Below, piece by piece: positions 1-64,000 of a DNA stretch of 64,000 bases. The notes beneath the pieces were generated by a model. That model was not told where the DNA came from, did not search any database, and saw nothing but the letters and a program-made list of their open reading frames with translations. The stretch is from positions 1 through 64,000 of the forward strand of contig NZ_RQXT01000010.1 of NCBI RefSeq assembly GCF_003863365.1, in the 5' to 3' direction. Every line of letters starts with the position of its first letter. The first letter of the stretch is position 1. The translations under genes and the position numbers were made by a program. This DNA comes from Mesorhizobium tamadayense. GTDB lineage: Bacteria > Pseudomonadota > Alphaproteobacteria > Rhizobiales > Rhizobiaceae.

Positions 1-22
1 ATTGCCAGCGTTGGCGCCATCT

Positions 23-80
23 CTTCTCCCCCACGGGGAGAAGGTGGCCGCGAAGCGGCCGGATGAGGGGGGCGCCGCAG
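23..80. repeat. RIME-like intergenic palindrome, 3' of hisG
   Basis: Two short hairpins lie in the gap after hisG. CTTCTCCCC at 23-31 pairs with GGGGAGAAG at 35-43, and a GGCCGC/GCGGCC pair follows at about 47-61. The same modules (CCTTCTCCCC stem, and an upstream GTTGGCG motif) recur at 3594-3740 and in altered form at 10420-10618. This matches the style of the Rhizobium intergenic mosaic elements. It may act as a transcript-end hairpin for the his operon; the family assignment is from memory of the motif. Confidence 0.6.
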
Positions 81-85
81 GACGA

Positions 86-787
86 TTAATTGCCTACAGC
101 CGACATTTTCGCGGCGATCTCGCGCAACTGCGCCTCGTCTGCCGCATCGCGTGGTTTCTTCGACGCCACGAGACAGGCCTGCGACTTCAGGATCACCCCG
201 TCGCCCAGCACCTTGAGATGGTTGGCGCGCAGCGTCGAGCCGGTGGTGGTGATGTCGACGATGACGTCCGCCAGCCCGGCCGCCGGCGCGCCTTCTGTGG
301 CGCCGAGGCTCTCGACGATGCGGTAGACCTGAATGCCGTGCTTCAGCGAGAAGAACTGCTGGGTGAGCCGCCAGTATTTGGTGGCGATCCGCAACCGCCT
401 GCCGTGGCGCTGGCGGAAATCGGCGGCGACATCGTCGAGATCGGCCATCGTCTCGACATCGAGCCAGATGTCGGGCACCGCGACCACGACATCGGCGTGG
501 CCGAAGCCAAGCCGAGCGACGATCTCGGCACTCGCTTCCCAGTCGGCGAGGTTCTCGCGCATCAGGTCCTCACCGGTGATGCCGAGATCGACCGCGCCCT
601 GGCCGATCTCGCCAGCGATCTCGGAGGCGGAGAGGAATGCCACCTCGACATTGTCGAAGCCGTCGATGCGGGCGCGGTATTTGCGGTCGTCCTGCGGCAG
701 GGCGACGGCCAGTCCGGCTTTCGCCAGCACAGCGAGCGACTGTTCCTTGAGACGGCCTTTTGACGGGATCGCCAGCGTAATCATCAT
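86..787 (-). CDS. hisG: ATP phosphoribosyltransferase, short form (HisG)
   Basis: This is the catalytic subunit for the first step of histidine biosynthesis (ATP + PRPP to phosphoribosyl-ATP). It is 233 residues, the short form that lacks the C-terminal regulatory domain and needs HisZ. The N-terminus carries the PSKGRL motif, and the PRPP-binding loop is visible as [13 protein letters not shown] near residue 170. The start is the first of two tandem ATGs; ATG at 787 overlaps the hisZ stop as ATGA, and ATG at 784 is the alternative. It is last in the hisS-hisZ-hisG operon and likely translationally coupled to hisZ. The family and operon order are well established; I see nothing abnormal. Confidence 0.96.
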
Positions 788-1899
788 GCGGTCTCCCGCA
801 GTGCTTCGATGCGATCGAGCCAGACCGAGAAGCCGACGCCGGGGATCGGCTTCTTCGCGCCGAGCAACGTCAGCAGCCGGTCGTAACGGCCGCCGCCGAC
901 CAGCGGCCGGTCGCCACCCTCGGCCGCGATCTCGAAGACGAGCCCGGTATAATAGTCGAGCGGGCGGCCGAAGGCTGCGTCGTAGCGGATTTCCGCCATC
1001 GGCAGGCCATGCGCTTCGATCGCCTCGGCGCGGGCAGCGAAATTTTCCACCGCGACACCAAGCGACAAGCCCGCATCGGCGGCGAATTTTTCCAGCGCCT
1101 CGGTCGCGCCGCCAAGCGCGACGTGGATCGCGAGAAAACCCTTCAGCGCCGAGAACGCCTCGTCGGATAGCCGCACACTACGCAATTGCGCCTTCTCAAT
1201 CAGCCGCCGCGCTATATCGGCCGGCGCGCGGCCGGACGATGCCGAGAGCCCGGCCTCCTCCATGCCGGCGGCGATATGCGCGGCAAGACCTTCCGCATCG
1301 CCATCGAGCACTAGCAGCGACACCGGACCGGAGAGCTGGCTGTTGCGCGGCGGGTTGGCGAGATCGGCAAGCGCTGCTTCCAGCATCGGCGCCGAGCCGA
1401 AGGCGCGCGCAAGCCGCATGCGCCAGCCGCGCGGCAGGCCGAGCGCCGCCAGCACAGCCTCGAACAGGGTCTGGTCGCCAAGCGTGACGGCGAGTGCCTG
1501 GCCGGGCAGCACCAGCGACAGCAGCGCATGCGCGTCGGCCAGCGAGCGGGCGTCGGCCGCAGCCGTGTCGCGATCGCCGAGATCCTCGATGCCGGCCTGG
1601 AAGAACTCATTGCCTCCTTCACGGCGCTGGCGGAACACCTCGCCGAGATAGGAATAGCGGCGCGGCGTGCCGGCCTGGCTTGCAATGTGGTCGAGGCAAA
1701 CGGGAATGGTGAATTCCGGCCTGAGGCACAGCGTCTTGCCGGTCTCGCTCTCGGTGAGGAAGATGCGGCGGCGCAGATCCTCGCCCGCCATGTCGAGGAA
1801 CGGATCGGCCGGCTGCAGCACGGCGACTTCGACGGCGTGGGTGTCGCGCGCGGCGAAGAGCTTGGTGATGTCGGCGGCGATGGCGGGGCGGGAGGTCAT
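784..1899 (-). CDS. hisZ: ATP phosphoribosyltransferase regulatory subunit (HisZ)
   Basis: HisZ is a catalytically inactive paralogue of histidyl-tRNA synthetase that activates short-form HisG and carries histidine feedback. The 371-residue protein shows class-II synthetase remnants: a motif-2-like [13 protein letters not shown] stretch and a C-terminal [14 protein letters not shown] chose ATG 1899 ([13 protein letters not shown]) over a longer frame beginning near 2025, because the extra 42 residues are compositionally biased and overlap hisS, and because the ATG overlaps the hisS stop as ATGA (1896-1899). It also overlaps hisG by 4 bases, so all three genes look translationally coupled. Confidence 0.95.
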
Positions 1900-3434
1900 T
1901 GATAGGCCGGGCGCGAGGCACCACCCTTCGCGCGGTCGGCCGCCTGCGCCGCCAGAATCTTCTTCACCTCGGCGACCAGATCGCCTTCCGCCACCGTCAC
2001 CTGTGCGGGGCGGGCGGCGCGCCATTCGGCATTGTCAGTGATCTCGGCCGACAGGCGTGCGCCTTCGATCAAGTCCTTGATCTGCACCTCACCCTTGGCG
2101 CGCTCGTCGCCGCCCTGGATGACGGCGACCGGGCTGCCACGGCGGTCGGCATATTTGAGCTGCGCCTTCATGCCGGCGCCGCCGAGATACATTTCAGAGC
2201 GGATGCCGGCGGCTCGCAGGTCGGCGACCATCTTCTGGTAGCGGCCGAGGCTTTCAACATCCTTGTCCATGACCAGCACGACGACCGGGGCGATGACGTC
2301 GGATGTGTCGAGCTTGCCAAGGTTCTTCAGCGCCGTCATCAGCCGTGAGACGCCGATGGAGAAGCCGGTCGCCGGCACCGGCTCGCCGCGGAAGCGCGAG
2401 ACCAGCCCGTCATAACGGCCGCCGCCGCCGACCGAGCCGAAACGCACGATCTGGCCGTCCTCGTTGGGGATCTCGGCCAGAAGCTCGGCCTCAAAGACTG
2501 GACCGGTGTAATATTCGAGGCCACGCACGACGGAGGGATCGATCTTGATCCGATCAGCACCGTAGCCACTTGCACGAACCAACTGATTGATTGTGCTCAG
2601 CTCGTGAAATCCATCGTGCAATTCGCCAGCGTCACGAGCGACTGCTGGGATGCCCTTAATGTCGGGAATGCCCCCTTCCAAATCGGAGTAGCTAAGCGAC
2701 ACGATCGCGAAGATAGCTGCGATCTTATTGTCGTCCAGGCCCGCACCCTTCGTGAAATCTCCACTCTCGTCCTTGCGCCCTGCACCCAAAAGAAGACGAA
2801 CACCCTCAGATCCAAGTTTGTCCAGCTTGTCGATCGCTCGCAACACCGTCAGCCGGCGACCGGCGTTGTGATCACCGCCAAGGCCGATCGCCTCCAGAAC
2901 GCCGTCGAGCACCTTGCGGTTATTGACGCGAATGATGTAGTCGCCGCGCTTGATGCCAAGCGCCTCCATGACGTCGGCCATCATCATCGCCATCTCGGCA
3001 TCCGCCGCTACGCCGGGCGTGCCGATCGTGTCGGCGTCGAACTGCATGAACTGACGGAAGCGGCCGGGGCCGGGCTTCTCGTTGCGGAATACCCAGCCGG
3101 AGCGATAGCTGCGATAAGGCTTCGGTAGCCGGTCGTAGTTCTCGGCGACGAAACGCGCCGTCGGGGCGGTCAGGTCGTAGCGCAGCGACAGCCACTGGTC
3201 GTCATCGTCCTGGAAGGAGAAGACGCCTTCATTCGGCCGGTCCTGGTCGGGCAGGAATTTTCCCAGCGCATCGGTGTATTCGATCATTGGCTGGTCGACC
3301 GGCTCGAAGCCGTAAAGCTCATAGACCGAGCGGATGGTCGCCATCATCTTCTCGACGGCGCGGATGTCTTCGGCGCCGCGGTCGGCAAAACCGCGCGGCA
3401 GCCGCGCTTTCGTCTTTTCCGGTTTGTCGGCCAT
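1896..3434 (-). CDS. hisS: Histidyl-tRNA synthetase (HisRS)
   Basis: Class-II aminoacyl-tRNA synthetase charging tRNA-His. The 512-residue protein (longer than the ~424 of E. coli) has motif 2 around [20 protein letters not shown], the histidine-binding [12 protein letters not shown] segment, and [12 protein letters not shown] chose ATG 3434 ([16 protein letters not shown]); upstream ATGs at 3467 and 3491 are possible but add an unconserved tail. It belongs to the divergent alphaproteobacterial HisRS group that charges tRNA-His lacking G-1; such a tRNA gene is at 39691-39767. An internal segment at 2581-2820 is only about 54% GC by hand count, against 60-75% around it, and uses different synonymous codons, suggesting a recombined patch. 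Confidence 0.95.
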
Positions 3435-3593
3435 GAGGTGGGTACTCAGTGTTTCGTGGTGTGCCATGGATGGGAAATTTCCTATTTCCAAGGCGCGCGT
3501 GTCCTAACCGATGCTGCTTGGTGCGGCAAGGGTTTGCGGCTTAATACGCAGGGAGGCCGTGGAGCGTTCGGGTAATTGCGAACGCCGCGCCGC

Positions 3594-3740
3594 CCCTCAT
3601 CCGCCTACCGCACACCTTCTCCCCGTATAGTGACGGGGAGAAGGAGGAAGACTTCGGCGCTGGCGCCACAGCTCCAACGTTGGCGATTGGCGAAACCGGC
3701 GGTGGCAGCGCCCTTCTCCCGTCACCATACGGGAAGAAGT
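3594..3740. repeat. RIME-like mosaic repeat in the 3435-3930 gene-free stretch
   Basis: The 496 bases between hisS and the next gene hold no credible coding frame. Two hairpins are present: CCTTCTCCCCGT at 3615-3626 pairs with ACGGGGAGAAGG at 3633-3644, and CTTCTCCCGT near 3712 pairs with ACGGGAAGAAG ending at 3738. Between them is a GTTGGCGATTGGCGAAAC module that recurs, altered, at about 10535-10556. The repeat shares modules with 23-80. The remainder (3741-3930) shows nothing I can name apart from the promoter and leader of the following gene. Confidence 0.65.
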
Positions 3741-3930
3741 GCCCGGCAGGGCGATGAGCGGCAGCGCCAACGGACGAACAAGTTAACGCCAAATCGTCAC
3801 TTTGAAAGTTTCACGGGCCCGCACCGCCTGAAACAGACCACGCCAGAAACGAAACAATTCCGCCATCGGCGCGGCATGCTGCCGACACAATCGAAGACGA
3901 TAAAACGCGGCGAAACAAGGGGTTCTGGCC

Positions 3931-4170
3931 ATGACGACGGCGCGTGACAACATCGAGAGTGGTCAGCCAGCCACCAAGCTGCGGCCGGCCGGCAGCCTCA
4001 CGCCCAAGCCGGCGCAGCAGCCGGCTGGGCCGTTCGAAGTTGCGGCGGAGGCGCATAAGCCGACGGCACGCGATGCTCTGCTGACCGGCCTCCTGGTGAT
4101 TTATCCAGCCTTCGCCGCGATGGCGGCTATCATTGCCGGGTTGTTTTTGACCGGCGCCTCCAGCGTCTGA
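3931..4170 (+). CDS. Small single-pass membrane protein, unknown
   Basis: Reading frame of 79 residues. The first ~48 residues are polar and proline/lysine containing; residues about 50-73 (LLTGLLVIYPAFAAMAAIIA) form one clear transmembrane helix, followed by a short tail. A weak ribosome-binding sequence (AGGGG) precedes the ATG. It sits 28 bases before a secreted small protein on the same strand and may be co-transcribed with it. I do not recognise a family; coding is supported by strong hydrophobic patterning and in-frame spacing, not by homology. Confidence 0.55.
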   Translation: MTTARDNIESGQPATKLRPAGSLTPKPAQQPAGPFEVAAEAHKPTARDALLTGLLVIYPAFAAMAAIIAGLFLTGASSV

Positions 4171-4198
4171 TTTTTCGCTTATCGATCGGGGGATCATC

Positions 4199-4579
4199 AT
4201 GCGGATGCGAATTGCGTGCGCGCTTGCCGGCGCGCTTCTTGCTGCGACCGGCGCTGCGAATGCCTGCCAACCCGGCGACGCCCGCCTTGCCGGGCGCTAT
4301 TATCTCAACGGCGTCATGGAAGTCGGCTCCGAACTGCTACTGAAAAAAGACGGCAGCTTCGAATTCATGCTCGCCTACGGCGCCAACGACCAGTACGGCA
4401 AGGGGTGCTGGGTGAAGAAGGGCTCCACCGTTGAGGTCATTCCGGCGGGACGCGGCTCGGCCTCGACGCATCACACGCCAGACGACCGCGGCTTCAGCGG
4501 GCTGGTGCTGACGATGTCGGGATCCAGCCTGGTCTGGGACATCAACGGCAGCGGCCACAAGGGACGGTATGAGAAGTGA
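4199..4579 (+). CDS. Small secreted protein, unknown
   Basis: A 126-residue protein with a classical signal peptide (MRMRIACALAGALLAATGAA, cleavage expected near ANA-C), giving a periplasmic product of about 100 residues. The mature part is predicted beta-rich and contains two cysteines close to the mature N-terminus and in the GKGCWVKKG segment, which could form a disulfide. A good ribosome-binding site (GGGGGA) lies just before the ATG. The pattern of alternating short strands (GRYYLNGVMEVGSELLL, SFEFMLAYG, STVEVIPAG) resembles small periplasmic beta-sandwich proteins, but I do not assign a family. Confidence 0.7.
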   Translation: MRMRIACALAGALLAATGAANACQPGDARLAGRYYLNGVMEVGSELLLKKDGSFEFMLAYGANDQYGKGCWVKKGSTVEVIPAGRGSASTHHTPDDRGFSGLVLTMSGSSLVWDINGSGHKGRYEK

Positions 4580-4599
4580 GGCTGCTGTGAGGCTGCTGA

Positions 4600-5253
4600 T
4601 CACGTCGGCCTTTTGAATCTCTTGCGTTCCGTCTCCACCTCTGCCCTGCAGACACAGCCTTCGAGGTGGTCGTTGACCAGCCCCATCGCCTGCATGAAGG
4701 CATAGACGGTGGTCGGGCCTACAAAGCTCCAGCCGCGCTTCTTCAATTCCTTCGATATCCGGACCGAGACCGCCGTCGTCGGATTGGCGCGCAGATGCGC
4801 GAGGTCGATGATTTCGGGCCGTTGCTCGGGTGCCGGCTCGAACTTCCAGAACCAGGCGGCTAGCGATCCGGCCTCATCGGCCATTTCACGGGCGCGCTTG
4901 GCGTTGTTGATGGTTGAAACGATCTTGCCGCGATGGCGGATGATCCCGGCATTGCCGAGCAGGCGCTCGACATCCTGTTCGGTGAAGCGCGCCACATTGT
5001 CGAAGTCGAAGTTGGCAAAGGCCTCGCGGAAATTGTCGCGCTTGCGCAAGATGGTGAGCCACGACAGGCCTGACTGGAAGCCTTCGAGGCAGATCTTCTC
5101 GAACAGCCGGCGATCGTCCGCCACCGGCCGGCCCCATTCATGGTCGTGATAGTGGAGATAATCCGGCAGATTGCCGTGCCAGAAGCAGCGCGCGATACCG
5201 TCGGGGCCGTCGAGCAGGCCGGCATTTTCATTTCCCATCGCCACCAAATCCAT
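4600..5253 (-). CDS. tag: DNA-3-methyladenine glycosylase I (Tag)
   Basis: Base-excision repair enzyme that removes 3-methyladenine from alkylated DNA. The 217-residue product has the whole family signature: RCFW (Cys23), YHDHEWG (His36), ICLEGFQSGLSW with catalytic Glu57, and NDH...C near the end (His196, Cys200). Cys23, His36, His196 and Cys200 align with the zinc ligands of E. coli Tag (Cys4, His17, His175, Cys179). It has an N-terminal extension of about 19 residues relative to E. coli, so a later start is possible. It is a single gene, convergent with the secreted-protein gene upstream. Confidence 0.95.
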   Translation of the reverse strand: MDLVAMGNENAGLLDGPDGIARCFWHGNLPDYLHYHDHEWGRPVADDRRLFEKICLEGFQSGLSWLTILRKRDNFREAFANFDFDNVARFTEQDVERLLGNAGIIRHRGKIVSTINNAKRAREMADEAGSLAAWFWKFEPAPEQRPEIIDLAHLRANPTTAVSVRISKELKKRGWSFVGPTTVYAFMQAMGLVNDHLEGCVCRAEVETERKRFKRPT

Positions 5254-5449
5254 TCGTTAATGCGCTTGAGCGTCCATTTTACGCCGCCTTTACCAGATTC
5301 CTGAACCGGCCGGTAACCACACCAAAAGGTTTACTGACAAGTCGGCATTTTACGCATTCCGATTCATGTTTCGGTTGCCGCTCCACGCCAAGGATCGCGA
5401 AACCGAGGGCCTGCTCTCGGCACGAGTTCGACGATCAAGGTGCGTTCCG

Positions 5450-6190
5450 ATGAAGACAGCGTTTTGTTCCCTGCTTGGCGCGGTGGCGGTTCTTGCCGCC
5501 GGCGCGACGGCCTCTTTCGCCAATGACCGTTATGCCGACATGCCGCCGGTGATGGTGAGCCCCGACCTTTCGGCGCCCTGGGTGCTGCAACTCGGCCATG
5601 CGCCGGGCATCGTGCGCCCGGCTCGGCAGGCGACGCAGCAGCCGCAGCGGCGGCTTTTCCAGGCGCAGCCCGACCAGCAGCGCACGGCGGCCGTGCAGGC
5701 GCCTGCCAGGCGCATGGCGATGCGGCCGCAGATCAACCCGATCTACCTGCCGCAGGAAGTCGCCTATGACGGCCCGCAGACGCCCGGCACCATCGTCATC
5801 GATACCAAGCAGAACTTCCTGTTCCTGATCGAGAAGAACGGCAAGGCGCGGCGCTACGGCGTCGGCACAGGCAAGCCCGGCTTCGAATGGTCCGGCACGC
5901 ACAAGATCACCGACAAGAAGGTGTGGCCGGACTGGCGCCCGCCGGCGGTGATGATCAAGCGCGAGGCGGCCAAGGGCCGCTACCTGCCGACCTATCTTGC
6001 CGGCGGCATCGAGAACCCGCTCGGCGCGCGCGCTCTCTATATCGGCACGACAGAGTATCGCATCCACGGCACCAATCAGCCCTGGACGATCGGCGGCGCG
6101 GTGTCATCCGGTTGCATCCGCATGCGCAACGAGGACGTCGTCGACCTTTACGAGCGTGTGAATGTCGGAACGACGGTCGAGGTAATATAG
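5450..6190 (+). CDS. L,D-transpeptidase, YkuD/ErfK family
   Basis: Periplasmic enzyme that forms 3-3 peptidoglycan cross-links or attaches proteins to peptidoglycan. I chose ATG 5450, which gives a signal peptide (MKTAFCSLLGAVAVLAAGA...); the frame extends upstream to 5366 without a signal. The mature protein of about 220 residues has a Gln/Pro/Arg-rich linker (residues about 50-90) and a C-terminal YkuD domain with the catalytic signature IHGTNQPWTIG...SSGCIRM, including the His and the nucleophilic Cys. Rhizobial genomes carry many paralogues, so the exact role cannot be fixed. Confidence 0.92.
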   Translation: MKTAFCSLLGAVAVLAAGATASFANDRYADMPPVMVSPDLSAPWVLQLGHAPGIVRPARQATQQPQRRLFQAQPDQQRTAAVQAPARRMAMRPQINPIYLPQEVAYDGPQTPGTIVIDTKQNFLFLIEKNGKARRYGVGTGKPGFEWSGTHKITDKKVWPDWRPPAVMIKREAAKGRYLPTYLAGGIENPLGARALYIGTTEYRIHGTNQPWTIGGAVSSGCIRMRNEDVVDLYERVNVGTTVEVI

Positions 6191-6290
6191 TGACTGCGGA
6201 TCAGCCGTTAGGCAGCGCTGAGTGTTTTTTGGCGCGTACTGTTGCCCTCAAGCCATAGCGCGCTTTCGGGAGACGTGCTTACACTGGCAT

Positions 6291-6367
6291 CGAGTTAACG
6301 GGGGACGGGCCGTGTGGGGATACGGTCAGTCACGAAAGGGCAGCACGGGCAACCGCGCTGCCCTTTT
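6291..6367 (+). ncRNA. Candidate small RNA ending in an intrinsic terminator
   Basis: A strong hairpin, AAAGGGCAGC at 6335-6344 pairing with GCTGCCCTTT at 6357-6366 and followed by T residues, lies 145 bases after the transpeptidase stop and 130 before folD. A second, smaller hairpin (GGCCGT 6308-6313 with ACGGTC 6322-6327) precedes it, and a TACACT-like -10 lies near 6282. It may be a short independent transcript, or simply a distal terminator of the transpeptidase gene. The terminator is well supported; an independent RNA is only suggested. Confidence 0.4.
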
Positions 6368-6501
6368 CGCTTTCGCTCGACTGCGACAGGTCGCCCCGAA
6401 AGCAGGCCGTTTCGTTTTCGGGGGCTGATTTTCCAGCCGTCGTCTGCTATTGCAGCGCACAATTCCCCATGCCGAAGGTCACAGCCCCAAAGGTCACTGC
6501 C

Positions 6502-7422
6502 ATGTCCCGGCCCGACGACAGCCGCTATCTCAAGGGTGGTCCGGTCGCCCAGCGCATCATCGCTGCCGTGCGCGAAGATGCAGCCATCGCCGCGGCCGAA
6601 GGCTTTCCGCCGAAGCTGGTCTCGATCACCGTCGGCGATACCGACGCAGTCGATGTCTACGTGCGCAACCAGCGCGCCAAGGCCGGGCTTGCCGGCATCG
6701 GCTTCGAGGAACGGCGCTTTGCCGCCGACATCACCGCCGGCGAATTGGAAGCCGCGATCCACGGCCTCAACGCCGACCCGCGCGTCACTGGCATCATCAT
6801 CCAGCGGCCGGTGCCGGCGCATGTCCCGATCAAGATACTGCAGGCGGCCGTGCACCCGCTGAAGGATGTCGAGGGCATGCATCCGGCCTCGATCGGCAAC
6901 ATCGTCTACAACCAGCTCGATCTGGCGCCCTGCACGGCGGCGGCCTCCGTCGAGCTGCTCAAGGAGACCGGCCTCGAGCTCAAGGGGCTCGAGGTGGTGG
7001 TCGTGGGCCATTCCGAGATCGTCGGCAAGCCGATCGCCTTCCTGTTGATGAGCGAGGGCGCGACGGTGACGGTCTGCCATCATATGACGCGCTCTGTGGC
7101 GGCGCATGCGCGGCGCGCCGATGCGCTGTTCGTCGCCGTCGGCAAGCCGCGACTGATTAAGGCCGACATGGTGAAGCCGGGCGCCTGCGTCATCGACATC
7201 GGCATCAATTCGGAAACCGGACCCGACGGCGAAAGCCGCATCGTCGGCGACGTCGATACCGAGAGCGTCAAGGAGGTCGCCTCCTGGATCACGCCGGTGC
7301 CGGGCGGCGTCGGCCCGCTCACCGTGGCGATCCTGCTGCGCAACACGATGGTGGCGCTCAACCGCCAGCGGGCGCTCTATCGCGCGACCTACGGCGTGGC
7401 GGACAAGCTCGCGGCGGAATAG
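6502..7422 (+). CDS. folD: FolD-type methylenetetrahydrofolate dehydrogenase, cyclohydrolase site altered
   Basis: Folate one-carbon enzyme of 306 residues, interconverting methylene- and methenyl-THF with NAD(P). The N-terminal catalytic and C-terminal Rossmann domains are recognisable (GHSEIVGKP nucleotide site, TPVPGGVGPLT signature). In standard FolD the substrate-site motif is Y-V-x-x-K, where the Lys is essential for cyclohydrolase activity. Here it reads YVRNQ, so Tyr53 is kept but the Lys is Gln57. The conserved DVDG aspartate is also changed, to DVEG (Glu124), while Gln101 (IIIQRPV) is kept. The protein may therefore be a dehydrogenase without cyclohydrolase activity. I preferred ATG 6502 (AAAGG upstream) over ATG 6469. 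It is convergent with and abuts glcF. Confidence 0.88.
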   Translation: MSRPDDSRYLKGGPVAQRIIAAVREDAAIAAAEGFPPKLVSITVGDTDAVDVYVRNQRAKAGLAGIGFEERRFAADITAGELEAAIHGLNADPRVTGIIIQRPVPAHVPIKILQAAVHPLKDVEGMHPASIGNIVYNQLDLAPCTAAASVELLKETGLELKGLEVVVVGHSEIVGKPIAFLLMSEGATVTVCHHMTRSVAAHARRADALFVAVGKPRLIKADMVKPGACVIDIGINSETGPDGESRIVGDVDTESVKEVASWITPVPGGVGPLTVAILLRNTMVALNRQRALYRATYGVADKLAAE

Positions 7423-8748
7423 CTATTCGGCAGCGATCAAACCGCTGTCGGCAACACCTTCCGGCTGCGGGCCGCCATAGGCCCAGTCGAGCAGCTTGAT
7501 CGTGTGCACCACCGGCAGCTTCGCGGCGGACGCGATCTGTGTGATGCAGCCGATATTGCCGGTGGCGACAACTGAGGCGCCGGTCGCCTCGATGTTGCTC
7601 ACCTTGCGGTCGCGCAGTTTTGCCGAAATCTCGGACTGCAGGATGTTGTAGGTGCCGGCCGAGCCGCAGCAGAGATGCCCCTCGCGCGGCTCGCGCACGA
7701 CGAAACCCGCTTTGGTCAAAAGCTCCTTCGGCTGGCGGGTGATCTTCTGGCCGTGCTGCATCGAGCAGGCGGAATGATAGGCGACGATCGTGCCCGGCTT
7801 GCGCACCGGCTCGGGCAGGTCGAGGCTGGCGAGATATTCGGTGACGTCCTTGGCCAGCGCCGAGACACGCTCGGCCTTTTCCGAATAGGCGGAATCTAGG
7901 CGCAGCATGAAACCGTAGTCCTTGATCGTCGTGCCGCAGCCGGACGCCGTGATGATGATGGCGTCGAGCCCGCCCTGCTCAATCGCCCGCATCCAAGCGT
8001 CGACATTCCGCCTTGCCGAGGCAAGGGCCTGATCCTCGCGGCCCATGTGATGGACGAGCGCGCCGCAACAGCCCTCGCCTTCCGGCACCACGACCTCGAC
8101 ACCGAGCCGTGTCAGCAGCGAGATGGTCGTTTCGTTGATGGCGGGATCGAGCACGGACTGCGCGCATCCGGTTAGGATGGCGACGCGGCCGCGCTTTGCC
8201 CCCTGTCCCGCATGCACGCCGGGTGAGGCCGTCGGCGATGCCGGCGGGATCGACAAAGGCGCAAGTTTGAGCATCGCCGCGACCGGCTTCAGCGCCGGCA
8301 GTTTTTCGAACAAGCCGATGAACGGCCTGCCGAACCCAGCCAGTTTCAGCGCGGCGCGGAAGCGGTTCGGATAAGGCAGCACGAAGGCCAGCATGGCGCG
8401 CGTCATCCGGTCGAGCAGCGGCCGTTTGTAGGTTTCCTCGATGTGGGCACGGGCATGATCGACCAGATGCATGTAGTTGACGCCCGAGGGGCATGTGGTC
8501 ATGCAGGCAAGGCAGGACAAGCAGCGGTCGATATGGGTGACGATCTCCTTGTCGGCCGGCCGGCCGTTCTCCAGCATGTCCTTGATGAGATAGATGCGGC
8601 CGCGCGGGGAATCGAGCTCGTTGCCCAACGTCACATAGGTCGGACAGGTGGCCGTGCAGAAGCCGCAATGCACGCATTTGCGCAGGATCTTTTCCGATTC
8701 CGCGACATGCGGATCGGCAAGCTGCGCGGATGTGAAATTGGTCTGCAC
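7423..8748 (-). CDS. glcF: Glycolate oxidase iron-sulfur subunit (GlcF)
   Basis: Electron-transfer subunit of glycolate dehydrogenase (glycolate to glyoxylate). The 441-residue protein has two N-terminal 4Fe-4S ferredoxin motifs (CVHCGFCTATCP and CLSCLACMTTCP) and two C-terminal CCG domains (GEGCCGALVHH, HLCCGSAGTYN). It starts with GTG at 8748, preceded by AGGA at a good distance. It is the last gene of the group glcD, glcE, DUF4870, glcF, 9 bases after the DUF4870 gene. Its stop abuts the folD stop, so the two converge with no intergenic space. Confidence 0.95.
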   Translation of the reverse strand: MQTNFTSAQLADPHVAESEKILRKCVHCGFCTATCPTYVTLGNELDSPRGRIYLIKDMLENGRPADKEIVTHIDRCLSCLACMTTCPSGVNYMHLVDHARAHIEETYKRPLLDRMTRAMLAFVLPYPNRFRAALKLAGFGRPFIGLFEKLPALKPVAAMLKLAPLSIPPASPTASPGVHAGQGAKRGRVAILTGCAQSVLDPAINETTISLLTRLGVEVVVPEGEGCCGALVHHMGREDQALASARRNVDAWMRAIEQGGLDAIIITASGCGTTIKDYGFMLRLDSAYSEKAERVSALAKDVTEYLASLDLPEPVRKPGTIVAYHSACSMQHGQKITRQPKELLTKAGFVVREPREGHLCCGSAGTYNILQSEISAKLRDRKVSNIEATGASVVATGNIGCITQIASAAKLPVVHTIKLLDWAYGGPQPEGVADSGLIAAE

Positions 8749-8757
8749 GAAAATGTC

Positions 8758-9147
8758 CTATTGTCCGAGAAACCAGCTTTCGGGGTTTTTAATCGGCTCG
8801 CCGCGCTGCAGCGCCTGGATGCCCAGAATGCAGCGGACGATGAACCAGACGGCGACCGCGAACATCAGCACGAAGCCGATCACGAGCATCATCAGGACCA
8901 CCGAGATCAGCGCGTAGAGAAGGCCTATCCAGAAAGTCCTGATCAGGAACGTGTAGTGGCTTTCGACAAAGCCGCCCGCCTTGCCGCGATTGATATAGGC
9001 GAGAACGATACCGATGATGCCGGTCACGCCTATGGCAAGGCTGGTCAGGTAAAGAATGTAGATGACCAGCGCGTTGGTCTGACCTGGCTCAAGCCAGCGG
9101 TCGGTCTGGCGCGACCCCGTGTCCGGGCCTGGATTGGCATTGCTCAT
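8758..9147 (-). CDS. DUF4870-like integral membrane protein
   Basis: A 129-residue protein starting MSNANPGPDTG, with about four hydrophobic segments (NALVIYILYLTSLAIGVTG..., the central HYTFLIRTFWIGLLYALI, and LMMLVIGFVLMFAVAVWFIV). The layout and the GIQALQRGEP end fit the DUF4870 / Tic20-like small membrane family. A strong ribosome-binding site (GGAGGG) precedes ATG 9147, and that ATG overlaps the glcE stop as ATGA, implying coupled translation. Its position between glcE and glcF is unusual; a role in anchoring the glycolate oxidase to the membrane is possible but unproven. The frame is open for another 141 codons upstream, but that part overlaps glcE and is rejected. Confidence 0.85.
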   Translation of the reverse strand: MSNANPGPDTGSRQTDRWLEPGQTNALVIYILYLTSLAIGVTGIIGIVLAYINRGKAGGFVESHYTFLIRTFWIGLLYALISVVLMMLVIGFVLMFAVAVWFIVRCILGIQALQRGEPIKNPESWFLGQ

Positions 9148-10400
9148 GGTGCTCTTCCCTCCGTTGACCGGGGAAGAGTAGCAGAGCTGGAACCGGGCGC
9201 CATGCGGCCGGGGTTGAGAATATGCTTCGGATCGAACTCGGCCTTGAGCCGCGCCGAGAGCGCCGCAAGATGCGGCGGCTGCGGCTCGAACACCGGCAGT
9301 GCCGCGCGGTGCGGGGCCGACGCGCGCACCAGCGTCGCATGGCCGCCGCCGAATTTTCTGATCAGCCCGCGCAATAGCTCGGCTTCCGGGTCGTCCTCGC
9401 GCATCGAGAGCCATACCAGCCCACCTTGCCAGTCGTAGAAGGCGTCGGCCGCAGCCTGCATGCGCAGCGCCATCACCATGTGGAGCGCCTGCGATGGCGC
9501 CATCGAGACGCGCCAGACCGGCCTCGCGCCGCCGTCGGCGAAGGGCGCGCAGTCGCGGACATCGCGCCAAATGGTTTTCGACGCCTCGCCCGCGATCTCT
9601 TGCAGCGGGCCGGCCTTGCCGAGCAGTTGTTTCAACGCCTCGATGCGATAGACGACCGAAGGACCAAAGCCTTCGACGCGCAGCAGCGTCGCGGCGTTGC
9701 TTCCCAGATGGCCGGCGGCGACGCGCGCGGCGATCCGCTCCGGCAGATGCGCCGCGCTCGACACTTCGGCGCTGGAACCCAGCGCCAGCGCCATGGCCGC
9801 CGCCGCGGCATCGTCGAGCAGGCCGCGGATAGCGAGCGTCACCTCGGTCTCTGCCGCGGGCAGGACCTTGAAGGTGACGTCAGTCAGCACCGCGAGCGTG
9901 CCCCAGCTGCCTGCCATCAGCTTGGAGAGATCGTAGCCGGTGACGTTCTTGACGACGCGGCCGCCCGACTTGAAGGCCTCGCCGCGGCCCGAAACCGCCG
10001 ATATGCCGAGGATGTGGTCGCGCGCCGCACCGGCCTTCAGCCGCCGCGGGCCGGAGAGGTTCGAAGCCAGCACGCCGCCGATGGTGCCCCTGCCCGGCTC
10101 GCCGCCGAGCAGCGGGCCATAGTCCATGGGTTCGAAAGCGAACTGCTGGCCGTTCTCGGCAAGCAGCTTTTCGACTTCGGCGAGCGGCGTGCCCGCCCGT
10201 GCCGAAAGCACCAACTCGGCCGGCTCGTAGAGGGTGACGCCGGTGAGTTTGGAGAGCTCGAGCGTGTGCTCGGTCTGTTGCGGGCGGCCGATGCCGCGTT
10301 TGGAGCCGTGGCCGAGGATTTCAACGGGTGTTTCTTCGGCGGCTGCCCATTGGATGGTGGAGAGGACTTCGGCTGACGTGGCGGGGGTGAAGGTGGTCAT
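9144..10400 (-). CDS. glcE: Glycolate oxidase FAD-binding subunit (GlcE)
   Basis: Second flavin subunit of glycolate dehydrogenase, 418 residues. It has an FAD_binding_4 (PCMH/VAO-type) domain in the first ~180 residues (GHGSKRGIG, LSARAGTPLAEVE, GRGTIGGVLASN, VVKNVTGYDLSKLM) and the C-terminal FAD-linked oxidase region ending HILNPGRM. I chose ATG 10400 because the upstream 46 codons lie in a palindromic repeat. The stop overlaps the DUF4870 start. The gene is separated from glcD by about 240 bases occupied by a repeat, so it may need its own promoter or rely on read-through. Confidence 0.94.
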   Translation of the reverse strand: MTTFTPATSAEVLSTIQWAAAEETPVEILGHGSKRGIGRPQQTEHTLELSKLTGVTLYEPAELVLSARAGTPLAEVEKLLAENGQQFAFEPMDYGPLLGGEPGRGTIGGVLASNLSGPRRLKAGAARDHILGISAVSGRGEAFKSGGRVVKNVTGYDLSKLMAGSWGTLAVLTDVTFKVLPAAETEVTLAIRGLLDDAAAAAMALALGSSAEVSSAAHLPERIAARVAAGHLGSNAATLLRVEGFGPSVVYRIEALKQLLGKAGPLQEIAGEASKTIWRDVRDCAPFADGGARPVWRVSMAPSQALHMVMALRMQAAADAFYDWQGGLVWLSMREDDPEAELLRGLIRKFGGGHATLVRASAPHRAALPVFEPQPPHLAALSARLKAEFDPKHILNPGRMAPGSSSATLPRSTEGRAP

Positions 10401-10419
10401 GGGCGCACCTCCTTCTTCG

Positions 10420-10618
10420 CCCCCGCGAAGCGGGGGAGAGGAGATAGGCCGCGTTCCTTCGCACCCCCCTCTGTCCTGCCGGACATCTCCCCCGCAAGCG
10501 GGGAGATTGGCAGTTTCGGCGCCTCGCCTTCCCGCCAACGGTTGAGATTGGCGAAACCCGACGCGACATCTGATCTCCCCCCTTGAGGGGGAGATGTCCG
10601 GCAGGACAAAGGGGGGTG
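10420..10618. repeat. RIME-like palindromic element between glcD and glcE
   Basis: The whole glcE-glcD gap (10401-10639) is a nested palindrome. Small hairpins are CCCCCGC 10420-10426 with GCGGGGG 10430-10436, a CATCTCC...GGAGAT stem near 10484-10508, and ATCTCCCCC/GGGGGAGAT near 10570-10595. The outer arms at about 10462-10492 and 10588-10618 (core TGTCCTGCCGGACATCTCC and its complement) are inverted copies of each other. Between them is a module (GATTGGCGAAAC) shared with 3594-3740. This suggests a mobile or formerly mobile non-coding element inserted in the glc operon. Confidence 0.75.
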
Positions 10619-10639
10619 TTCAAGCGCCAATGTAGCCAT

Positions 10640-12136
10640 TCAAAACCTCGGAATATCCGGAAACGCCACTTGGCCGCGATGCACATGCATGCGCCCCAAC
10701 TCGGCGCAGCGCCGCAGTTGCGGGAAGACCTTGCCGGGGTTGAGCAGATGGTTGGGGTCGAAGGCGCATTTGACGCGCATCTGCTGGTCGAGGTCGATCT
10801 GGTTGAACATTTCGGGCATCAGGTCGCGCTTCTCGACGCCGACGCCATGCTCGCCGGTCAGCACGCCGCCGACCTCGACACACAGCCGCAGGATGTCGGC
10901 GCCGAAGCTCTCGGCCTTGTCGAGCTCGCCCGGCACGTTGGCGTCGTAGAGGATCAGCGGGTGCAGATTGCCGTCGCCGGCATGGAAGACATTGGCGACG
11001 CCGAGCCCGTATTTCTCGGAAAGGTCGCGCATGCCGGCGAGCACCCGCGGCAGCTCCTTGCGCGGGATGGTGCCGTCCATGCAGTAGTAATCGGGCGAGA
11101 TGCGGCCGACCGCCGGGAAGGCAGCCTTGCGGCCGGCCCAAAAACTCAGCCGCTCCTGCTCCGACTGCGAGATGCGGCAAGTGGTCGAGCCGTTGCGATA
11201 GGCGATCGCCTCGACCAGGCCGATGAGGTGATCGACCTCGACGCTCGGTCCGTCGAGTTCGACGATCAAGAGCGCCTCGACATCGAGCGGATAGCCGGCA
11301 TGGACGAAATCTTCCGCCGCGTGGATCGCCGGGCGGTCCATCATCTCCATGCCGCCGGGGATGATGCCGGCGCCGATGATGTCGGCGACGCATTGGCCGC
11401 TCTCTTCGCTGGTCGGGAAGCCGATCAGCAGCGCGCGCGCCGTCTCCGGCTTCTTTAGGATGCGCACCGTGACTTCGGTGACGACGCCGAGCAGGCCTTC
11501 GGAGCCGGTCATGACGCCAAGCAAATCATAACCTTCCTGGTCGAGATGGCTGCCGCCGAGCCGCACCACCTCGCCATTCATCAGCACCATCTCGATGCCC
11601 AGCACGTTGTTGGCGGTGAGCCCGTATTTCAGGCAGTGCACACCGCCGGAATTCTCCGCGACGTTGCCGCCGATCGAGCATGCGATCTGGGAGGATGGAT
11701 CGGGGGCGTAGTAGAAGCCCTCCTGCTCAACGGCGGTGGTGATGCCGAGATTGGTGACGCCCGGCTGGGCGACGACGACGCGGTTGGGATAGTCGATCGC
11801 GAGGATGCGGTTGAAGCGGCTCATCACCAGAAGCACCGCATCCTCGAGCGGCAGCGCGCCGCCGGAGAGCGAGGTGCCGGAGCCGCGCGGCACGACGCGA
11901 ATGTTGCGCTCATTGCAGTATTTCAAGACACGCGAGACCTGCGCCACCGTTTCCGGCAACACCACCACCAGCGGCAGTTGCCGGTAGGCGGTGAGGCCAT
12001 CGCTCTCGAAAGCGCGCATTTCGTTGGCCGCGTCGACGACGCCCTCGCCCGGCACGATGATGCGCATGTCGGCAACGATCTCGGCGCGCCGGCCAAGCGT
12101 CCCGGCTTCTGGCTTCGGCATGGCAAGGCCGGACAT
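10640..12136 (-). CDS. glcD: Glycolate oxidase subunit GlcD
   Basis: Main FAD subunit of glycolate dehydrogenase, 498 residues. The N-terminal FAD_binding_4 domain shows VVPRGSGTSLSGGALP, VVVAQPGVTN, IGGNVAENSGGVHCLKYG; the C-terminal FAD-oxidase domain shows NVFHAGDGNLHPL and GGVLTGEHGVGVEKR, as in GlcD and D-lactate dehydrogenases. The presence of glcE and glcF downstream favours glycolate. I chose ATG 12136 (MSGLAMPKPEAG) because GGAGGAAG precedes it at proper spacing; an ATG nine codons upstream is less likely. It is first in the group on the minus strand. Confidence 0.95.
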   Translation of the reverse strand: MSGLAMPKPEAGTLGRRAEIVADMRIIVPGEGVVDAANEMRAFESDGLTAYRQLPLVVVLPETVAQVSRVLKYCNERNIRVVPRGSGTSLSGGALPLEDAVLLVMSRFNRILAIDYPNRVVVAQPGVTNLGITTAVEQEGFYYAPDPSSQIACSIGGNVAENSGGVHCLKYGLTANNVLGIEMVLMNGEVVRLGGSHLDQEGYDLLGVMTGSEGLLGVVTEVTVRILKKPETARALLIGFPTSEESGQCVADIIGAGIIPGGMEMMDRPAIHAAEDFVHAGYPLDVEALLIVELDGPSVEVDHLIGLVEAIAYRNGSTTCRISQSEQERLSFWAGRKAAFPAVGRISPDYYCMDGTIPRKELPRVLAGMRDLSEKYGLGVANVFHAGDGNLHPLILYDANVPGELDKAESFGADILRLCVEVGGVLTGEHGVGVEKRDLMPEMFNQIDLDQQMRVKCAFDPNHLLNPGKVFPQLRRCAELGRMHVHRGQVAFPDIPRF

Positions 12137-12293
12137 CGGCACTTCCTCCACTCGACTGGTCAAAATCTTTTACCAGCTAGGACCATTCGTTGCAAACGCC
12201 GCTTTGGTCGGAATGCGATCGCGAACGCGAGCGAAGTTTCCGCAGCGGCAATCTGCCGCGACGCTTACCTGTCTCACAATGTTGTCCGAAAGG

Positions 12294-13610
12294 CTATTCG
12301 CCGGGATGTTTCGCCGGCTCGGAGTGCATGCGCCGGACGCGGCGCACGCCCCACCAGACGAGCAGGATCGCGACCGGCACGGAGGCCGCCGTGATAACCT
12401 CCGGCGCGAAGGCATGGCCGAAGATCGAGGCGCCCTTGGCGACATAGCCGATGAGGCCGACGACATAGTAGGAGACGGCGGCGACAGAGAGGCCTTCGAC
12501 GGTCTGCTGCAGGCGCAGCTGCAGCCGGGCGCGGTTGTTCATCGAGGCCAGAAGATCGCGGTTCTGCTTCTCGACCTCGACATCGACCCAGGTGCGCAGC
12601 AGCGTGGTGGCGCGGGTGAGCTTGCGCGACAGGTTGGCCTGGCGCTCCTCGACGGAGCGGCACGTGCGCATGGCCGGCGCCATGCGCCGCTGCAGGAAGC
12701 CCGCCCAGGTGTCGTAGCCCTGCACCGGTTCTTCATCCAGCGCCTCCAGTCTCTCGGTGACGATGCCGTCATAGGCGCGGCTGGCGCCGAAACGGTAAAG
12801 GCTGGAGGCTGCATCGGCCTCCAGCTCGGCGGCAAGCTCGGTGAGATCGGCGAGCAGGGTCTGGTTGTCGCGGGTTTCGACTGCCTTCATCTCCAGCGTG
12901 GTCTGCGCCAGCCGATCCTCGATGCGGCGGGCGCGGCCCGACAGGGTCAGCGCCAGCGGCAGGCCGAGCATGGCGAGCGTCCTATAGGTTTCGATGTCGA
13001 TCAGCCGCTGCGACAAGGCGCCGGTGCTTGCCGGCGTCAGACCGCGGTCGAGCACCAGCATGCGGGTAAGGCCATCGCCGTCCTGGCGGAAATCGGTGAC
13101 GATGGCGGCGGCACCCCGCTCGACCAGCGAATAGCAGAGGCTGGTCGGGTCGAAGCCGGCGATCTGCTTCTCGCTCGCCTGCGTCCATTTGCGGATCTCG
13201 AGCCGAATGCCGGAAATCACCGTTCCTGGCGGCGAGAAGCCGTTGCCGAAAGGCGAATCCTCCTGGACCCGGTTGTTTTCGGCCAGCGGCCCTTCCCATA
13301 GATAGGTCGAGAATTCCGTGTGCCGCTCCCAGCGCAGCGTGCCCTTGCCCCATTTCATGGCGTGGTGGCGGGCATGCCGTTCGGGCGCCGCGATGCCGAG
13401 CCGGCGCGACAGGTCCGACAGCACCGCAAGATCGACGGCCGAGCCGCCTTCGGTCATGAAGGACAGCTGGATAAGCACGCGCGGCTTCTCCACCAGCGGA
13501 TGCGGGCGGGCATGGACCTCGCCCAAGGCGCCGGGGCGTCCCTCATGCGCCGGAAAGCCCATGACGCTGCCCTGGGCGCGCGGCTGGAATTCGAGATTGG
13601 CGTCCGACAC
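12294..13610 (-). CDS. DUF3422 family membrane protein
   Basis: A 438-residue protein of the DUF3422 type, common in Rhizobiales and other proteobacteria and of unknown function. The bulk is soluble and includes a helical, probably coiled-coil segment (about residues 250-380, rich in Glu/Arg/Leu). Two transmembrane helices follow near the C-terminus (GLSVAAVSYYVVGLIGYVA, and the segment before LLVWWGVRR). I chose GTG 13610 (MSDANLEFQPR) because a strong AGGGGGA site precedes it; the frame continues to 13685 without one. It diverges from the FadR-type regulator, sharing the 13611-13817 intergenic region. Confidence 0.8.
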   Translation of the reverse strand: MSDANLEFQPRAQGSVMGFPAHEGRPGALGEVHARPHPLVEKPRVLIQLSFMTEGGSAVDLAVLSDLSRRLGIAAPERHARHHAMKWGKGTLRWERHTEFSTYLWEGPLAENNRVQEDSPFGNGFSPPGTVISGIRLEIRKWTQASEKQIAGFDPTSLCYSLVERGAAAIVTDFRQDGDGLTRMLVLDRGLTPASTGALSQRLIDIETYRTLAMLGLPLALTLSGRARRIEDRLAQTTLEMKAVETRDNQTLLADLTELAAELEADAASSLYRFGASRAYDGIVTERLEALDEEPVQGYDTWAGFLQRRMAPAMRTCRSVEERQANLSRKLTRATTLLRTWVDVEVEKQNRDLLASMNNRARLQLRLQQTVEGLSVAAVSYYVVGLIGYVAKGASIFGHAFAPEVITAASVPVAILLVWWGVRRVRRMHSEPAKHPGE

Positions 13611-13739
13611 GGCTGGTCCCCCTGGTTTCGACCGTTCGTGCAATCGCGTTGTCTTGCGGCAATCGGCAAGGCACGTAAACAGCAAATTTTAGCAGCCGCC
13701 GGTGCAACGGCGCGGTGACGGAACCGACCGGATCCAGTG

Positions 13740-13764
13740 AATTGGATAAATAATTTGACCAGTT
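13740..13764. promoter_or_regulatory. Possible operator of the FadR-type regulator
   Basis: AATTGG and CCAGTT half-sites at 13740-13745 and 13759-13764 form an imperfect palindrome around an AT-rich centre, in otherwise GC-rich DNA, between the divergent DUF3422 and regulator genes and about 55 bases before the regulator start. FadR/GntR regulators of lactate genes bind short inverted repeats with TTGGT...ACCAA half-sites, which this only partly resembles. Confidence 0.35.
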
Positions 13765-13817
13765 GGCGACAGAGGCTTTAATCTGCGCGACATCCATCCC
13801 GTTCCCAGGCGCCTGCG

Positions 13818-14621
13818 TTGAGCGATATCTTCTCCAGGATCGAGCATTCGCGCACCGCCGACGAGGTGGTGCAGCAGATCGAAAGCCTGATCCTGGAGGG
13901 CGTGCTGCGCACGGGCGACCGGTTGCCGGGCGAGCGCGAGCTGGCGCGCCAGTTCGACGTTTCGCGGCCGATCCTGCGCGATGCGTTGAAGGCGCTGGAG
14001 GGGCGCGGGCTGCTGACCACCAGGCCGGGCGGCGGCACCCATGTCGCCGACGTCATCGGCCAGCTGTTCACCAGGCCGGTGACCGACCTCATCTCGACGC
14101 ACCGCAAGGCGGTGACCGACTATCTGGAATACCGCCGCGAGATCGAGGCGGTGGCGGCCGAATATGCGGCGCGGCGCGCGACGCCGGAGGACCTGGCGCT
14201 GCTCGACCGCATCATGGCGCGCATGGACGAAGCGCACCGGACCGGCGACTTCGACGACGAGGCGGAAATCGACGTCGAATTCCATCACGCGGTCTGCGAA
14301 TGCGCGCACAACATCATCCTTTTGCACACCTTGCGATCCTGCTACCGGCTGCTCTCCGAGGGGGTGTTCCAAAACCGGCTCCTGGTGTTCACCGTGCCCG
14401 GCGCGCGAGACGCGCTGCTCCAGCAGCACCGGGCGATCCATGCCGCGATCAAGGCGGCAGATCCGATCGCGGCGCGCAAGGCTGCGATGGACCACATCAC
14501 CTATGTCGAGCGCTCCATGGCGGAAGCCGAGCGCAGCGGCGACTGGCAGCGCGTCTCGCGGCTGAGGCTCAGGCAGCGCTCGGAAGCCGGCGACATCGAA
14601 CCCACACGCAAACGCTCCTAA
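13818..14621 (+). CDS. FadR-subfamily GntR regulator, probably of lldD
   Basis: Transcription factor of 267 residues with an N-terminal winged helix-turn-helix (residues ~15-75, GDRLPGERELARQFDVSRPI) and a C-terminal FCD all-helical effector domain (~95-225, with the metal-site pattern R-E-x-E...E-x-D-x-E-F-H-H). Such proteins (LldR, PdhR, GlcC) sense organic acids. It sits 23 bases before lldD on the same strand, so L-lactate is the most likely effector; a role in glycolate control (GlcC-like) is the alternative. The start is TTG at 13818 with only a weak ribosome site, so the N-terminus is uncertain by a few residues. Confidence 0.88.
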   Translation: MSDIFSRIEHSRTADEVVQQIESLILEGVLRTGDRLPGERELARQFDVSRPILRDALKALEGRGLLTTRPGGGTHVADVIGQLFTRPVTDLISTHRKAVTDYLEYRREIEAVAAEYAARRATPEDLALLDRIMARMDEAHRTGDFDDEAEIDVEFHHAVCECAHNIILLHTLRSCYRLLSEGVFQNRLLVFTVPGARDALLQQHRAIHAAIKAADPIAARKAAMDHITYVERSMAEAERSGDWQRVSRLRLRQRSEAGDIEPTRKRS

Positions 14622-14644
14622 GCATCGATCAAGCGGGGACCACC

Positions 14645-15781
14645 ATGAGCGACATCCTCACCATAGCCGACCTCAAGGACCTGGCGCGCCGCAAGGTGCC
14701 GAAGATGTTCTTCGACTACGCCGATTCCGGCGCCTGGACCGAGAGCACCTACCGCGCCAACGAAGAGGATTTCGGCAAGATAAAATTCCGCCAGCGCGTG
14801 CTGGTCGACATGAGCAACCGCTCGCTGGAATCGACCATGATCGGCCAGAAGGTGTCGATGCCGGTGGCGCTCGCCCCGACCGGGCTGACCGGCATGCAGC
14901 ATGCCGACGGCGAGATGCTGGCGGCGCAGGCGGCGGAGGAGTTCGGCGTGCCGTTCACGCTGTCGACCATGAGCATCTGCTCTATCGAAGACGTGGCTTC
15001 GGTGACCAAGAAGCCGTTCTGGTTCCAGCTTTACGTGCTGCGCGACAAGGATTTCGTGCTCAACCTCATCGACCGTGCCAAGGCGGCGAAGTGCTCGGCG
15101 CTGGTGCTGACGCTCGACCTTCAGGTCCTCGGCCAGCGCCACAAGGATGTGCGCAACGGACTATCGGCGCCGCCCAAGATGACGCTCGCCAACATCATCG
15201 ACCTGGCCATCAAGCCGCGCTGGTGCCTGGGCATCGCCGGCACGCCGCGCCGAACCTTTCGCAACATCGTCGGCCACGCCAAGGGCGTCGGCGACGTCTC
15301 TTCACTGTCGTCCTGGACGACGGAGCAATTCGATCCGAAGCTTTCGTGGAAGGACGTCGCCTGGATCAAGGAGCGCTGGGGCGGCAAGCTGATCCTGAAG
15401 GGCATCCTCGACAAGGAGGACGCGCTGATGGCGGCCGAGACCGGCGCCGACGCCATTGTCGTGTCGAACCATGGCGGGCGGCAGCTCGACGGCGCCCCTT
15501 CTTCGATCTCGGTGCTGGAAGAGATCGCCGATGCGGTCGGCGACAGGATCGAGGTGCATATGGACGGCGGCATCCGCTCGGGCCAGGACGTGCTCAAGGC
15601 ACTCTGCCTCGGCGCCAAGGGCACCTATATCGGCCGGCCCTTCCTTTACGGGCTCGGCGCGATGGGCAAGGCGGGCGTCACCAAGGCGCTGGAGATCATC
15701 CGCAAGGAAATGGACATCACACTGGCACTGTGCGGCAAGCGGCTGGTGACCGACATGGGCAAAGACCAGTTGCGGCGCTAG
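14645..15781 (+). CDS. lldD: L-lactate dehydrogenase, FMN alpha-hydroxyacid family (LldD)
   Basis: FMN enzyme oxidising L-lactate to pyruvate at the membrane, 378 residues, typical length. Visible family features are the substrate Tyr in MFFDYADSGAW, the flavin-binding ALAPTGLTGMQH region, WFQLYVLRD, and the active-site SNHGGRQLDGAPSS with catalytic His and Arg, followed by MDGGIRSGQDVLKA and GRPFLYGLGA. The usual TVD-x-P-VLG motif reads TLDLQVLGQRHKD. It follows the FadR-type regulator on the same strand with GGGG before the ATG. Another alpha-hydroxyacid substrate cannot be excluded. Confidence 0.92.
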   Translation: MSDILTIADLKDLARRKVPKMFFDYADSGAWTESTYRANEEDFGKIKFRQRVLVDMSNRSLESTMIGQKVSMPVALAPTGLTGMQHADGEMLAAQAAEEFGVPFTLSTMSICSIEDVASVTKKPFWFQLYVLRDKDFVLNLIDRAKAAKCSALVLTLDLQVLGQRHKDVRNGLSAPPKMTLANIIDLAIKPRWCLGIAGTPRRTFRNIVGHAKGVGDVSSLSSWTTEQFDPKLSWKDVAWIKERWGGKLILKGILDKEDALMAAETGADAIVVSNHGGRQLDGAPSSISVLEEIADAVGDRIEVHMDGGIRSGQDVLKALCLGAKGTYIGRPFLYGLGAMGKAGVTKALEIIRKEMDITLALCGKRLVTDMGKDQLRR

Positions 15782-15841
15782 GGCCTTATTCATCGATCCG
15801 CCCTAGTTTCCCGTGATGACCGACACGGGAAGACGCCAGCC

Positions 15842-16612
15842 TTGACTGAGACCGGCATCCATTTTCTCGACGCGCGCGGGCCTGACGGCATGCGGCTCTA
15901 TGCGATCGGCGACGTGCATGGCCGTCACGACCTTCTCGCCGCCATGCACCGCCGTATCGAGAGCGAGCTGGAACACGCGCCAAAGTCCGATTGGCGCATC
16001 ATCCATCTCGGCGACTATGTCGACCGCGGGCCGGACTCGAAAAGCGTCATCGAATTCCTGATCGAGGCGCGGAGGCGTGATCCCCGCAACATCATGCTTG
16101 CCGGCAACCACGACATCGGCATGCTCGATTTCCTTGCCAAACCCGATCCGGATGGCTTGTTCATGCGCTATGGCGGCGTCCAGACCGCGGCGTCATATGG
16201 GGTGAAGCTCTCGACCGGCAGCAGCTGGTTCGGCAGGTCGGACGAGGCGCTGGCGCACGGCAACGCAGCATTGGTCGAAGCGGTGCCGCAAACCCATATC
16301 GACTTCCTGCGCTCGCTGTCCTTTTCGGTGACCTTCGGCGACTTCTTCTTCTGTCATGCCGGCATCAGGCCCGGCATTCCGCTGGAAAGCCAGAGTCCGC
16401 TGGACCTGATCTGGATTCGCGACGCCTTCCACGACTACCCCGGCCTTTATCCGAAGGTGATCGTGCACGGGCACACACCGGTGCCGGAGGCCGAGGTGAT
16501 GGCCAACCGCGTCAATGTCGACACGCTCGCCTGGCAGTCGGGAATGCTGAGCGCGCTCGCCGTGAACGGCGCTGAAAAGCGTATCCTGATGGTCGAGGGA
16601 AAGGCGTTCTAG
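15842..16612 (+). CDS. PPP-family metallophosphatase (Ser/Thr phosphatase-like)
   Basis: Calcineurin-like metallophosphoesterase of 256 residues with the complete bimetal motif set: GDVHGRHD, GDYVDRGPDS, GNHD, CHAG and HGHT. The spacing matches bacterial PPP phosphatases (PrpA/PrpB, lambda phosphatase) and the related ApaH hydrolases, so substrates may be phosphoproteins or dinucleoside polyphosphates. It starts with TTG at 15842 behind GGGAAG; the next in-frame Met (MRLYAIGD, residue 17) begins right at the domain and is a less likely start. It is 60 bases after lldD, perhaps a separate transcript. Confidence 0.88.
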   Translation: MTETGIHFLDARGPDGMRLYAIGDVHGRHDLLAAMHRRIESELEHAPKSDWRIIHLGDYVDRGPDSKSVIEFLIEARRRDPRNIMLAGNHDIGMLDFLAKPDPDGLFMRYGGVQTAASYGVKLSTGSSWFGRSDEALAHGNAALVEAVPQTHIDFLRSLSFSVTFGDFFFCHAGIRPGIPLESQSPLDLIWIRDAFHDYPGLYPKVIVHGHTPVPEAEVMANRVNVDTLAWQSGMLSALAVNGAEKRILMVEGKAF

Positions 16613-16663
16613 CCATGATCCGACTGTGGGACCAGCTTTCCGTTTGTCGGGAAGGATCAGGCT

Positions 16664-16804
16664 TTAGCGAAGCGCGGCGGTGACGCCGTAGCCGTCGACG
16701 GCCTGATGATTGTTGGCCGCGTCGGCGGAATAAATGCCGAGGCCGCACACGACGATGGCAGACAGCATTACAAAGGACAAAAGCGCTGCTTTCACGGACG
16801 TCAT
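16664..16804 (-). CDS. Very small signal-peptide-bearing protein (46 residues)
   Basis: A short frame not usually called by gene finders. It encodes 46 residues with a good signal-peptide or single-helix pattern (start MTSVKAALLSFVMLSAIVVC, then GLGIYSADAANN), leaving a mature peptide of roughly 20 residues ending in AALR. ATG 16804 has only a weak ribosome site. It lies between the phosphatase stop and a gene-free stretch (16805-17090, about 286 bases, where I see only an inverted GAAAC/GTTTC pair near 16855-16885). Coding is inferred from the hydrophobic pattern. Confidence 0.45.
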   Translation of the reverse strand: MTSVKAALLSFVMLSAIVVCGLGIYSADAANNHQAVDGYGVTAALR

Positions 16805-17090
16805 CTCTGGTTAAGCTTTCTGCATCTGTGCACGAGGCGGTTACCAATGCGTTGAAACGATAAAATGCGTCTCAATGTTTCGACGATTTCGCGCTTCTAG
16901 GCAGATTCTGTATCGCCGGTGTGTCGCCTGGATCACACAGAAGGTTCATGGCGGTTGCACGGACGATACAGGGCGGGCGCCTTCTAGGATGGCGGGCGCG
17001 CACAAGCCAAGAATGAACAGGGGTTTTCCCCAGGCGGAACTGCCGCGGCGTGCCAATTATGTCACGCCTGACGCACGAGCGGTGCGATGA

Positions 17091-17789
17091 TCAGATCGTC
17101 GCCACCCAGGCGCGGGCAATCGCCAGGCCGGCGGTGTCGGCGTCCGGCCCGTTGCGGGCTATCTCGTCATCGAGCTTGCCGGCCCAGTCGGGATGGCGGT
17201 CGGCGATCAGCGATGCGAAGGAGGTGCTCCAGTCGCGCACCAGCGGGCGATCCGCCTCGAAATGGAACTGGAACCCATAGACGGCGCGGCCGATGCGAAA
17301 GGCCTGGTTCGCCGCGACATCATTGCCGGCGAGCCGCACTGCTTTCTCAGGCAGGTCGAACGTGTCGTCGTGCCACTGGAAGATCGGAAAGTCTTCCGGC
17401 AGGGCGCCGAGCACCGGATCGGCCTTGGCTGCAGCCGTCAGCGACACGCCGCGCCAGCCGAATTCAACCGCAGCGCCGATGTGGTTCTCGGCGCCGAAGG
17501 CGCGGGCGACGAGCTGGCCGCCGAGGCAGATGCCGAGCACCGACCGGTCCTTGCCGGCGAAATCGCGCGTCAATTCGAGCAAGGCGGGAAAATAGGGATA
17601 GTCGTCGTCGGCCAGCGCATTCTGACCGCCGCCCAGCACCACCATGGCGTCGTGCCCGTTCGCGTCCCGCGGCAGCGGATCGCCCAGATAGGGGCGGCGC
17701 AGGTCGAGCTCGGCGCCGGCCTCGCCGAGAGCGGCGCCGACCTGGCCGAGGCCGGTATTGTCGTAGTTCTGGACCACCAGCACCCGCAT
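17091..17789 (-). CDS. Class I glutamine amidotransferase-like protein
   Basis: A 232-residue stand-alone GATase1 domain. The nucleophile elbow is GICLGGQ (Cys), and the His-x-Glu pair is FQFHFEAD near residue 172, so the triad is intact. Stand-alone proteins of this kind (GMP-synthase GATase-like, YfeJ or PuuD relatives) hydrolyse gamma-glutamyl bonds or have unknown amide substrates. ATG 17789 is preceded by AGGA. It is divergent from the next gene with 87 bases between. PuuD-like hydrolysis of gamma-glutamyl compounds is conceivable given the distant puu-like genes, but there is no direct support. Confidence 0.85.
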   Translation of the reverse strand: MRVLVVQNYDNTGLGQVGAALGEAGAELDLRRPYLGDPLPRDANGHDAMVVLGGGQNALADDDYPYFPALLELTRDFAGKDRSVLGICLGGQLVARAFGAENHIGAAVEFGWRGVSLTAAAKADPVLGALPEDFPIFQWHDDTFDLPEKAVRLAGNDVAANQAFRIGRAVYGFQFHFEADRPLVRDWSTSFASLIADRHPDWAGKLDDEIARNGPDADTAGLAIARAWVATI

Positions 17790-17876
17790 CTAGAAATCCT
17801 GCTGACATGAAAATGCTGGGGCGAGCGATATCATGCCGCCTGCATTTCAGCCAAGCTGCGTGCCGGAGAGAAAGCT

Positions 17877-18524
17877 ATGCCACTGCAGAACCGGGTCGAT
17901 CCGTTCGGCGCCATCCATGCCGTGCCCGAGCGCGGCCTGTTCACCGGCAATCGCGGCATCATCCATGACCCCGAGACAAAAACGCTTCTGAGGAAGCGCT
18001 GGGCCTTGCCGGCCTGGATCATCTGCGTCTGCGGGTTCCGCGACGTGCGACGCGAGCCGATGGGCCGCAATCGTACCGGTGGCAAGGCCGGCTGGACCGA
18101 GCTGTTCTTCCTCGACGAGGTGACGGCCCTGGCCGCCGGCCACCGGCCCTGCTTCTTCTGCCGGCGCGAGCGGGCGACCGATTTCGTGCGCCGCTTCGGC
18201 GAGGCGTTCAACGTCGCCGAGCCGCGCGCGCCGATGGTCGACAAGCGATTGCACAGGGAACGACTGGCCTCGGGTGGGCGGCCGCCGGCCGTCACGGTCG
18301 CCGAGCTTGGCGGCTTGCCGGAGGGGGTGATGATCGCTGACGGTGACACCGCCTATGCGCTCCGCGCCGGCAAGGCGCTCGAATGGTCGTTCGGGGGCTA
18401 TGCCGATCCTATTCCATTCAATCGCCTCGCCGGACGACCGCTGCGGCTACTCACGCCAGCCACAAGTGTTTGGGTGCTGAGGCAAGGCTACGCGCCGGTC
18501 TGGCACCCATCCGCCGATACTTGA
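17877..18524 (+). CDS. Conserved-looking protein with a CFFC motif, unknown
   Basis: A 215-residue soluble protein with a good ribosome site (GGAGAG). Features: an N-terminal [13 protein letters not shown] segment, a central basic stretch ([18 protein letters not shown]), and [15 protein letters not shown] near residues 94-108, a CxxC within an aromatic-basic context that could bind zinc or iron. I do not recognise the family. It lies just upstream of rsmE (31 bases) on the same strand, which might indicate co-transcription. Codon use looks normal for the region. Confidence 0.7.
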
Positions 18525-18555
18525 CGGCAACGCTGCCCTCGCCCATTGCTCGGCC

Positions 18556-19290
18556 ATGCGCCCCAATTACAAGATGCAGCGGCTGTTCGTGCCGGATGAT
18601 CTCGGGCCGGGCTTCGAATTCGATGCCGGTCAGCAGCAAAGCCATTACCTCGCGCATGTGCTGCGGCTCGGCGAGGGCGCCGAAGTTCTTCTTTTCAACG
18701 GCCGCGACGGCGAATGGTCGGCGGCGATCGCCGCCAAAACCAAGAAGGCCGTCGGCCTCAAGGTGCTTTCCCTGCAGCGGCCGCAGCCGCCGTTGCCCGA
18801 TCTCGTCTATTGCTTCGCGCCACTGAAGCAGGGCCGGCTCGACTATCTGGTGCAGAAGGCGGTGGAGATGGGCGCCGGCATCCTGCAACCGGTTATCACC
18901 CAGCACACGCAAGTGGCCAAGCCCAGCATCGAGCGGCTGCGCGCAAATGTCGTCGAAGCGGCTGAGCAATGCGGCATCCTGGCCGTGCCGGACGTGCGCG
19001 AGGTGGAGAAGCTGGAGCGGCTGCTCGGCGGCTGGGACAAGGAACGGCGGCTGATCTTCTGCGACGAGGATGCCTCGACCAACAATCCGCTGCCGGGCTT
19101 GCAGAAGGTAAGTGAGAAAAAACTCGCGCTGCTGGTCGGGCCGGAGGGCGGATTTTCCGACGACGAGCGCAAGATGCTGAGGGCATTGCCCTTCGTCACC
19201 GCCATCCCGCTCGGACCGCGCATCCTGCGCGCCGATACGGCGGCGGTCGCGGCACTTGCGGTGATGCAGGCGACGATCGGCGATTGGTGA
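18556..19290 (+). CDS. rsmE: 16S rRNA (uracil-1498-N3)-methyltransferase (RsmE)
   Basis: SPOUT-fold methyltransferase that modifies U1498 of 16S rRNA using SAM. The 244-residue protein has an N-terminal PUA-like RNA-binding part (about 1-75, [15 protein letters not shown]) and a C-terminal trefoil-knot SAM site with [13 protein letters not shown] and [18 protein letters not shown], the diagnostic RsmE motifs. RsmE next to gshA is a common rhizobial arrangement. The 182-base gap before gshA carries a degenerate GGGGAGA-rich repeat remnant near 19310-19360. Confidence 0.95.
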
Positions 19291-19472
19291 GGGCTCTTTC
19301 CTTTTCCCCTTGTGGCTCGCCCATCCTCCGGACCCCGCAGGGGGAGACGGGGAGAACCCGCACCAGATCAATTCCACTTGACCTCTGGCTCAGGATTTTT
19401 CGCTTGATCGGCTACTGACATTTCGTCCATCTAGCGCCCGGCGGCGAGAAGGCTGCTGCGGAGGGCTGAACC

Positions 19473-20846
19473 ATGGCGCGCGACACAACCGATTTCCAGC
19501 CTATCGAGGGCATCGACGAACTCGTCGGCTACCTGGCTGCGGGCAACAAGCCGCGCGACAAATGGCGGATCGGCACCGAGCACGAGAAATTCCCCTTCTA
19601 TGTCGACGGCAACGCGCCAGTGCCCTATGGCGGCGAGCGCGGCATCCGCGCCATCTTGGAGGGCATGCAGGAGAAGCTCGGCTGGGATCCGATCATGGAT
19701 GCGGGCCGCATCATCGGCCTGGTCGAGCCGACCGGCCAGGGCGCGATCTCGCTGGAGCCCGGCGGGCAGTTCGAGCTCTCCGGCGCGCCGTTGGAGACGA
19801 TCCATCAGACCTGCCGCGAGGGCAACGCGCATCTGGCGCAGGTGCGCGAGATCGCCGAGCCGCTCGGCATCCGCTTCCTCGGCCTCGGCGGCAGCCCGAA
19901 ATGGTCGCTGGCCGAGACGCCGAAAATGCCGAAGTCGCGCTATGAGATCATGACCCGCTACATGCCGAAGGTCGGCTCCAAGGGCCTCGACATGATGTAC
20001 CGCACCTGCACGATCCAGGTGAATCTCGACTTCGAGAGCGAGACAGACATGCGCCGCAAGATGCAGGTGTCGCTGAAGCTGCAGCCGCTGTCGACGGCGC
20101 TGTTCGCCAACTCGCCCTTCACCGAGAGCCGGCCGAACGGACTGCAGAGCTGGCGCGGCGATATCTGGCGCGACACCGACAACCAGCGCTCCGGCATGCT
20201 GGAATTCTGCTTTGCGCCGGATTTCGGCTTCGCCGACTATGTCGAATGGGCGCTCGACGTGCCGATGTATTTCGTCATCCGCGACGGGCATTATCACGAC
20301 ATGACGCGCTTCACCTTTCGTCAGTTCATGGCGGGCGCCGCCCGCAACGAGGTTCCCGAGGGGCTGCCGACCATGGGCGACTGGGCAAACCACCTGTCGA
20401 CGCTGTTCCCGGATGTGCGGCTGAAGCGCTTCCTCGAAATGCGCGGCGCCGATGGCGGGCCGTGGCGGCGCATCTGCGCCCTGCCGGCTTTCTGGGTCGG
20501 GCTGCTCTATGACGCGCAGGCGCTGGACGCCGCCGAGGCGCTAACCTCGAGCTGGACCTACCAGGAGGCGCTGGCCATGCGCAACGCGGTGCCGGAGCAC
20601 GGCATTGCGGCGCCGTTCCGCAACGCCACCTTGCGCGACGTCTCCCGCGACGTGCTTGCCATCGCGCGCATGGGGCTGAAGAACCGCGCCCGCAAGAACC
20701 GCGACGGCTATGACGAAACCTCTTTCCTCAACACGCTCGACGAGGTCGTGGCGCGCGGCACCACCAGCGCGGAGGAGATGCTGTCGGCCTACCACACGCG
20801 CTGGGGCGGTTCGATCGAGCCGGTGTTCATGGAATATGCCTATTAA
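19473..20846 (+). CDS. gshA: Glutamate-cysteine ligase (GshA), plant/alphaproteobacterial type
   Basis: ATP-dependent first step of glutathione biosynthesis. The 457-residue protein is of the class shared by plants and alphaproteobacteria rather than the E. coli type. Recognisable segments are IGTEHEKFPFY near residue 36, EPGGQFELSGAP (active-site glutamates), IRFLGLGGSPKW, YMPKVGSKGLDMM and the C-terminal GGSIEPVFMEYAY. A strong GGAGGG precedes the ATG. Nothing is abnormal in length or key segments. Confidence 0.95.
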   Translation: MARDTTDFQPIEGIDELVGYLAAGNKPRDKWRIGTEHEKFPFYVDGNAPVPYGGERGIRAILEGMQEKLGWDPIMDAGRIIGLVEPTGQGAISLEPGGQFELSGAPLETIHQTCREGNAHLAQVREIAEPLGIRFLGLGGSPKWSLAETPKMPKSRYEIMTRYMPKVGSKGLDMMYRTCTIQVNLDFESETDMRRKMQVSLKLQPLSTALFANSPFTESRPNGLQSWRGDIWRDTDNQRSGMLEFCFAPDFGFADYVEWALDVPMYFVIRDGHYHDMTRFTFRQFMAGAARNEVPEGLPTMGDWANHLSTLFPDVRLKRFLEMRGADGGPWRRICALPAFWVGLLYDAQALDAAEALTSSWTYQEALAMRNAVPEHGIAAPFRNATLRDVSRDVLAIARMGLKNRARKNRDGYDETSFLNTLDEVVARGTTSAEEMLSAYHTRWGGSIEPVFMEYAY

Positions 20847-20944
20847 CCGACCGACTTCCGCTTGACGGTGGCGCGGCAAATGCCGCTTCTATCGGTGATC
20901 GAAACGAACTAGGCTCTCCGCAACCGTCTTGTGGAGGAAAACCC

Positions 20945-21961
20945 ATGCCTTCCCTATTCGACATCTTTGCGCAGGCCCAGAACGGCAGTGGCATGCAGGC
21001 GCTCGCCCAGCAATTCGGCCTCTCACAGCAGCAGGCGCAAGCCGCCGTTGAAGCGTTGCTGCCGGCCTTCTCGCAAGGGCTGCAGCGCAATACGGCCGAT
21101 CCTTACGGGATGGGCGCCTTCATGACGGCGATGGCGAGCGGCCAGCATGCCAAATATTTCGAGGACGCGACCCGAGCCTTCTCGCCGCAAGGCATCAATG
21201 AAGGCAACGGCATTCTCGGTCACCTGTTCGGTTCGAAGGACCTGTCGCGGGCCGTCGCTGCCCAAGCCGCGCAGGCGACCGGACTCAGCCAGCAGGTGCT
21301 GCAGCAGATGCTGCCTGCCATGGCCTCGATGATGATGGGCGGATTGTTCAAGCAAACCAACAATCAAATGCAGGCCGCCGGCGGCTTCGGCGGCGGCAAC
21401 CCCCTCGGCGAGATCATCGGGGAGATGATGCGGCAGGCCGGCGGTGGTTCGCCGGCGCCGCAACCGGCACCCAATCCCTATGGCGACAATCCGCTCGGCA
21501 AGGTGCTGCAGGATATGTTCGGCGGCGGCGCGCAGCAGCCGCAGAGCCAGCCGCAGCAGGCGCCCAATCCATATGGCGACAACCCGCTTGGCAAAGTGCT
21601 GCAAGACATGTTTGGCGGCGCCGCGCAGCAGCCACAGGGCCGGCCGCAGCAAACCCAGCCGCAGCAGACGCAAAGCCCCTATGGCGACAGCCCGCTCGGC
21701 AAGGTCTTCGAGGAGATGCTGCGCCAGGGCGGCGGCGGGTTCGGACTGCCCGGCGGACAGCCGGCGCCGCAGCAGCAGCCGCAACAACGCCAACCGCAAC
21801 AGAGTGAGCCGCCGCAGACCAATCCAAGCGGCCGGCCGAGGAACCCGTTCGACGATATTTTCGGCCAGATGTTCGAGACCGGCGCGCAGCAGCGCGACGA
21901 CTATCAGAAAGGTATGGAGACCATCTTCGACCAGTTCAAACGTGGCATGGACCGGCGGTAA
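20945..21961 (+). CDS. DUF937-type protein with tandem GDNPLGKVLQDMF repeats
   Basis: A 338-residue protein. The first ~130 residues (LFDIFAQAQNGSGMQALAQQ...) match the helical DUF937 pattern. From about residue 145 the chain is Gln/Pro/Gly-rich with an internally repeated unit, PYGDNPLGKVLQDMFGG, present twice almost perfectly and a third time as PYGDSPLGKVFEEML; a related NPLGEIIGEMM precedes and a degenerate RNPFDDIFGQMF follows. Each unit is a short amphipathic helix on a disordered spacer, as in multivalent binding motifs. GGAGG precedes the ATG. Function is unknown. Confidence 0.8.
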   Translation: MPSLFDIFAQAQNGSGMQALAQQFGLSQQQAQAAVEALLPAFSQGLQRNTADPYGMGAFMTAMASGQHAKYFEDATRAFSPQGINEGNGILGHLFGSKDLSRAVAAQAAQATGLSQQVLQQMLPAMASMMMGGLFKQTNNQMQAAGGFGGGNPLGEIIGEMMRQAGGGSPAPQPAPNPYGDNPLGKVLQDMFGGGAQQPQSQPQQAPNPYGDNPLGKVLQDMFGGAAQQPQGRPQQTQPQQTQSPYGDSPLGKVFEEMLRQGGGGFGLPGGQPAPQQQPQQRQPQQSEPPQTNPSGRPRNPFDDIFGQMFETGAQQRDDYQKGMETIFDQFKRGMDRR

Positions 21962-21984
21962 GGTCCCCTCGCCGACAATGCGAT

Positions 21985-22142
21985 CGTCATCCTGGGCGTA
22001 GCAAGTAGCGAAGCGACGCGGTGCAGACCCTGGGATCCTGTGACGTCGAAGCGTCGCCGCGGCGCAGATTCTGCCCCGCTGCATTCCTTGGCTGAGGTCA
22101 CAGGATCCTTGGGTCTTCGCTTCGCTACGCCCAAGGATGACG
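21985..22142. repeat. Large imperfect palindrome (about 158 bp)
   Basis: Part of the 21962-22299 gene-free stretch. The outer arms CGTCATCCT...GGCGTAGC (from 21985) and GCTACGCC...AGGATGACG (to 22142) are inverted copies. Inside, GCGAAG/CTTCGC and GGATCCTGTGAC/GTCACAGGATCC also pair. I recall this type of sequence (GTCATCCT-GGGCGTAGC-GCGAAGC) as a dispersed Mesorhizobium intergenic repeat, distinct from the RIME-like family in this window. It could fold into a long hairpin in RNA and end or stabilise transcripts. Confidence 0.7.
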
Positions 22143-22148
22143 AAGCTG

Positions 22149-22182
22149 AAAAAAAATGCCCGGTCCTTTAAGGGAACCGGGC
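22149..22182 (-). terminator. Intrinsic terminator of the DUF1127 gene
   Basis: Read on the minus strand, GCCCGGT and ACCGGGC arms (22158-22164 and 22176-22182) form a stem with a short loop, followed by eight T residues (22149-22156 on the plus strand are A). It lies 118 bases after the DUF1127 stop at 22300, leaving room for a 3' UTR. Confidence 0.85.
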
Positions 22183-22299
22183 AATGTGCAGGCAGGCCGG
22201 CGGGGAACCGGCAGGGAGTGTGGGAGCCTGCATGAAGCTTGGTCGCGCTTAACCTTGAAAAGGTTCAAGGCGACCGAAAGGTGCGAGCGCCGAAGCCGG

Positions 22300-22590
22300 T
22301 CAGGCTACCTTGCGGGCAATATCCTCGATCGTGTCGGCGCGCTCGTCGGCAATCGCACGCAGCTTCGCCGTCGGATCGCGGCCAAAGGGCAAGCCGATGG
22401 CGACATGAAGGTCCGCGCGCGTCAGGCCGATGTCGGCAAGCTCGGCATCCGACATCTCGCCGAGGCGATAGAAGGCGCGGCGGTTTTTCCAGGCGCGATA
22501 GGCGTTGGCGAGAGCATTGACCACACGCGTCGCAACGGCCGGACGCGTGGTGATGCGCGGGGTCTCGGTGGCGAATTCGATCGCGGCCAT
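22300..22590 (-). CDS. DUF1127 (YjiS-like) small protein
   Basis: A 96-residue protein with the DUF1127 core: WKNRRAFYRLGEMSDAELADIGLTRADL, an Arg-rich helix followed by the LxDIGLxRxDL motif. I chose ATG 22590 (MAAIEFATETPR) because AAGGAGAG precedes it; the frame continues to 22671 without support. Proteins of this family act in RNA turnover and phosphate physiology (Agrobacterium) and in small-RNA maturation (CcaF1 in Rhodobacter). It is divergent from a LysR regulator, which may control it, and ends at a clear terminator. Confidence 0.9.
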   Translation of the reverse strand: MAAIEFATETPRITTRPAVATRVVNALANAYRAWKNRRAFYRLGEMSDAELADIGLTRADLHVAIGLPFGRDPTAKLRAIADERADTIEDIARKVA

Positions 22591-22770
22591 GTCAGTCTCT
22601 CCTTCGGGACAGAGCGGACGAAACCAGTCGACCGGCGCCTGGGAGCAAGCGCCGTTCCGGTTCCGATACACATGCCTTCATGTGGATGATGCGAATATGC
22701 CATCGCGCGATTGATTAATCCAACGAATGTTTCTAATCTTTAGCATCAACATCAATGATGGATTGGACCG

Positions 22771-23727
22771 ATGAAAGCGCCGCTCGATCTCGATCATTTG
22801 CAGACCTTCATCTCGATCGCCGATACCGGAAGCTTCACTCGCGCTGCGGAGGAAGTGCACCGGACACAGTCGGCGGTGTCGATGCAGATGCGCCGGCTGG
22901 AGGAGCGGATCGGCAAGCCGCTGTTCGAGAAGGACGGGCGCACCAACAAGCTGACCGAGGAAGGCGACAGGCTGCTCTCTTATGCAAGGCGGCTCATTTT
23001 CCTCAACCGCGAGACGCTCGCCGCCTTCGACGACCAGCGGCTCGAAGGCACGATCCGCATCGGCACGCCGGACGACTATGCCGACCGCTTCCTGCCCGAG
23101 ATCATGGCGCGCTTCTCGCGCTCCAACCCGCGCGTCGAGCTAACCGTGATCTGCGAGCCGACGCCGGGGCTGGTCGAGCACATCAAGCGCGGCAATCTCG
23201 ACATTGCGCTGGTGACGCACAACGACACGCGCGGTCAGTCGGAAGTGGTGCGGCGCGAGCCGCTTTTGTGGGTCACCTCGGCCAACCATGCCACGCATGA
23301 GCAGGAAATCCTGCCGATGGCGTTCGGCCGGCCGAACTGCATCTGGCGGCGCGCAGCCGTCGATGTGCTCGACCGGCAGAACCGCGAGTATCGTGTGCTC
23401 TTCTCCAGCTTCTCGGCAACCGTGATCACCGCCGCCGTGCTTTCCGGCCTCGCTATCTCGGTGCTGCCGGAATGCGCGCTCAGGCCCGGCATGCGCGTGC
23501 TTGGCGAAGCCGACGGGTTCGGCGCGCTGCCGGATTGCCGCATCGGCATCATGCGCGGCCAGACCTCGCAGCCGGAGATCGTCGACGCGCTCGCACGCCA
23601 CATCGCGGAAAGCCTGGACAACATTTCCGTGCCGGTCAGCGAAGAGACGGGAAGCTTCGATTTCGCCGCACTCGCCTTCACCAAGATGAAGCGGACCAAG
23701 GCAAACCAGATCCTGCCTGGCTGGTAG
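22771..23727 (+). CDS. LysR-family transcriptional regulator
   Basis: A 318-residue LTTR. The N-terminal winged HTH (residues ~7-66) has LQTFISIADTGSFTRAAEEV and the TQSAVSMQMRRLEE recognition helix; a periplasmic-binding-protein-like effector domain follows (~92-295). It diverges from the DUF1127 gene with 180 bases between, the usual layout for an LTTR and its target. The C-terminal 25 residues (ALAFTKMKRTKANQILPGW) extend beyond the domain. The effector is unknown. Confidence 0.9.
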   Translation: MKAPLDLDHLQTFISIADTGSFTRAAEEVHRTQSAVSMQMRRLEERIGKPLFEKDGRTNKLTEEGDRLLSYARRLIFLNRETLAAFDDQRLEGTIRIGTPDDYADRFLPEIMARFSRSNPRVELTVICEPTPGLVEHIKRGNLDIALVTHNDTRGQSEVVRREPLLWVTSANHATHEQEILPMAFGRPNCIWRRAAVDVLDRQNREYRVLFSSFSATVITAAVLSGLAISVLPECALRPGMRVLGEADGFGALPDCRIGIMRGQTSQPEIVDALARHIAESLDNISVPVSEETGSFDFAALAFTKMKRTKANQILPGW

Positions 23728-23730
23728 GGG

Positions 23731-25941
23731 TCAGGCGCGCGCGGCGGAGCGCTCCGGAACGGCGGAGGGCAGACCCGGCAACGCCAGCAGTTGGCCCGGT
23801 TCCAAAGGCGGCGACAGAAGATAGCCCTGCAATTGGTTGCAGCCCATGCCGACCAGCAGGGTTTTCTGCTCGTCGGTTTCGACGCCCTCGGCCGTCACTT
23901 CCACCTTCAGCGCCAGCGCAAGCTCGATCAGCGCCTTGACGATCGCGGCGGCGCTTCTGTCCTCATCGAGCAGTCGGATGAAGGAGCGATCGATCTTCAA
24001 CTTGTCGATGGCCTGGCGGCGCAGATAGCTCAGCGAGGAATAGCCGGTGCCGAAATCGTCGAGCACGATGCGGACGCCGGATTGGCGCAGGGCGGTGATC
24101 ACCGCGCCGATCGTTTCGTTGTGTTCGAGAAGCACGCTTTCGGTGGTCTCGAGCTGCAGGCGGGCCGGATCGAGCCCGGTTTCCTTCAGGATAGACGCGA
24201 TCTGTTCGGCAAAACCGGCATCGCGCAACTGCATCGGCGAGATGTTGACGGCGATCCAGGGCAGCTCGGTCCCGACGGCAAAGCGGCACGCCTCCGACAG
24301 CGCCCATTTGCCGAGCTCGCCGATCAGGCCGCGCTCTTCGGCGATGGCGATGAATTGCGCCGCTGGCAAGGCGCCATGCACCTCGTGGCTCCAGCGGATC
24401 AGGGCCTCGGCGCCGAGAATCCTGCGGCCGTCGGTCGCGAAGACAGGCTGATAGGCGAGCTTTATGCCGCCGCCCCCGGTCAGCGCCTTGCGCAGCTCGG
24501 CCTCGACCTTGCGCTTGCGCAGCAAAAGGTCGTCCATGTCGCCGGCAAAGACCTGATAACGGCCGCGGCCGTTCTTCTTGGCTTCGTAAAGCGCGATGTC
24601 GGCCTTGCGCAGCAGGTCATCCGCGTCCGTCTCCGGCCCGGCCGACAGCGCGATGCCGATGCTGGCGCTGACGAAGACCTGGTCGTCGATCAGCTTGAAT
24701 GGCTCGCACAGCCTCTGCAGCAGCCGGTCGGCGACATCCTCCGCGCTTCTGATGTCTGGGACGTCCAGCAGGATGACGGCGAATTCGTCGCCGCCAAGCC
24801 GCGCCACGGTGTCGACCTCGCGGATGGTTTTTCTCAGCCGCGCCGCCGTCTGCCTGACAAGCTCGTCGCCGGCCGGATGGCCGAGCGTGTCGTTGACATG
24901 CTTGAACCGGTCGAGATCGAGATAAAGCAGCGCCACCCTCGCCGCGTCGTGGCTGGCGAACAACAGCGTGCGCCGCAAACGGTCCTCGAACAGAGCCCTG
25001 TTGGGCAGGCCGGTGAGCGTGTCGTGGAAGGCGAGATATTGCGCCTCATCCTGGCTGGTCTGCAGCGCGGACGAGGCGCGGCGGAGCCTGCGCAGCAGGA
25101 AGGCCAGAACGCCGGCCGCCACAAGCAGCGCGATCGCCAGCGCCGGCGTCATCTTGCGCACCAGGGTGAGACCGGGCCGCTCCTGATCCCAGCCGACATA
25201 GCCGAGGATGACGCCGCGGGAATCGACCAGCGGAACCGCCGCGGCGCCGACCGGCTGCGACAGCGGCACAAGGCGCGCGCCCTCGAGCAGGTATTTTTCG
25301 GCAATCTTGTTGATCACAGCGTTGGTGATGAACTCCACCGAAACATGCAGATATTCGGTGCCGGGCGCCTGGGTGACCCGGTCCGAACTGGGCAACAGCG
25401 GCATGACGCTCAGGATCGCCGGCTGGCCGCCAAGCGACACCAGGTCCTGCGCGACCATCTTGGCCGGCTGGCCCGAAGCATCGTCCTTCGGCGGCTGGGC
25501 CAGCATGCCGCGCAGTTTCTCGATGGCGGGAAGCACCACCGGCTCGTCCTCGCCATAGGCGGACGGATCGCCCACCTTGCCTTCCTTCATGGCGTGGATG
25601 GGGTGATTGGCGGCGTCGAGAATGTAGACCCGGTTGTGACCATAATAGGTGTACATCCAGACGCTGAGGTTCTCCTCAATCCAGGTCCGGTTACCGGCCT
25701 TCACATTGATGATCGCGTCATCCCAGACCGTAATGCTTTCCTGTTCACGTTGAACAGACGCAATCCGATCCTTCAGACCGTCGGCGATGAACAACTTCTG
25801 GCGTTCGAGCGAGGCATTGTCGGTCTGGGCCGCCGCGAAGAAGCCGAAGCCGACGACCATGGCCAGCGCGAAGACGGCAAGCGTCAGCACGGTCAGCGTG
25901 ACCTGGTGCGTCAATGGGCTGCTGTTGGTGCGTTGGCTCAT
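23731..25941 (-). CDS. CHASE4-GGDEF-EAL cyclic-di-GMP protein
   Basis: A 736-residue membrane sensor. It has a transmembrane helix at ~16-37 and a periplasmic sensor of about 230 residues that resembles CHASE4 (VWDDAIINVKAGNRTWIEEN, the WDD/YG pattern). A second transmembrane helix is at ~268-288. A GGDEF domain follows with LYLDLDRFKHVND and an intact RLGGDEFAVIL active site. An EAL domain ends the protein (GAEALIRWSH, DDFGTGYSSLSYLRR), also apparently intact. It could therefore both make and degrade c-di-GMP. It is a single gene, tail-to-tail with the LysR gene. Confidence 0.93.
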   Translation of the reverse strand: MSQRTNSSPLTHQVTLTVLTLAVFALAMVVGFGFFAAAQTDNASLERQKLFIADGLKDRIASVQREQESITVWDDAIINVKAGNRTWIEENLSVWMYTYYGHNRVYILDAANHPIHAMKEGKVGDPSAYGEDEPVVLPAIEKLRGMLAQPPKDDASGQPAKMVAQDLVSLGGQPAILSVMPLLPSSDRVTQAPGTEYLHVSVEFITNAVINKIAEKYLLEGARLVPLSQPVGAAAVPLVDSRGVILGYVGWDQERPGLTLVRKMTPALAIALLVAAGVLAFLLRRLRRASSALQTSQDEAQYLAFHDTLTGLPNRALFEDRLRRTLLFASHDAARVALLYLDLDRFKHVNDTLGHPAGDELVRQTAARLRKTIREVDTVARLGGDEFAVILLDVPDIRSAEDVADRLLQRLCEPFKLIDDQVFVSASIGIALSAGPETDADDLLRKADIALYEAKKNGRGRYQVFAGDMDDLLLRKRKVEAELRKALTGGGGIKLAYQPVFATDGRRILGAEALIRWSHEVHGALPAAQFIAIAEERGLIGELGKWALSEACRFAVGTELPWIAVNISPMQLRDAGFAEQIASILKETGLDPARLQLETTESVLLEHNETIGAVITALRQSGVRIVLDDFGTGYSSLSYLRRQAIDKLKIDRSFIRLLDEDRSAAAIVKALIELALALKVEVTAEGVETDEQKTLLVGMGCNQLQGYLLSPPLEPGQLLALPGLPSAVPERSAARA

Positions 25942-26062
25942 ACGTCCCCGGCCGGATTTACTGCCGCCAACTCAAAGCAAATCCGGCTTAAGATCGCGTT
26001 ATAATATTAGCGAGATTACCTGCTGCCTTGACGCGGCCCGATAAGCGTTCCCCAATCGGGCG

Positions 26063-27628
26063 ATGAGCGAAGCAGGAACCGAATCACGCAGCAACGCCAC
26101 CGAATATACGGTGAGCGAGATTTCCGGCGCGCTGAAGCGCACGGTCGAGGACGCCTTCGGCAATGTGCGGGTGCGCGGCGAGATTTCCGGCTATCGCGGT
26201 CCGCACTCCTCCGGCCACGCCTATTTCGCCCTGAAGGACGACCGCGCGCGGCTCGACGCCGTGGTCTGGAAGACCACGATGAGCCGCCTGAAATTCCGCC
26301 CCGAGGAAGGGATGGAGGTAATCGCCACCGGCAGGCTGACGACCTATCCGGGAAAATCCAACTACCAGATCGTCATCGACAATCTGGAGCCGGCGGGCGC
26401 CGGCGCGCTGATGGCGCTGCTGGAGGAACGCAAGCGCCGGCTGCAAGCGGAAGGCCTGTTCGATTCCGGCCGCAAGCGGCGCCTGCCGTTCATGCCGAAG
26501 GTCATCGGCGTCGTGACGTCGCCGACAGGCTCGGTGATCCGCGACATCATCCATCGCATCAAGGACCGGTTTCCGCTCACTGTGCTGGTCTGGCCGGTGA
26601 GGGTCCAGGGCGAGACGACGGCCAGGGAAGTGACCGCAGCCGTCAACGGCTTCAACGCGCTTACCTGGGACGGCGCCATCCGCCAGCCCGATCTTCTGAT
26701 TGTGGCGCGCGGCGGCGGCAGCCTCGAGGACCTTTGGGGCTTCAACGACGAAGGGCTGGCGCGCGCCGTCGCGGCCTCGCGCATTCCGGTGATCTCGGCC
26801 GTCGGCCATGAAACGGACTGGACGCTGATCGACTTCGTCGCCGACATGCGCGCGCCGACGCCGACGGGCGCCGCCGAGATCGCGGTGCCGGTCAAGGCCG
26901 AGCTCGAGGCCACGCTGGCAAGTCTCGGCGCGCGGCTCAATGCCTGCGCCTCGCGGCATCTCGATCGCAAGCGCCAGGCGGTGCGCGCCGCGGCGCGCGC
27001 GCTCCCCTCGCCCGACCAGTTGCTGGCGCTGCCGCGCCGCCGCTTCGACGAGGCGACGAGCCGGCTCAGCCGTGGCCTGACAGTGAGCATCGAGCGCAAG
27101 CGCGCGAGGCTGGGCGGGCAGCGGCTGACGCCGGCGACCTTGTCGCGCCGCCTCAACGAGACGCGCACCCTGACGGGCCGCGACATTGCCCGCGCACGCG
27201 CCGCCTTCTTCGCCATCGTGCGTGAGCGGCGAGCGCGCTTTCAGCGTACGTCGGCGAGACTGTCGCCGGCACCGATCGCCAGGCGGCAGAAAGCTCAGGC
27301 CGATGCGCTGGCCGGATTGACACGAAGGCAGGACCAGGCGCTGGCGCGGCAGATCGACAGGCTGCGTGCGGCGCTGACCCAGGCCGACCGGCTGCTCGCC
27401 ACGCTGTCGCATAAGGCAGTGCTGGCGCGCGGCTTCGCGCTGGTCAAGGATGCCGACGGCGCCGTCATCAAGCGGGTGGCTGAGCTGGCGCCGGGTGCCG
27501 CGCTGCAGCTGGAATTCGCCGACGGCAATGCCGAGGCCATCGCCACCAGCGGCGGGGCGCGGCCGAAGCTCGCCGCCAAGCACCCGGCCAAGACCAAGGA
27601 GCCTGGCAACCAGGGCTCGCTATTCTGA
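26063..27628 (+). CDS. xseA: Exodeoxyribonuclease VII large subunit (XseA)
   Basis: Catalytic subunit of exonuclease VII, which degrades single-stranded DNA to oligonucleotides. The 521-residue protein has an OB-fold N-domain (residues ~12-110, [27 protein letters not shown]). The catalytic core has [33 protein letters not shown] and [17 protein letters not shown], followed by a long Arg/Ala-rich coiled coil and a C-terminal beta element ([14 protein letters not shown]). The small subunit is not nearby. The stop overlaps the ribosome site of the peptidase gene, so the two are probably co-transcribed. Confidence 0.95.
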
Positions 27629-27635
27629 GGACGGG

Positions 27636-28754
27636 ATGAGCACCGACAACCCACATCTTCGCACGCTATCGGGCAAGCCGCGCCTGCGCTCGTTCAACAT
27701 CGCATTGGACGGCACGCCCGGCCGCTTCAACGCCATCACCGACGTGCCGGGTGTTGCGGTCGGCTACACGACGCTGATTGCCGGCGACGGCCCGCTCCAG
27801 GTCGGCACCGGCCCGGTGCGCACCGGCGTGACCGCTATCTTGCCCAGGCCGCGAGGCGAGCTTGCAACGCCGGTGTTTGCCGGCATGTTCAGCCAGAACG
27901 GCAATGGCGAGTTGACCGGCGCGCACATCATCGAGGAGACCGGCGCCTTCAACCTGCCGGTCACCATCACCAACACGCATTCCTGCGGCCTCACCCGCGA
28001 CGGCACGCTGCGCTGGATGAGCCAAGTGCTGCCGGCGGCGCTCGACAGCGCCTGGGGCCTGCCGGTGGCGGCGGAGACCTATGACGGCTTCCTCAACGAC
28101 ATCAACGGCCATCATGTGAGCTTCGACCATGTCGTCGCCGCGCTCGACAGTGCTGTCGGCGGCGCCATGGAGGAAGGCAGCGTCGGCGGCGGCACCGGCA
28201 TGATCTCGTTCGGCTTCAAGGCCGGGTCCGGCACCGCCTCGCGCATCGTCGATTGGCAGGACAGCCGCTACACGCTCGGCGTGTTCGTGCAGGCCAATTT
28301 CGGCAGGCGGCATAATTTCACCGTTCGCGGCCGTCGCGTCGGACCGGAGCTGGTTGAGCCGGCGATCTGCGAAGCCACGCCGCGCGCCGAAAAGGGCTCG
28401 ATCATCGCCGTGGTCGCCACCGACGCGCCGTTCCTGCCGCACCAGATGAAGCGGCTGGCCAGGCGGGTGCCGCTCGGCATCGCCATAACCGGCGGCTACG
28501 GCTACCACAGCTCGGGCGACATTTTTCTCGCCTTCTCGACCGCCAATCCCGAGGCCGCGCTGGGGGCTTCAGGTCGTGTCGCGCGCGCGGAGTTCATCCC
28601 GGATGTCGATATCGATCCGTTCTTCGATGCTGTCGTGCAAGGAGTGGAGGAGGCGATCCTCAACGCGCTGGTCGCCAATGAGGACATGACCGGGCGCGAC
28701 GGCAATTTCGTGCCGGCGCTGCCAAAGGAATGGCTGAAGAATAGGTTCGGCTAA
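27636..28754 (+). CDS. P1 family (DmpA/BapA-type) aminopeptidase
   Basis: N-terminal-nucleophile peptidase of the DmpA family (MEROPS S58 / P1), 372 residues. These enzymes self-cleave before a Ser, which becomes the N-terminal catalytic nucleophile of the beta chain. Here the site is Gly254-Ser255 in EKGSIIAVVATDAPFLPHQ, aligned with the known DmpA cleavage position; GSVGGGTGMISFG and NTHSCGLTRDG are further family motifs. I chose ATG 27636, with GAGGACGGG overlapping the xseA stop. Substrates are likely D- or beta-amino-acid peptides or amides; no signal peptide, so cytoplasmic. Confidence 0.93.
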   Translation: MSTDNPHLRTLSGKPRLRSFNIALDGTPGRFNAITDVPGVAVGYTTLIAGDGPLQVGTGPVRTGVTAILPRPRGELATPVFAGMFSQNGNGELTGAHIIEETGAFNLPVTITNTHSCGLTRDGTLRWMSQVLPAALDSAWGLPVAAETYDGFLNDINGHHVSFDHVVAALDSAVGGAMEEGSVGGGTGMISFGFKAGSGTASRIVDWQDSRYTLGVFVQANFGRRHNFTVRGRRVGPELVEPAICEATPRAEKGSIIAVVATDAPFLPHQMKRLARRVPLGIAITGGYGYHSSGDIFLAFSTANPEAALGASGRVARAEFIPDVDIDPFFDAVVQGVEEAILNALVANEDMTGRDGNFVPALPKEWLKNRFG

Positions 28755-28881
28755 TTCGGAGGCGCAGAAGTTCTGATAGGTCGAATGTGGGTCGCATCCC
28801 TTGGCGATTAGCCGAAACGTCCCCACCATCGTCATCCTTGGGCGAAGTTGGGAAAAGACGCGCCCGGCCAGCGCAGATATT

Positions 28882-29130
28882 CTACGACTTGTCGGCCTTC
28901 GTTTCGCGCTCGCTCTCTTCGGCGACTTCCTCAAGCCGCGAGGCGATCAGCTCCTGGATGTCGCCGACTTCTTCCTGAATGTCTTCCAGAAGGATGCCTT
29001 CCTCGGCGGCCTTGGCGCAGCACTCCTTGGCGAGGGTTTCGGCCTGCTTCTCGATCTTGGCCGGCGAATGCTGGCATTGGACCTTCTCGCCGATCCATCC
29101 GCGCAAGAACTCGATCGCGTGTTCGCTCAT
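28882..29130 (-). CDS. DUF768-like small protein
   Basis: An 82-residue acidic helical protein starting MSEHAIEFLRGWIGEKV, with two cysteines side by side (AKECCAKAAEEGI) and a long Glu-rich C-terminal helix (DIQEEVGDIQELIASRLEEV). This matches my recollection of DUF768, a family almost confined to Mesorhizobium. GGGAAG precedes the ATG. Function is unknown; no operon partner. Confidence 0.75.
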   Translation of the reverse strand: MSEHAIEFLRGWIGEKVQCQHSPAKIEKQAETLAKECCAKAAEEGILLEDIQEEVGDIQELIASRLEEVAEESERETKADKS

Positions 29131-29691
29131 ACTGCTTCTTCCCTAGCGGCAATGCCGGTTGGTAGTCATGAACGCCCCCATCCCGCTAAAGGATGCATGC
29201 TCCATTCGAGCCGAGTCGGCCTCGACGGGCAAGATGCCTTGCCCAGGTCCGCACAGCCGAAGGAGTGGAAAGGTTCGAGGAGCACGTTCAGATCGTTGGG
29301 GATGATGATGCTTGGCCAGGACCGTCAAAGATCCGCTCTGTTGTTTCTGCTTGCTTTTTCCCGGCTTTTCAGACCGATTTCCGTCACAACACGCAACGCA
29401 TTCACGGCGATCTCGCAGGCGCGCCATAGGGGCGAGAAACCGAAAGCCGCCGGTATATAGTGATATCCCCACGCAATGTCGACTCCGCTCGCCGTCCTGC
29501 TACTTTCCGCCGCGTCAGCCGGAGCAGGCAACCGTCGGACAACAAACACATCGTCGCGTCGTCAGGCACAGACGCGATGGCGTCATTGGCCCTTGAACGC
29601 TCAAGCGGGAGACGCGTAACATCGCACCGCTCACACTTGAGTCTGTTTCATTCGTCCGGGCTAATGTCCGGATCTGTTTGGATATTTCCCT
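29131..29691. other. Gene-free stretch before the ABC exporter
   Basis: About 560 bases with no convincing gene. Minus-strand frames at 29143-29472 and 29325-29549 lack ribosome sites and recognisable content. No strong hairpin or repeat was seen. The promoter of the DUF768 gene and that of the ABC operon must lie here, but I cannot place boxes with confidence. Confidence 0.5.
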
Positions 29692-31554
29692 TTGCATACG
29701 GATGCAAACAGCAGCGCGCCGGAGCGCGGCAAATCCTTTGCCCACGTGGCGGAAGCCTCTTGGGGAAAGGGTCTCAGCACCCTGCTCCGTATCATGCGCA
29801 TGACACTGCGCCATCCCTGGCAGGTGGCGATCACCATCGTTTCGACCTTCATTGCCGCGACGCTGCAGCTTCTCATTCCACGCTTGCTGGGGCGCGCCAT
29901 CGATCAGGCGCAAGGCGTGATGGCTGAGAGTGCCGGCACTGCCGCGCAGCACGCGCTTTGGAACACCGCCCTGACGCTGCTGGTCGTCAGCGTGCTGCGC
30001 GGCCTCTTCACCATGGCGCAGAACTACTATGGCGAGGCCGTCGGCCATCAGACCGGCTATGAGCTGCGCCTGGCTTTCTACGAGAAGATCCAGCGCCTGA
30101 GCTTTGCCTTCCACGACCGGGTCCACACCGGCGATCTGATCACGCTCGGACTGCTCGATCTCGACGGCGTGCGCATGTTCTTTTCCACCGGCGTCTTGCG
30201 CGTGGTCCTGCTCGGCGTGCTGATCGGCGTCGGCGCCTATCTGCTGATCAGCACGGATCTCGCGCTCGGGCTGCTCAGCCTGAGCTTCGTGCCGTTCGTC
30301 GCCTGGCGATCCTCCGTCACCCAGTTGAGACTGCGCAGCACCTGGCTGACCCTGCAACAGCGACTATCGGTGCTGAGCCGGGTCATGGACGAGAACCTCG
30401 GCGGCATCCGCGTCGTGCGCGCTTTCGCGGCGCAACGCCATGAGCTGGAGAAATTCGACCGCGCCAAACGCGATGCGCTGGACCTCGCCAAGGAGCGCGT
30501 CGATATCCGCGTCAGCAACACCAGCGCCATGAACTTCTCGTTCCTGGCGGCCATGGGCCTCGTGCTCTGGTTCGGCGGCCAGAAGGTGATGTCGGGTCAA
30601 ATCAGTGTCGGAACCCTGGCACAGTTCCTCACTTTCATGACCATCCTGCAGATGCCGGTGCGCCAGCTCGGCCTGATGGTCAACTCGTTCGCACGCGCCT
30701 CGACCTGCGGCACGCGGCTGTTCGAGCTGCTCGACACCGAGCTCGACATCAAGGACGCGCCGGGCGCCAGGGAACTCGTCGTCACCGAAGGCGTGCTGCG
30801 CTTCGAGAATGTCGGCTTCCATTATGCGGGTTCAGGCGGCCGGCCAACGCTTTCCGGCATTTCCTTCGAAGCAAGGCCTGGCCAGACGATCGGCATTGTC
30901 GGCGCGCCGGGCAGCGGCAAATCGACCATCGCGCATTTGATCCCGCGTTTCTACGATGTGAGCTCGGGCACTATCGACATCGACGGCCAGGACATCCGGG
31001 AAGTCACGCTGCAATCGTTGCGCAAGGCGGTGGGCGTCGTGCAGCAGGACGCGTTCCTGTTCACGACCTCGATCGAGAACAACATTGCCTACGGCAACCC
31101 CTGGGCGCGCGAGACCCGCATCGGCCAGGCCGCCGAGTATGCCCAGCTGCACAACTACATCATCGGACTTCCAGCCGGCTACATCACGATCGTCGGCGAA
31201 CGCGGCGCGTCGCTCTCCGGCGGCCAGCGGCAGCGCCTGACCATCGCCCGCACCCTGATGCTGCGGCCTTCGGTGCTGGTCTTCGACGATTCCACCGCGG
31301 CCATCGATGCCGGCACCGAACAGCGCATCCGGGCGGCGATGAAGCGCTTCGCCAAGGATCGCGTGACGCTCATTATCTCGCACCGGCTGAGCTCGCTGAT
31401 GCATGCCGACCAGATCCTGTTCATGGAGGGCGGCAGGATTGTCGAGCGCGGCACGCATGAGGAGCTGCTGGCCTTGGGCGGACGCTACCGCGCGCTCTAC
31501 GACCTGCAGCTGCGGCCCGACGATGACAGGCCCGCCGCACTTGGAGCCGCGTGA
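29692..31554 (+). CDS. ABC exporter half-transporter, degenerate ATP-site subunit
   Basis: ABCB-type half-transporter of 620 residues: an ABC transmembrane domain (residues ~35-330, six helices) and a nucleotide-binding domain. The NBD has Walker A (VGAPGSGKST, about 402-411), signature LSGGQRQR (~508) and Walker B VLVFDDSTAAID (~528-539). In Walker B the catalytic Glu is replaced by Asp, the hallmark of the degenerate site in heterodimeric exporters (TM287/288, BmrCD, LmrCD). It starts with TTG at 29692 without a clear ribosome site; later starts are possible. It overlaps the partner gene at its stop. Confidence 0.92.
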   Translation: MHTDANSSAPERGKSFAHVAEASWGKGLSTLLRIMRMTLRHPWQVAITIVSTFIAATLQLLIPRLLGRAIDQAQGVMAESAGTAAQHALWNTALTLLVVSVLRGLFTMAQNYYGEAVGHQTGYELRLAFYEKIQRLSFAFHDRVHTGDLITLGLLDLDGVRMFFSTGVLRVVLLGVLIGVGAYLLISTDLALGLLSLSFVPFVAWRSSVTQLRLRSTWLTLQQRLSVLSRVMDENLGGIRVVRAFAAQRHELEKFDRAKRDALDLAKERVDIRVSNTSAMNFSFLAAMGLVLWFGGQKVMSGQISVGTLAQFLTFMTILQMPVRQLGLMVNSFARASTCGTRLFELLDTELDIKDAPGARELVVTEGVLRFENVGFHYAGSGGRPTLSGISFEARPGQTIGIVGAPGSGKSTIAHLIPRFYDVSSGTIDIDGQDIREVTLQSLRKAVGVVQQDAFLFTTSIENNIAYGNPWARETRIGQAAEYAQLHNYIIGLPAGYITIVGERGASLSGGQRQRLTIARTLMLRPSVLVFDDSTAAIDAGTEQRIRAAMKRFAKDRVTLIISHRLSSLMHADQILFMEGGRIVERGTHEELLALGGRYRALYDLQLRPDDDRPAALGAA

Positions 31555-33446
31555 TGTCTGACCCGCGCGACGACGAGAAGGAAGACACCAGCGGGCGACC
31601 GGCAAAGGCGGTCGTCGGCTCGCATCGCGATGAGGAAGAGGTTTTCGGCAAGGCCTACGATCGGCGCATCGTGCGGCGCATCTGGAGTTTCGTGCGGCCA
31701 TACCGGACCCGGATTTTCATCTCGGTCGCCGCGGTGCTGGCGTTCACGCTGACGCAATTGGCGATCCCGCTGATCATCCGCTATGCCATCGACCACGGCA
31801 TGGCGACGGGCAGGCTGGACCGGTCGGTGATGGCCTGGGCGACCGTTGCTTTCGCGGCAGTCATCCTTGTGAACTACGCGGCCAGCTATGTTCAGGAGAG
31901 AGTCGTCGGCAAGGTGGCCGAGAATGTGCTCTCCGACCTGCGCCGCGCCATGTTCGGCCATCTGCAGCGGGTCTCGTTGAGCTTCATGGACAAGACCGAG
32001 GTCGGCCGGCTGATGTCGCGCCTGCAGGGCGACGTCAATTCGATGCAGGAATTCCTCGAAACCTCGGTCATGTCGGTGGGCGACATCGTCTTGCTGTTGG
32101 GCATCGTCAGCGTGCTGCTCTGGCTCGATTTCCGGCTCGGCCTGCTGACGCTGTCGACCATGCCTATGCTGTTCATCGTTCGCCTGTTCTGGCTGCCGCG
32201 CGCCAAGGTCGCCTTCATGGCCGCGCATGAAACCAACTCGATCGCCAACGGGGCGCTGGCCGAAGGCATTCACGGCGTGCGCACCGTGCAAAGCCTCGAG
32301 CGCCAGCACGTCAATTTTGAGCTCTATGACGAGAAGGTGCTGGCCAATCTCAATGCCCATCTGAGGTCGGCCAAATACGCGCAGGTGATGGTGCCGATCG
32401 TCGACACGCTGACCGGTATCGCCATGGCGACCGTCATCGTCGTCGGCGGTTCGATGGTGCTGTCGCACGGCCTCGACGTCGGCGTCATGGTGGCGTTCCT
32501 GTTCTACATCCAGCGCTTCTTCGATCCGATCCGCTCGCTCACCATGCAGTACAGCGTCATGCAGCGCGCCATGGCCTCGGGACAGCGCATCTCCGAAGTG
32601 CTCGACGTGCCGGTGGACGTTGCCGACAGGCAAGGCGCGGTGGCGCTGTCGCGCGACATGGACGGCTCGGTCGAGTTCAGGAACGTCACCTTCGGCTACC
32701 GGCAGAACCAGCCGGTGCTGAAGAATGTCAGCTTCCGCGTCAATCCGGGCGAAACGGTAGCGCTTGTCGGCCCGACCGGCTCGGGCAAGTCGAGCTCCAT
32801 GGCGCTGGCGCACCGCTTCTACGACGTTTGGGCGGGTCAGGTGCTGGTCGGCGGGCACGATGTGCGCGACCTGACGCAGGATTCGCTCGGCGAACAGATG
32901 GCGATGGTCCTGCAGGAGCCGTTCCTGTTTTCCGGAACGGTGCTGGAGAACATCCGCTACCACAAGACCGGAGCAACCCGCGAGCAGGTGGTCCGCGCCG
33001 CGAAGGCTGTCGGCGCGCACGACTTCATCGAACAGTTGCCTGACGGCTATGACACCGAGCTCGAGCAGCGCGGCGGCAATCTCTCGCTCGGCCAGCGGCA
33101 GTTGATCAGCTTCGCGCGGGCGCTGGTGGCCGACGCCAGGATCCTTGTGCTCGACGAGGCCACGGCCAGCATCGATTCCTACACCGAGATGCTGATCCAG
33201 AAGGCGCTGGTAAAACTGCTGGAAGGCCGGACCGGCCTGGTCATCGCCCACCGGCTGGCCACCATCCGCGGCGCCGACCGCATCATCGTGCTGCAGAACG
33301 GCGAGATCGTCGAAAGCGGCAACCACGAGCAATTGATGCAACGAAAAGGCCTCTACGCCCGCCTCTACAACATGAACTACGCCTCGTTCGACGACATTTC
33401 CGAGGAGGAGATGGGAATGGACGCCGCGGCCGGCAAAGCGACGTGA
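31554..33446 (+). CDS. ABC exporter half-transporter, canonical ATP-site subunit
   Basis: Partner ABCB-type half-transporter, 630 residues, with a transmembrane domain (~45-345) and an NBD. Walker A is VGPTGSGKSSS (~404) and Walker B LVLDEATASID has the catalytic Glu, while the signature is altered to LSLGQRQL (~510). In the heterodimer this gives one consensus site (this Walker A/B with the partner LSGGQ) and one degenerate site. ATG 31554 overlaps the upstream stop as TGATG; GTG 31551 is the alternative. The substrate is unknown; multidrug or lipid-like compounds are typical for the family. Confidence 0.92.
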   Translation: MSDPRDDEKEDTSGRPAKAVVGSHRDEEEVFGKAYDRRIVRRIWSFVRPYRTRIFISVAAVLAFTLTQLAIPLIIRYAIDHGMATGRLDRSVMAWATVAFAAVILVNYAASYVQERVVGKVAENVLSDLRRAMFGHLQRVSLSFMDKTEVGRLMSRLQGDVNSMQEFLETSVMSVGDIVLLLGIVSVLLWLDFRLGLLTLSTMPMLFIVRLFWLPRAKVAFMAAHETNSIANGALAEGIHGVRTVQSLERQHVNFELYDEKVLANLNAHLRSAKYAQVMVPIVDTLTGIAMATVIVVGGSMVLSHGLDVGVMVAFLFYIQRFFDPIRSLTMQYSVMQRAMASGQRISEVLDVPVDVADRQGAVALSRDMDGSVEFRNVTFGYRQNQPVLKNVSFRVNPGETVALVGPTGSGKSSSMALAHRFYDVWAGQVLVGGHDVRDLTQDSLGEQMAMVLQEPFLFSGTVLENIRYHKTGATREQVVRAAKAVGAHDFIEQLPDGYDTELEQRGGNLSLGQRQLISFARALVADARILVLDEATASIDSYTEMLIQKALVKLLEGRTGLVIAHRLATIRGADRIIVLQNGEIVESGNHEQLMQRKGLYARLYNMNYASFDDISEEEMGMDAAAGKAT

Positions 33447-33459
33447 CCGTCCAGGAAAT

Positions 33460-33479
33460 CGACGGTACCGTTCGCTGGG
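33460..33479 (+). repeat. Distal copy of tRNA-His 3' end (att-like direct repeat)
   Basis: These 20 bases match 39688-39707 in the same orientation at 18 of 20 positions; core GGTACCGTT-n-GCTGGG at 33464-33479. The other copy is the CCA end through T-arm of tRNA-His. The repeat lies 14 bases after the ABC exporter stop, where codon use and GC change. This is the pattern left by integration at a tRNA 3' end. Confidence 0.65.
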
Positions 33480-33589
33480 CTTTTGTCTTGTTTTTGTTTG
33501 ATTTTTCTGTCCCGACAGCGCATTTGAATCGCCACAAACCCGTTGCATAACCTCCCTGCCAGCTGCAGCGACGAAGCTCAGTCGCAGCC

Positions 33590-34510
33590 TCAGAACCGGC
33601 TGGAACGCTCTTCAGGTTGAGGCGACTTCAGACCGTGGCAAGAGCATTCGGGGTCGGCAGGAAGTCGTGCGGCGGTCTTCAGCGCGACCAGTGAGGCCGT
33701 CATGGAGAGCGTCGGCAAGATGTCCTCCTGCAACAATTTCTGGCGGTTTCGGTCCATATAGTCGTTGAAGCCTGCCGTTACGAACGCGCATGGCACGAAA
33801 CATGCGCCAATTTCGCGCGACAAGGTAGCCTCAGGGGCTATCGAATGGTTGAGTACATCTGCCCCCATGCCCCGATACGCCAAGGCTTCGGCTGGGGTTG
33901 TCAGTCGCGGCCCATAACAATGGGCAGCCACCAACTGCTGTTCGATGCCATGAACGCGGCATTCGGCCGGCCAATGACGGCGGGCCGTTTCGACCAGAAC
34001 CGCCGCACATCTTGGACATACGATCTGCTTGCCCGAGCAATCAAAGCTCTGGCGGTCGGGAAGCAGTGAAAAAGGGGTCTGCGTGAGTTCGATGATATCG
34101 GCGGTCACCACCATGTCTCCGGGCTGGATCGCCTTGTTGACGGCGCCAACGGTCGAGCAGGCGAGGACTTGTCTTACACCCGCCTTCATCAATACCCAGA
34201 ACGCGCGGCGGTGGCAGGAATGGTCGATACGGTCGCGGGGATTGCCGTGCGAATACATGCACAACGCACGTTTCGTTCTACCTTCGGCGGTAATCGACGC
34301 ATCGAACTCGAGCAGCTTCCAGTTGTCGGTGCGACCGAAAGGCGTTTCAAAACTCATGTCGCGCCGCAACGTGCGCACACCGTCGAATCCGACATCTTCC
34401 GGGAAGGCAAGCCCCCAGTTTGCTGACCCGGTGATGATGGCCAATCCTACCTGAGGTATGTCCGTTGATGGAACCGCCGGAGCACCGGCTGCGTGACGAT
34501 TTGTAGGCAT
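33590..34510 (-). CDS. MTA/purine nucleoside phosphorylase-like enzyme
   Basis: A 306-residue protein of the PNP/MTAP (family 2 nucleoside phosphorylase) fold. It has an N-terminal GLAIITGSANWGL strand-loop, YSHGNPRDRIDHSCHRRA (the family's HG-G-H-x-xPH-x-N-R phosphate/ribose region, altered), LACSTVGAVNKAIQPGDMVV, and a C-terminal MGADVLNHSIAPEATLSREI segment. Known members cleave methylthioadenosine or purine nucleosides with phosphate; this one is divergent and its substrate is open. I chose ATG 34510 (MPTNRHAAG); the frame continues upstream to 34582 into potC-like coding. It is last in the island operon, 14 bases after the permease gene, so its substrate is probably what the transporter brings in. 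Confidence 0.78.
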   Translation of the reverse strand: MPTNRHAAGAPAVPSTDIPQVGLAIITGSANWGLAFPEDVGFDGVRTLRRDMSFETPFGRTDNWKLLEFDASITAEGRTKRALCMYSHGNPRDRIDHSCHRRAFWVLMKAGVRQVLACSTVGAVNKAIQPGDMVVTADIIELTQTPFSLLPDRQSFDCSGKQIVCPRCAAVLVETARRHWPAECRVHGIEQQLVAAHCYGPRLTTPAEALAYRGMGADVLNHSIAPEATLSREIGACFVPCAFVTAGFNDYMDRNRQKLLQEDILPTLSMTASLVALKTAARLPADPECSCHGLKSPQPEERSSRF

Positions 34511-34524
34511 GTTTCCAGTCTCGG

Positions 34525-35328
34525 TCAGGATTTTTGGCGTAAGGTCACGATTAAGACGACGACCACAACAATAGCGGTCCACAATGTCGAGATCGCCGCA
34601 ATGGTCGGATCGATCTGATCGCGCAGTGACAGGAACATGAGCTTCGGCATCGTGCTGTTGCGACCACTTGAGATGAAGATCGAAATCACAGACTCATCGA
34701 GCGACGTCAGGAACGCCATCAATGTCGCCGACAACAAACTGAGCTGAAGTTGCGGAACAATTATTCCGCCAATAGCTCTGGCCCAGTTCGCACCGAGGCT
34801 ACGAGCCGCCTGAACCTGGTTCCAGTCAAAGCGAGCCAAGGCGGGCAACAACACAATGCACGCCACCGGAACGGCCAGCACTACATGTCCGACCAGCACA
34901 CCGAACAAAGTTCCGACTAAACGTTGTGCCGCCAGCACAAAAAAGAGGCCGATCGCAAGTAGGATTCCTGGGGTGATCGAGGGGGTGAGCAAGATGCTCT
35001 GGATAGTCGTTGCGGTCTTCCCGCCTAGCCGATTCATTGAGATGCAGGCAAGGAGCGCAAAAGGCACCGCGATCAGCGCCGTCAATGTCCCAAGGATCAG
35101 GCTCGTCCTGAGTGCAGCCATCCACGTTGCCGAGCCGAAGAAGTTCTCGTACCAACGCAACGAGTACGCGTTCGGCGGAAACTCGAGGAGATTCGACGCC
35201 GAGAAGGACAGCGGCACCACCACGAGCGTCGGCAACATCAGAAATGCCATTGCAAGAGCAGCAAAGCTCCAGAGGAGAATGCGGGCTAGTGTGTTGTGCG
35301 GATAGGCCTCAAGCATGGGGGGCATCAA
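34525..35328 (-). CDS. ABC importer permease, PotC-like
   Basis: Inner-membrane permease of 267 residues with six predicted helices and the binding-protein-dependent transport EAA-type loop (ARSLGANWARAIGGIIVPQL). Residues ~60-260 form the BPD_transp_1 domain. It overlaps the upstream permease gene by 20 bases. GC is low here (about 52% in 34681-34740 by hand count). The transporter resembles spermidine/putrescine and iron types in architecture, but substrate cannot be told from the permease. Confidence 0.9.
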   Translation of the reverse strand: MMPPMLEAYPHNTLARILLWSFAALAMAFLMLPTLVVVPLSFSASNLLEFPPNAYSLRWYENFFGSATWMAALRTSLILGTLTALIAVPFALLACISMNRLGGKTATTIQSILLTPSITPGILLAIGLFFVLAAQRLVGTLFGVLVGHVVLAVPVACIVLLPALARFDWNQVQAARSLGANWARAIGGIIVPQLQLSLLSATLMAFLTSLDESVISIFISSGRNSTMPKLMFLSLRDQIDPTIAAISTLWTAIVVVVVLIVTLRQKS

Positions 35329-36196
35329 CTGTGTTCTGGGCCAGCAGGCGCCGAGCCGCCAGCAACATCACACCTATCAGCGCCATCAGAACGAGGAGCA
35401 GAATGCCCAAGACGCTCGCCGACCCCCAATCCTGAAAGGTCGTTAGCGTACGCTCGATCCGGGTAGAGAGAGGATTTACCCTGCCGCCGCCAAGCACCGC
35501 CGGCGTGATGAAGAAACCTATCGTGTAGATGAGAACGATGATCGAACCCGAGAAGATGCCGCCCGCCGAAAGTGGCATTATGACGGTGCGGATGACCTGC
35601 CCGAGTGTGGCTCCCATGCTCGCTCCCGCGCGAATGAGGTTTGGGTCGATATCGCGCATCGCGGCATAAACGGGCAGCAGAAAGAGCGGCAGCATGTAGT
35701 GAACCATGCCGATGAGCGTTCCCGTGAAGTTATAGACCAGCGGCAAAGGCTCCGCTGTCAGGCCCGAACCAGTCAAAGCCGCGTTGATCAGGCCATCACG
35801 CCGCAAGAGCACGAGCCAGCCATAAGTGCGCACCAGGATAGCGGTCCACAATGGCAGCATGACGAAGGCCATCAGTACGTTGGCCACCCTTGGTCTGGCG
35901 CTGGCCAAAGCGAGTGCCAGCGGGGTGCCGAGAAGAATGCAGATCGCCAGCGTGCCGAGGGACAGTTCAAGGGTTGTGACGAGCGCCGACCATGTCAGTC
36001 CGCTCGAAAGGACCTTCTGGTAATTGCCGACGGTGTACTCACCCCCGGTGGTCAGGAAGGATTGCCGGATGATCCAAAGGATGGGCAGTATCGCCGCCAG
36101 CCCAACGATGAAAAGCGCCGGGAGCGAAAGCGAAAGGAAGAACCGCCGCTCGCGTCGCGCATCTGCGGCGAGCGCAGTATCCACAGTGACGGTCAC
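35309..36196 (-). CDS. ABC importer permease, PotB-like
   Basis: Permease of 295 residues with six helices; the EAA-type loop is IRAGASMGATLGQVIRTVIMPL. It starts with GTG at 36196, which overlaps the ATPase-gene stop as GTGA, so translation is coupled. It forms a heterodimer with the PotC-like permease. A weakly charged N-terminal tail (ADARRERR) precedes the first helix. Confidence 0.9.
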   Translation of the reverse strand: MTVTVDTALAADARRERRFFLSLSLPALFIVGLAAILPILWIIRQSFLTTGGEYTVGNYQKVLSSGLTWSALVTTLELSLGTLAICILLGTPLALALASARPRVANVLMAFVMLPLWTAILVRTYGWLVLLRRDGLINAALTGSGLTAEPLPLVYNFTGTLIGMVHYMLPLFLLPVYAAMRDIDPNLIRAGASMGATLGQVIRTVIMPLSAGGIFSGSIIVLIYTIGFFITPAVLGGGRVNPLSTRIERTLTTFQDWGSASVLGILLLVLMALIGVMLLAARRLLAQNTVDAPHA

Positions 36197-37233
36197 GCTG
36201 TCGCTCCCGGTATCGCGTGAACCTTCGCTGCTGGTGCATATGCGGTCACCCGCTGACCGGTGGCAAGCTCGGCACAGCCGCCGGCCAGCGCTGACGGAAT
36301 GCAGACAAGAACCTCTTGCCCACTGTCAAGCGCCAGCGTCAAAAGCCAGTTTTCGCCGCGAAACGCCTTGGCGCGTAGCATTCCTTCGAGAGCCACACCG
36401 TCTCGCCCGACAAGCTTTGCATCAAGATGGAAGCTTTCGGCGCGAATCATCAGAGTTTCGCGTGACGCTTCGGCGCCATCGATCCTGCGCGCCGAGCCTG
36501 GGGCCACAATGTTAGCCTCGCCCATGAACTCCGCGACGAAGCGGGTCGATGGACGATCATAAATCCGCTGCGGCGTATCGATCTGTTGGATGCGGCCGGA
36601 GTTCATCACTGCAATCCGGTCAGACATAATCAGCGCTTCGCGCTGGTCATGGGTCACGTAGATTGTGGTGATCCCCAGATCATCGTGCAGACGCCGGATC
36701 TCGTACTGCATGGTTTCGCGCAGATTCTTGTCGAGCGCCGACAGCGGCTCGTCCATCAGCATCACGCGTGGTTCGAAGACGATCGCCCGGGCCAATGCCA
36801 CCCGTTGGCGCTGGCCGCCGGATAGTGCGGCAACATTGCGCTCCGCCAGACCATCCAGCTTCACGCGGGCCAGGGTGGCAAGCGCCCGCTGACGCGCCTC
36901 CGCTCTCGGCGTCTTGCGCAGCGCCAGCGGATACGTGACATTGGCCAGGACATTCATGTGGGGAAACAAGGCGTAATTCTGGAATACTATGCCGATGTCC
37001 CGTTTGTTGGGCGCCAGGCGAGTGATGTCCCGATTGCCCAATAAGAGTTTACCGGAATCCGGCCGGACAAATCCGGCCAGAGCCATGAGTAACGTGGTCT
37101 TGCCCGATCCCGATGGCCCTAGCAGCGTGAGGAATTCGCCAGCTTGAATGTCGAGCGAAACATCATCCAGTGCGACGTAGGTCCCGTAAGCCTTGCTGAC
37201 GCTGTCGATGGTGATCGGGAGCGACTTCATCAT
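36193..37233 (-). CDS. ABC importer ATPase, PotA-like
   Basis: ATP-binding subunit of 346 residues. Walker A is LLGPSGSGKTTLL, the Q-loop lies in GIVFQNYALFPHM, the signature is LSGGQRQRVALARA and Walker B is VMLMDEPLSALDK, all intact. A C-terminal TOBE domain (from about residue 270) matches the spermidine/putrescine/iron class. The start is one of two tandem ATGs at 37233/37230. Second gene of the island operon. Confidence 0.92.
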   Translation of the reverse strand: MMKSLPITIDSVSKAYGTYVALDDVSLDIQAGEFLTLLGPSGSGKTTLLMALAGFVRPDSGKLLLGNRDITRLAPNKRDIGIVFQNYALFPHMNVLANVTYPLALRKTPRAEARQRALATLARVKLDGLAERNVAALSGGQRQRVALARAIVFEPRVMLMDEPLSALDKNLRETMQYEIRRLHDDLGITTIYVTHDQREALIMSDRIAVMNSGRIQQIDTPQRIYDRPSTRFVAEFMGEANIVAPGSARRIDGAEASRETLMIRAESFHLDAKLVGRDGVALEGMLRAKAFRGENWLLTLALDSGQEVLVCIPSALAGGCAELATGQRVTAYAPAAKVHAIPGATA

Positions 37234-37257
37234 CTGCTCCAGCCTTACAGCTGAGAC

Positions 37258-38298
37258 TCAGCGGGCCATCATCTCATCGAAGGCTTTTTGGGCAGCCTCG
37301 CCGTTTTTGACCCACCATTCTGAATTCGAAAACACCGAAGTGCCAGCATTTTCAGGCGCGGTCGCAAGCGTCTTCAGACGGTCCTCAGGAATAAGGCCAC
37401 CCTCATATGCCGCAGGATTGACCGGGCCGTAGGCAATGAAATCGGTCAGCTTCGCAACGCGCGCGGGCTGCGTCATCGCTGCGATGAGCTTCATGGCGGC
37501 TTCCTTGTTCGGCGCTCCCTTCGGCACCCCAAGGCAGTCCGTGCCGATGACCGAACCCTTGAACGTGTAGTCAGCCGCGCCGCCATCTGCTTTCACGGTT
37601 TGGGCCCGTCCGTTCCAGGTAATGACCAAATCCGCCTCGCCGTCCTTCAGCAACTGCGCGGACTGAGCTCCCGAGGTCCACCACACGGCGACATTTGGTT
37701 TGATTGCTTCAAGCCGCTTGATGGCGCGCTCTAGCCCTTCCGGCGTGCTGAGCACGGAATAGACGTCCGCCGGTGCCACGCCATCGGAGAGAAGCGCGAT
37801 CTCGATCGAGTCTTGCGCATTGGCGCGCAACGCGCGACGGCCCGAGAATTTGGCAACGTCCCAGAATTCCGCCCAGGTCTTCGGCGGGTTCTCGCCATAG
37901 GTCTTGGTGTTCCACGACATGACGGTGCCATAGGAATCGAACGGATAGCAGTAGTCGGACTTTGCGCCGTCCGGCACGGATTTGGGATCGATGATCTTGT
38001 AGTCGAGGGGCTCCAGCAGCGATTGTGCGGCCGCCTGGGCGCCTTCCGGTGAGCCCAGGTGAATGACGTCGGTCGTGACTGCACCCGAAGTGACCTGCAT
38101 CTTCAGGGCAGCCAGGCCGTCGCTCAGGGTCTCCTCGCGGATATCATAGCCGAGCTCTTTTGCAGCCGGGCCCCACATGGCTTCCTTCATGGCGTTGCCA
38201 TAATCGCCACCCGCTGTCGTGATGGTGACTGTTTGAGCATGAACGGGCAAGGCAGCAGAGATTGCAAATGCTGCTAAGGAAATGCGTAGCCAGGACAT
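37258..38298 (-). CDS. Periplasmic solute-binding protein of the island importer
   Basis: Family 1 extracellular solute-binding protein of 346 residues with a signal peptide (MSWLRISLAAFAISAALPVHA, cleaved after VHA). The mature protein begins QTVTITTAGGDYGNAMKEA, of the PotD/Fe-binding-like type with an ISGG-like GGDYG loop. I chose ATG 38298 because GGGAGGAG precedes it at good spacing; the frame goes back to 38313. First gene of the operon, 24 bases before the ATPase gene. The ligand is unknown. Confidence 0.9.
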   Translation of the reverse strand: MSWLRISLAAFAISAALPVHAQTVTITTAGGDYGNAMKEAMWGPAAKELGYDIREETLSDGLAALKMQVTSGAVTTDVIHLGSPEGAQAAAQSLLEPLDYKIIDPKSVPDGAKSDYCYPFDSYGTVMSWNTKTYGENPPKTWAEFWDVAKFSGRRALRANAQDSIEIALLSDGVAPADVYSVLSTPEGLERAIKRLEAIKPNVAVWWTSGAQSAQLLKDGEADLVITWNGRAQTVKADGGAADYTFKGSVIGTDCLGVPKGAPNKEAAMKLIAAMTQPARVAKLTDFIAYGPVNPAAYEGGLIPEDRLKTLATAPENAGTSVFSNSEWWVKNGEAAQKAFDEMMAR

Positions 38299-38352
38299 AG
38301 GTTCTCCTCCCAAGATTCATCAAAATATCGCTCAAACGAGCCATTTTTTTCA

Positions 38353-38370
38353 AATCGTAACGTTACGATT
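38353..38370. promoter_or_regulatory. Perfect 18-bp LacI-family operator
   Basis: AATCGTAACGTTACGATT is a perfect palindrome with the central CG typical of LacI/GalR operators. It lies 55 bases before the solute-binding-protein start and 128 bases before the lacI-type gene, between two divergent genes. It is the obvious site for that regulator. Confidence 0.85.
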
Positions 38371-38435
38371 GCATCCAAATGCCTTTAGAGTCAAGCTGCT
38401 TCCAGCGGGAGCTTGGATTGACCGTGATGTCGAAT

Positions 38436-38452
38436 CCGGTAACGGTTATGAC
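38436..38452. promoter_or_regulatory. Second, imperfect LacI-type operator
   Basis: TCCGGTAACGGTTATGA shares the GTAAC-G-TTA core with the perfect operator 83 bp away and lies about 46 bases before the regulator start. Two sites at this distance could support looping and autoregulation. Confidence 0.55.
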
Positions 38453-38498
38453 GCTCAGCAAAATCAGCCGGCGCTTTAGCAAATGAAGTCGGGCGACA

Positions 38499-39497
38499 AT
38501 GGCCAATCTAAAGCAGATCGCGGCGGAACTTTCCCTCTCGGTGACCACGGTATCCCGCGCTCTGAAGGATGGGCCGGAAGTGCATCCGTCGACCATAGCG
38601 CGCGTCAAGGAGGCCGCGAAGCGGGTCGGCTATTTACCAAACCATCATGGTCGTGCGCTCAAAACCGGTCGAACGCTGACGCTGACGGCAGTGCTGCCGA
38701 TGGAGACACGAGACCATGTGTCCGATCTTTTGAAGCTCCCTTTAATCGAAGGCATGACGCTGGCGGCGCGGCAAGCCGGTTATAGTCTGTCGATCTATTC
38801 CACCACGCCCGATGACGATCCCATCGAGAGTGTGCAGCGGCAGCTTCAGGCGCGTAGCACAGACGGACTGATCATCACGCGCCTGGTGTCGGCTGATCCG
38901 CGCGTCAAGCTGCTGCTGGATGAACGCATGCCATTCGTCGCGTTTGGAAGAACCGACCTGGATGTCGCGTATCCTTATGTTGATGTCGACAATGAACAGA
39001 TTGCCTACGAGGCGACCCGACGGCTCATGGATAAGGGCTGTCGACGCATTGCGCTGCAACTTCTCGTTCCGGAGGATCAGGCGAGTGCCATGCGTCTTTC
39101 CGGGTATGGAAGGGCAATGGCCGAGGCCGGTATTCCGATCGACCAATCGCTGATCGGTCATGGCATGTTCACCATGGAATCGAGCGCGGCCTGGTTTGAT
39201 CGCTTACTGGCTTGGTCAGATCCCCCTACAGGCTTGGCATGCGCCAACGAACTGGGCCTTCTAGGGGCGTTACACGCTCTTGGCAGAAGAGGTCTTAAGG
39301 CGGGGAGCGACGTCCACATTGTCACTCGTGACAGCACGCGGCTGGCACGCTTCCTGCCGGCGAAGATTGGAGTTCATTCCGTGGACATGGCGGGTGTCGG
39401 ACGCAAACTTATCGAGATCCTGGAGAGCCGGATCGCCAATCCGCATGGGCCAGTGGAGACAGTCTTATTCAAAGGTGAGTTCGACCCTGGCGAGTAG
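38499..39497 (+). CDS. LacI/GalR-family transcriptional regulator
   Basis: A 332-residue regulator. The N-terminal HTH (residues ~3-50) is ANLKQIAAELSLSVTTVSRA with the hinge helix GYLPNHHGRALKTGRT, and residues ~60-330 form the periplasmic-binding-like effector domain. It diverges from the importer operon with two palindromic sites between. Its effector is presumably the transported compound or a product of the nucleoside-phosphorylase-like enzyme. After the stop there are 193 bases to tRNA-His with no gene. Confidence 0.93.
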   Translation: MANLKQIAAELSLSVTTVSRALKDGPEVHPSTIARVKEAAKRVGYLPNHHGRALKTGRTLTLTAVLPMETRDHVSDLLKLPLIEGMTLAARQAGYSLSIYSTTPDDDPIESVQRQLQARSTDGLIITRLVSADPRVKLLLDERMPFVAFGRTDLDVAYPYVDVDNEQIAYEATRRLMDKGCRRIALQLLVPEDQASAMRLSGYGRAMAEAGIPIDQSLIGHGMFTMESSAAWFDRLLAWSDPPTGLACANELGLLGALHALGRRGLKAGSDVHIVTRDSTRLARFLPAKIGVHSVDMAGVGRKLIEILESRIANPHGPVETVLFKGEFDPGE

Positions 39498-39687
39498 TCG
39501 GTCCCGGCGCCTCATTCATAGATGGAACGCAGCCTGTCGAGGTTGCTCGAAAGCCGCCAAACGGCTTGTCTCACCAACTGATCGCATCAACTGCTTTTGG
39601 TGTGGTCTCCACAGACACGCCACGACGGAAGGGATCAACAATGCTCCACGGCACCAACCTCGTTTCGGGGCGGAAGGCGCTGGCGGC

Positions 39688-39707
39688 CGATGGTACCGTT
39701 GGCTGGG
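39688..39707 (+). repeat. Proximal att-like repeat, 3' end of tRNA-His
   Basis: Covers the CCA end, A73 and the start of the acceptor/T-arm of tRNA-His. It matches 33460-33479 at 18/20 positions (differences at the 4th and 14th bases). Together the two copies bound a 6.2-kb segment with different composition. Confidence 0.65.
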
Positions 39708-39767
39708 ATCGAACCAGCGACCTCCGGATCCACAATCCGGCGCTCTAACCAGCTGAGCTACAACGGC
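39691..39767 (-). tRNA. tRNA-His (GTG), lacking G-1
   Basis: Read on the minus strand: acceptor GCCGTTG pairs with CAACGGT (G1-U72 wobble), then discriminator A73 and an encoded CCA. The D-arm is GCTCAGCTGGTTAGAGC, the anticodon stem CCGGA/TCCGG with loop TTGTGGA, and the T-arm GCTGG-TTCGATC-CCAGC. The anticodon GTG is at 39731-39733. The base before G1 is T, so the nearly universal G-1 (normally paired with C73) is not encoded; A73 and U72 replace it. This is known for a clade of alphaproteobacteria and matches the HisRS type at 1896-3434. Its 3' end forms one boundary of the accessory island. Confidence 0.97.
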
Positions 39768-39916
39768 ACATCCGCCTGAGCGCAAACCGAGGAGAAATCA
39801 TTCTCCGCGTCCGCTCTGTCATCGGCGATGCGTCCAATACGGGCTATCGGAGTCTAATTCAAGGCCTTTGATTAGGCAAAGATCGGATGAGCGAGCCCGC
39901 TCAATTCCGAGTGGGC

Positions 39917-40028
39917 AAAAGAAAAGGCCGGCGGGAGGAGGTGCCGGCCTTTTCCTGTTACGAGCCAGCGGGAGGAGGAGCTGGCTGGTCACCCCGGAGA
40001 GCAAAGGGAGGAGGTTTCACACTCCGGG
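39917..40028 (-). ncRNA. Triple CCUCCUCCC-loop RNA (cuckoo/CcsR/MmgR-like)
   Basis: The minus strand shows three consecutive hairpins, each with CCTCCTCCC in the loop. The first has 7-bp arms 40022-40028 and 39993-39999 and motif 40006-40014. The second has 7-bp arms 39980-39986 and 39963-39969 and a 10-nt loop. The third has 11-bp arms 39943-39953 and 39922-39932 and a 10-nt loop. The third is followed by TTTTCTTTT, making it an intrinsic terminator. Small RNAs exposing CCUCCUCCC in paired loops are known in Rhodobacter (CcsR) and rhizobia (MmgR). It lies 82 bases after the phasin stop on the same strand, so it may be a processed phasin 3' UTR or an independent transcript. The rest of 39768-40110 shows nothing further. 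Confidence 0.85.
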
Positions 40029-40110
40029 TATTCGTTTGATCAATTCGTCGCACATCTATTTGTCTGATGAAATGCGACGTTTTGATGCATCGTTGAGTTG
40101 CGCCTGAATA

Positions 40111-40575
40111 TCAGGCCGCCTTGATGTCCTTGAACGCCTTTTCGAAAGCGGTCTTCACCGGCTTCGAGACGTCCTCGACCGCCTTGGAAGCGACGGCCTG
40201 AAAGTCCTTGGCCTGCTCGACGGCCATCTCGGCGCCCTTGCGCAGGAAGGCGGTCTGCAGCTCGACGACTTCCGACAGCGTCTTGGCGCCGACCAGGGCT
40301 TCGAGATGCGAGAAGTTGGCCTCGGCATTGGCGCGCAGGATGGCGATGGTCTTCAGCGAGACATCGCCGGAAACGGTCTTGGCGGTCTCGTAGGTCGACT
40401 CCAGAACCTTCTGGGTCTCCTCGGCGCCGGTCTTCAGCTTGGCATAGGCCTCTTTCGACTGCTCAACGCCCTTTTCGGCGAAGGCGCGGATCTGGTCGGT
40501 GGCCTTGGAGGCGTCGAAGCTCGGGAATTCCACGTTCTCGATGGTCTCAGAAGTCTTGGTGGTCGTCTTAGACAT
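40111..40575 (-). CDS. phaP: Phasin (PHB granule-associated protein)
   Basis: Phasin_2-type protein of 154 residues that coats polyhydroxybutyrate granules. It is fully helical and amphipathic with no cysteine: FPSFDASKATDQIRAFAEKG, the typical VEQSKEAYAKLKTGAEETQ, then repeated heptad-like Ala/Lys/Glu segments (EALVGAKTLSEVVELQTAF). I chose ATG 40575 (MSKTTTKTSE); the frame is open much further upstream, antisense to cbrA, but this is a high-GC artefact. A promoter with PhaR-like operators lies upstream, a CCUCCUCCC RNA directly downstream, and acsA2 nearby, consistent with a PHB locus as in S. meliloti (phaP1, cbrA and acsA2 neighbours, from memory). Confidence 0.95.
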   Translation of the reverse strand: MSKTTTKTSETIENVEFPSFDASKATDQIRAFAEKGVEQSKEAYAKLKTGAEETQKVLESTYETAKTVSGDVSLKTIAILRANAEANFSHLEALVGAKTLSEVVELQTAFLRKGAEMAVEQAKDFQAVASKAVEDVSKPVKTAFEKAFKDIKAA

Positions 40576-40635
40576 TTTCCAACCTTTCAGCGGCAGCGGC
40601 TTTGACAGAAAGCCGTCTCGTTCATGTATGATGGC

Positions 40636-40664
40636 AATATAAAGGCATTTTTTGTGCATTGCAA
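40636..40664 (-). promoter_or_regulatory. Phasin promoter (-35 TTGCAA, -10 TATATT)
   Basis: On the minus strand TTGCAA (40664-40659) and TATATT (40641-40636) are separated by exactly 17 bases, close to the vegetative sigma consensus, with initiation expected near 40628 and a leader of about 50 bases to the phasin ATG. The region is strikingly AT-rich against its surroundings. Confidence 0.75.
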
Positions 40665-40684
40665 TATCTTTGTTGCACTGCACC
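40654..40684. promoter_or_regulatory. Paired PhaR-like operators
   Basis: GTGCATTGCAAT (40654-40665) and TTGCACTGCACC (40673-40684) share a TGCAnTGCA-like core at 19-bp spacing, nearly two helical turns. The first overlaps the -35 box. PhaR, the PHB-sensing repressor of phasin genes in Paracoccus and rhizobia, binds TGC/GCA-rich inverted sites, so it is the natural candidate. Confidence 0.65.
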
Positions 40685-40772
40685 ATAAAAATCGCCCTGC
40701 CATTAACCACGAGCCCAGAGATTTCGGTCGTTGCACGGCATGGCTTGTGGACCTTCGCCCCGTACGCTTTTA

Positions 40773-40788
40773 TTAACAAAGCGTTAAC
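40773..40788 (+). promoter_or_regulatory. Consensus CtrA-binding box upstream of cbrA
   Basis: TTAA-CAAAGCG-TTAAC matches the full CtrA consensus TTAA-N7-TTAAC without mismatch. It ends 33 bases before the kinase ATG, in the intergenic region shared with phasin. CbrA-type kinases act on DivK and thereby on CtrA, so this would close a regulatory loop. Confidence 0.7.
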
Positions 40789-40821
40789 AGAAACGCCCGA
40801 TTCCGGAGGGTTCGCCAGCGC

Positions 40822-43800
40822 ATGCCGCCTGAAAACTACTCCTTCCTCGACGTCGCCGTGCTCGACGCGGTGCGCCAGCGCTTCGCCGCCGGCGACGCGC
40901 TGGCCATATTGTCGGCCGACCTCGAGCAGGTGATCTGGGCCAACGGGCCAGGTGCTGCGGTGTTCGGCTATCCGGATATCGAGGCCATCATCGGCGCCTC
41001 GGCGCGGCTGCCGCTGATCGCCAGGCGGCAGATCATGGCGACCAGCGGCTTTCCGGAAATCGGCACCGACCGCGCCGTCACTGTTAGGCTGGCGACCGGC
41101 ATGGTGAGCCGCGCCGTCGGGTTGCTCGCCAGCGCGGTGACGATGCCGGACGGCGAAAGGGCGATCATGCTGGCGATGCCTGCGGCGCAGACCGGCTCGC
41201 GCAGCGCTGCCGAAATCGCCAGCCGCGCCATCGGCGGCCTCACCGAGGCCGGACATTTCATCGCCTTCGTCGACGCCCAAGGCCATGTCGAGGCCGCTTC
41301 GGAGGGTTTTGCGGCGCTCGGCATCAGGCCGGAGACGTTGGCTGCCTTGGTCGCGGACGTGGCGAGCGCGGAGGACCGTATCGTCAAGCGGCTTGTTCCG
41401 GGCGCAAGCACCTCCTACCCGGCCGGCTTTGCACGATTGACCGACGCGCGCCATCTCCTGGTGGTGATCGACGAAGACCAGCTCGACGGCCAGCAGGACG
41501 ACCAGCCTGACGGCGATCGCGCGGCAGCGCCGGAAAGCGCGCCCACCATCTCCGAAGACAAGAGTACCGCCGCTGAAGCCGAGCCGGCCCGGGAGAACGA
41601 TACCCGGGCCCCGGCGGTGACAGCGCGTGAAAAGGCGGACACGGTCCCGGCGACGGCTGCGGACGGCGCCCAGCCGACGGAAAAAACCGCGCCCAGGGCC
41701 GACCATCCACCGGATGCTGCCGAGGCAGGCAGGCAGGCAGCCGATGCCGGCCCCGCTCAGCATGACCATTGGTATTTCAACGCCGGCGGCGACGATGTGA
41801 GACGGCCGGAGACGCCGGCACAGGCCAAACCGACGGACGCCGCGGCCGAAAGCCGGCAGGATATCGCCGAAACGGCGGCGGCAGAGCCGACCGCGGCCCG
41901 CAACATCGACCGTTCGGCGCCGCCGCTGCGTTTCGTCTGGCGCACTGATGCCGAAGGCAGGTTCAGCGCGCTGTCGCCGGAATTCGCCGACATTGTCGGC
42001 AAGGCGGCCGCCGATGTGATCGGCCGCCGCTTCAGGGACGTCGCCACCACTTTCGGTCTCGACGCATCGGGCGAGATCGCCACCCTGCTCGAACGGCGCG
42101 ATACCTGGTCCGGGCGCTCGGTGCTTTGGCCGGTGGCCGGCACGGACCTGAAGATCCCGGTCGATCTTGCGGCGCTGCCGGTCTATGGCCGCAGCCGCGC
42201 CTTCGAGGGATTTCGCGGCTTCGGCGTCGCGCGCAGCGCCGACGCGGTTGTCGACCCGGAAGCGCTCGGCAAGGCGCTTGTGCCCAACGGCGCCGCACCG
42301 ACCGAATCCGAACCTGCAGCCGAGCAACCGGCGACCGAGCCACCGAAGCCTGCCGACCCGTTCCTGGGCGAAGTGCCGGCGCTGACGATCGTGCCGAAGC
42401 CGGAGCGGCGCTATGCCGACAAGGTGATCCGGCTGGCCGAGCACAGGCAGCCAGCCAATGACAAGCAGCCGGGAACCGGCAAGCCGGGAAGCGATAAGCC
42501 AGGAAGCGAGAGGGGCCTGTCGATCCTCGAGCGCAGCGCCTTTCGCGAGATCGGCGAGCGGCTGCGGAAGGACAGTTCCAGCCCGGCCGAGCCGCCGGCC
42601 GGCAGCACGGAAAAGCAAGCCGATGCGACTTCAGCCGCCGACAAGGCCGGTGCCGGAGCCGAGCAACCGAAGGCCAGCGAGAGGACGGCCGGCGAATCCG
42701 ATCTGACGGCGCCTCAACGGACCGGGCAGGGGCCCACCGCGCGCGACGATAACGAAACGCGGGCCGAGGCCATCGAAACGGCGGAGGCGGAGACCGAGGC
42801 GGAAGATCAGAAGGACCTGGCTCGGCTCGACGGCATCGACGACGCTTCCGAGGCGGCCGTTGGGGAAGACGAGACGCCACCCGCGTCCGGTTCGCTGCTC
42901 AACTATGCCGCGAGCCAAGCGCCGCATCCAGAGACCCGCCAAACCAAAGCGACGGATAAGGGGGCCGAGCCGAAGGATGAACGGCCGGCCGAGGCGCCTG
43001 CCGCTGACGCAGGCGCAGATGACGACAGCATGACCGCCGACGATTTTCGCGATGCGCAAGACAGCGAGGACTGGGCCGGCTCCGACAGCGCCCTGCCCGA
43101 AGCTGGACAGCCCGCCGAGCCGAAAGCGGCGCCGCCGGAACGGCCGCGCCTCAAGGCGCCGACGCTCAAGCTTGAAGGCTTCGTGCCGTCGGCTTTCTCC
43201 ACCGGGGAGGAAGGCAGGGCGCCCGATACCTCCATCCTCGCCAGGCTGCCTGTGCCGCTGCTCATCCATTCCGGCGATGTGCTGCATTATGCCAATGAGG
43301 CGTTCCTCGAGCTCACCGGCTACGACGCGCTGAAAGACCTCGCCGATGCCGGCGGGCTCGGCGCGCTGTTCGCCGACCATTACGCCGACGGTGGCGAGGC
43401 CGACGAAAGCGACCGTTCCTTGAAGCTTCAGACTCGCCAGGGCCAGGAATTCCCGATCGATGCGCTCCTGCGTTCCGTGCCGTGGCGCGGCGGCAAGGCG
43501 CTGATGCTGGTGGTGCGCCGCTCGGGCGAGGACGAGGCGCCCGCGGCGCATTTCAGCGCCGCGAATGACGAGCCGAGCCAGCAGCCGGATGTTTCCGAGC
43601 TGAAGTCGCGCATCGCCGAAATGCGCACCATCATCGACACCGCCACCGACGGCGTGGTGCTGATCGGCCGCGACGGCAATATCCGTTCGATCAGCCGGCC
43701 GGCGGAGGCGCTGTTCGGCTTCGACAGCGACGAGATCGCAGGCAAGCCCTTTGCCTCGCTGTTCGCCATAGAGAGCCAGCGCGCGGCGCGCGACTATCTC

Positions 43801-44718
43801 GCCGGCCTTTCCGAACCAGGTGTGGCGAGCGTCCTCAACGACGGGCGCGAGGTCATCGGCCGCGAGGCGCAGGGGCGCTTCATCCCGCTGTTCATGACCA
43901 TCGGCAGCCTGCCCAACGAAAGCGGCTTCTGTGCCGTCGTGCGCGACATCACGCAGTGGAAACGGGCCGAGGAAGACCTTACCCAGGCCCGCGCCGTGGC
44001 CGAGCGCGCCTCCTCGCAGAAGACGGATTTCCTCGCCCGCATCAGCCATGAGATCCGTACGCCGCTCAACGCCATCATCGGTTTTTCCGAACTGATGGTG
44101 GACGAGAAGTTCGGCCCGGTCGCCAACGACCGCTACCGCGACTACCTGCGCGACATCAACCGCTCCGGCAATCACGTGCTCGACCTCGTCAACGACCTGC
44201 TCGACATCTCCAAGATCGAAGCCGGCCAGCAGGAGATGGCCTACGAGGCCGTGTCGCTCAACGACACGCTGGCCGAAACGGTGGCGATGATGCAGCCGCA
44301 GGCCAACCGTGAGCGCGTCATCATCCGCTCGAGCTTCGCCTCACGGCTGCCGGAAGTGGTGGCGGACTTGAGAAGCGTGCGCCAGATCGCGCTGAACATC
44401 CTGTCCAATGCCATCCGCTACACGCAGGCCGGCGGACAGGTGATCGTGTCCACCGCCTACGAGGCCTCCGGCGACGTCGTCATGCGCGTGCGCGACACCG
44501 GCATCGGCATGACCCCGGCTGAGGTCGAGCAGGCGCTGAAGCCGTTCAAGCAGATCAATGCGCTGAAACGCGGGCGCGGCGACGGCACCGGCCTCGGGCT
44601 GCCGCTGACCAAGGCGATGGTGGAGGCCAATCGTGCCCGCTTCACCATCGCCTCGACGCCCGGCGAAGGCACGCTGGTCGAGATCGCCTTCCCCTCGACG
44701 CGGGTGCTGGCCGAATAA
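40822..44718 (+). CDS. cbrA: CbrA/PdhS-type PAS sensor histidine kinase
   Basis: A cytoplasmic kinase of 1298 residues without transmembrane helices. An N-terminal PAS-like domain (~1-130) is followed by a Pro/Ala/Glu-rich, probably disordered region (~220-355), PAS (~365-470), a second long disordered region (~480-790), PAS (~805-900) and PAS (~930-1050). The kinase core has H-box FLARISHEIRTPLNAI with phospho-acceptor His1076, N-box NILSNAIRYTQ, DTGIGM and GDGTGLGLPL. The H-box and following GFSELMVDEKFGP segment fit the DivJ/PleC/PdhS/CbrA group, which controls DivK and CtrA. Synteny with phasin and acsA2 matches S. meliloti cbrA as I recall it. Confidence 0.88.
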   Translation: MPPENYSFLDVAVLDAVRQRFAAGDALAILSADLEQVIWANGPGAAVFGYPDIEAIIGASARLPLIARRQIMATSGFPEIGTDRAVTVRLATGMVSRAVGLLASAVTMPDGERAIMLAMPAAQTGSRSAAEIASRAIGGLTEAGHFIAFVDAQGHVEAASEGFAALGIRPETLAALVADVASAEDRIVKRLVPGASTSYPAGFARLTDARHLLVVIDEDQLDGQQDDQPDGDRAAAPESAPTISEDKSTAAEAEPARENDTRAPAVTAREKADTVPATAADGAQPTEKTAPRADHPPDAAEAGRQAADAGPAQHDHWYFNAGGDDVRRPETPAQAKPTDAAAESRQDIAETAAAEPTAARNIDRSAPPLRFVWRTDAEGRFSALSPEFADIVGKAAADVIGRRFRDVATTFGLDASGEIATLLERRDTWSGRSVLWPVAGTDLKIPVDLAALPVYGRSRAFEGFRGFGVARSADAVVDPEALGKALVPNGAAPTESEPAAEQPATEPPKPADPFLGEVPALTIVPKPERRYADKVIRLAEHRQPANDKQPGTGKPGSDKPGSERGLSILERSAFREIGERLRKDSSSPAEPPAGSTEKQADATSAADKAGAGAEQPKASERTAGESDLTAPQRTGQGPTARDDNETRAEAIETAEAETEAEDQKDLARLDGIDDASEAAVGEDETPPASGSLLNYAASQAPHPETRQTKATDKGAEPKDERPAEAPAADAGADDDSMTADDFRDAQDSEDWAGSDSALPEAGQPAEPKAAPPERPRLKAPTLKLEGFVPSAFSTGEEGRAPDTSILARLPVPLLIHSGDVLHYANEAFLELTGYDALKDLADAGGLGALFADHYADGGEADESDRSLKLQTRQGQEFPIDALLRSVPWRGGKALMLVVRRSGEDEAPAAHFSAANDEPSQQPDVSELKSRIAEMRTIIDTATDGVVLIGRDGNIRSISRPAEALFGFDSDEIAGKPFASLFAIESQRAARDYLAGLSEPGVASVLNDGREVIGREAQGRFIPLFMTIGSLPNESGFCAVVRDITQWKRAEEDLTQARAVAERASSQKTDFLARISHEIRTPLNAIIGFSELMVDEKFGPVANDRYRDYLRDINRSGNHVLDLVNDLLDISKIEAGQQEMAYEAVSLNDTLAETVAMMQPQANRERVIIRSSFASRLPEVVADLRSVRQIALNILSNAIRYTQAGGQVIVSTAYEASGDVVMRVRDTGIGMTPAEVEQALKPFKQINALKRGRGDGTGLGLPLTKAMVEANRARFTIASTPGEGTLVEIAFPSTRVLAE

Positions 44719-44743
44719 TTCCGGCCGGCGCTCGCGGCTTCGG

Positions 44744-44773
44744 AAAAGAAAAAAGGCGTCCAGTGGACGCCTT
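44744..44773 (-). terminator. Intrinsic terminator, minus strand
   Basis: AAGGCGTCC at 44753-44761 pairs with GGACGCCTT at 44765-44773 around a 3-base loop. On the minus strand it is followed by TTTTTTCTTTT. It lies 210 bases beyond the acsA2 stop and may serve acsA2 or a separate small RNA. It also sits 26 bases after the cbrA stop, where on the plus strand it lacks a T-tract. Confidence 0.85.
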
Positions 44774-44860
44774 GAAAGATGGGATTGCTGTCACAACGGG
44801 GACTTGAGCGAATCTGATCCTCAGGGGACGAGGAACGGGATTTCTCCCTCAAGTTAGACG
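44744..44860 (-). ncRNA. Candidate structured small RNA between acsA2 and cbrA
   Basis: Upstream of the minus-strand terminator the sequence folds: ACTTGAG/CTCAAGT arms (44848-44854 with 44802-44808) enclose an inner CCTC/GAGG hairpin (44830-44833 with 44819-44822). Together with the terminator this gives about 110 bases of structured RNA. Just upstream (44880-44894) is TTAA-CAAGTCC-TTAC, one base off the CtrA consensus. I found no good -10/-35 pair, so it may instead be the acsA2 3' UTR. Confidence 0.4.
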
Positions 44861-44982
44861 CGACTATCGGCGCCGTCCCTTAACAAGTCCTTACCGGCGC
44901 CTGAAAAAATTTACGAATGTGTACCACTCGTGAAATCTAGGTAAATTCGGCCGAAACTATTCCTTAACCATGCCGGGTTGGC

Positions 44983-46944
<1,962 letters not shown>

Positions 46945-47204
46945 CGTTCCTCCCAAAGCGCGTCGCGATTGCGGCAGTTAAGCCTGATGTCGCCTACGTC
47001 GTTGTCCCAAAACCGGCGTGGCGTTTGCGGGCCGGACGGGTCTATCGCTTATGCATACCGCAACGCAGCAGAGCAAGATTTTGTTGGAATGGCCGGCAAA
47101 GACGCGCCCCAAACGCCATCGCAGGGCCATAAAGACTTGAAAAGCGTCAGCGCTCGGTTACACCCGTCGGACGATTTGTCGGCAATGGGAACATACGGGG
47201 CGAA

Positions 47205-49085
47205 ATGCGATCATCTTTGATCCGGCGAGGGGTATGGGTGATCGGCGTCGCAGTGTTGATCATCGCGCTTGCCCTCGCCGCGCTGCCGCTGATTGCCTCG
47301 ACCCGCATCGTGCGCGACCGCATCGCCTGGGAGTTGAGCGCCTGGAGCGGCTTCCGGGTCACGATAGACGGTTCGCCGCGCATCGAGGTGTGGCCGAACT
47401 TCCGGGCAATCCTCAGCGATGTGACGCTGTCGCAATGGACAGAAACCGACACGCCGCCGGTGGTCGAAGCCGAGCGCGTCGAAGTAGACCTCTCCGCCAT
47501 GGCCGCCTTGCAGGGCGACGTCCAATTCTCGACGGCAAGGCTGGTGCGGCCGACCATCAGGGTCGAGCGCACGGCGAGCGGCCTCTATCTGCCGCCGCGG
47601 CCGACCGGCGGCCGCATCACGCGCTCGATCGACACGGCGCGCGGTGTGGTCACCGCGAACCCGCAAAAGCCCGATCTCGGCAGACTGCCTTCCGATCCGT
47701 TCGGCACCGTCGAGTTCCGCGACGGCCGCGTCGTGACCACGGCGGGCGGCAAGGACATCGAGATCCTGAGCAGCCTCAGCGGCCAGGTCAACTGGGCGGC
47801 CATGAACAGCGAAGCCACGCTCACGGCGACCGGTATCTGGCGCGGCGAGAGCGTGCAGATCGATTTTTCCTCGGCGAGACCGCTTGTGCTGTTTGCCGGA
47901 GGCACCGCGCCCGTCACGCTTGCCTTCAAGGCTGCGCCCGGGACGCTCTCCTTCGACGGCGTGGCATCCATGTCGGAGAACGCCTATTTGGATGGGCAGG
48001 CCAAATTCGCCGCTCCTTCGCTGCGGCGCCTGCTTGAATGGTCGCAGGCCGGCATCGCGCCTGGCGCCGCGATCGGATCTGTCTCGGTCGCGAGCAAGGT
48101 GACGGCGTCGGCGGGACGAGCGAAATTCGAGAACACGACAGTGGCGCTGGACAACAACCCCGGCATGGGAGCGCTGGACTTTTCGTTCAGCGAGGCCCTG
48201 CCCGTCATTTCCGGCACGCTTGCCTTCGACACGCTCGATCTGCGATCGTTCCTTTCCGCCTTCACGCCGATCGCTCCCGCCGGCGAAGCAGGCCCCGGCG
48301 AGATCGACACCAGCTTCGCCGACAAGATCAACCTCGATCTTAGGTTGTCGGCCGCGCACGCCAGCGTCGGCCCGATACAGCTCGCCGACGTCGCCGCGAC
48401 CGCGCAGGTCAAGAACGGGCTTGCCGTCTTCGACATCTCCGACGCCTCGGCCTTTAACGGCAACATCCAGAGCAGCCTGCGTTTCGACCGCAAGCCGGAT
48501 GGCACCCAGGTCGAATTGCGGCTTTTGGCGTCGGACGTCGACACCGGCGCCTTCGCCACCGCGGCGGGGATGACGCGGCTGGTGCCGGCCGGCACCGGAA
48601 CCGTCTCGGTCATCCTCAAGGGGCCGGGCAAGGCCTGGGACTCGATCTTCGAGAACGCCGACGGATCCTTCTCGGCAACGTTCGGGCCGGGCTCGCTCAA
48701 CGGGCTCAACCTGCCTGCCTTTCTCAAGCGCAACGAACAGGGCGGATTCTTCGCCCTCGACGACGTCGCCGACGGTTCGCTGCCGATCGACGGCGCCGAG
48801 ATCAAGGCGAGCATCTCGAAAGGCGTGGCGCGGCTGGACAAGGCCGAGGTCAATGCACAGAAGTACAAGATCTGGCTTTCCGGCATCGCCTCCTATACCG
48901 GGCGCGGGCTGGCGCTCTCCGGCGGCATCATCCCGAACGGACAGCCTCCGCAACAGCAGCTGGCCAACAACGGCCAGGCCGCCAACCCTGCACCCCCAGC
49001 ACCGAACCAGTCGTTGTTCTTCGTCGGCGGCAATTGGAGCACGCCGTTCATCTCGCCGATCAGCCGCGGCGTTTCGGGCCAATAA
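47205..49085 (+). CDS. AsmA-family envelope protein
   Basis: A 626-residue protein with an N-terminal membrane anchor (GVWVIGVAVLIIALALAALPLIA) followed by a large periplasmic beta-rich region. The N-terminal AsmA segment (WELSAWSGFRVTIDGSPRI, WPNFRAILSDVTLSQW) and the C-terminal AsmA_2-like region (PAGTGTVSVILKGPGKAWDS, GSFSATFGPGSLNGLNLPAF) are diagnostic. AsmA proteins are implicated in outer-membrane biogenesis and lipid transfer. The C-terminus ends with a Gln/Asn/Pro-rich low-complexity tail. It diverges from acsA2. Confidence 0.9.
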   Translation: MRSSLIRRGVWVIGVAVLIIALALAALPLIASTRIVRDRIAWELSAWSGFRVTIDGSPRIEVWPNFRAILSDVTLSQWTETDTPPVVEAERVEVDLSAMAALQGDVQFSTARLVRPTIRVERTASGLYLPPRPTGGRITRSIDTARGVVTANPQKPDLGRLPSDPFGTVEFRDGRVVTTAGGKDIEILSSLSGQVNWAAMNSEATLTATGIWRGESVQIDFSSARPLVLFAGGTAPVTLAFKAAPGTLSFDGVASMSENAYLDGQAKFAAPSLRRLLEWSQAGIAPGAAIGSVSVASKVTASAGRAKFENTTVALDNNPGMGALDFSFSEALPVISGTLAFDTLDLRSFLSAFTPIAPAGEAGPGEIDTSFADKINLDLRLSAAHASVGPIQLADVAATAQVKNGLAVFDISDASAFNGNIQSSLRFDRKPDGTQVELRLLASDVDTGAFATAAGMTRLVPAGTGTVSVILKGPGKAWDSIFENADGSFSATFGPGSLNGLNLPAFLKRNEQGGFFALDDVADGSLPIDGAEIKASISKGVARLDKAEVNAQKYKIWLSGIASYTGRGLALSGGIIPNGQPPQQQLANNGQAANPAPPAPNQSLFFVGGNWSTPFISPISRGVSGQ

Positions 49086-49173
49086 AGCAATTTCCTGCAA
49101 AAAGCGCGCAGCGGCTTTCCGACAGGGATTGCACAAGAAGAACGAGGCGCAAGCAGCGCCCGTCCTTTGTTCC

Positions 49174-49992
49174 TTATCCGCGCTGCGCCGCCTGCTCGTC
49201 GCGCTGGCGCTGCACCTCGCGGCGCTTGTTGGCGATCGAGGCAATGATGACGCCGATCGCGACCACGGCGATCAGGATGGTGCAGGCGGCGTTGATCTCC
49301 GGCGTCACGCCGAGGCGCACCTGGCTGTAGATCTTCATCGGCAGCGTCGTGGCGCCCGGGCCGGAGGTGAAGCTGGCGATGACCAGATCGTCGAGCGAGA
49401 GCGTGAATGCCAGCATCCAGCCGGAGATGATGGCCGGCATGATGACCGGCAGGGTGATCTGGAAGAAAGTCTTCACCGGCGGCGCGCCGAGGTCCATGGC
49501 GGCTTCCTCCAGCGAGCGGTCGAAGGAGACCAGGCGCGACTGCACGACGACGGCCACGAAGCACATGGTGAAGGTGATGTGGGCGAGCGTGACCGTGAAG
49601 AAGCCGCGGTCGAGCCCGACGGCAACGAAGAGCAGCAGCAGCGACAGGCCGGTGATGACTTCCGGCATGACCAGCGGCGCAAAGACCATGCCGGAAAACA
49701 GCACCCGCCCCTTAAAGCGCGTGTAGCGGGTCAAGGTGATCGCCGCCAGCGTGCCGAGCACGGTCGCCACGGTGGCCGAGATGACGCCGACGCGGGCCGT
49801 CACCCAGGTGGCGTCCATCAAGCCCTGGTTGTGGAACAGCGACACGTACCATTTGGTCGAGAAGCCGCCCCAGACGGTGACCAGCTTCGATTCGTTGAAG
49901 GAAAAGACGATGAGCAGCACGATCGGCAGATAGAGGAAGGCAAAGCCCAGCACGATCGAGGTGATGTTAAAGCGGCTCCAGGTGGCGTTCAT
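49174..49992 (-). CDS. potI: Polyamine ABC transporter permease PotI
   Basis: Inner-membrane permease of 272 residues with six helices and an EAA loop (MDLGAPPVKTFFQITLPVI). It is the last gene of potF-potG-potH-potI, a putrescine-type importer. ATG 49992 overlaps the potH stop as ATGA. The C-terminus (ASIANKRREVQRQRDEQ) is a charged tail. Confidence 0.92.
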   Translation of the reverse strand: MNATWSRFNITSIVLGFAFLYLPIVLLIVFSFNESKLVTVWGGFSTKWYVSLFHNQGLMDATWVTARVGVISATVATVLGTLAAITLTRYTRFKGRVLFSGMVFAPLVMPEVITGLSLLLLFVAVGLDRGFFTVTLAHITFTMCFVAVVVQSRLVSFDRSLEEAAMDLGAPPVKTFFQITLPVIMPAIISGWMLAFTLSLDDLVIASFTSGPGATTLPMKIYSQVRLGVTPEINAACTILIAVVAIGVIIASIANKRREVQRQRDEQAAQRG

Positions 49993-50951
49993 TTGTCCTG
50001 CTCCTGGGCGCGCGCCTGGGCCCGCTGGAAGAACATGATCGGCACGATCAGCAGCAGCAAAAGAATGACGGCCACGGCCGACGACACCGGCCAGTCGCGA
50101 TTGGCGAAGAACTCATTCCACAACGTCTTGCCGATCATCAGCGTCTGCGAGCCGCCGAGCAGGTCGGGAATGACGAACTCGCCGACCGCGGGGATGAACA
50201 CCAGCAGGCAGCCGGCGATCACGCCCGGCAGCGACAGCGGGAAGGTGATCTTCCAGAAAGCGCTGGTCGGCGGGCAGCCGAGATCCTTTGCCGCCTCGAT
50301 CAGCGAATAGTCCATCTTCTCGAGCGACGAATAGAGCGGCAGCACCATGAAGGGCAGGTAGGAATAGACGATGCCGATGAAGATCGCCGTGTAGGTGTTG
50401 AGGATGATCAGCGGCTGGCTGATGATGCCGGTGGCGAGCAGCACCTGATTGAGCAGACCCTCGGGCTTGAGGATACCGATCCAGGCATAGACGCGGATCA
50501 GGAACGAGGTCCAGAACGGCAGGATCACCAGCATCAGCAAGGTCGGGCGCACCGACGCCGGCGCGCGCGCCATGCCGTAGGCGATCGGATAGCCGACGAT
50601 CAGCGTCAGCACCGTCGAGATGCCCGCGATGATCACGCTCGTCACATAGGCGTTGAAGTAGAGCGCGTCCTGGGTCAGCCAGGTGTAGTTGTCGAAGTTC
50701 AATTCCCGGAATCCCGCGAGGAACCCGGAAATGCCATCGGCGAAATCGAGCACGGGCGTATAGGGCGGCATCGAGATCGCCGTCTGCGACAGCGAGATCT
50801 TGAAGACGATGATGAACGGGACGAGAAAGAAGAACAGCAGCCAGAGATAGGGAATGATGATGACGAGGCGGCTGATGAAACCCTGCGCCAATCTGCTTGG
50901 CAATGCGGTGGTTTCGGCTGACGGGGACACGGCGGCGGCGATGTCGGTCAT
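49989..50951 (-). CDS. potH: Polyamine ABC transporter permease PotH
   Basis: Permease of 320 residues with six helices and a longer N-terminus than PotI; the EAA loop is IEAAKDLGCPPTSAFWKITF. GGAG precedes ATG 50951. It lies 9 bases after potG and overlaps potI, so it is co-translated with its dimer partner. Confidence 0.92.
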   Translation of the reverse strand: MTDIAAAVSPSAETTALPSRLAQGFISRLVIIIPYLWLLFFFLVPFIIVFKISLSQTAISMPPYTPVLDFADGISGFLAGFRELNFDNYTWLTQDALYFNAYVTSVIIAGISTVLTLIVGYPIAYGMARAPASVRPTLLMLVILPFWTSFLIRVYAWIGILKPEGLLNQVLLATGIISQPLIILNTYTAIFIGIVYSYLPFMVLPLYSSLEKMDYSLIEAAKDLGCPPTSAFWKITFPLSLPGVIAGCLLVFIPAVGEFVIPDLLGGSQTLMIGKTLWNEFFANRDWPVSSAVAVILLLLLIVPIMFFQRAQARAQEQDK

Positions 50952-50960
50952 AGCCCGCTC

Positions 50961-52100
50961 CTACCTTGCCAGAATGACGCCGGCGTCGGGCCGGAAGGAA
51001 ACCCAGGCGCGGTCGTTCCAGGTCAGTGGGTCTTCGGTGACGCGGGAGGCGTTCAACGCGCTTGCCCGCACCATCTGCCCGTCGTCCAGCCTGATGTGAT
51101 AGACAGTCATGTCGCCGAGATAAGCGACATCGTAGACCTCCCCTTGCAGCGCGTTGACGGCGTCCGCCGGCTTCTTCGACGAGACCTTGATCTTCTCCGG
51201 CCGGATCGCGAAGACGATCTCGGCGCCAGTGGCGGTGTTGGCGGCATTGTCGACGACGATCTCAGCGCCGGTCGCGCCGGTGATGCGCGTCGTGTTTGCA
51301 GAACGCTCCGCGACCTTGCCTTCGAACAGGTTCACATTGCCGACGAAATGCGCGACAAAGCGCGAGGTCGGAGCCTCATAGATTTCCGCCGGCGTCGCCA
51401 CCTGCATCACCTCGCCCTTGTCCATGATGGCGATGCGGTCGGCCATGGTCATGGCTTCCTCCTGGTCGTGGGTGACGACCACGAAAGTGAGGCCGAGTTC
51501 CTGCTGCAGGTCCATCAGCTCGAACTGCGTCTCCTCGCGCAGCTTCTTGTCGAGCGCGCCGAGCGGCTCGTCGAGCAGAAGAACCTTTGGCCGCTTGGCG
51601 ACCGAGCGGGCAAGCGCCACACGCTGGCGCTGGCCGCCGGAAAGTTGATGCGGCTTGCGCTTGGCGAACTGCTCGAGCTTGACCAGCCTCAGCATCTCGG
51701 CGACGCGCTTTTCGATGTCGGGCGCGGGCATGCCTTCCTGCTTGAGGCCGAAGGCGATGTTCTTCTCCACCGTCATGTGCGGGAACAGCGCGTAGGACTG
51801 GAACATCATGTTCACCGGCCGCCTGTAGGGCGGGATGCCGCGCAGATCCTGGCCGTCGAGCAGGATGCGCCCCGCGGTGGGCTCCTCGAAGCCGGCGAGC
51901 ATCCTGAGCAAGGTCGACTTGCCGCAGCCCGAGGCGCCAAGCAGCGCGAAGAACTCGCGCTCGAAAATGGTCAGCGACAGATTGTTGACAGCGGTGAAGT
52001 CGCCGAACTTCTTGGTCACCTTGTCGAACTGGATATATGGCTTGGCGTTCGGATCAGTCCATGGCGCGAAATCCCTGCGGATGCTGCCAAGCGATTTCAT
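50961..52100 (-). CDS. potG: Polyamine ABC transporter ATPase PotG
   Basis: ATP-binding subunit of 379 residues with intact Walker A (LLGASGCGKSTLL), Q-loop (NMMFQSYALFPHM), signature LSGGQRQRVALARS and Walker B VLLLDEPLGALDK, then a TOBE domain. I chose ATG 52100 (MKSLGSIRRDFAPW) because GGAGTGGGG precedes it; the frame runs to 52130 with only a TTG. It is separated from potF by 77 bases containing a stable hairpin. Confidence 0.93.
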   Translation of the reverse strand: MKSLGSIRRDFAPWTDPNAKPYIQFDKVTKKFGDFTAVNNLSLTIFEREFFALLGASGCGKSTLLRMLAGFEEPTAGRILLDGQDLRGIPPYRRPVNMMFQSYALFPHMTVEKNIAFGLKQEGMPAPDIEKRVAEMLRLVKLEQFAKRKPHQLSGGQRQRVALARSVAKRPKVLLLDEPLGALDKKLREETQFELMDLQQELGLTFVVVTHDQEEAMTMADRIAIMDKGEVMQVATPAEIYEAPTSRFVAHFVGNVNLFEGKVAERSANTTRITGATGAEIVVDNAANTATGAEIVFAIRPEKIKVSSKKPADAVNALQGEVYDVAYLGDMTVYHIRLDDGQMVRASALNASRVTEDPLTWNDRAWVSFRPDAGVILAR

Positions 52101-52140
52101 GTCCCCACTCCGGTTCTTCTTGATAACCAAAAGAAAGCGA

Positions 52141-52162
52141 CCCCGGCAGTTGGCTGCCGGGG
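52141..52162 (-). terminator. potF-potG intercistronic hairpin
   Basis: CCCCGGCAG (52141-52149) pairs perfectly with CTGCCGGGG (52154-52162) around a 4-base loop. On the minus strand only a mixed pyrimidine run (CTTTCTTTT) follows after several bases, so it is probably a partial terminator or mRNA stabiliser raising the binding protein over the membrane subunits, a common feature in such operons. Confidence 0.65.
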
Positions 52163-52177
52163 TTCGCCTCTCGATGC

Positions 52178-53275
52178 TTATTGGCCGGTGACGATCTTGG
52201 TCCAGGTGCGCGTGATGATGCGCTGTGTCTTGGGATCGTAGGGCTGCACGGTATAAAGCTTCTTTGTCGTCTCCTCGTCCGGATAGACGGCGGTGTCCTC
52301 CAGCAGCGCCTTGTCGACGAACTGCTGCGAGGCCTTGTTGCCGTTGGCGTAGAGCACGTAGTTCGACGACTTGGCGATGACTTCCGGCGTCATCATGTAG
52401 TTGATGAACTCATGCGCTTCGGCGGCATGCGGCGCATCGGCAGGAATCGCCATCTGATCGAACCACATCTGGGCGCCTTCCTTCGGCACCGAATAGCCGA
52501 TCTCCACGCCCTGCTTGGCTTCCTCGGCGCGGTTGCGCGCCTGGAAGACGTCGCCCGACCAGCCGACCGCCAGGCAGATATCGCCGTTGGCTAAAGCATT
52601 GATGTATTCCGAAGAATGGAATTTGCGGATGTAGGGCCGGACCTTCAGCAGCGCCTCCTGGGCCTTGGCGATGTCGTCGGGCGAGGTGCTGTTCGGATCG
52701 AGCCCGAGATATTTCAGCGCTGCCGGGATGATGTCGGCAGGCGAATCCAGCACATAGACGCCGCAATCCTTCAACTTGGCGAGGCTCTCCGGATTGAAGA
52801 ACACATCCCAGCTGTCGATCTTGTCAGTGCCGAGCGCTGCCTGCACCTTCTTCATGTTGTAGCCGAGGCCGACCGTGCCCCACATATAGTTGACCGAGTA
52901 CTCGTTGCTCGGATCGTATTTGGCGGTGCGCTCGGAAACGACATCCCACATGTTGGAGATGTTGGGCAGCTTCGACTTGTCGAGCTTCTGGAACACGCCG
53001 GCCTGGATCTGGCGCGCCAGGAAGTTGGCGCTGGGCACGACAACGTCGTAGCCGCTGCCGCCGGCCAGCAGCTTCGTCTCGAGGATCTCGTTGGAATCGA
53101 AGGTGTCGTAGACGACCTTGATGCCGGTCTTCTTGGTGAAGTCGTCGATGATCGAGCTGTCGATATAATCCGACCAGTTGTAGACGTTGACGACGCGGTC
53201 GTCGGCGTGGCCGCCGGCGGTGAAGAGCGTCAGCAATGCCGAGGTCGCCGAAAGCAAAAGCGCTTTGCGGATCAT
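52178..53275 (-). CDS. potF: Periplasmic polyamine-binding protein PotF
   Basis: Putrescine/spermidine-binding protein of 365 residues with a signal peptide (MIRKALLLSATSALLTLFTA, cleaved near GHA). The mature N-terminus contains VVNVYNWSDYIDSSII, the strongly conserved PotF/SpuD polyamine-site motif with Trp and Asp. An excellent AAAGGAG precedes the ATG. It is the first gene of the potFGHI operon; puuA/puuB-like genes at 61-64 kb would use the imported putrescine. Confidence 0.94.
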   Translation of the reverse strand: MIRKALLLSATSALLTLFTAGGHADDRVVNVYNWSDYIDSSIIDDFTKKTGIKVVYDTFDSNEILETKLLAGGSGYDVVVPSANFLARQIQAGVFQKLDKSKLPNISNMWDVVSERTAKYDPSNEYSVNYMWGTVGLGYNMKKVQAALGTDKIDSWDVFFNPESLAKLKDCGVYVLDSPADIIPAALKYLGLDPNSTSPDDIAKAQEALLKVRPYIRKFHSSEYINALANGDICLAVGWSGDVFQARNRAEEAKQGVEIGYSVPKEGAQMWFDQMAIPADAPHAAEAHEFINYMMTPEVIAKSSNYVLYANGNKASQQFVDKALLEDTAVYPDEETTKKLYTVQPYDPKTQRIITRTWTKIVTGQ

Positions 53276-53618
53276 GATGTTCTCCTTTGGTGAGTGTTCC
53301 CGTGCCGGCCCGTCGCGGCGTGAGCGCGGGGCGGCGTTTTGTTCAGGCTATTAAGCTTTCCGGAGGGCGCCAAGCGCCGACTGCCGGCGCTGTGCTCGAT
53401 TGCCGGGTTGTGGTCAGAGACCTCCCTCGGCGCACCCTTGTAAGGTATCGGAGCGGCGTCAACGGCGTTCGCCGTGGCGTAGGCAGAGATACGACGATGT
53501 GGTCCGGCCTCGGTCAGGCCGGCAGAAACAATTGGCAAGATACGCCTGTCTTGTTGTTGCCGTAATCGCAGCCTGCCCGGCCGACAACGCGGTTGTCAAT
53601 GGCAAAGCTTGCGCGCCT
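53276..53618. other. Gene-free stretch upstream of potF
   Basis: 343 bases between potF and the EamA gene, both minus-strand. Frames here lack ribosome sites and family content. It must hold the potF promoter, which I cannot place with confidence. No repeat or strong hairpin was recognised. Confidence 0.5.
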
Positions 53619-54569
53619 TCAATTGGGGGACGGCAGGCCGGTGACGCCCGGCCTCTCGGGGCGCGTCTGCCGCTTGAACTCGAACCCGATATGGACGAGC
53701 AGCGCGGTGACCACGACCGCACCGCCGATGATGGTGCGCACCGACGGCACCTCGGCATGGACCAGCCAGACCCAGATCGGGCCGAGGATCGGCTCGAACG
53801 TGCCGAGCAGCGCCGCAACGGCCGCCGGAACGAGCCGCGCTCCCATGGCAAAAAAGGCGAGGCCTACGCCGAGATTGAGGACGCCGAAGGCGAAGAGGAA
53901 GGCCATGTCGCGTCCGGAAACGGCGAACTCCGAAGTCTGCGAGGCGGCGAACGCGCCGGCAAGCAAGGCACCGAGGCAGGTGGCCGGCACCATGCGCACG
54001 TGGGCGAAGCGCCGGGTGACGACCGTGGCGAAGGAGAACATCACGGCGATCAGCAAGGCCAGGCCGTCGCCGATCGGTGAGACGACGCCGCCGAGGGATT
54101 CCGAGACCATGACGGCGACGCCCGTGATGACGGCGGCAATGGCGATCCAGGTGGCCGGGCTCACGCGTTCGCGAAACAACAGCCAGGCGAGCAGGGCCGC
54201 CAGCAGCGGAACGCCGGCCTGCATCAACAGGATGTTGGCGACCGTCGTGTAGGCGAGCGCCACGACGAAGCATGTCGAGGCGGTGGCAAAGCAGAATGCA
54301 ACGCCAAGGCCAGGCAGGCCCATGTCGCGGAAGAGTTTCAAGGTGCCGCGCCAACCGTCGCGCCAGAGCATGAAGGCGATAAGGAACGCCACCGCCCAGA
54401 GCGAGCGCCAGAACACGACAGTCCAGCTATCGCCGGCATGAATGAAGCGGGCGATGGTGCCGCCGAAGCTCCACATCAGCGCCGACAGGAAGACCAGCAG
54501 CATGCCGATCCGCTCCTCGCGCGGCGAGACGGCAGGCAAGGCAACGCGAGGCGAAGCGGTATCGGTCAT
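53619..54569 (-). CDS. EamA/DMT-family transporter
   Basis: Ten-helix drug/metabolite transporter of 316 residues made of two EamA repeats (about 20-150 and 165-300), with SALMWSFGGTIARFI in the first and AALLGTFEPILGPIWVWL in the second repeat, both typical. I chose ATG 54569 (MTDTASPRVALP); the frame continues to 54692 but the extra part is hydrophilic and atypical. Possible exporter of amino acids or metabolites; substrate unknown. Confidence 0.88.
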   Translation of the reverse strand: MTDTASPRVALPAVSPREERIGMLLVFLSALMWSFGGTIARFIHAGDSWTVVFWRSLWAVAFLIAFMLWRDGWRGTLKLFRDMGLPGLGVAFCFATASTCFVVALAYTTVANILLMQAGVPLLAALLAWLLFRERVSPATWIAIAAVITGVAVMVSESLGGVVSPIGDGLALLIAVMFSFATVVTRRFAHVRMVPATCLGALLAGAFAASQTSEFAVSGRDMAFLFAFGVLNLGVGLAFFAMGARLVPAAVAALLGTFEPILGPIWVWLVHAEVPSVRTIIGGAVVVTALLVHIGFEFKRQTRPERPGVTGLPSPN

Positions 54570-54739
54570 GGACGGGACTGTCAGCGATTTGCGGGCGGCA
54601 CGGTGCACCGGGGACGACAAGACTATATCCCATTCGCGTAGCGCAAACGCTGGAGCGAGGCGTGATCCAGCATCCGCTGAAATGTAGGACAATGCCGACT
54701 TGCACCCTGCCGAGACGCTGCAGGCTCTGGCGGCAGGGA

Positions 54740-56188
54740 CTATCCCTGGAAATCGAAAGCGCTGAGGCCCGTCACCATCTCGTCGAGGCCGAGCGGGCGG
54801 GTCACCGGCGGCTCGGCGCGCGCCAGGCAGCCGACGCGCTCGCAGAGCCTGCAGGCCGGGCCGACCGGCGTTGCGAATGCCGTACCTTGCGCGGCCTTGC
54901 CGGCGAACGGTCCGGGCAGCGCCGCGCCGTAGACGACCTCGTCGCGAAAGCCGATGTCGCAGCCAAGCAGAAGTGCTGTGCGCCGCGGCCGCTCGGAGAA
55001 GGCGCCTTGCGGCCCTTCGAGCGTGCGGGCGATACAGAGGAACTCGGCGCCGTCGGGCATTTCCACCGCCTCGACCAGGATCCGGCCCGGCTGCGAAAAG
55101 GCCGCATGCACAGGAAGCTTCGGGCAGGCGCCGCCGAAACGGCTTTGAGGATAGCCCAGGCTGCCCGCCTTGCGGAAACGGTTGCCGGCATTGTCGACCT
55201 CAAGCATGAAGAACGGCACGCCAGAGGCGCCAGGCCGCTGCAGCATGGTCAGGCGGTTCGCCGCCTGCTCGAAGGAGACGCCGAAACGGGAACGCAAGAC
55301 ATCGATATCATAGCGGGCGCGGATCGCCGCGGCATGAAAGGCCTGATAGGGCATCATCAGCGCGTGCGCTGCGTAGCGGCCGAGCTCGAAGCGGGCGAGC
55401 CGGCGGGCTTCGTCGGTGCCTAGCTTCAACGCCTGGATCTCGCTCGCCACGGCCACCGTCATGCGCATCAGGCTGGCCTCCATGGCGACCTCGCGCAGCT
55501 GATCGAAGGGGGAGAGCCGCTCGGACAGGAACAGGCGTTGCGAATGGCGATCGTAGCGCCTGCGCCAGTTCGGCATGGTGGCGACCGGCAGCACCTTGGC
55601 CACGATGCCGTGCTCACGCCTCAGCCAGGCCTTCAGCGCGCCGAACAGGTCGTCGCCTGGATCGAGCAGCGAGATGAAGGCTTCGGCTTCCTCCTCCAGG
55701 GCAGCGAAATGGTTCGGCCGACGCTCGAAGGTCTCGTGCACCTCGTCGACCGGCAGGCGCGTGCCGGACAATGCGGTCGCCCTGCCCTCCCGCGCCAGGA
55801 GCTCATTGAGATCCGACAGCCGCTCTGCCTGCTCGCGATAGGCGCGGAACAATTTCACCATCGCGGCGGAAGCGTTCGGAGCAATCTCGGCGAGATCGAT
55901 CAGCTCCTGGTCGCCCGGCAGTTCGCCAGACAGCAGCGGGTCGCCGAACACTTCCTTCAGCGCCGCGATCGATCCCTTCGTCTCGCCCTGCAACTCATGC
56001 GGATCGATCTTGTAGACGGAGGCCAGCCTGAGGATCAGCTGCACGGTCAGCGGCCGCTGGTTGCGCTCGATGAGGTTGAGGTAGGACGGCGAGATGCCCA
56101 GCCCTTCGGCCATCGCCGTCTGGGTCAGGCCCTTGACGTTGCGAAGCCGGCGGATGCGCGGCCCGGCGAAGATTTTCTGGTCGGCCAA
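54740..56188 (-). CDS. ScfR/RamB/PrpR-type regulator of isocitrate lyase
   Basis: Short-chain-fatty-acyl-responsive regulator of 482 residues. It has an XRE-type HTH (residues ~14-67, GLTQTAMAEGLGISPSYLNL) and an ImmA/IrrE-like central domain whose metalloprotease HExxH is absent (the position reads QLREVAMEASL, ~230-240). The C-terminal DUF2083 region ends in a CRLCERVGC cysteine cluster; actinobacterial PrpR is reported to hold an Fe-S cluster with such cysteines. I chose TTG 56188 (MADQKIFAGPRIRR), which has AAGGA at proper distance, over TTG 56206. It is divergent from aceA with repeated motifs between them. Confidence 0.88.
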   Translation of the reverse strand: MADQKIFAGPRIRRLRNVKGLTQTAMAEGLGISPSYLNLIERNQRPLTVQLILRLASVYKIDPHELQGETKGSIAALKEVFGDPLLSGELPGDQELIDLAEIAPNASAAMVKLFRAYREQAERLSDLNELLAREGRATALSGTRLPVDEVHETFERRPNHFAALEEEAEAFISLLDPGDDLFGALKAWLRREHGIVAKVLPVATMPNWRRRYDRHSQRLFLSERLSPFDQLREVAMEASLMRMTVAVASEIQALKLGTDEARRLARFELGRYAAHALMMPYQAFHAAAIRARYDIDVLRSRFGVSFEQAANRLTMLQRPGASGVPFFMLEVDNAGNRFRKAGSLGYPQSRFGGACPKLPVHAAFSQPGRILVEAVEMPDGAEFLCIARTLEGPQGAFSERPRRTALLLGCDIGFRDEVVYGAALPGPFAGKAAQGTAFATPVGPACRLCERVGCLARAEPPVTRPLGLDEMVTGLSAFDFQG

Positions 56189-56200
56189 ATCGGCAATCCT

Positions 56201-56365
56201 TGACAAAATTTTACACCAAGCCGAGCGGCCGCAGCTCAGCCGTCTTTTACAATCGTGACAAATTTACAGCGTCGGCCTGTCAAACACAACACAGATTTTC
56301 TCTTATTTCTTGCGAAAATCCTTGGTTTCCCTGGCTCTATTTGCGCCGCAATGTAAATGATGTCA
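56201..56365. promoter_or_regulatory. Three TGACAAA-TTTACA operator-like motifs, scfR-aceA
   Basis: The intergenic region contains TGACAAAATTTTACA (56201-56215), TGACAAATTTACA (56256-56268) and the reverse form TGTAAATGATGTCA (56352-56365). They are spaced by about 54 and 97 bp, and one lies just upstream of the regulator start. They are likely binding sites through which the regulator controls itself and aceA. Confidence 0.65.
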
Positions 56366-56434
56366 CACATCAGCGGCGCCGAAATGACCCATGAAGGCGC
56401 CATCCGAAGAAGCAGAACCGATCTGGAGCAACCG

Positions 56435-57724
<1,290 letters not shown>

Positions 57725-57777
57725 CGACAACATTAAGAGGAAACGCCCGAAGGGCACTTACATCAGGGAGAAGAGCA

Positions 57778-58020
57778 ATGGCATCGATAAGCCGCGTCAA
57801 GGAACGGGCCGAAGAACAGTCCAGCGCGATGAGCGTCGATCAGCAGGCGACGATCCGCATGCTTGCCAACGACCTGCACAGGCTCAACCAGTCTGTGATG
57901 AAGGCGGTCGAGGCAGGTGTGTCCGTGGAACTGGTGCGCTCCGCCAGGCACCATGGCGGAGACGGCAACTGGGGTGATCTTTTGATCCCAGTGATCGTCA
58001 CCCACCAGAACCAAAGTTGA
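57778..58020 (+). CDS. Small protein downstream of aceA, unknown
   Basis: An 80-residue protein starting MASISRVKERAEEQSS, largely helical, with a conserved-looking tail GGDGNWGDLLIPVIVTHQNQS. GGGAGAAG precedes ATG 57778. It lies 53 bases after aceA and ends before a strong terminator, so it is probably the second gene of an aceA transcript. I recall similarly placed small genes in other rhizobia, but no function. Confidence 0.75.
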   Translation: MASISRVKERAEEQSSAMSVDQQATIRMLANDLHRLNQSVMKAVEAGVSVELVRSARHHGGDGNWGDLLIPVIVTHQNQS

Positions 58021-58046
58021 CGTAACGTCAACAATCTCCCGCGAGT

Positions 58047-58087
58047 GTCTCCCGTGCGCTATACGTTCGGGAGACTTTCGATTTTTT
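58047..58087 (+). terminator. Intrinsic terminator of the aceA operon
   Basis: GTCTCCCG (58047-58054) pairs with CGGGAGAC (58068-58075) and is followed by TTTCGATTTTTT, 27 bases after the small gene. It cleanly ends the aceA transcript. Confidence 0.88.
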
Positions 58088-58244
58088 CGGATGCCGCCTG
58101 TGGTAACAGGGAGAACTTGCGCCGTTTTTAGAAATTCTTGCTATATTCTCATTTTCCACTATTTCTGCTTGACACCGCTGGCGATCTCGCGCCAATTGCG
58201 CTCTCAGGTTTCAACCCTGCATTGAACCAGAGCGCCCGCCCAGC

Positions 58245-58697
58245 ATGTGCCCCGCCGATCGTGACGACCCTCGAAAACCAATAAAACCGGCGGAGCGTGG
58301 CGCAGCAGCGCGGCTGTCGACGGACTTCTCCAGGGTGCTTGTGGTCGGCAAATCGTCGATCAACCGGGTCGTGGTGTCGAAGATCGTGGAAAAGTCCGGG
58401 CTGAAGCCGATTTCGGAGTCACCCGAGACGGGCGAGAAAGCCTTGGCCAGCCTGATCCCCGGCGTGGTGATCCTGGACGGCGGAGCGGACGACAAGGATT
58501 GCGACAGGCTGTTGTCCGGCATCGACGCGCTACGGCGCGCTTCCGGCAAGGCGCGGCCTTCCGTGATCCTGCTCTCAACCAGGAATGGCACGCCGGGCAG
58601 CCTCGACCTGTCAAGCGTGGTGGACGCCGTGGTCGCCAAGCCGATCACGCCTGAAAAGCTGCAACCGGTGATCGAACGCCTGGTCGGCCGCGGCTGA
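58245..58697 (+). CDS. Stand-alone receiver-like protein, degenerate acidic pocket
   Basis: A 150-residue single-domain response-regulator-like protein. The CheY fold is visible: strand VLVVGKSSINR, phospho-acceptor position Asp78 (VVILDGG), switch Ser/Thr (ILLSTRN, 111-112) and conserved Lys132 (VVAKPITPEKL). However, the acidic pair that binds Mg2+ at the end of beta-1 is replaced by Gly35-Lys36. It may therefore be a phosphorylation-independent pseudo-receiver. No kinase is adjacent. The ATG at 58245 is not preceded by a clear ribosome site; the N-terminal ~25 residues are a basic, Pro-rich tail. Confidence 0.8.
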   Translation: MCPADRDDPRKPIKPAERGAAARLSTDFSRVLVVGKSSINRVVVSKIVEKSGLKPISESPETGEKALASLIPGVVILDGGADDKDCDRLLSGIDALRRASGKARPSVILLSTRNGTPGSLDLSSVVDAVVAKPITPEKLQPVIERLVGRG

Positions 58698-58724
58698 ACC
58701 AAAGCAGCTACACCAAAACAGCGA

Positions 58725-59432
58725 TCAGCCAGTTTTTGCGATCGCCTCGACCAGGGTCGGCAGCTCGCCAAGGTCGGCAATCTGCCGGAAACGCGGCGCC
58801 TCAACAGGCACCTCGGCATGTTCGACAGCCCAGGTCAATTCGTGCGGCACATGGATGCCCCAGCCGCCGGCCTCGATGGCCGGCACCACATCCGACTTGA
58901 GCGAGTTGCCGACCATCATGCTGTTCTGCGGACCGTCGCCATGGCGTCTGAAGATGCGGGCATAGGTGGCGGCGCTCTTGTCGCTGACGATCTCGACGGC
59001 ATCGAAGAGATCGCCCATTCCCGACTGCGCCAGCTTGCGCTCCTGGTCGAAGAGGTCGCCCTTGGTGATCAGCACCAGATGGTAGGAACCCGCGAGCTTT
59101 TCGACCGTCTCACGCGCATGCGGCAGCGGCTCGATCGGGTGGCTGAGCATCTCGCGGCCGGCAGCCAGGATTTCGCCGATGACCGAACCTGGCACCTCAC
59201 CGTTTGTGATCGCGACCGCCGTCTCGATCATCGACAGGGTAAAGCCTTTGATGCCGAAGCCGTAGAGGGCGAGGTTGCGCCTTTCCGCCTCGAGCAGCCT
59301 TGCCGCGATATGCTCATGATCTCCGTGTTCGGCCAGCAAGGCGGCGAAGCGCTTCTCGGTCGTGCGGAAGAACTGCTCGTTCTGCCACAGCGTGTCGTCG
59401 GCATCGAAGCCGATCGTCGTCAGACGCGCCAT
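58725..59432 (-). CDS. HAD-superfamily hydrolase
   Basis: A 235-residue HAD phosphatase. Motif I is GFDADDTLWQ (nucleophile and acid Asp), motif II LVLITKG, the Lys in KLAQSGMG and motif IV MVGNSLKSDVVPAIEAG. The helical cap (residues ~25-95) fits the YjjG/PGP-like subclass. I chose ATG 59432 because GAGGAAGGA precedes it; a longer frame overlaps the divergent gene. Substrate unknown. Confidence 0.9.
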   Translation of the reverse strand: MARLTTIGFDADDTLWQNEQFFRTTEKRFAALLAEHGDHEHIAARLLEAERRNLALYGFGIKGFTLSMIETAVAITNGEVPGSVIGEILAAGREMLSHPIEPLPHARETVEKLAGSYHLVLITKGDLFDQERKLAQSGMGDLFDAVEIVSDKSAATYARIFRRHGDGPQNSMMVGNSLKSDVVPAIEAGGWGIHVPHELTWAVEHAEVPVEAPRFRQIADLGELPTLVEAIAKTG

Positions 59433-59517
59433 ATCGTCGTCCTTCCTCGTGGACAGATGATGTAGACGCGTTCCCGCTGTGCTGCTAGCACTAAAGGACG
59501 GCAAAGCGCGGGGGTGC

Positions 59518-60333
59518 ATGCTGAAATCATGGAAAGACGATCTCGAGCGCATCCTGGACAACTCGCGGGATCGCTCGCCAACGGAACTCATAAACAGCAT
59601 TCGCGACATCGGCGTCGCCATGGGGCACGACGCCGGCGAGGCGCTGCTCGACACGCATCCCGAGTTGTTTGCCCACCGCGCCACGCTCACGCAAGCGTTC
59701 GTCGAAATGGTGCACGCGCAAGATGTCGCCGAAATCAGGCAAATGCTGGATCGGGAACTGAAAGAGCCAACTTCGTTTGATCAGGTCGCCGATGACAGAA
59801 CGAGCATCGGCGTCATGTCGTCGAAGGACGCCTACAAGCGTCTGGACGAAGTGTTCGAGCATGCCGACTTCGGCCGGTGCCGGCGCGCCGTGATGGTCGG
59901 CTGCGGCGGCCGGCCCTTCACCATGTTCCGCATTCACGATCAGACGAATGTTACCGAAATCATCGGCCTCGACGTCGTGCCTGATGCGGTCAAGACGGCG
60001 AACACGCTGGCAGCCAAGCTCGGTTACTCGCGCATGCATGCCGAGCTTTGCAACGGACGCGACTATGATTATCGCGATGCGCAGGTGGTTTATGTCGCCA
60101 GCATGGTTTCGCCCAAGGCGGCGGTGGTTTCGCGCATCGCCGACACCGCGCCTCGCGACGTCCAGGTGGTTCTGTGGGAACCCTATTCGCTGGGGCGGCT
60201 TTGGGCGGAGCGTGCGGAAGACACGCTCGATCCGCGCCTCGAAGTCGTTGGCTGCACAAAAGTATCGCGAAACATGACCCGCGACGTGTTTGTCCGGTTT
60301 CGAGACGTCGCCGGGCGGGAGAGAGCAAGCTGA
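59518..60333 (+). CDS. Nicotianamine-synthase-like SAM-dependent enzyme
   Basis: A 271-residue protein with a helical N-terminal part (~1-115) and a Rossmann SAM domain. The glycine motif is MVGCGGRPFTMF (~125), the acidic strand end IIGLDVVPDAVKTAN, then DAQVVYVASMVSPKAAVVSRI and VVLWEPYSLGRLW. This order and wording resembles nicotianamine synthases (IGGGPLPLT..., VAAL..K..VF..I) and bacterial CntL-type enzymes, which transfer the aminobutyrate group of SAM rather than a methyl. I chose ATG 59518 (GGGGG upstream) over GTG 59479. It is coupled to an ATP-grasp gene. A plain methyltransferase remains possible. Confidence 0.6.
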   Translation: MLKSWKDDLERILDNSRDRSPTELINSIRDIGVAMGHDAGEALLDTHPELFAHRATLTQAFVEMVHAQDVAEIRQMLDRELKEPTSFDQVADDRTSIGVMSSKDAYKRLDEVFEHADFGRCRRAVMVGCGGRPFTMFRIHDQTNVTEIIGLDVVPDAVKTANTLAAKLGYSRMHAELCNGRDYDYRDAQVVYVASMVSPKAAVVSRIADTAPRDVQVVLWEPYSLGRLWAERAEDTLDPRLEVVGCTKVSRNMTRDVFVRFRDVAGRERAS

Positions 60334-60350
60334 CCGTAGCCGCCCTGAGG

Positions 60351-61325
60351 ATGCGCGACCAGGCCATTCTTGCGTTGGCGAGAGCCTGGTGCCTGGTCCG
60401 GCATCCGGTGATCAGCGCCCGCACCTACAGCCACGCCAAGTTCCTGCCGAACCCGGCAAGACCGGCATCCTACGCCGACAAGTTCCTGTGGCGGAAGATT
60501 TTCGATCACAATCCGGCCTTCGGCCCCGCTTGCGACAAGCTTGCCTCGAAAGAAAACGCTCTGTCGGCCTGCCCGGAACTGAAAACCGCAAGAGTGCTGT
60601 GGTCCGGGCGTGACGCCACGCAAATTCCCGCCGCATTGCTGTCCGGAAATGTCGTGGTCAAAGCCAATCACGGATGCCGGTGGAATATGATGATCCGCGA
60701 TGGCGCGGTGGACATGGCGAAATTGCGCAGACGAACCTCGCGCTGGATGCGCCGCCGCTACGGCAGGAAGTTCGGCGAATGGGGCTACAAAGGCGCGCGG
60801 AAGATGATCTTCGTCGAGGAGATGCTTATCCAGGACGGCGTGCCGGTTCCGCTGGAGTACAAATTCCACGTGTCGAACGGCACGACGGCCTATGTCTACG
60901 CCGCGAGGCGTGATGGGCAGGGCAACGAGCTGAAATGTCATTTCGACCGCGATGGCGACTATGCGCCGCCGCCGCCCGGCAGCGGGGAGCAATGGGCGCG
61001 GATCGAACTGCCGCAATCATTTGCGCGTATGCGAGAGATTGCGGAGAGACTGACGGCGCCCTTCGATCACATGCGTTGCGATTTCTATGAAATCAACGGC
61101 GAGATCCTTTTCTCCGAGTTTTCGGTCTATCCGCTGTCCGGCAAAGGCATCATCAACACCAGGCTGAGGGATCTGTGCGGCGACAGCTGGGACCTGCGCC
61201 AATCGTGGTTCTTGACGACGCCGCAAACAGGATGGCGCAAGATCTATGCCGCGGCGCTCTTGCGCTGGCTCGATGCGACCGGTGAGCATGGCGAAGGCCG
61301 AGCGGCCGAAACGGTTCCCGCTTGA
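60351..61325 (+). CDS. TupA-type ATP-grasp protein
   Basis: A 324-residue member of the ATPgrasp_TupA family. It has KFLPNPARPASYADKFLWRK, the ATP-binding VVVKANHGCRWNMMI, IFVEEMLIQDGVPVPLEYKF, and the metal-ligand end MRCDFYEINGEILFSEFSVY. Family members attach amino acids or sugars to carboxylates in polymer or small-molecule synthesis (TupA: teichuronopeptide). I chose ATG 60351; GAGG is unusually close, and initiation within the overlap with the upstream stop (60331-60333) is possible. It forms a tight two-gene unit with the NAS-like gene. Confidence 0.78.
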   Translation: MRDQAILALARAWCLVRHPVISARTYSHAKFLPNPARPASYADKFLWRKIFDHNPAFGPACDKLASKENALSACPELKTARVLWSGRDATQIPAALLSGNVVVKANHGCRWNMMIRDGAVDMAKLRRRTSRWMRRRYGRKFGEWGYKGARKMIFVEEMLIQDGVPVPLEYKFHVSNGTTAYVYAARRDGQGNELKCHFDRDGDYAPPPPGSGEQWARIELPQSFARMREIAERLTAPFDHMRCDFYEINGEILFSEFSVYPLSGKGIINTRLRDLCGDSWDLRQSWFLTTPQTGWRKIYAAALLRWLDATGEHGEGRAAETVPA

Positions 61326-61410
61326 CCACAAAGGGGAAGCCAGATGGCCTCCCCTTCCCTTCCCCTGCAGCGCCCGGCTATACTTCGAAATCCGCAACAC
61401 AATCTGGTGA

Positions 61411-62847
61411 ATGATGCCGCCTGAAAAAAAGGAAGTCCGTCCGTCCAGCCGGGGGGGACGAGCACGAAAGCCTGCCTTCTTGAAGAACGAGCGCGGTGTG
61501 AAGAACTGGAAGGAAGCCAGCGCCTGGCTGGAGTGGCGCGGCATCGAGGACATCGAATGCATCACGCCGGACCAGGCCGGCGTCGCCCGCGGCAAGATGA
61601 TGCCGTCGAAGAAATTCACGTCCAACACATCGCTGGCGCTGCCTTCGGCAGTGTTCATGACGACGATCTCCGGCGGCTACCCGGAAGACGGCAACGGCTT
61701 CCACTATCCGGAGGACGACGGCGACCTGAAGCTTTTGCCCGATCTCTCGACGCTGACCGTCGTGCCCTGGGAAGAAGACCCGACGGCCGCGGTGATCTGC
61801 GACCTCGTCCACCAGGACGGCCGCTCGGTGGAATTCACGCCGCGCAATGTGCTGAAGCGCGTGCTGGCCGCCTATGACGACCGCGGCTTGAGGCCCGTGG
61901 TGGCGCCCGAGATCGAATTCTATCTGGTGCGCAAGAACCCCGATCCGGACTATCCGCTGACGCCGCCCGTCGGACGCTCGGGGCGGCCGATCGGCGGCGG
62001 CGCCGGCTATTCGATCGCCGGCGTCAATGAGTTCGACGAGCTGATCGACGACATCTACCATTTCTCGGAGCGGCAGGGCCTGGAGATCGACACGCTGATC
62101 CACGAAGAGGGCGCCGGCCAGCTCGAGATCAACCTGCGCCACGGCGATCCGATCGAGCTCGCCGACCAGGTCTTCATGTTCAAGCGCACGATCCGCGAAG
62201 CGGCGCTGAAGCACGAAATCTATGCGACCTTCATGGCCAAGCCCATCCAGGGCCAGCCCGGCTCGGCCATGCATATCCACCAGTCGGTCATCAACAAGAG
62301 GACCGGCAGGAACATCTTTTCCGCCGAGGACGGCTCGGAGACCGAAAACTTCTTCCATTTCATCGGCGGCATGCAGAAACATGTGCCGAACGCCCTGGTG
62401 ATGCTGGCGCCCTATGTCAATTCCTACCGCCGGCTGACCCAGGCGGCCTCGGCGCCGGTCAACAACAAATGGGGCTATGACAACCGCACGACGGCCTTCC
62501 GCGTGCCGCGATCCGATCCGGCGGCGCGGCGTGTCGAAAACCGCATCCCGTCTTCCGACGCCAACCCGTATCTGGCGCTCGCCGCCTCACTTGCCTGCGG
62601 GCTGATCGGCATGAACAACAAGATCAAGGCGGAGCCGCCGGTGCTGACGAGCGCCAACGAAGACGAGATCGACCTGCCGCGCAGCCTGCTCGAGGCCGTC
62701 GACCTGTTCGAGGCGGACAAGGAACTGTGCGCTATCCTCGGCAAGTCCTTCGCCGCCACTTATGCCGCGATCAAACGGGCCGAGTTCGAGACCTTCATGG
62801 AAGTGATCAGCCCGTGGGAGCGGGAGTATTTGTTGTTGAATGTGTGA
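61411..62847 (+). CDS. puuA: Gamma-glutamylputrescine synthetase-like (PuuA family)
   Basis: Glutamine-synthetase-family protein of 478 residues. Motifs: APEIEFYLV (metal Glu), EEGAGQLEINLRHGDP, FMAKPIQGQPGSAMHIH, NNKWGYDNRTTAFRVP and ENRIPSSDANPYLALA. The pattern matches gamma-glutamylpolyamine synthetases rather than GlnA: there is no GlnA-type adenylylation-site context. The downstream FAD oxidase of the PuuB type supports putrescine or another amine as substrate. ATG 61411/61414 lacks a strong ribosome site, so the N-terminal Lys/Arg-rich tail of about 25 residues is uncertain. Confidence 0.88.
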   Translation: MMPPEKKEVRPSSRGGRARKPAFLKNERGVKNWKEASAWLEWRGIEDIECITPDQAGVARGKMMPSKKFTSNTSLALPSAVFMTTISGGYPEDGNGFHYPEDDGDLKLLPDLSTLTVVPWEEDPTAAVICDLVHQDGRSVEFTPRNVLKRVLAAYDDRGLRPVVAPEIEFYLVRKNPDPDYPLTPPVGRSGRPIGGGAGYSIAGVNEFDELIDDIYHFSERQGLEIDTLIHEEGAGQLEINLRHGDPIELADQVFMFKRTIREAALKHEIYATFMAKPIQGQPGSAMHIHQSVINKRTGRNIFSAEDGSETENFFHFIGGMQKHVPNALVMLAPYVNSYRRLTQAASAPVNNKWGYDNRTTAFRVPRSDPAARRVENRIPSSDANPYLALAASLACGLIGMNNKIKAEPPVLTSANEDEIDLPRSLLEAVDLFEADKELCAILGKSFAATYAAIKRAEFETFMEVISPWEREYLLLNV

Positions 62848-62863
62848 GTGGCGACTTCGTCGC

Positions 62864-62958
62864 GTGAATGGTGAATGGTGAATGGGAGTAGTTTCATACT
62901 GGACGGGTGAACGCAGCTAGCGCGCTTTCGCAAAGCCATTCACTATTCACCATTCACT
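62864..62958. repeat. GTGAATG-heptamer inverted repeat
   Basis: The gap between the two puu-like genes has a left arm of three tandem GTGAATG units (62864-62885). The right arm (62937-62958) is its reverse complement at 21 of 22 positions, and 51 bases separate them. It forms a long hairpin in RNA. I do not recognise it as the RIME-like family present elsewhere in the window. Confidence 0.8.
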
Positions 62959-62967
62959 GGCGTTCCT

Positions 62968-64000
62968 ATGCCCTACCAATCCCCCATCTCCCCCGGCCGT
63001 TCCTGGTATGAGGATACGGTCGGCCCTCGGCCTGAGTACCCGGCACTCGACGGCGATCGCCAATGCGATGTCGTCATTATAGGCGGTGGCTTCACCGGCC
63101 TTTCGGCGGCGGCGCATCTCGCCAAGGCCGGCACGAATGTCGTGCTGATCGACGCGCACCGTTTTGGCGACGGCGCATCCGGGCGCAATGGCGGCCAGCT
63201 CGGCACAGGCCAGCGCGCCTGGGCCGAAGAACTGGAGGCCGAATATGGTATCTCTCGCGCCAAGGCGCTGTTCGATCTGGCGGAGGAGGCCAAGACGCAT
63301 CTTCTCGATTTCGCGGCCGCCAACCGGATCGAGATCGACTACATGCCGGGCCAGCTGTCGGTGGCGCATAAAAGGCGGTATGTCGACGACTACAAGGCCC
63401 ATGCCGAGATCATGGCGAGCCGCTTCGGCTATCCGCACATCTCGTTCATGGATGCCAACGAGACCGCCGAACGGATAGGCTCGACGCGCTATTTCGTCGG
63501 CACGCGCGACACCGGCACCGGGCATATCCACCCGTTGAAGCTGGTGATCGGCACGGCAAAAGTGGCTGCCGCGGCCGGCGCGCATCTGTTCGAGCGGACG
63601 CCCTCGACCGGCATCACTTGCGGCGGCGGCAAGGTCAGGGTCACTACCCCCAAAGGCACGATATCGGCCGAGAAATGTCTCATCGCCGTCAATGCCTATG
63701 GTGGGAATCTGGAGCCGGTGAGCGCGGCGCATATCATGCCGATCGGCTCCTTTATCGGCGCTACCGTGCCGCTGGGCCCTGATTCGAAAGTTTTGCCTGG
63801 CGGCGAGGCGGTGGACGATTCCCGCTTCGTCGTGCGCTACTTCCGCAAGTCGAAGGACGGCCGGCTTTTGTTCGGCGGCCGCGAGATCTACGCCGTCAAC
63901 GATCCGAAGGACATCCATATCCACATCCGCCGGCAGATCGCCGAGCTCTATCCGGACCTCAAGGATGTCGAGATCACGCATGGCTGGGGCGGCTATGTCG
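62968..64000 (+). CDS. puuB: FAD-dependent amine oxidase, PuuB-like (partial)
   Basis: The 5' part (344 codons) of a DAO-family flavoprotein; the frame runs off the window. The N-terminal dinucleotide fold is DVVIIGGGFTGLSAAAHLAK, followed by DGASGRNGGQLGTGQR and the typical TGTGHIHPLKLVIG. These match gamma-glutamylputrescine oxidoreductase and related glycine/sarcosine-like oxidases. Following a PuuA-like synthetase on the same strand makes gamma-glutamylputrescine the likely substrate. ATG 62968 lies just after the inverted repeat. Confidence 0.87.
   Translation, partial: MPYQSPISPGRSWYEDTVGPRPEYPALDGDRQCDVVIIGGGFTGLSAAAHLAKAGTNVVLIDAHRFGDGASGRNGGQLGTGQRAWAEELEAEYGISRAKALFDLAEEAKTHLLDFAAANRIEIDYMPGQLSVAHKRRYVDDYKAHAEIMASRFGYPHISFMDANETAERIGSTRYFVGTRDTGTGHIHPLKLVIGTAKVAAAAGAHLFERTPSTGITCGGGKVRVTTPKGTISAEKCLIAVNAYGGNLEPVSAAHIMPIGSFIGATVPLGPDSKVLPGGEAVDDSRFVVRYFRKSKDGRLLFGGREIYAVNDPKDIHIHIRRQIAELYPDLKDVEITHGWGGYV

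Follow-up and report, generated by a model that had tools for sequence, protein, structure and literature searches.

The 64,000-nucleotide stretch of Mesorhizobium tamadayense DNA analyzed here (the window) carries on its minus strand a three-hairpin element that is an ordinary member of the known ar14 family (RF02344), the NfeR1/SmelA075 "cuckoo" group. Judged from sequence, this anti-Shine-Dalgarno RNA probably forms the 3' UTR and the terminator of a phasin mRNA that is under the control of PhaR. To our knowledge, the multiple ar14/cuckoo copies found per genome have no settled division of labour. The link to a phasin gene, together with the PhaR-type sites, offers a testable reason for some of these copies, namely that they may report the state of carbon storage to translation.

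The RNA spans positions 39917 to 40032 of the minus strand, and its predicted fold places all three copies of the motif CCUCCUCCC in hairpin loops. Hairpin 1 (39993–40028, motif 40006–40014) is comprised of 7+5 bp with a 1x1 internal loop. Hairpin 2 (39963–39986, motif 39970–39978) has 7 bp with an outer 2+2 bp. Hairpin 3 (39919–39956, motif 39933–39941) has 14 bp and is followed by a T-rich tract, which makes it an intrinsic-terminator type. A preliminary description of this DNA, made from the letters alone, had already seen three consecutive CCUCCUCCC hairpins on the minus strand and a terminator-type last hairpin. Motif search and folding of 40032–39917 bear out both points, while the stem lengths it gave (7, 7 and 11 bp) were only approximate. 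A simple terminator scan of 39800–40800 gave no site because it accepted loops of 3–8 nt only. The motif CCTCCTCCC occurs three times in the window, every time on the minus strand. This count alone is unremarkable (0.78 expected; three or more in 5 of 100 shuffles), and the rare feature is the clustering of the three motifs within 82 nt and a single fold. The minimum free energy of the minus strand from 40032 to 39917 is -55 kcal/mol, compared with a shuffle mean of -34 (z -6.18), and none of 200 shuffles was equally low.

Against the RF02344 model, the window RNA scores 74 bits (gathering score 58.8) over the full length of the model (1–123). Members of ar14 are described as having three hairpins with an identical CCUCCUCCC in each (PMC10746234), and forms with two, three and four hairpins have been placed in one group (PMC3927594). 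The window RNA has the same architecture, with three hairpins that each leave CCUCCUCCC unpaired in the predicted folds and with divergent stems around unchanged loops. The recognition of a cuckoo-type anti-Shine-Dalgarno RNA thus stands, on the RF02344 match and on the loops. The novelty once claimed for three loops falls, because three CCUCCUCCC loops with variable stems are a published form of ar14 (PMC10746234, PMC3927594) and the RF02344 match exceeds the cut-off. The CcsR1 model (RF02791) has no match in the window at its gathering score. A general sigma70 scan of the spacer between phasin and RNA gave no site; the promoter type CTTAGAC-N17-CTATAT is a trait of NfeR1 homologues and not a criterion for the family. 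The genome of M. tamadayense contains five ar14 matches over the cut-off, one decayed match of 40 bits and three more that are no better than chance (E 0.12–0.30). Matches at E <= 0.001 are found in 37 of 37 Mesorhizobium genomes searched, this one included. A covariance-model search in relatives, suggested in the preliminary description, has thereby recovered ar14 in all genomes of the genus that were searched, and it did so at all 20 phasin loci of other genera that were picked for having hairpins (E <= 6.3e-8 in every case, 17 over the cut-off).

The preliminary description had read the invariant loop on varying stems as selection on the loop, and had named loops not conserved in close relatives as the observation that would speak against its proposal. 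In an alignment of 79 Mesorhizobium sequences, conservation is 100% for the loops and 89, 99 and 96% for the stems of hairpins 1, 2 and 3, and each of the 78 relatives that could be tested has all three loops exact. Double changes within Mesorhizobium affect only 4 of 37 pairs, and stem variation is greatest in hairpin 1. In a set of 17 phasin-linked RNAs that covers 16 genera, pairing is kept through double changes at 21 of 32 pairs. Hairpin 1 is again the least regular, with single pairs broken in up to 5 of the 17 sequences. When sequences were folded singly, 50 of 51 loops left six or more of the 7 core nucleotides unpaired; only hairpin 1 of G163 fell short, with 3 of 7.

The proposed host of the RNA is a phasin gene (Phasin_2, PF09361, Pfam E 6.2e-15) at 40111–40575 on the minus strand. 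It encodes 154 amino acids, and the nearest relatives of the protein are phasins of Mesorhizobium (95% to M. silamurunense). From 167 confirmed Mesorhizobium phasin loci the best 80 were sampled, of which 78 were testable because contig ends cut the other two. Three exact 9-mers follow the phasin gene at near-fixed spacing in 78 of 78. In the family at large, a phasin match was found in 88 of 121 genomes. The non-Mesorhizobium set comprises 84 loci from 81 genomes, the matches of G061, G064, G072, G113 and G168 being left out. At least one motif hairpin lies within 200 nt past the phasin stop at 34 loci, in 34 of these 81 genomes (32 genera), compared with 1 of 270 control pieces. Such a tail has three hairpins in 14 cases, two in 11 and one in 9. 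Its presence tracks the relatedness of the phasin: it occurs at 30 of the 38 loci whose phasin identity is at least 58% (a class in which L206, at 72%, and L207, at 70%, were counted by hand) and at 4 of the 46 below. Since no such hairpin was found at the other 8 of 38 and 42 of 46 loci, phasins do not require the tail. Phasin paralogues at three loci of the M. tamadayense genome and one of G012 are also without it. The meaning attached early on to a position in or after a phasin 3' UTR is therefore upheld, by linkage at all 78 testable loci of Mesorhizobium and in 34 of the 81 genomes from elsewhere in the family. A tRNA-His gene (39691–39767, minus strand) lies downstream of the RNA on the same strand and serves as a landmark of synteny outside the proposed mechanism. 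A tRNA is found near the phasin at 17 of 20 loci scanned, and two of the remaining three had just 600 nt of flank. On the other side, and divergent from the phasin gene, is a frame of 1298 amino acids on the plus strand (40822–44718) that by eye resembles a PAS/histidine kinase.

The phasin promoter looks PhaR-controlled, with PhaR binding predicted from its palindromes. A sigma70-like promoter, TTGCAA-17-TATATT, is located at 40636–40664 on the minus strand (9 of 12 matches, by consensus only), and it is the only promoter-like site in 39800–40800. Its -35-like hexamer is overlapped by a palindrome (40649–40669) that fits the strict S. meliloti PhaR motif, WNWDDNYGCRNYGCRNHHWNW (PMC12542648), and is the single occurrence of that motif in the window. 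The core of a further palindrome, at 40674–40682, lies 19 nt from the core of the strict one. In S. meliloti, phasin genes are reported to be repressed by PhaR and to have two copies of the motif around the -35 region (PMC12542648), and TGCRNYGCASMA is described as the binding site of PhaR of B. diazoefficiens (PMC6201568). Two cores are present in 80 of the 81 Mesorhizobium phasin promoters read (the window plus 80 loci) and three in the remaining one; the strict motif is found in 73. Genome-wide (7.53 Mb) the strict motif occurs 56 times, against 34 for a reversed control, so its specificity is only moderate. Of the other phasin genes in this genome, those at C112 and C249 have the strict motif and that at C261 is without it. 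To train a 17-nt PhaR matrix, 152 palindromes were taken from the phasin promoters of genera other than Mesorhizobium, and the 99th percentile of 780 control windows served as the threshold (a control rate of 1%). All 80 held-out Mesorhizobium phasin promoters score over this threshold.

That the RNA is a phasin 3' UTR is the most likely reading of its position. At the 25 non-Mesorhizobium loci with at least two hairpins, the first counted loop lies 29–98 nt past the phasin stop and in 22 of them at 29–48 nt. We infer a phasin 3' UTR from this gap, which leaves too little room for a separate promoter beyond the coding region. For a promoter within the phasin 3' end, inspection by eye showed no clear excess of codon conservation over the part upstream. 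The Mesorhizobium spacer is longer (first loop 85–99 nt past the stop; a gap of 78 nt after the phasin gene in the window). It holds a 17-nt NtrC-like dyad, TGC-N11-GCA (40073–40089, minus strand), which makes a second promoter possible in this genus. This leads to the main rival explanation, which we regard as rather unlikely: the RNA would be an independent ar14 gene that merely stands behind the phasin and is transcribed in Mesorhizobium from a spacer promoter of its own under NtrC. The long spacer would suit such a promoter and the dyad in it is sharply conserved, occurring in 77 of the 79 spacers from Mesorhizobium compared with 2.2% of shuffled ones, with a mean conservation of its columns of 94% against 70% in the remaining spacer. 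The NfeR1 promoter of S. meliloti is reported to have the same NtrC motif (PMC10746234). Moreover, some ar14 copies have neither a phasin nor a DUF1127 gene in front of them, so promoters of their own are expected there. However, the scan found no -35/-10 pair in the spacer of the window, conservation falls past the dyad with no conserved promoter-like block visible by eye, and the linkage persists in other genera, where a promoter would not fit into most of the gaps. The dyad could also act on read-through from the phasin gene instead, and read-through and an own promoter are mutually compatible modes. Two other descriptions of the spacer were rejected. An RNA hairpin CGTCGCA/TGCGACG loses its pairing in one Mesorhizobium clade that by eye keeps the dyad half-sites. 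An LsrB box (TGCA-N6-GCAT) does not fit the actual spacing of N10, and the NtrC motif TGC-N11-GCA does.

Three further explanations concern what the hairpins do. They might merely terminate or stabilize the phasin mRNA, with loops that are idle in trans, as the terminator-type hairpin 3 and the single counted hairpin in 9 of the 34 tail-bearing genomes outside Mesorhizobium could suggest. A stabilizer has no need of a fixed loop, yet the loops are fully conserved within the genus on changing stems, with compensation across genera, and those of NfeR1 are reported as proven seeds in S. meliloti (PMC10746234); we consider this explanation improbable. Less probable still is an MmgR-like RNA that chiefly controls the phasin itself. 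The RNA does adjoin the phasin gene, and phasins are affected by MmgR in S. meliloti (PMC7143759), but GGAGG is absent from the phasin start region. Direct pairing of the loop with that region was rejected as weak (-5.3 kcal/mol, compared with -18.1 for a perfect 9-mer). An inverted repeat could also fold on the plus strand, where it would present GGGAGGAGG. G-U pairs outnumber A-C mismatches by 42 to 5 in the 17 sequences and by 202 to 9 in the 79, which favours the minus strand as that of the RNA, and the ar14 match sits there as well; a functional plus strand is hardly to be believed.

If the RNA is indeed the 3' UTR of a PhaR-controlled phasin mRNA, its action may be pictured as a sequence of steps. 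As PHB accumulates, PhaR would be drawn to the granules, as described from work in S. meliloti, and its sequestration would release the phasin promoter and allow phasin mRNA to be made. By sequence and predicted fold, this mRNA would end in the three hairpins that expose CCUCCUCCC. An RNA of about 116 nt might then be cleaved off, by analogy with the CcsR RNAs that RNase E frees from the ccaF1 transcript (PMC10253847), or it might be active while attached. The CCUCCUCCC loops would pair with Shine-Dalgarno sites of the GGAGG type; for NfeR1 of S. meliloti the loops are reported as proven seeds, and reporter assays place silencing at the translation start region of mRNAs (PMC10746234). Pairing would presumably lower the translation of transport and metabolic mRNAs, and granule formation would thereby be coupled to damped nutrient uptake. 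The NtrC-like dyad in the Mesorhizobium spacer may add nitrogen control. If this is true, the phasin mRNA would be a dual-function mRNA that yields both a granule coat protein and a regulator damping nutrient uptake, and RNAs of the ar14 family would join the PhaR regulon. Granule formation itself would directly produce a blocker of ribosome-binding sites, which would tie carbon storage to protein synthesis.

A perfect 9-nt complement 3–10 nt ahead of an ATG occurs four times in the genome of M. tamadayense and once in the control. Two of these four pattern matches precede frames of 33 and 31 codons only, and the perfect 9-nt sites were rejected as a set of targets. One precedes a long frame, by eye an ABC-transporter-type ATPase, which is an anecdote. 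With so few perfect sites, the proposed targets depend on analogy and on pairing shorter than 9 nt.

It is about an even call whether a set of cuckoo RNAs in genomes of the family answers to PhaR, with one in the phasin mRNA and others behind putative PhaR operators of their own or ones upstream of DUF1127 genes. Among the matches listed, three ar14 loci of this genome have strict motifs (phasin, C23 and C258), and a further one is at C265. The motif of the C23 pair is about 460 nt upstream, ahead of DUF1127 genes; those of the C265 and C258 copies are directly in front; the C249 copy is without one. The PhaR matrix recognizes a site at 26 of 29 Mesorhizobium tandem ar14 loci (between -520 and -370), 12 of 22 fetched standalone copies from other genera with the phasin tail, 9 of 30 ar14 copies from 14 genomes without it, and 1 of 20 of the Mesorhizobium C249-type set, namely L270, which resembles the C265 type. 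The copies scored were the higher-scoring ar14 matches and not all of them. As they are both higher-scoring and mutually related, binomial values overstate the evidence. A DUF1127 frame was detected ahead of 27 of the 29 tandem loci, and a strict motif lies within 700 nt in 26. A PhaR-like site is absent from the C249-type copies and from L298–L300, the best-scoring NfeR1-like copies, so control by PhaR is not common to all copies.

The closest known counterparts are NfeR1/Smr14C2 and SmelA075 of the ar14 family, with which the window RNA shares three hairpins, identical CCUCCUCCC loops, variable stems, a terminator-type last hairpin and the occurrence of several copies per genome (five over the cut-off here). 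NfeR1 is reported to have its own sigma70 promoter and to be under LsrB and NtrC control (PMC10746234), whereas the window copy stands behind a phasin gene with PhaR-type sites and without a recognizable promoter of its own. The same loop motif is found in CcsR1-4/RS0680a of Rhodobacter sphaeroides (RF02791, CIN1 locus). CcsR1-4 are described as co-transcribed behind a DUF1127 gene (CcaF1) and released by RNase E (PMC10253847), and a protein-coding gene likewise appears to be the host here. In contrast to the window RNA, RS0680a has two hairpins (PMC3927594), and the host of CcsR is a DUF1127 gene and not a phasin. RF02791 matches 5 of the 20 phasin loci scanned, weakly (at most 35.6 bits vs 65.3). 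MmgR, to which the RNA had been likened, is a small RNA of the PHB circuit with a promoter bound by PhaR/AniA (PMC12542648). The analogy holds for position and topic only, since MmgR of S. meliloti is a distinct RNA, whose listed coordinates give a length of about 78 nt (PMC7143759). Of small RNAs, the 2025 S. meliloti PhaR paper names MmgR, and the words NfeR1 and sRNA are absent from its main text (PMC12542648). Judging by titles and abstract openings in full-text literature searches, the position in a phasin 3' UTR and the PhaR-type operators appear to be new.

Several smaller observations concern the other copies. The C23 locus (L001/L002, 100873–101614) contains, in this order, two consecutive DUF1127 genes, two consecutive ar14 RNAs and a frame that by eye resembles TrmFO. 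The first ar14 RNA begins 3 nt past the stop of the second DUF1127 gene, an arrangement that resembles ccaF1-CcsR (CIN1). The copies at C265 (L005) and C258 (L006) are standalone, with a PhaR palindrome at the presumed promoter at positions -40 and -34; the C258 copy is the decayed one (40 bits), and one intact 7-mer loop was seen in the scan. Most C249-type copies (L259–L278) have by eye a TGCACAGCAGCTATGCA-like element about 50–60 nt upstream of the RNA, which is near but not identical to the reported LsrB box of NfeR1, and akin forms precede many standalone ar14 copies of other genera. L313, L315, L319 and L327, from genera without the phasin tail, carry an extra CCTCCTCCC before the model start, as in the four-hairpin type, and a PhaR-like core about 85–87 nt upstream of that start. 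In S. meliloti, PhaR-like sites at 1667000–1666934 are reported for SMc02051, a small gene that is strongly raised without PhaR. By the coordinates in the two sources, these sites are about 490–560 nt downstream of the end of nfeR1 (1667613–1667492), apparently on the same strand (PMC12542648, PMC7143759).
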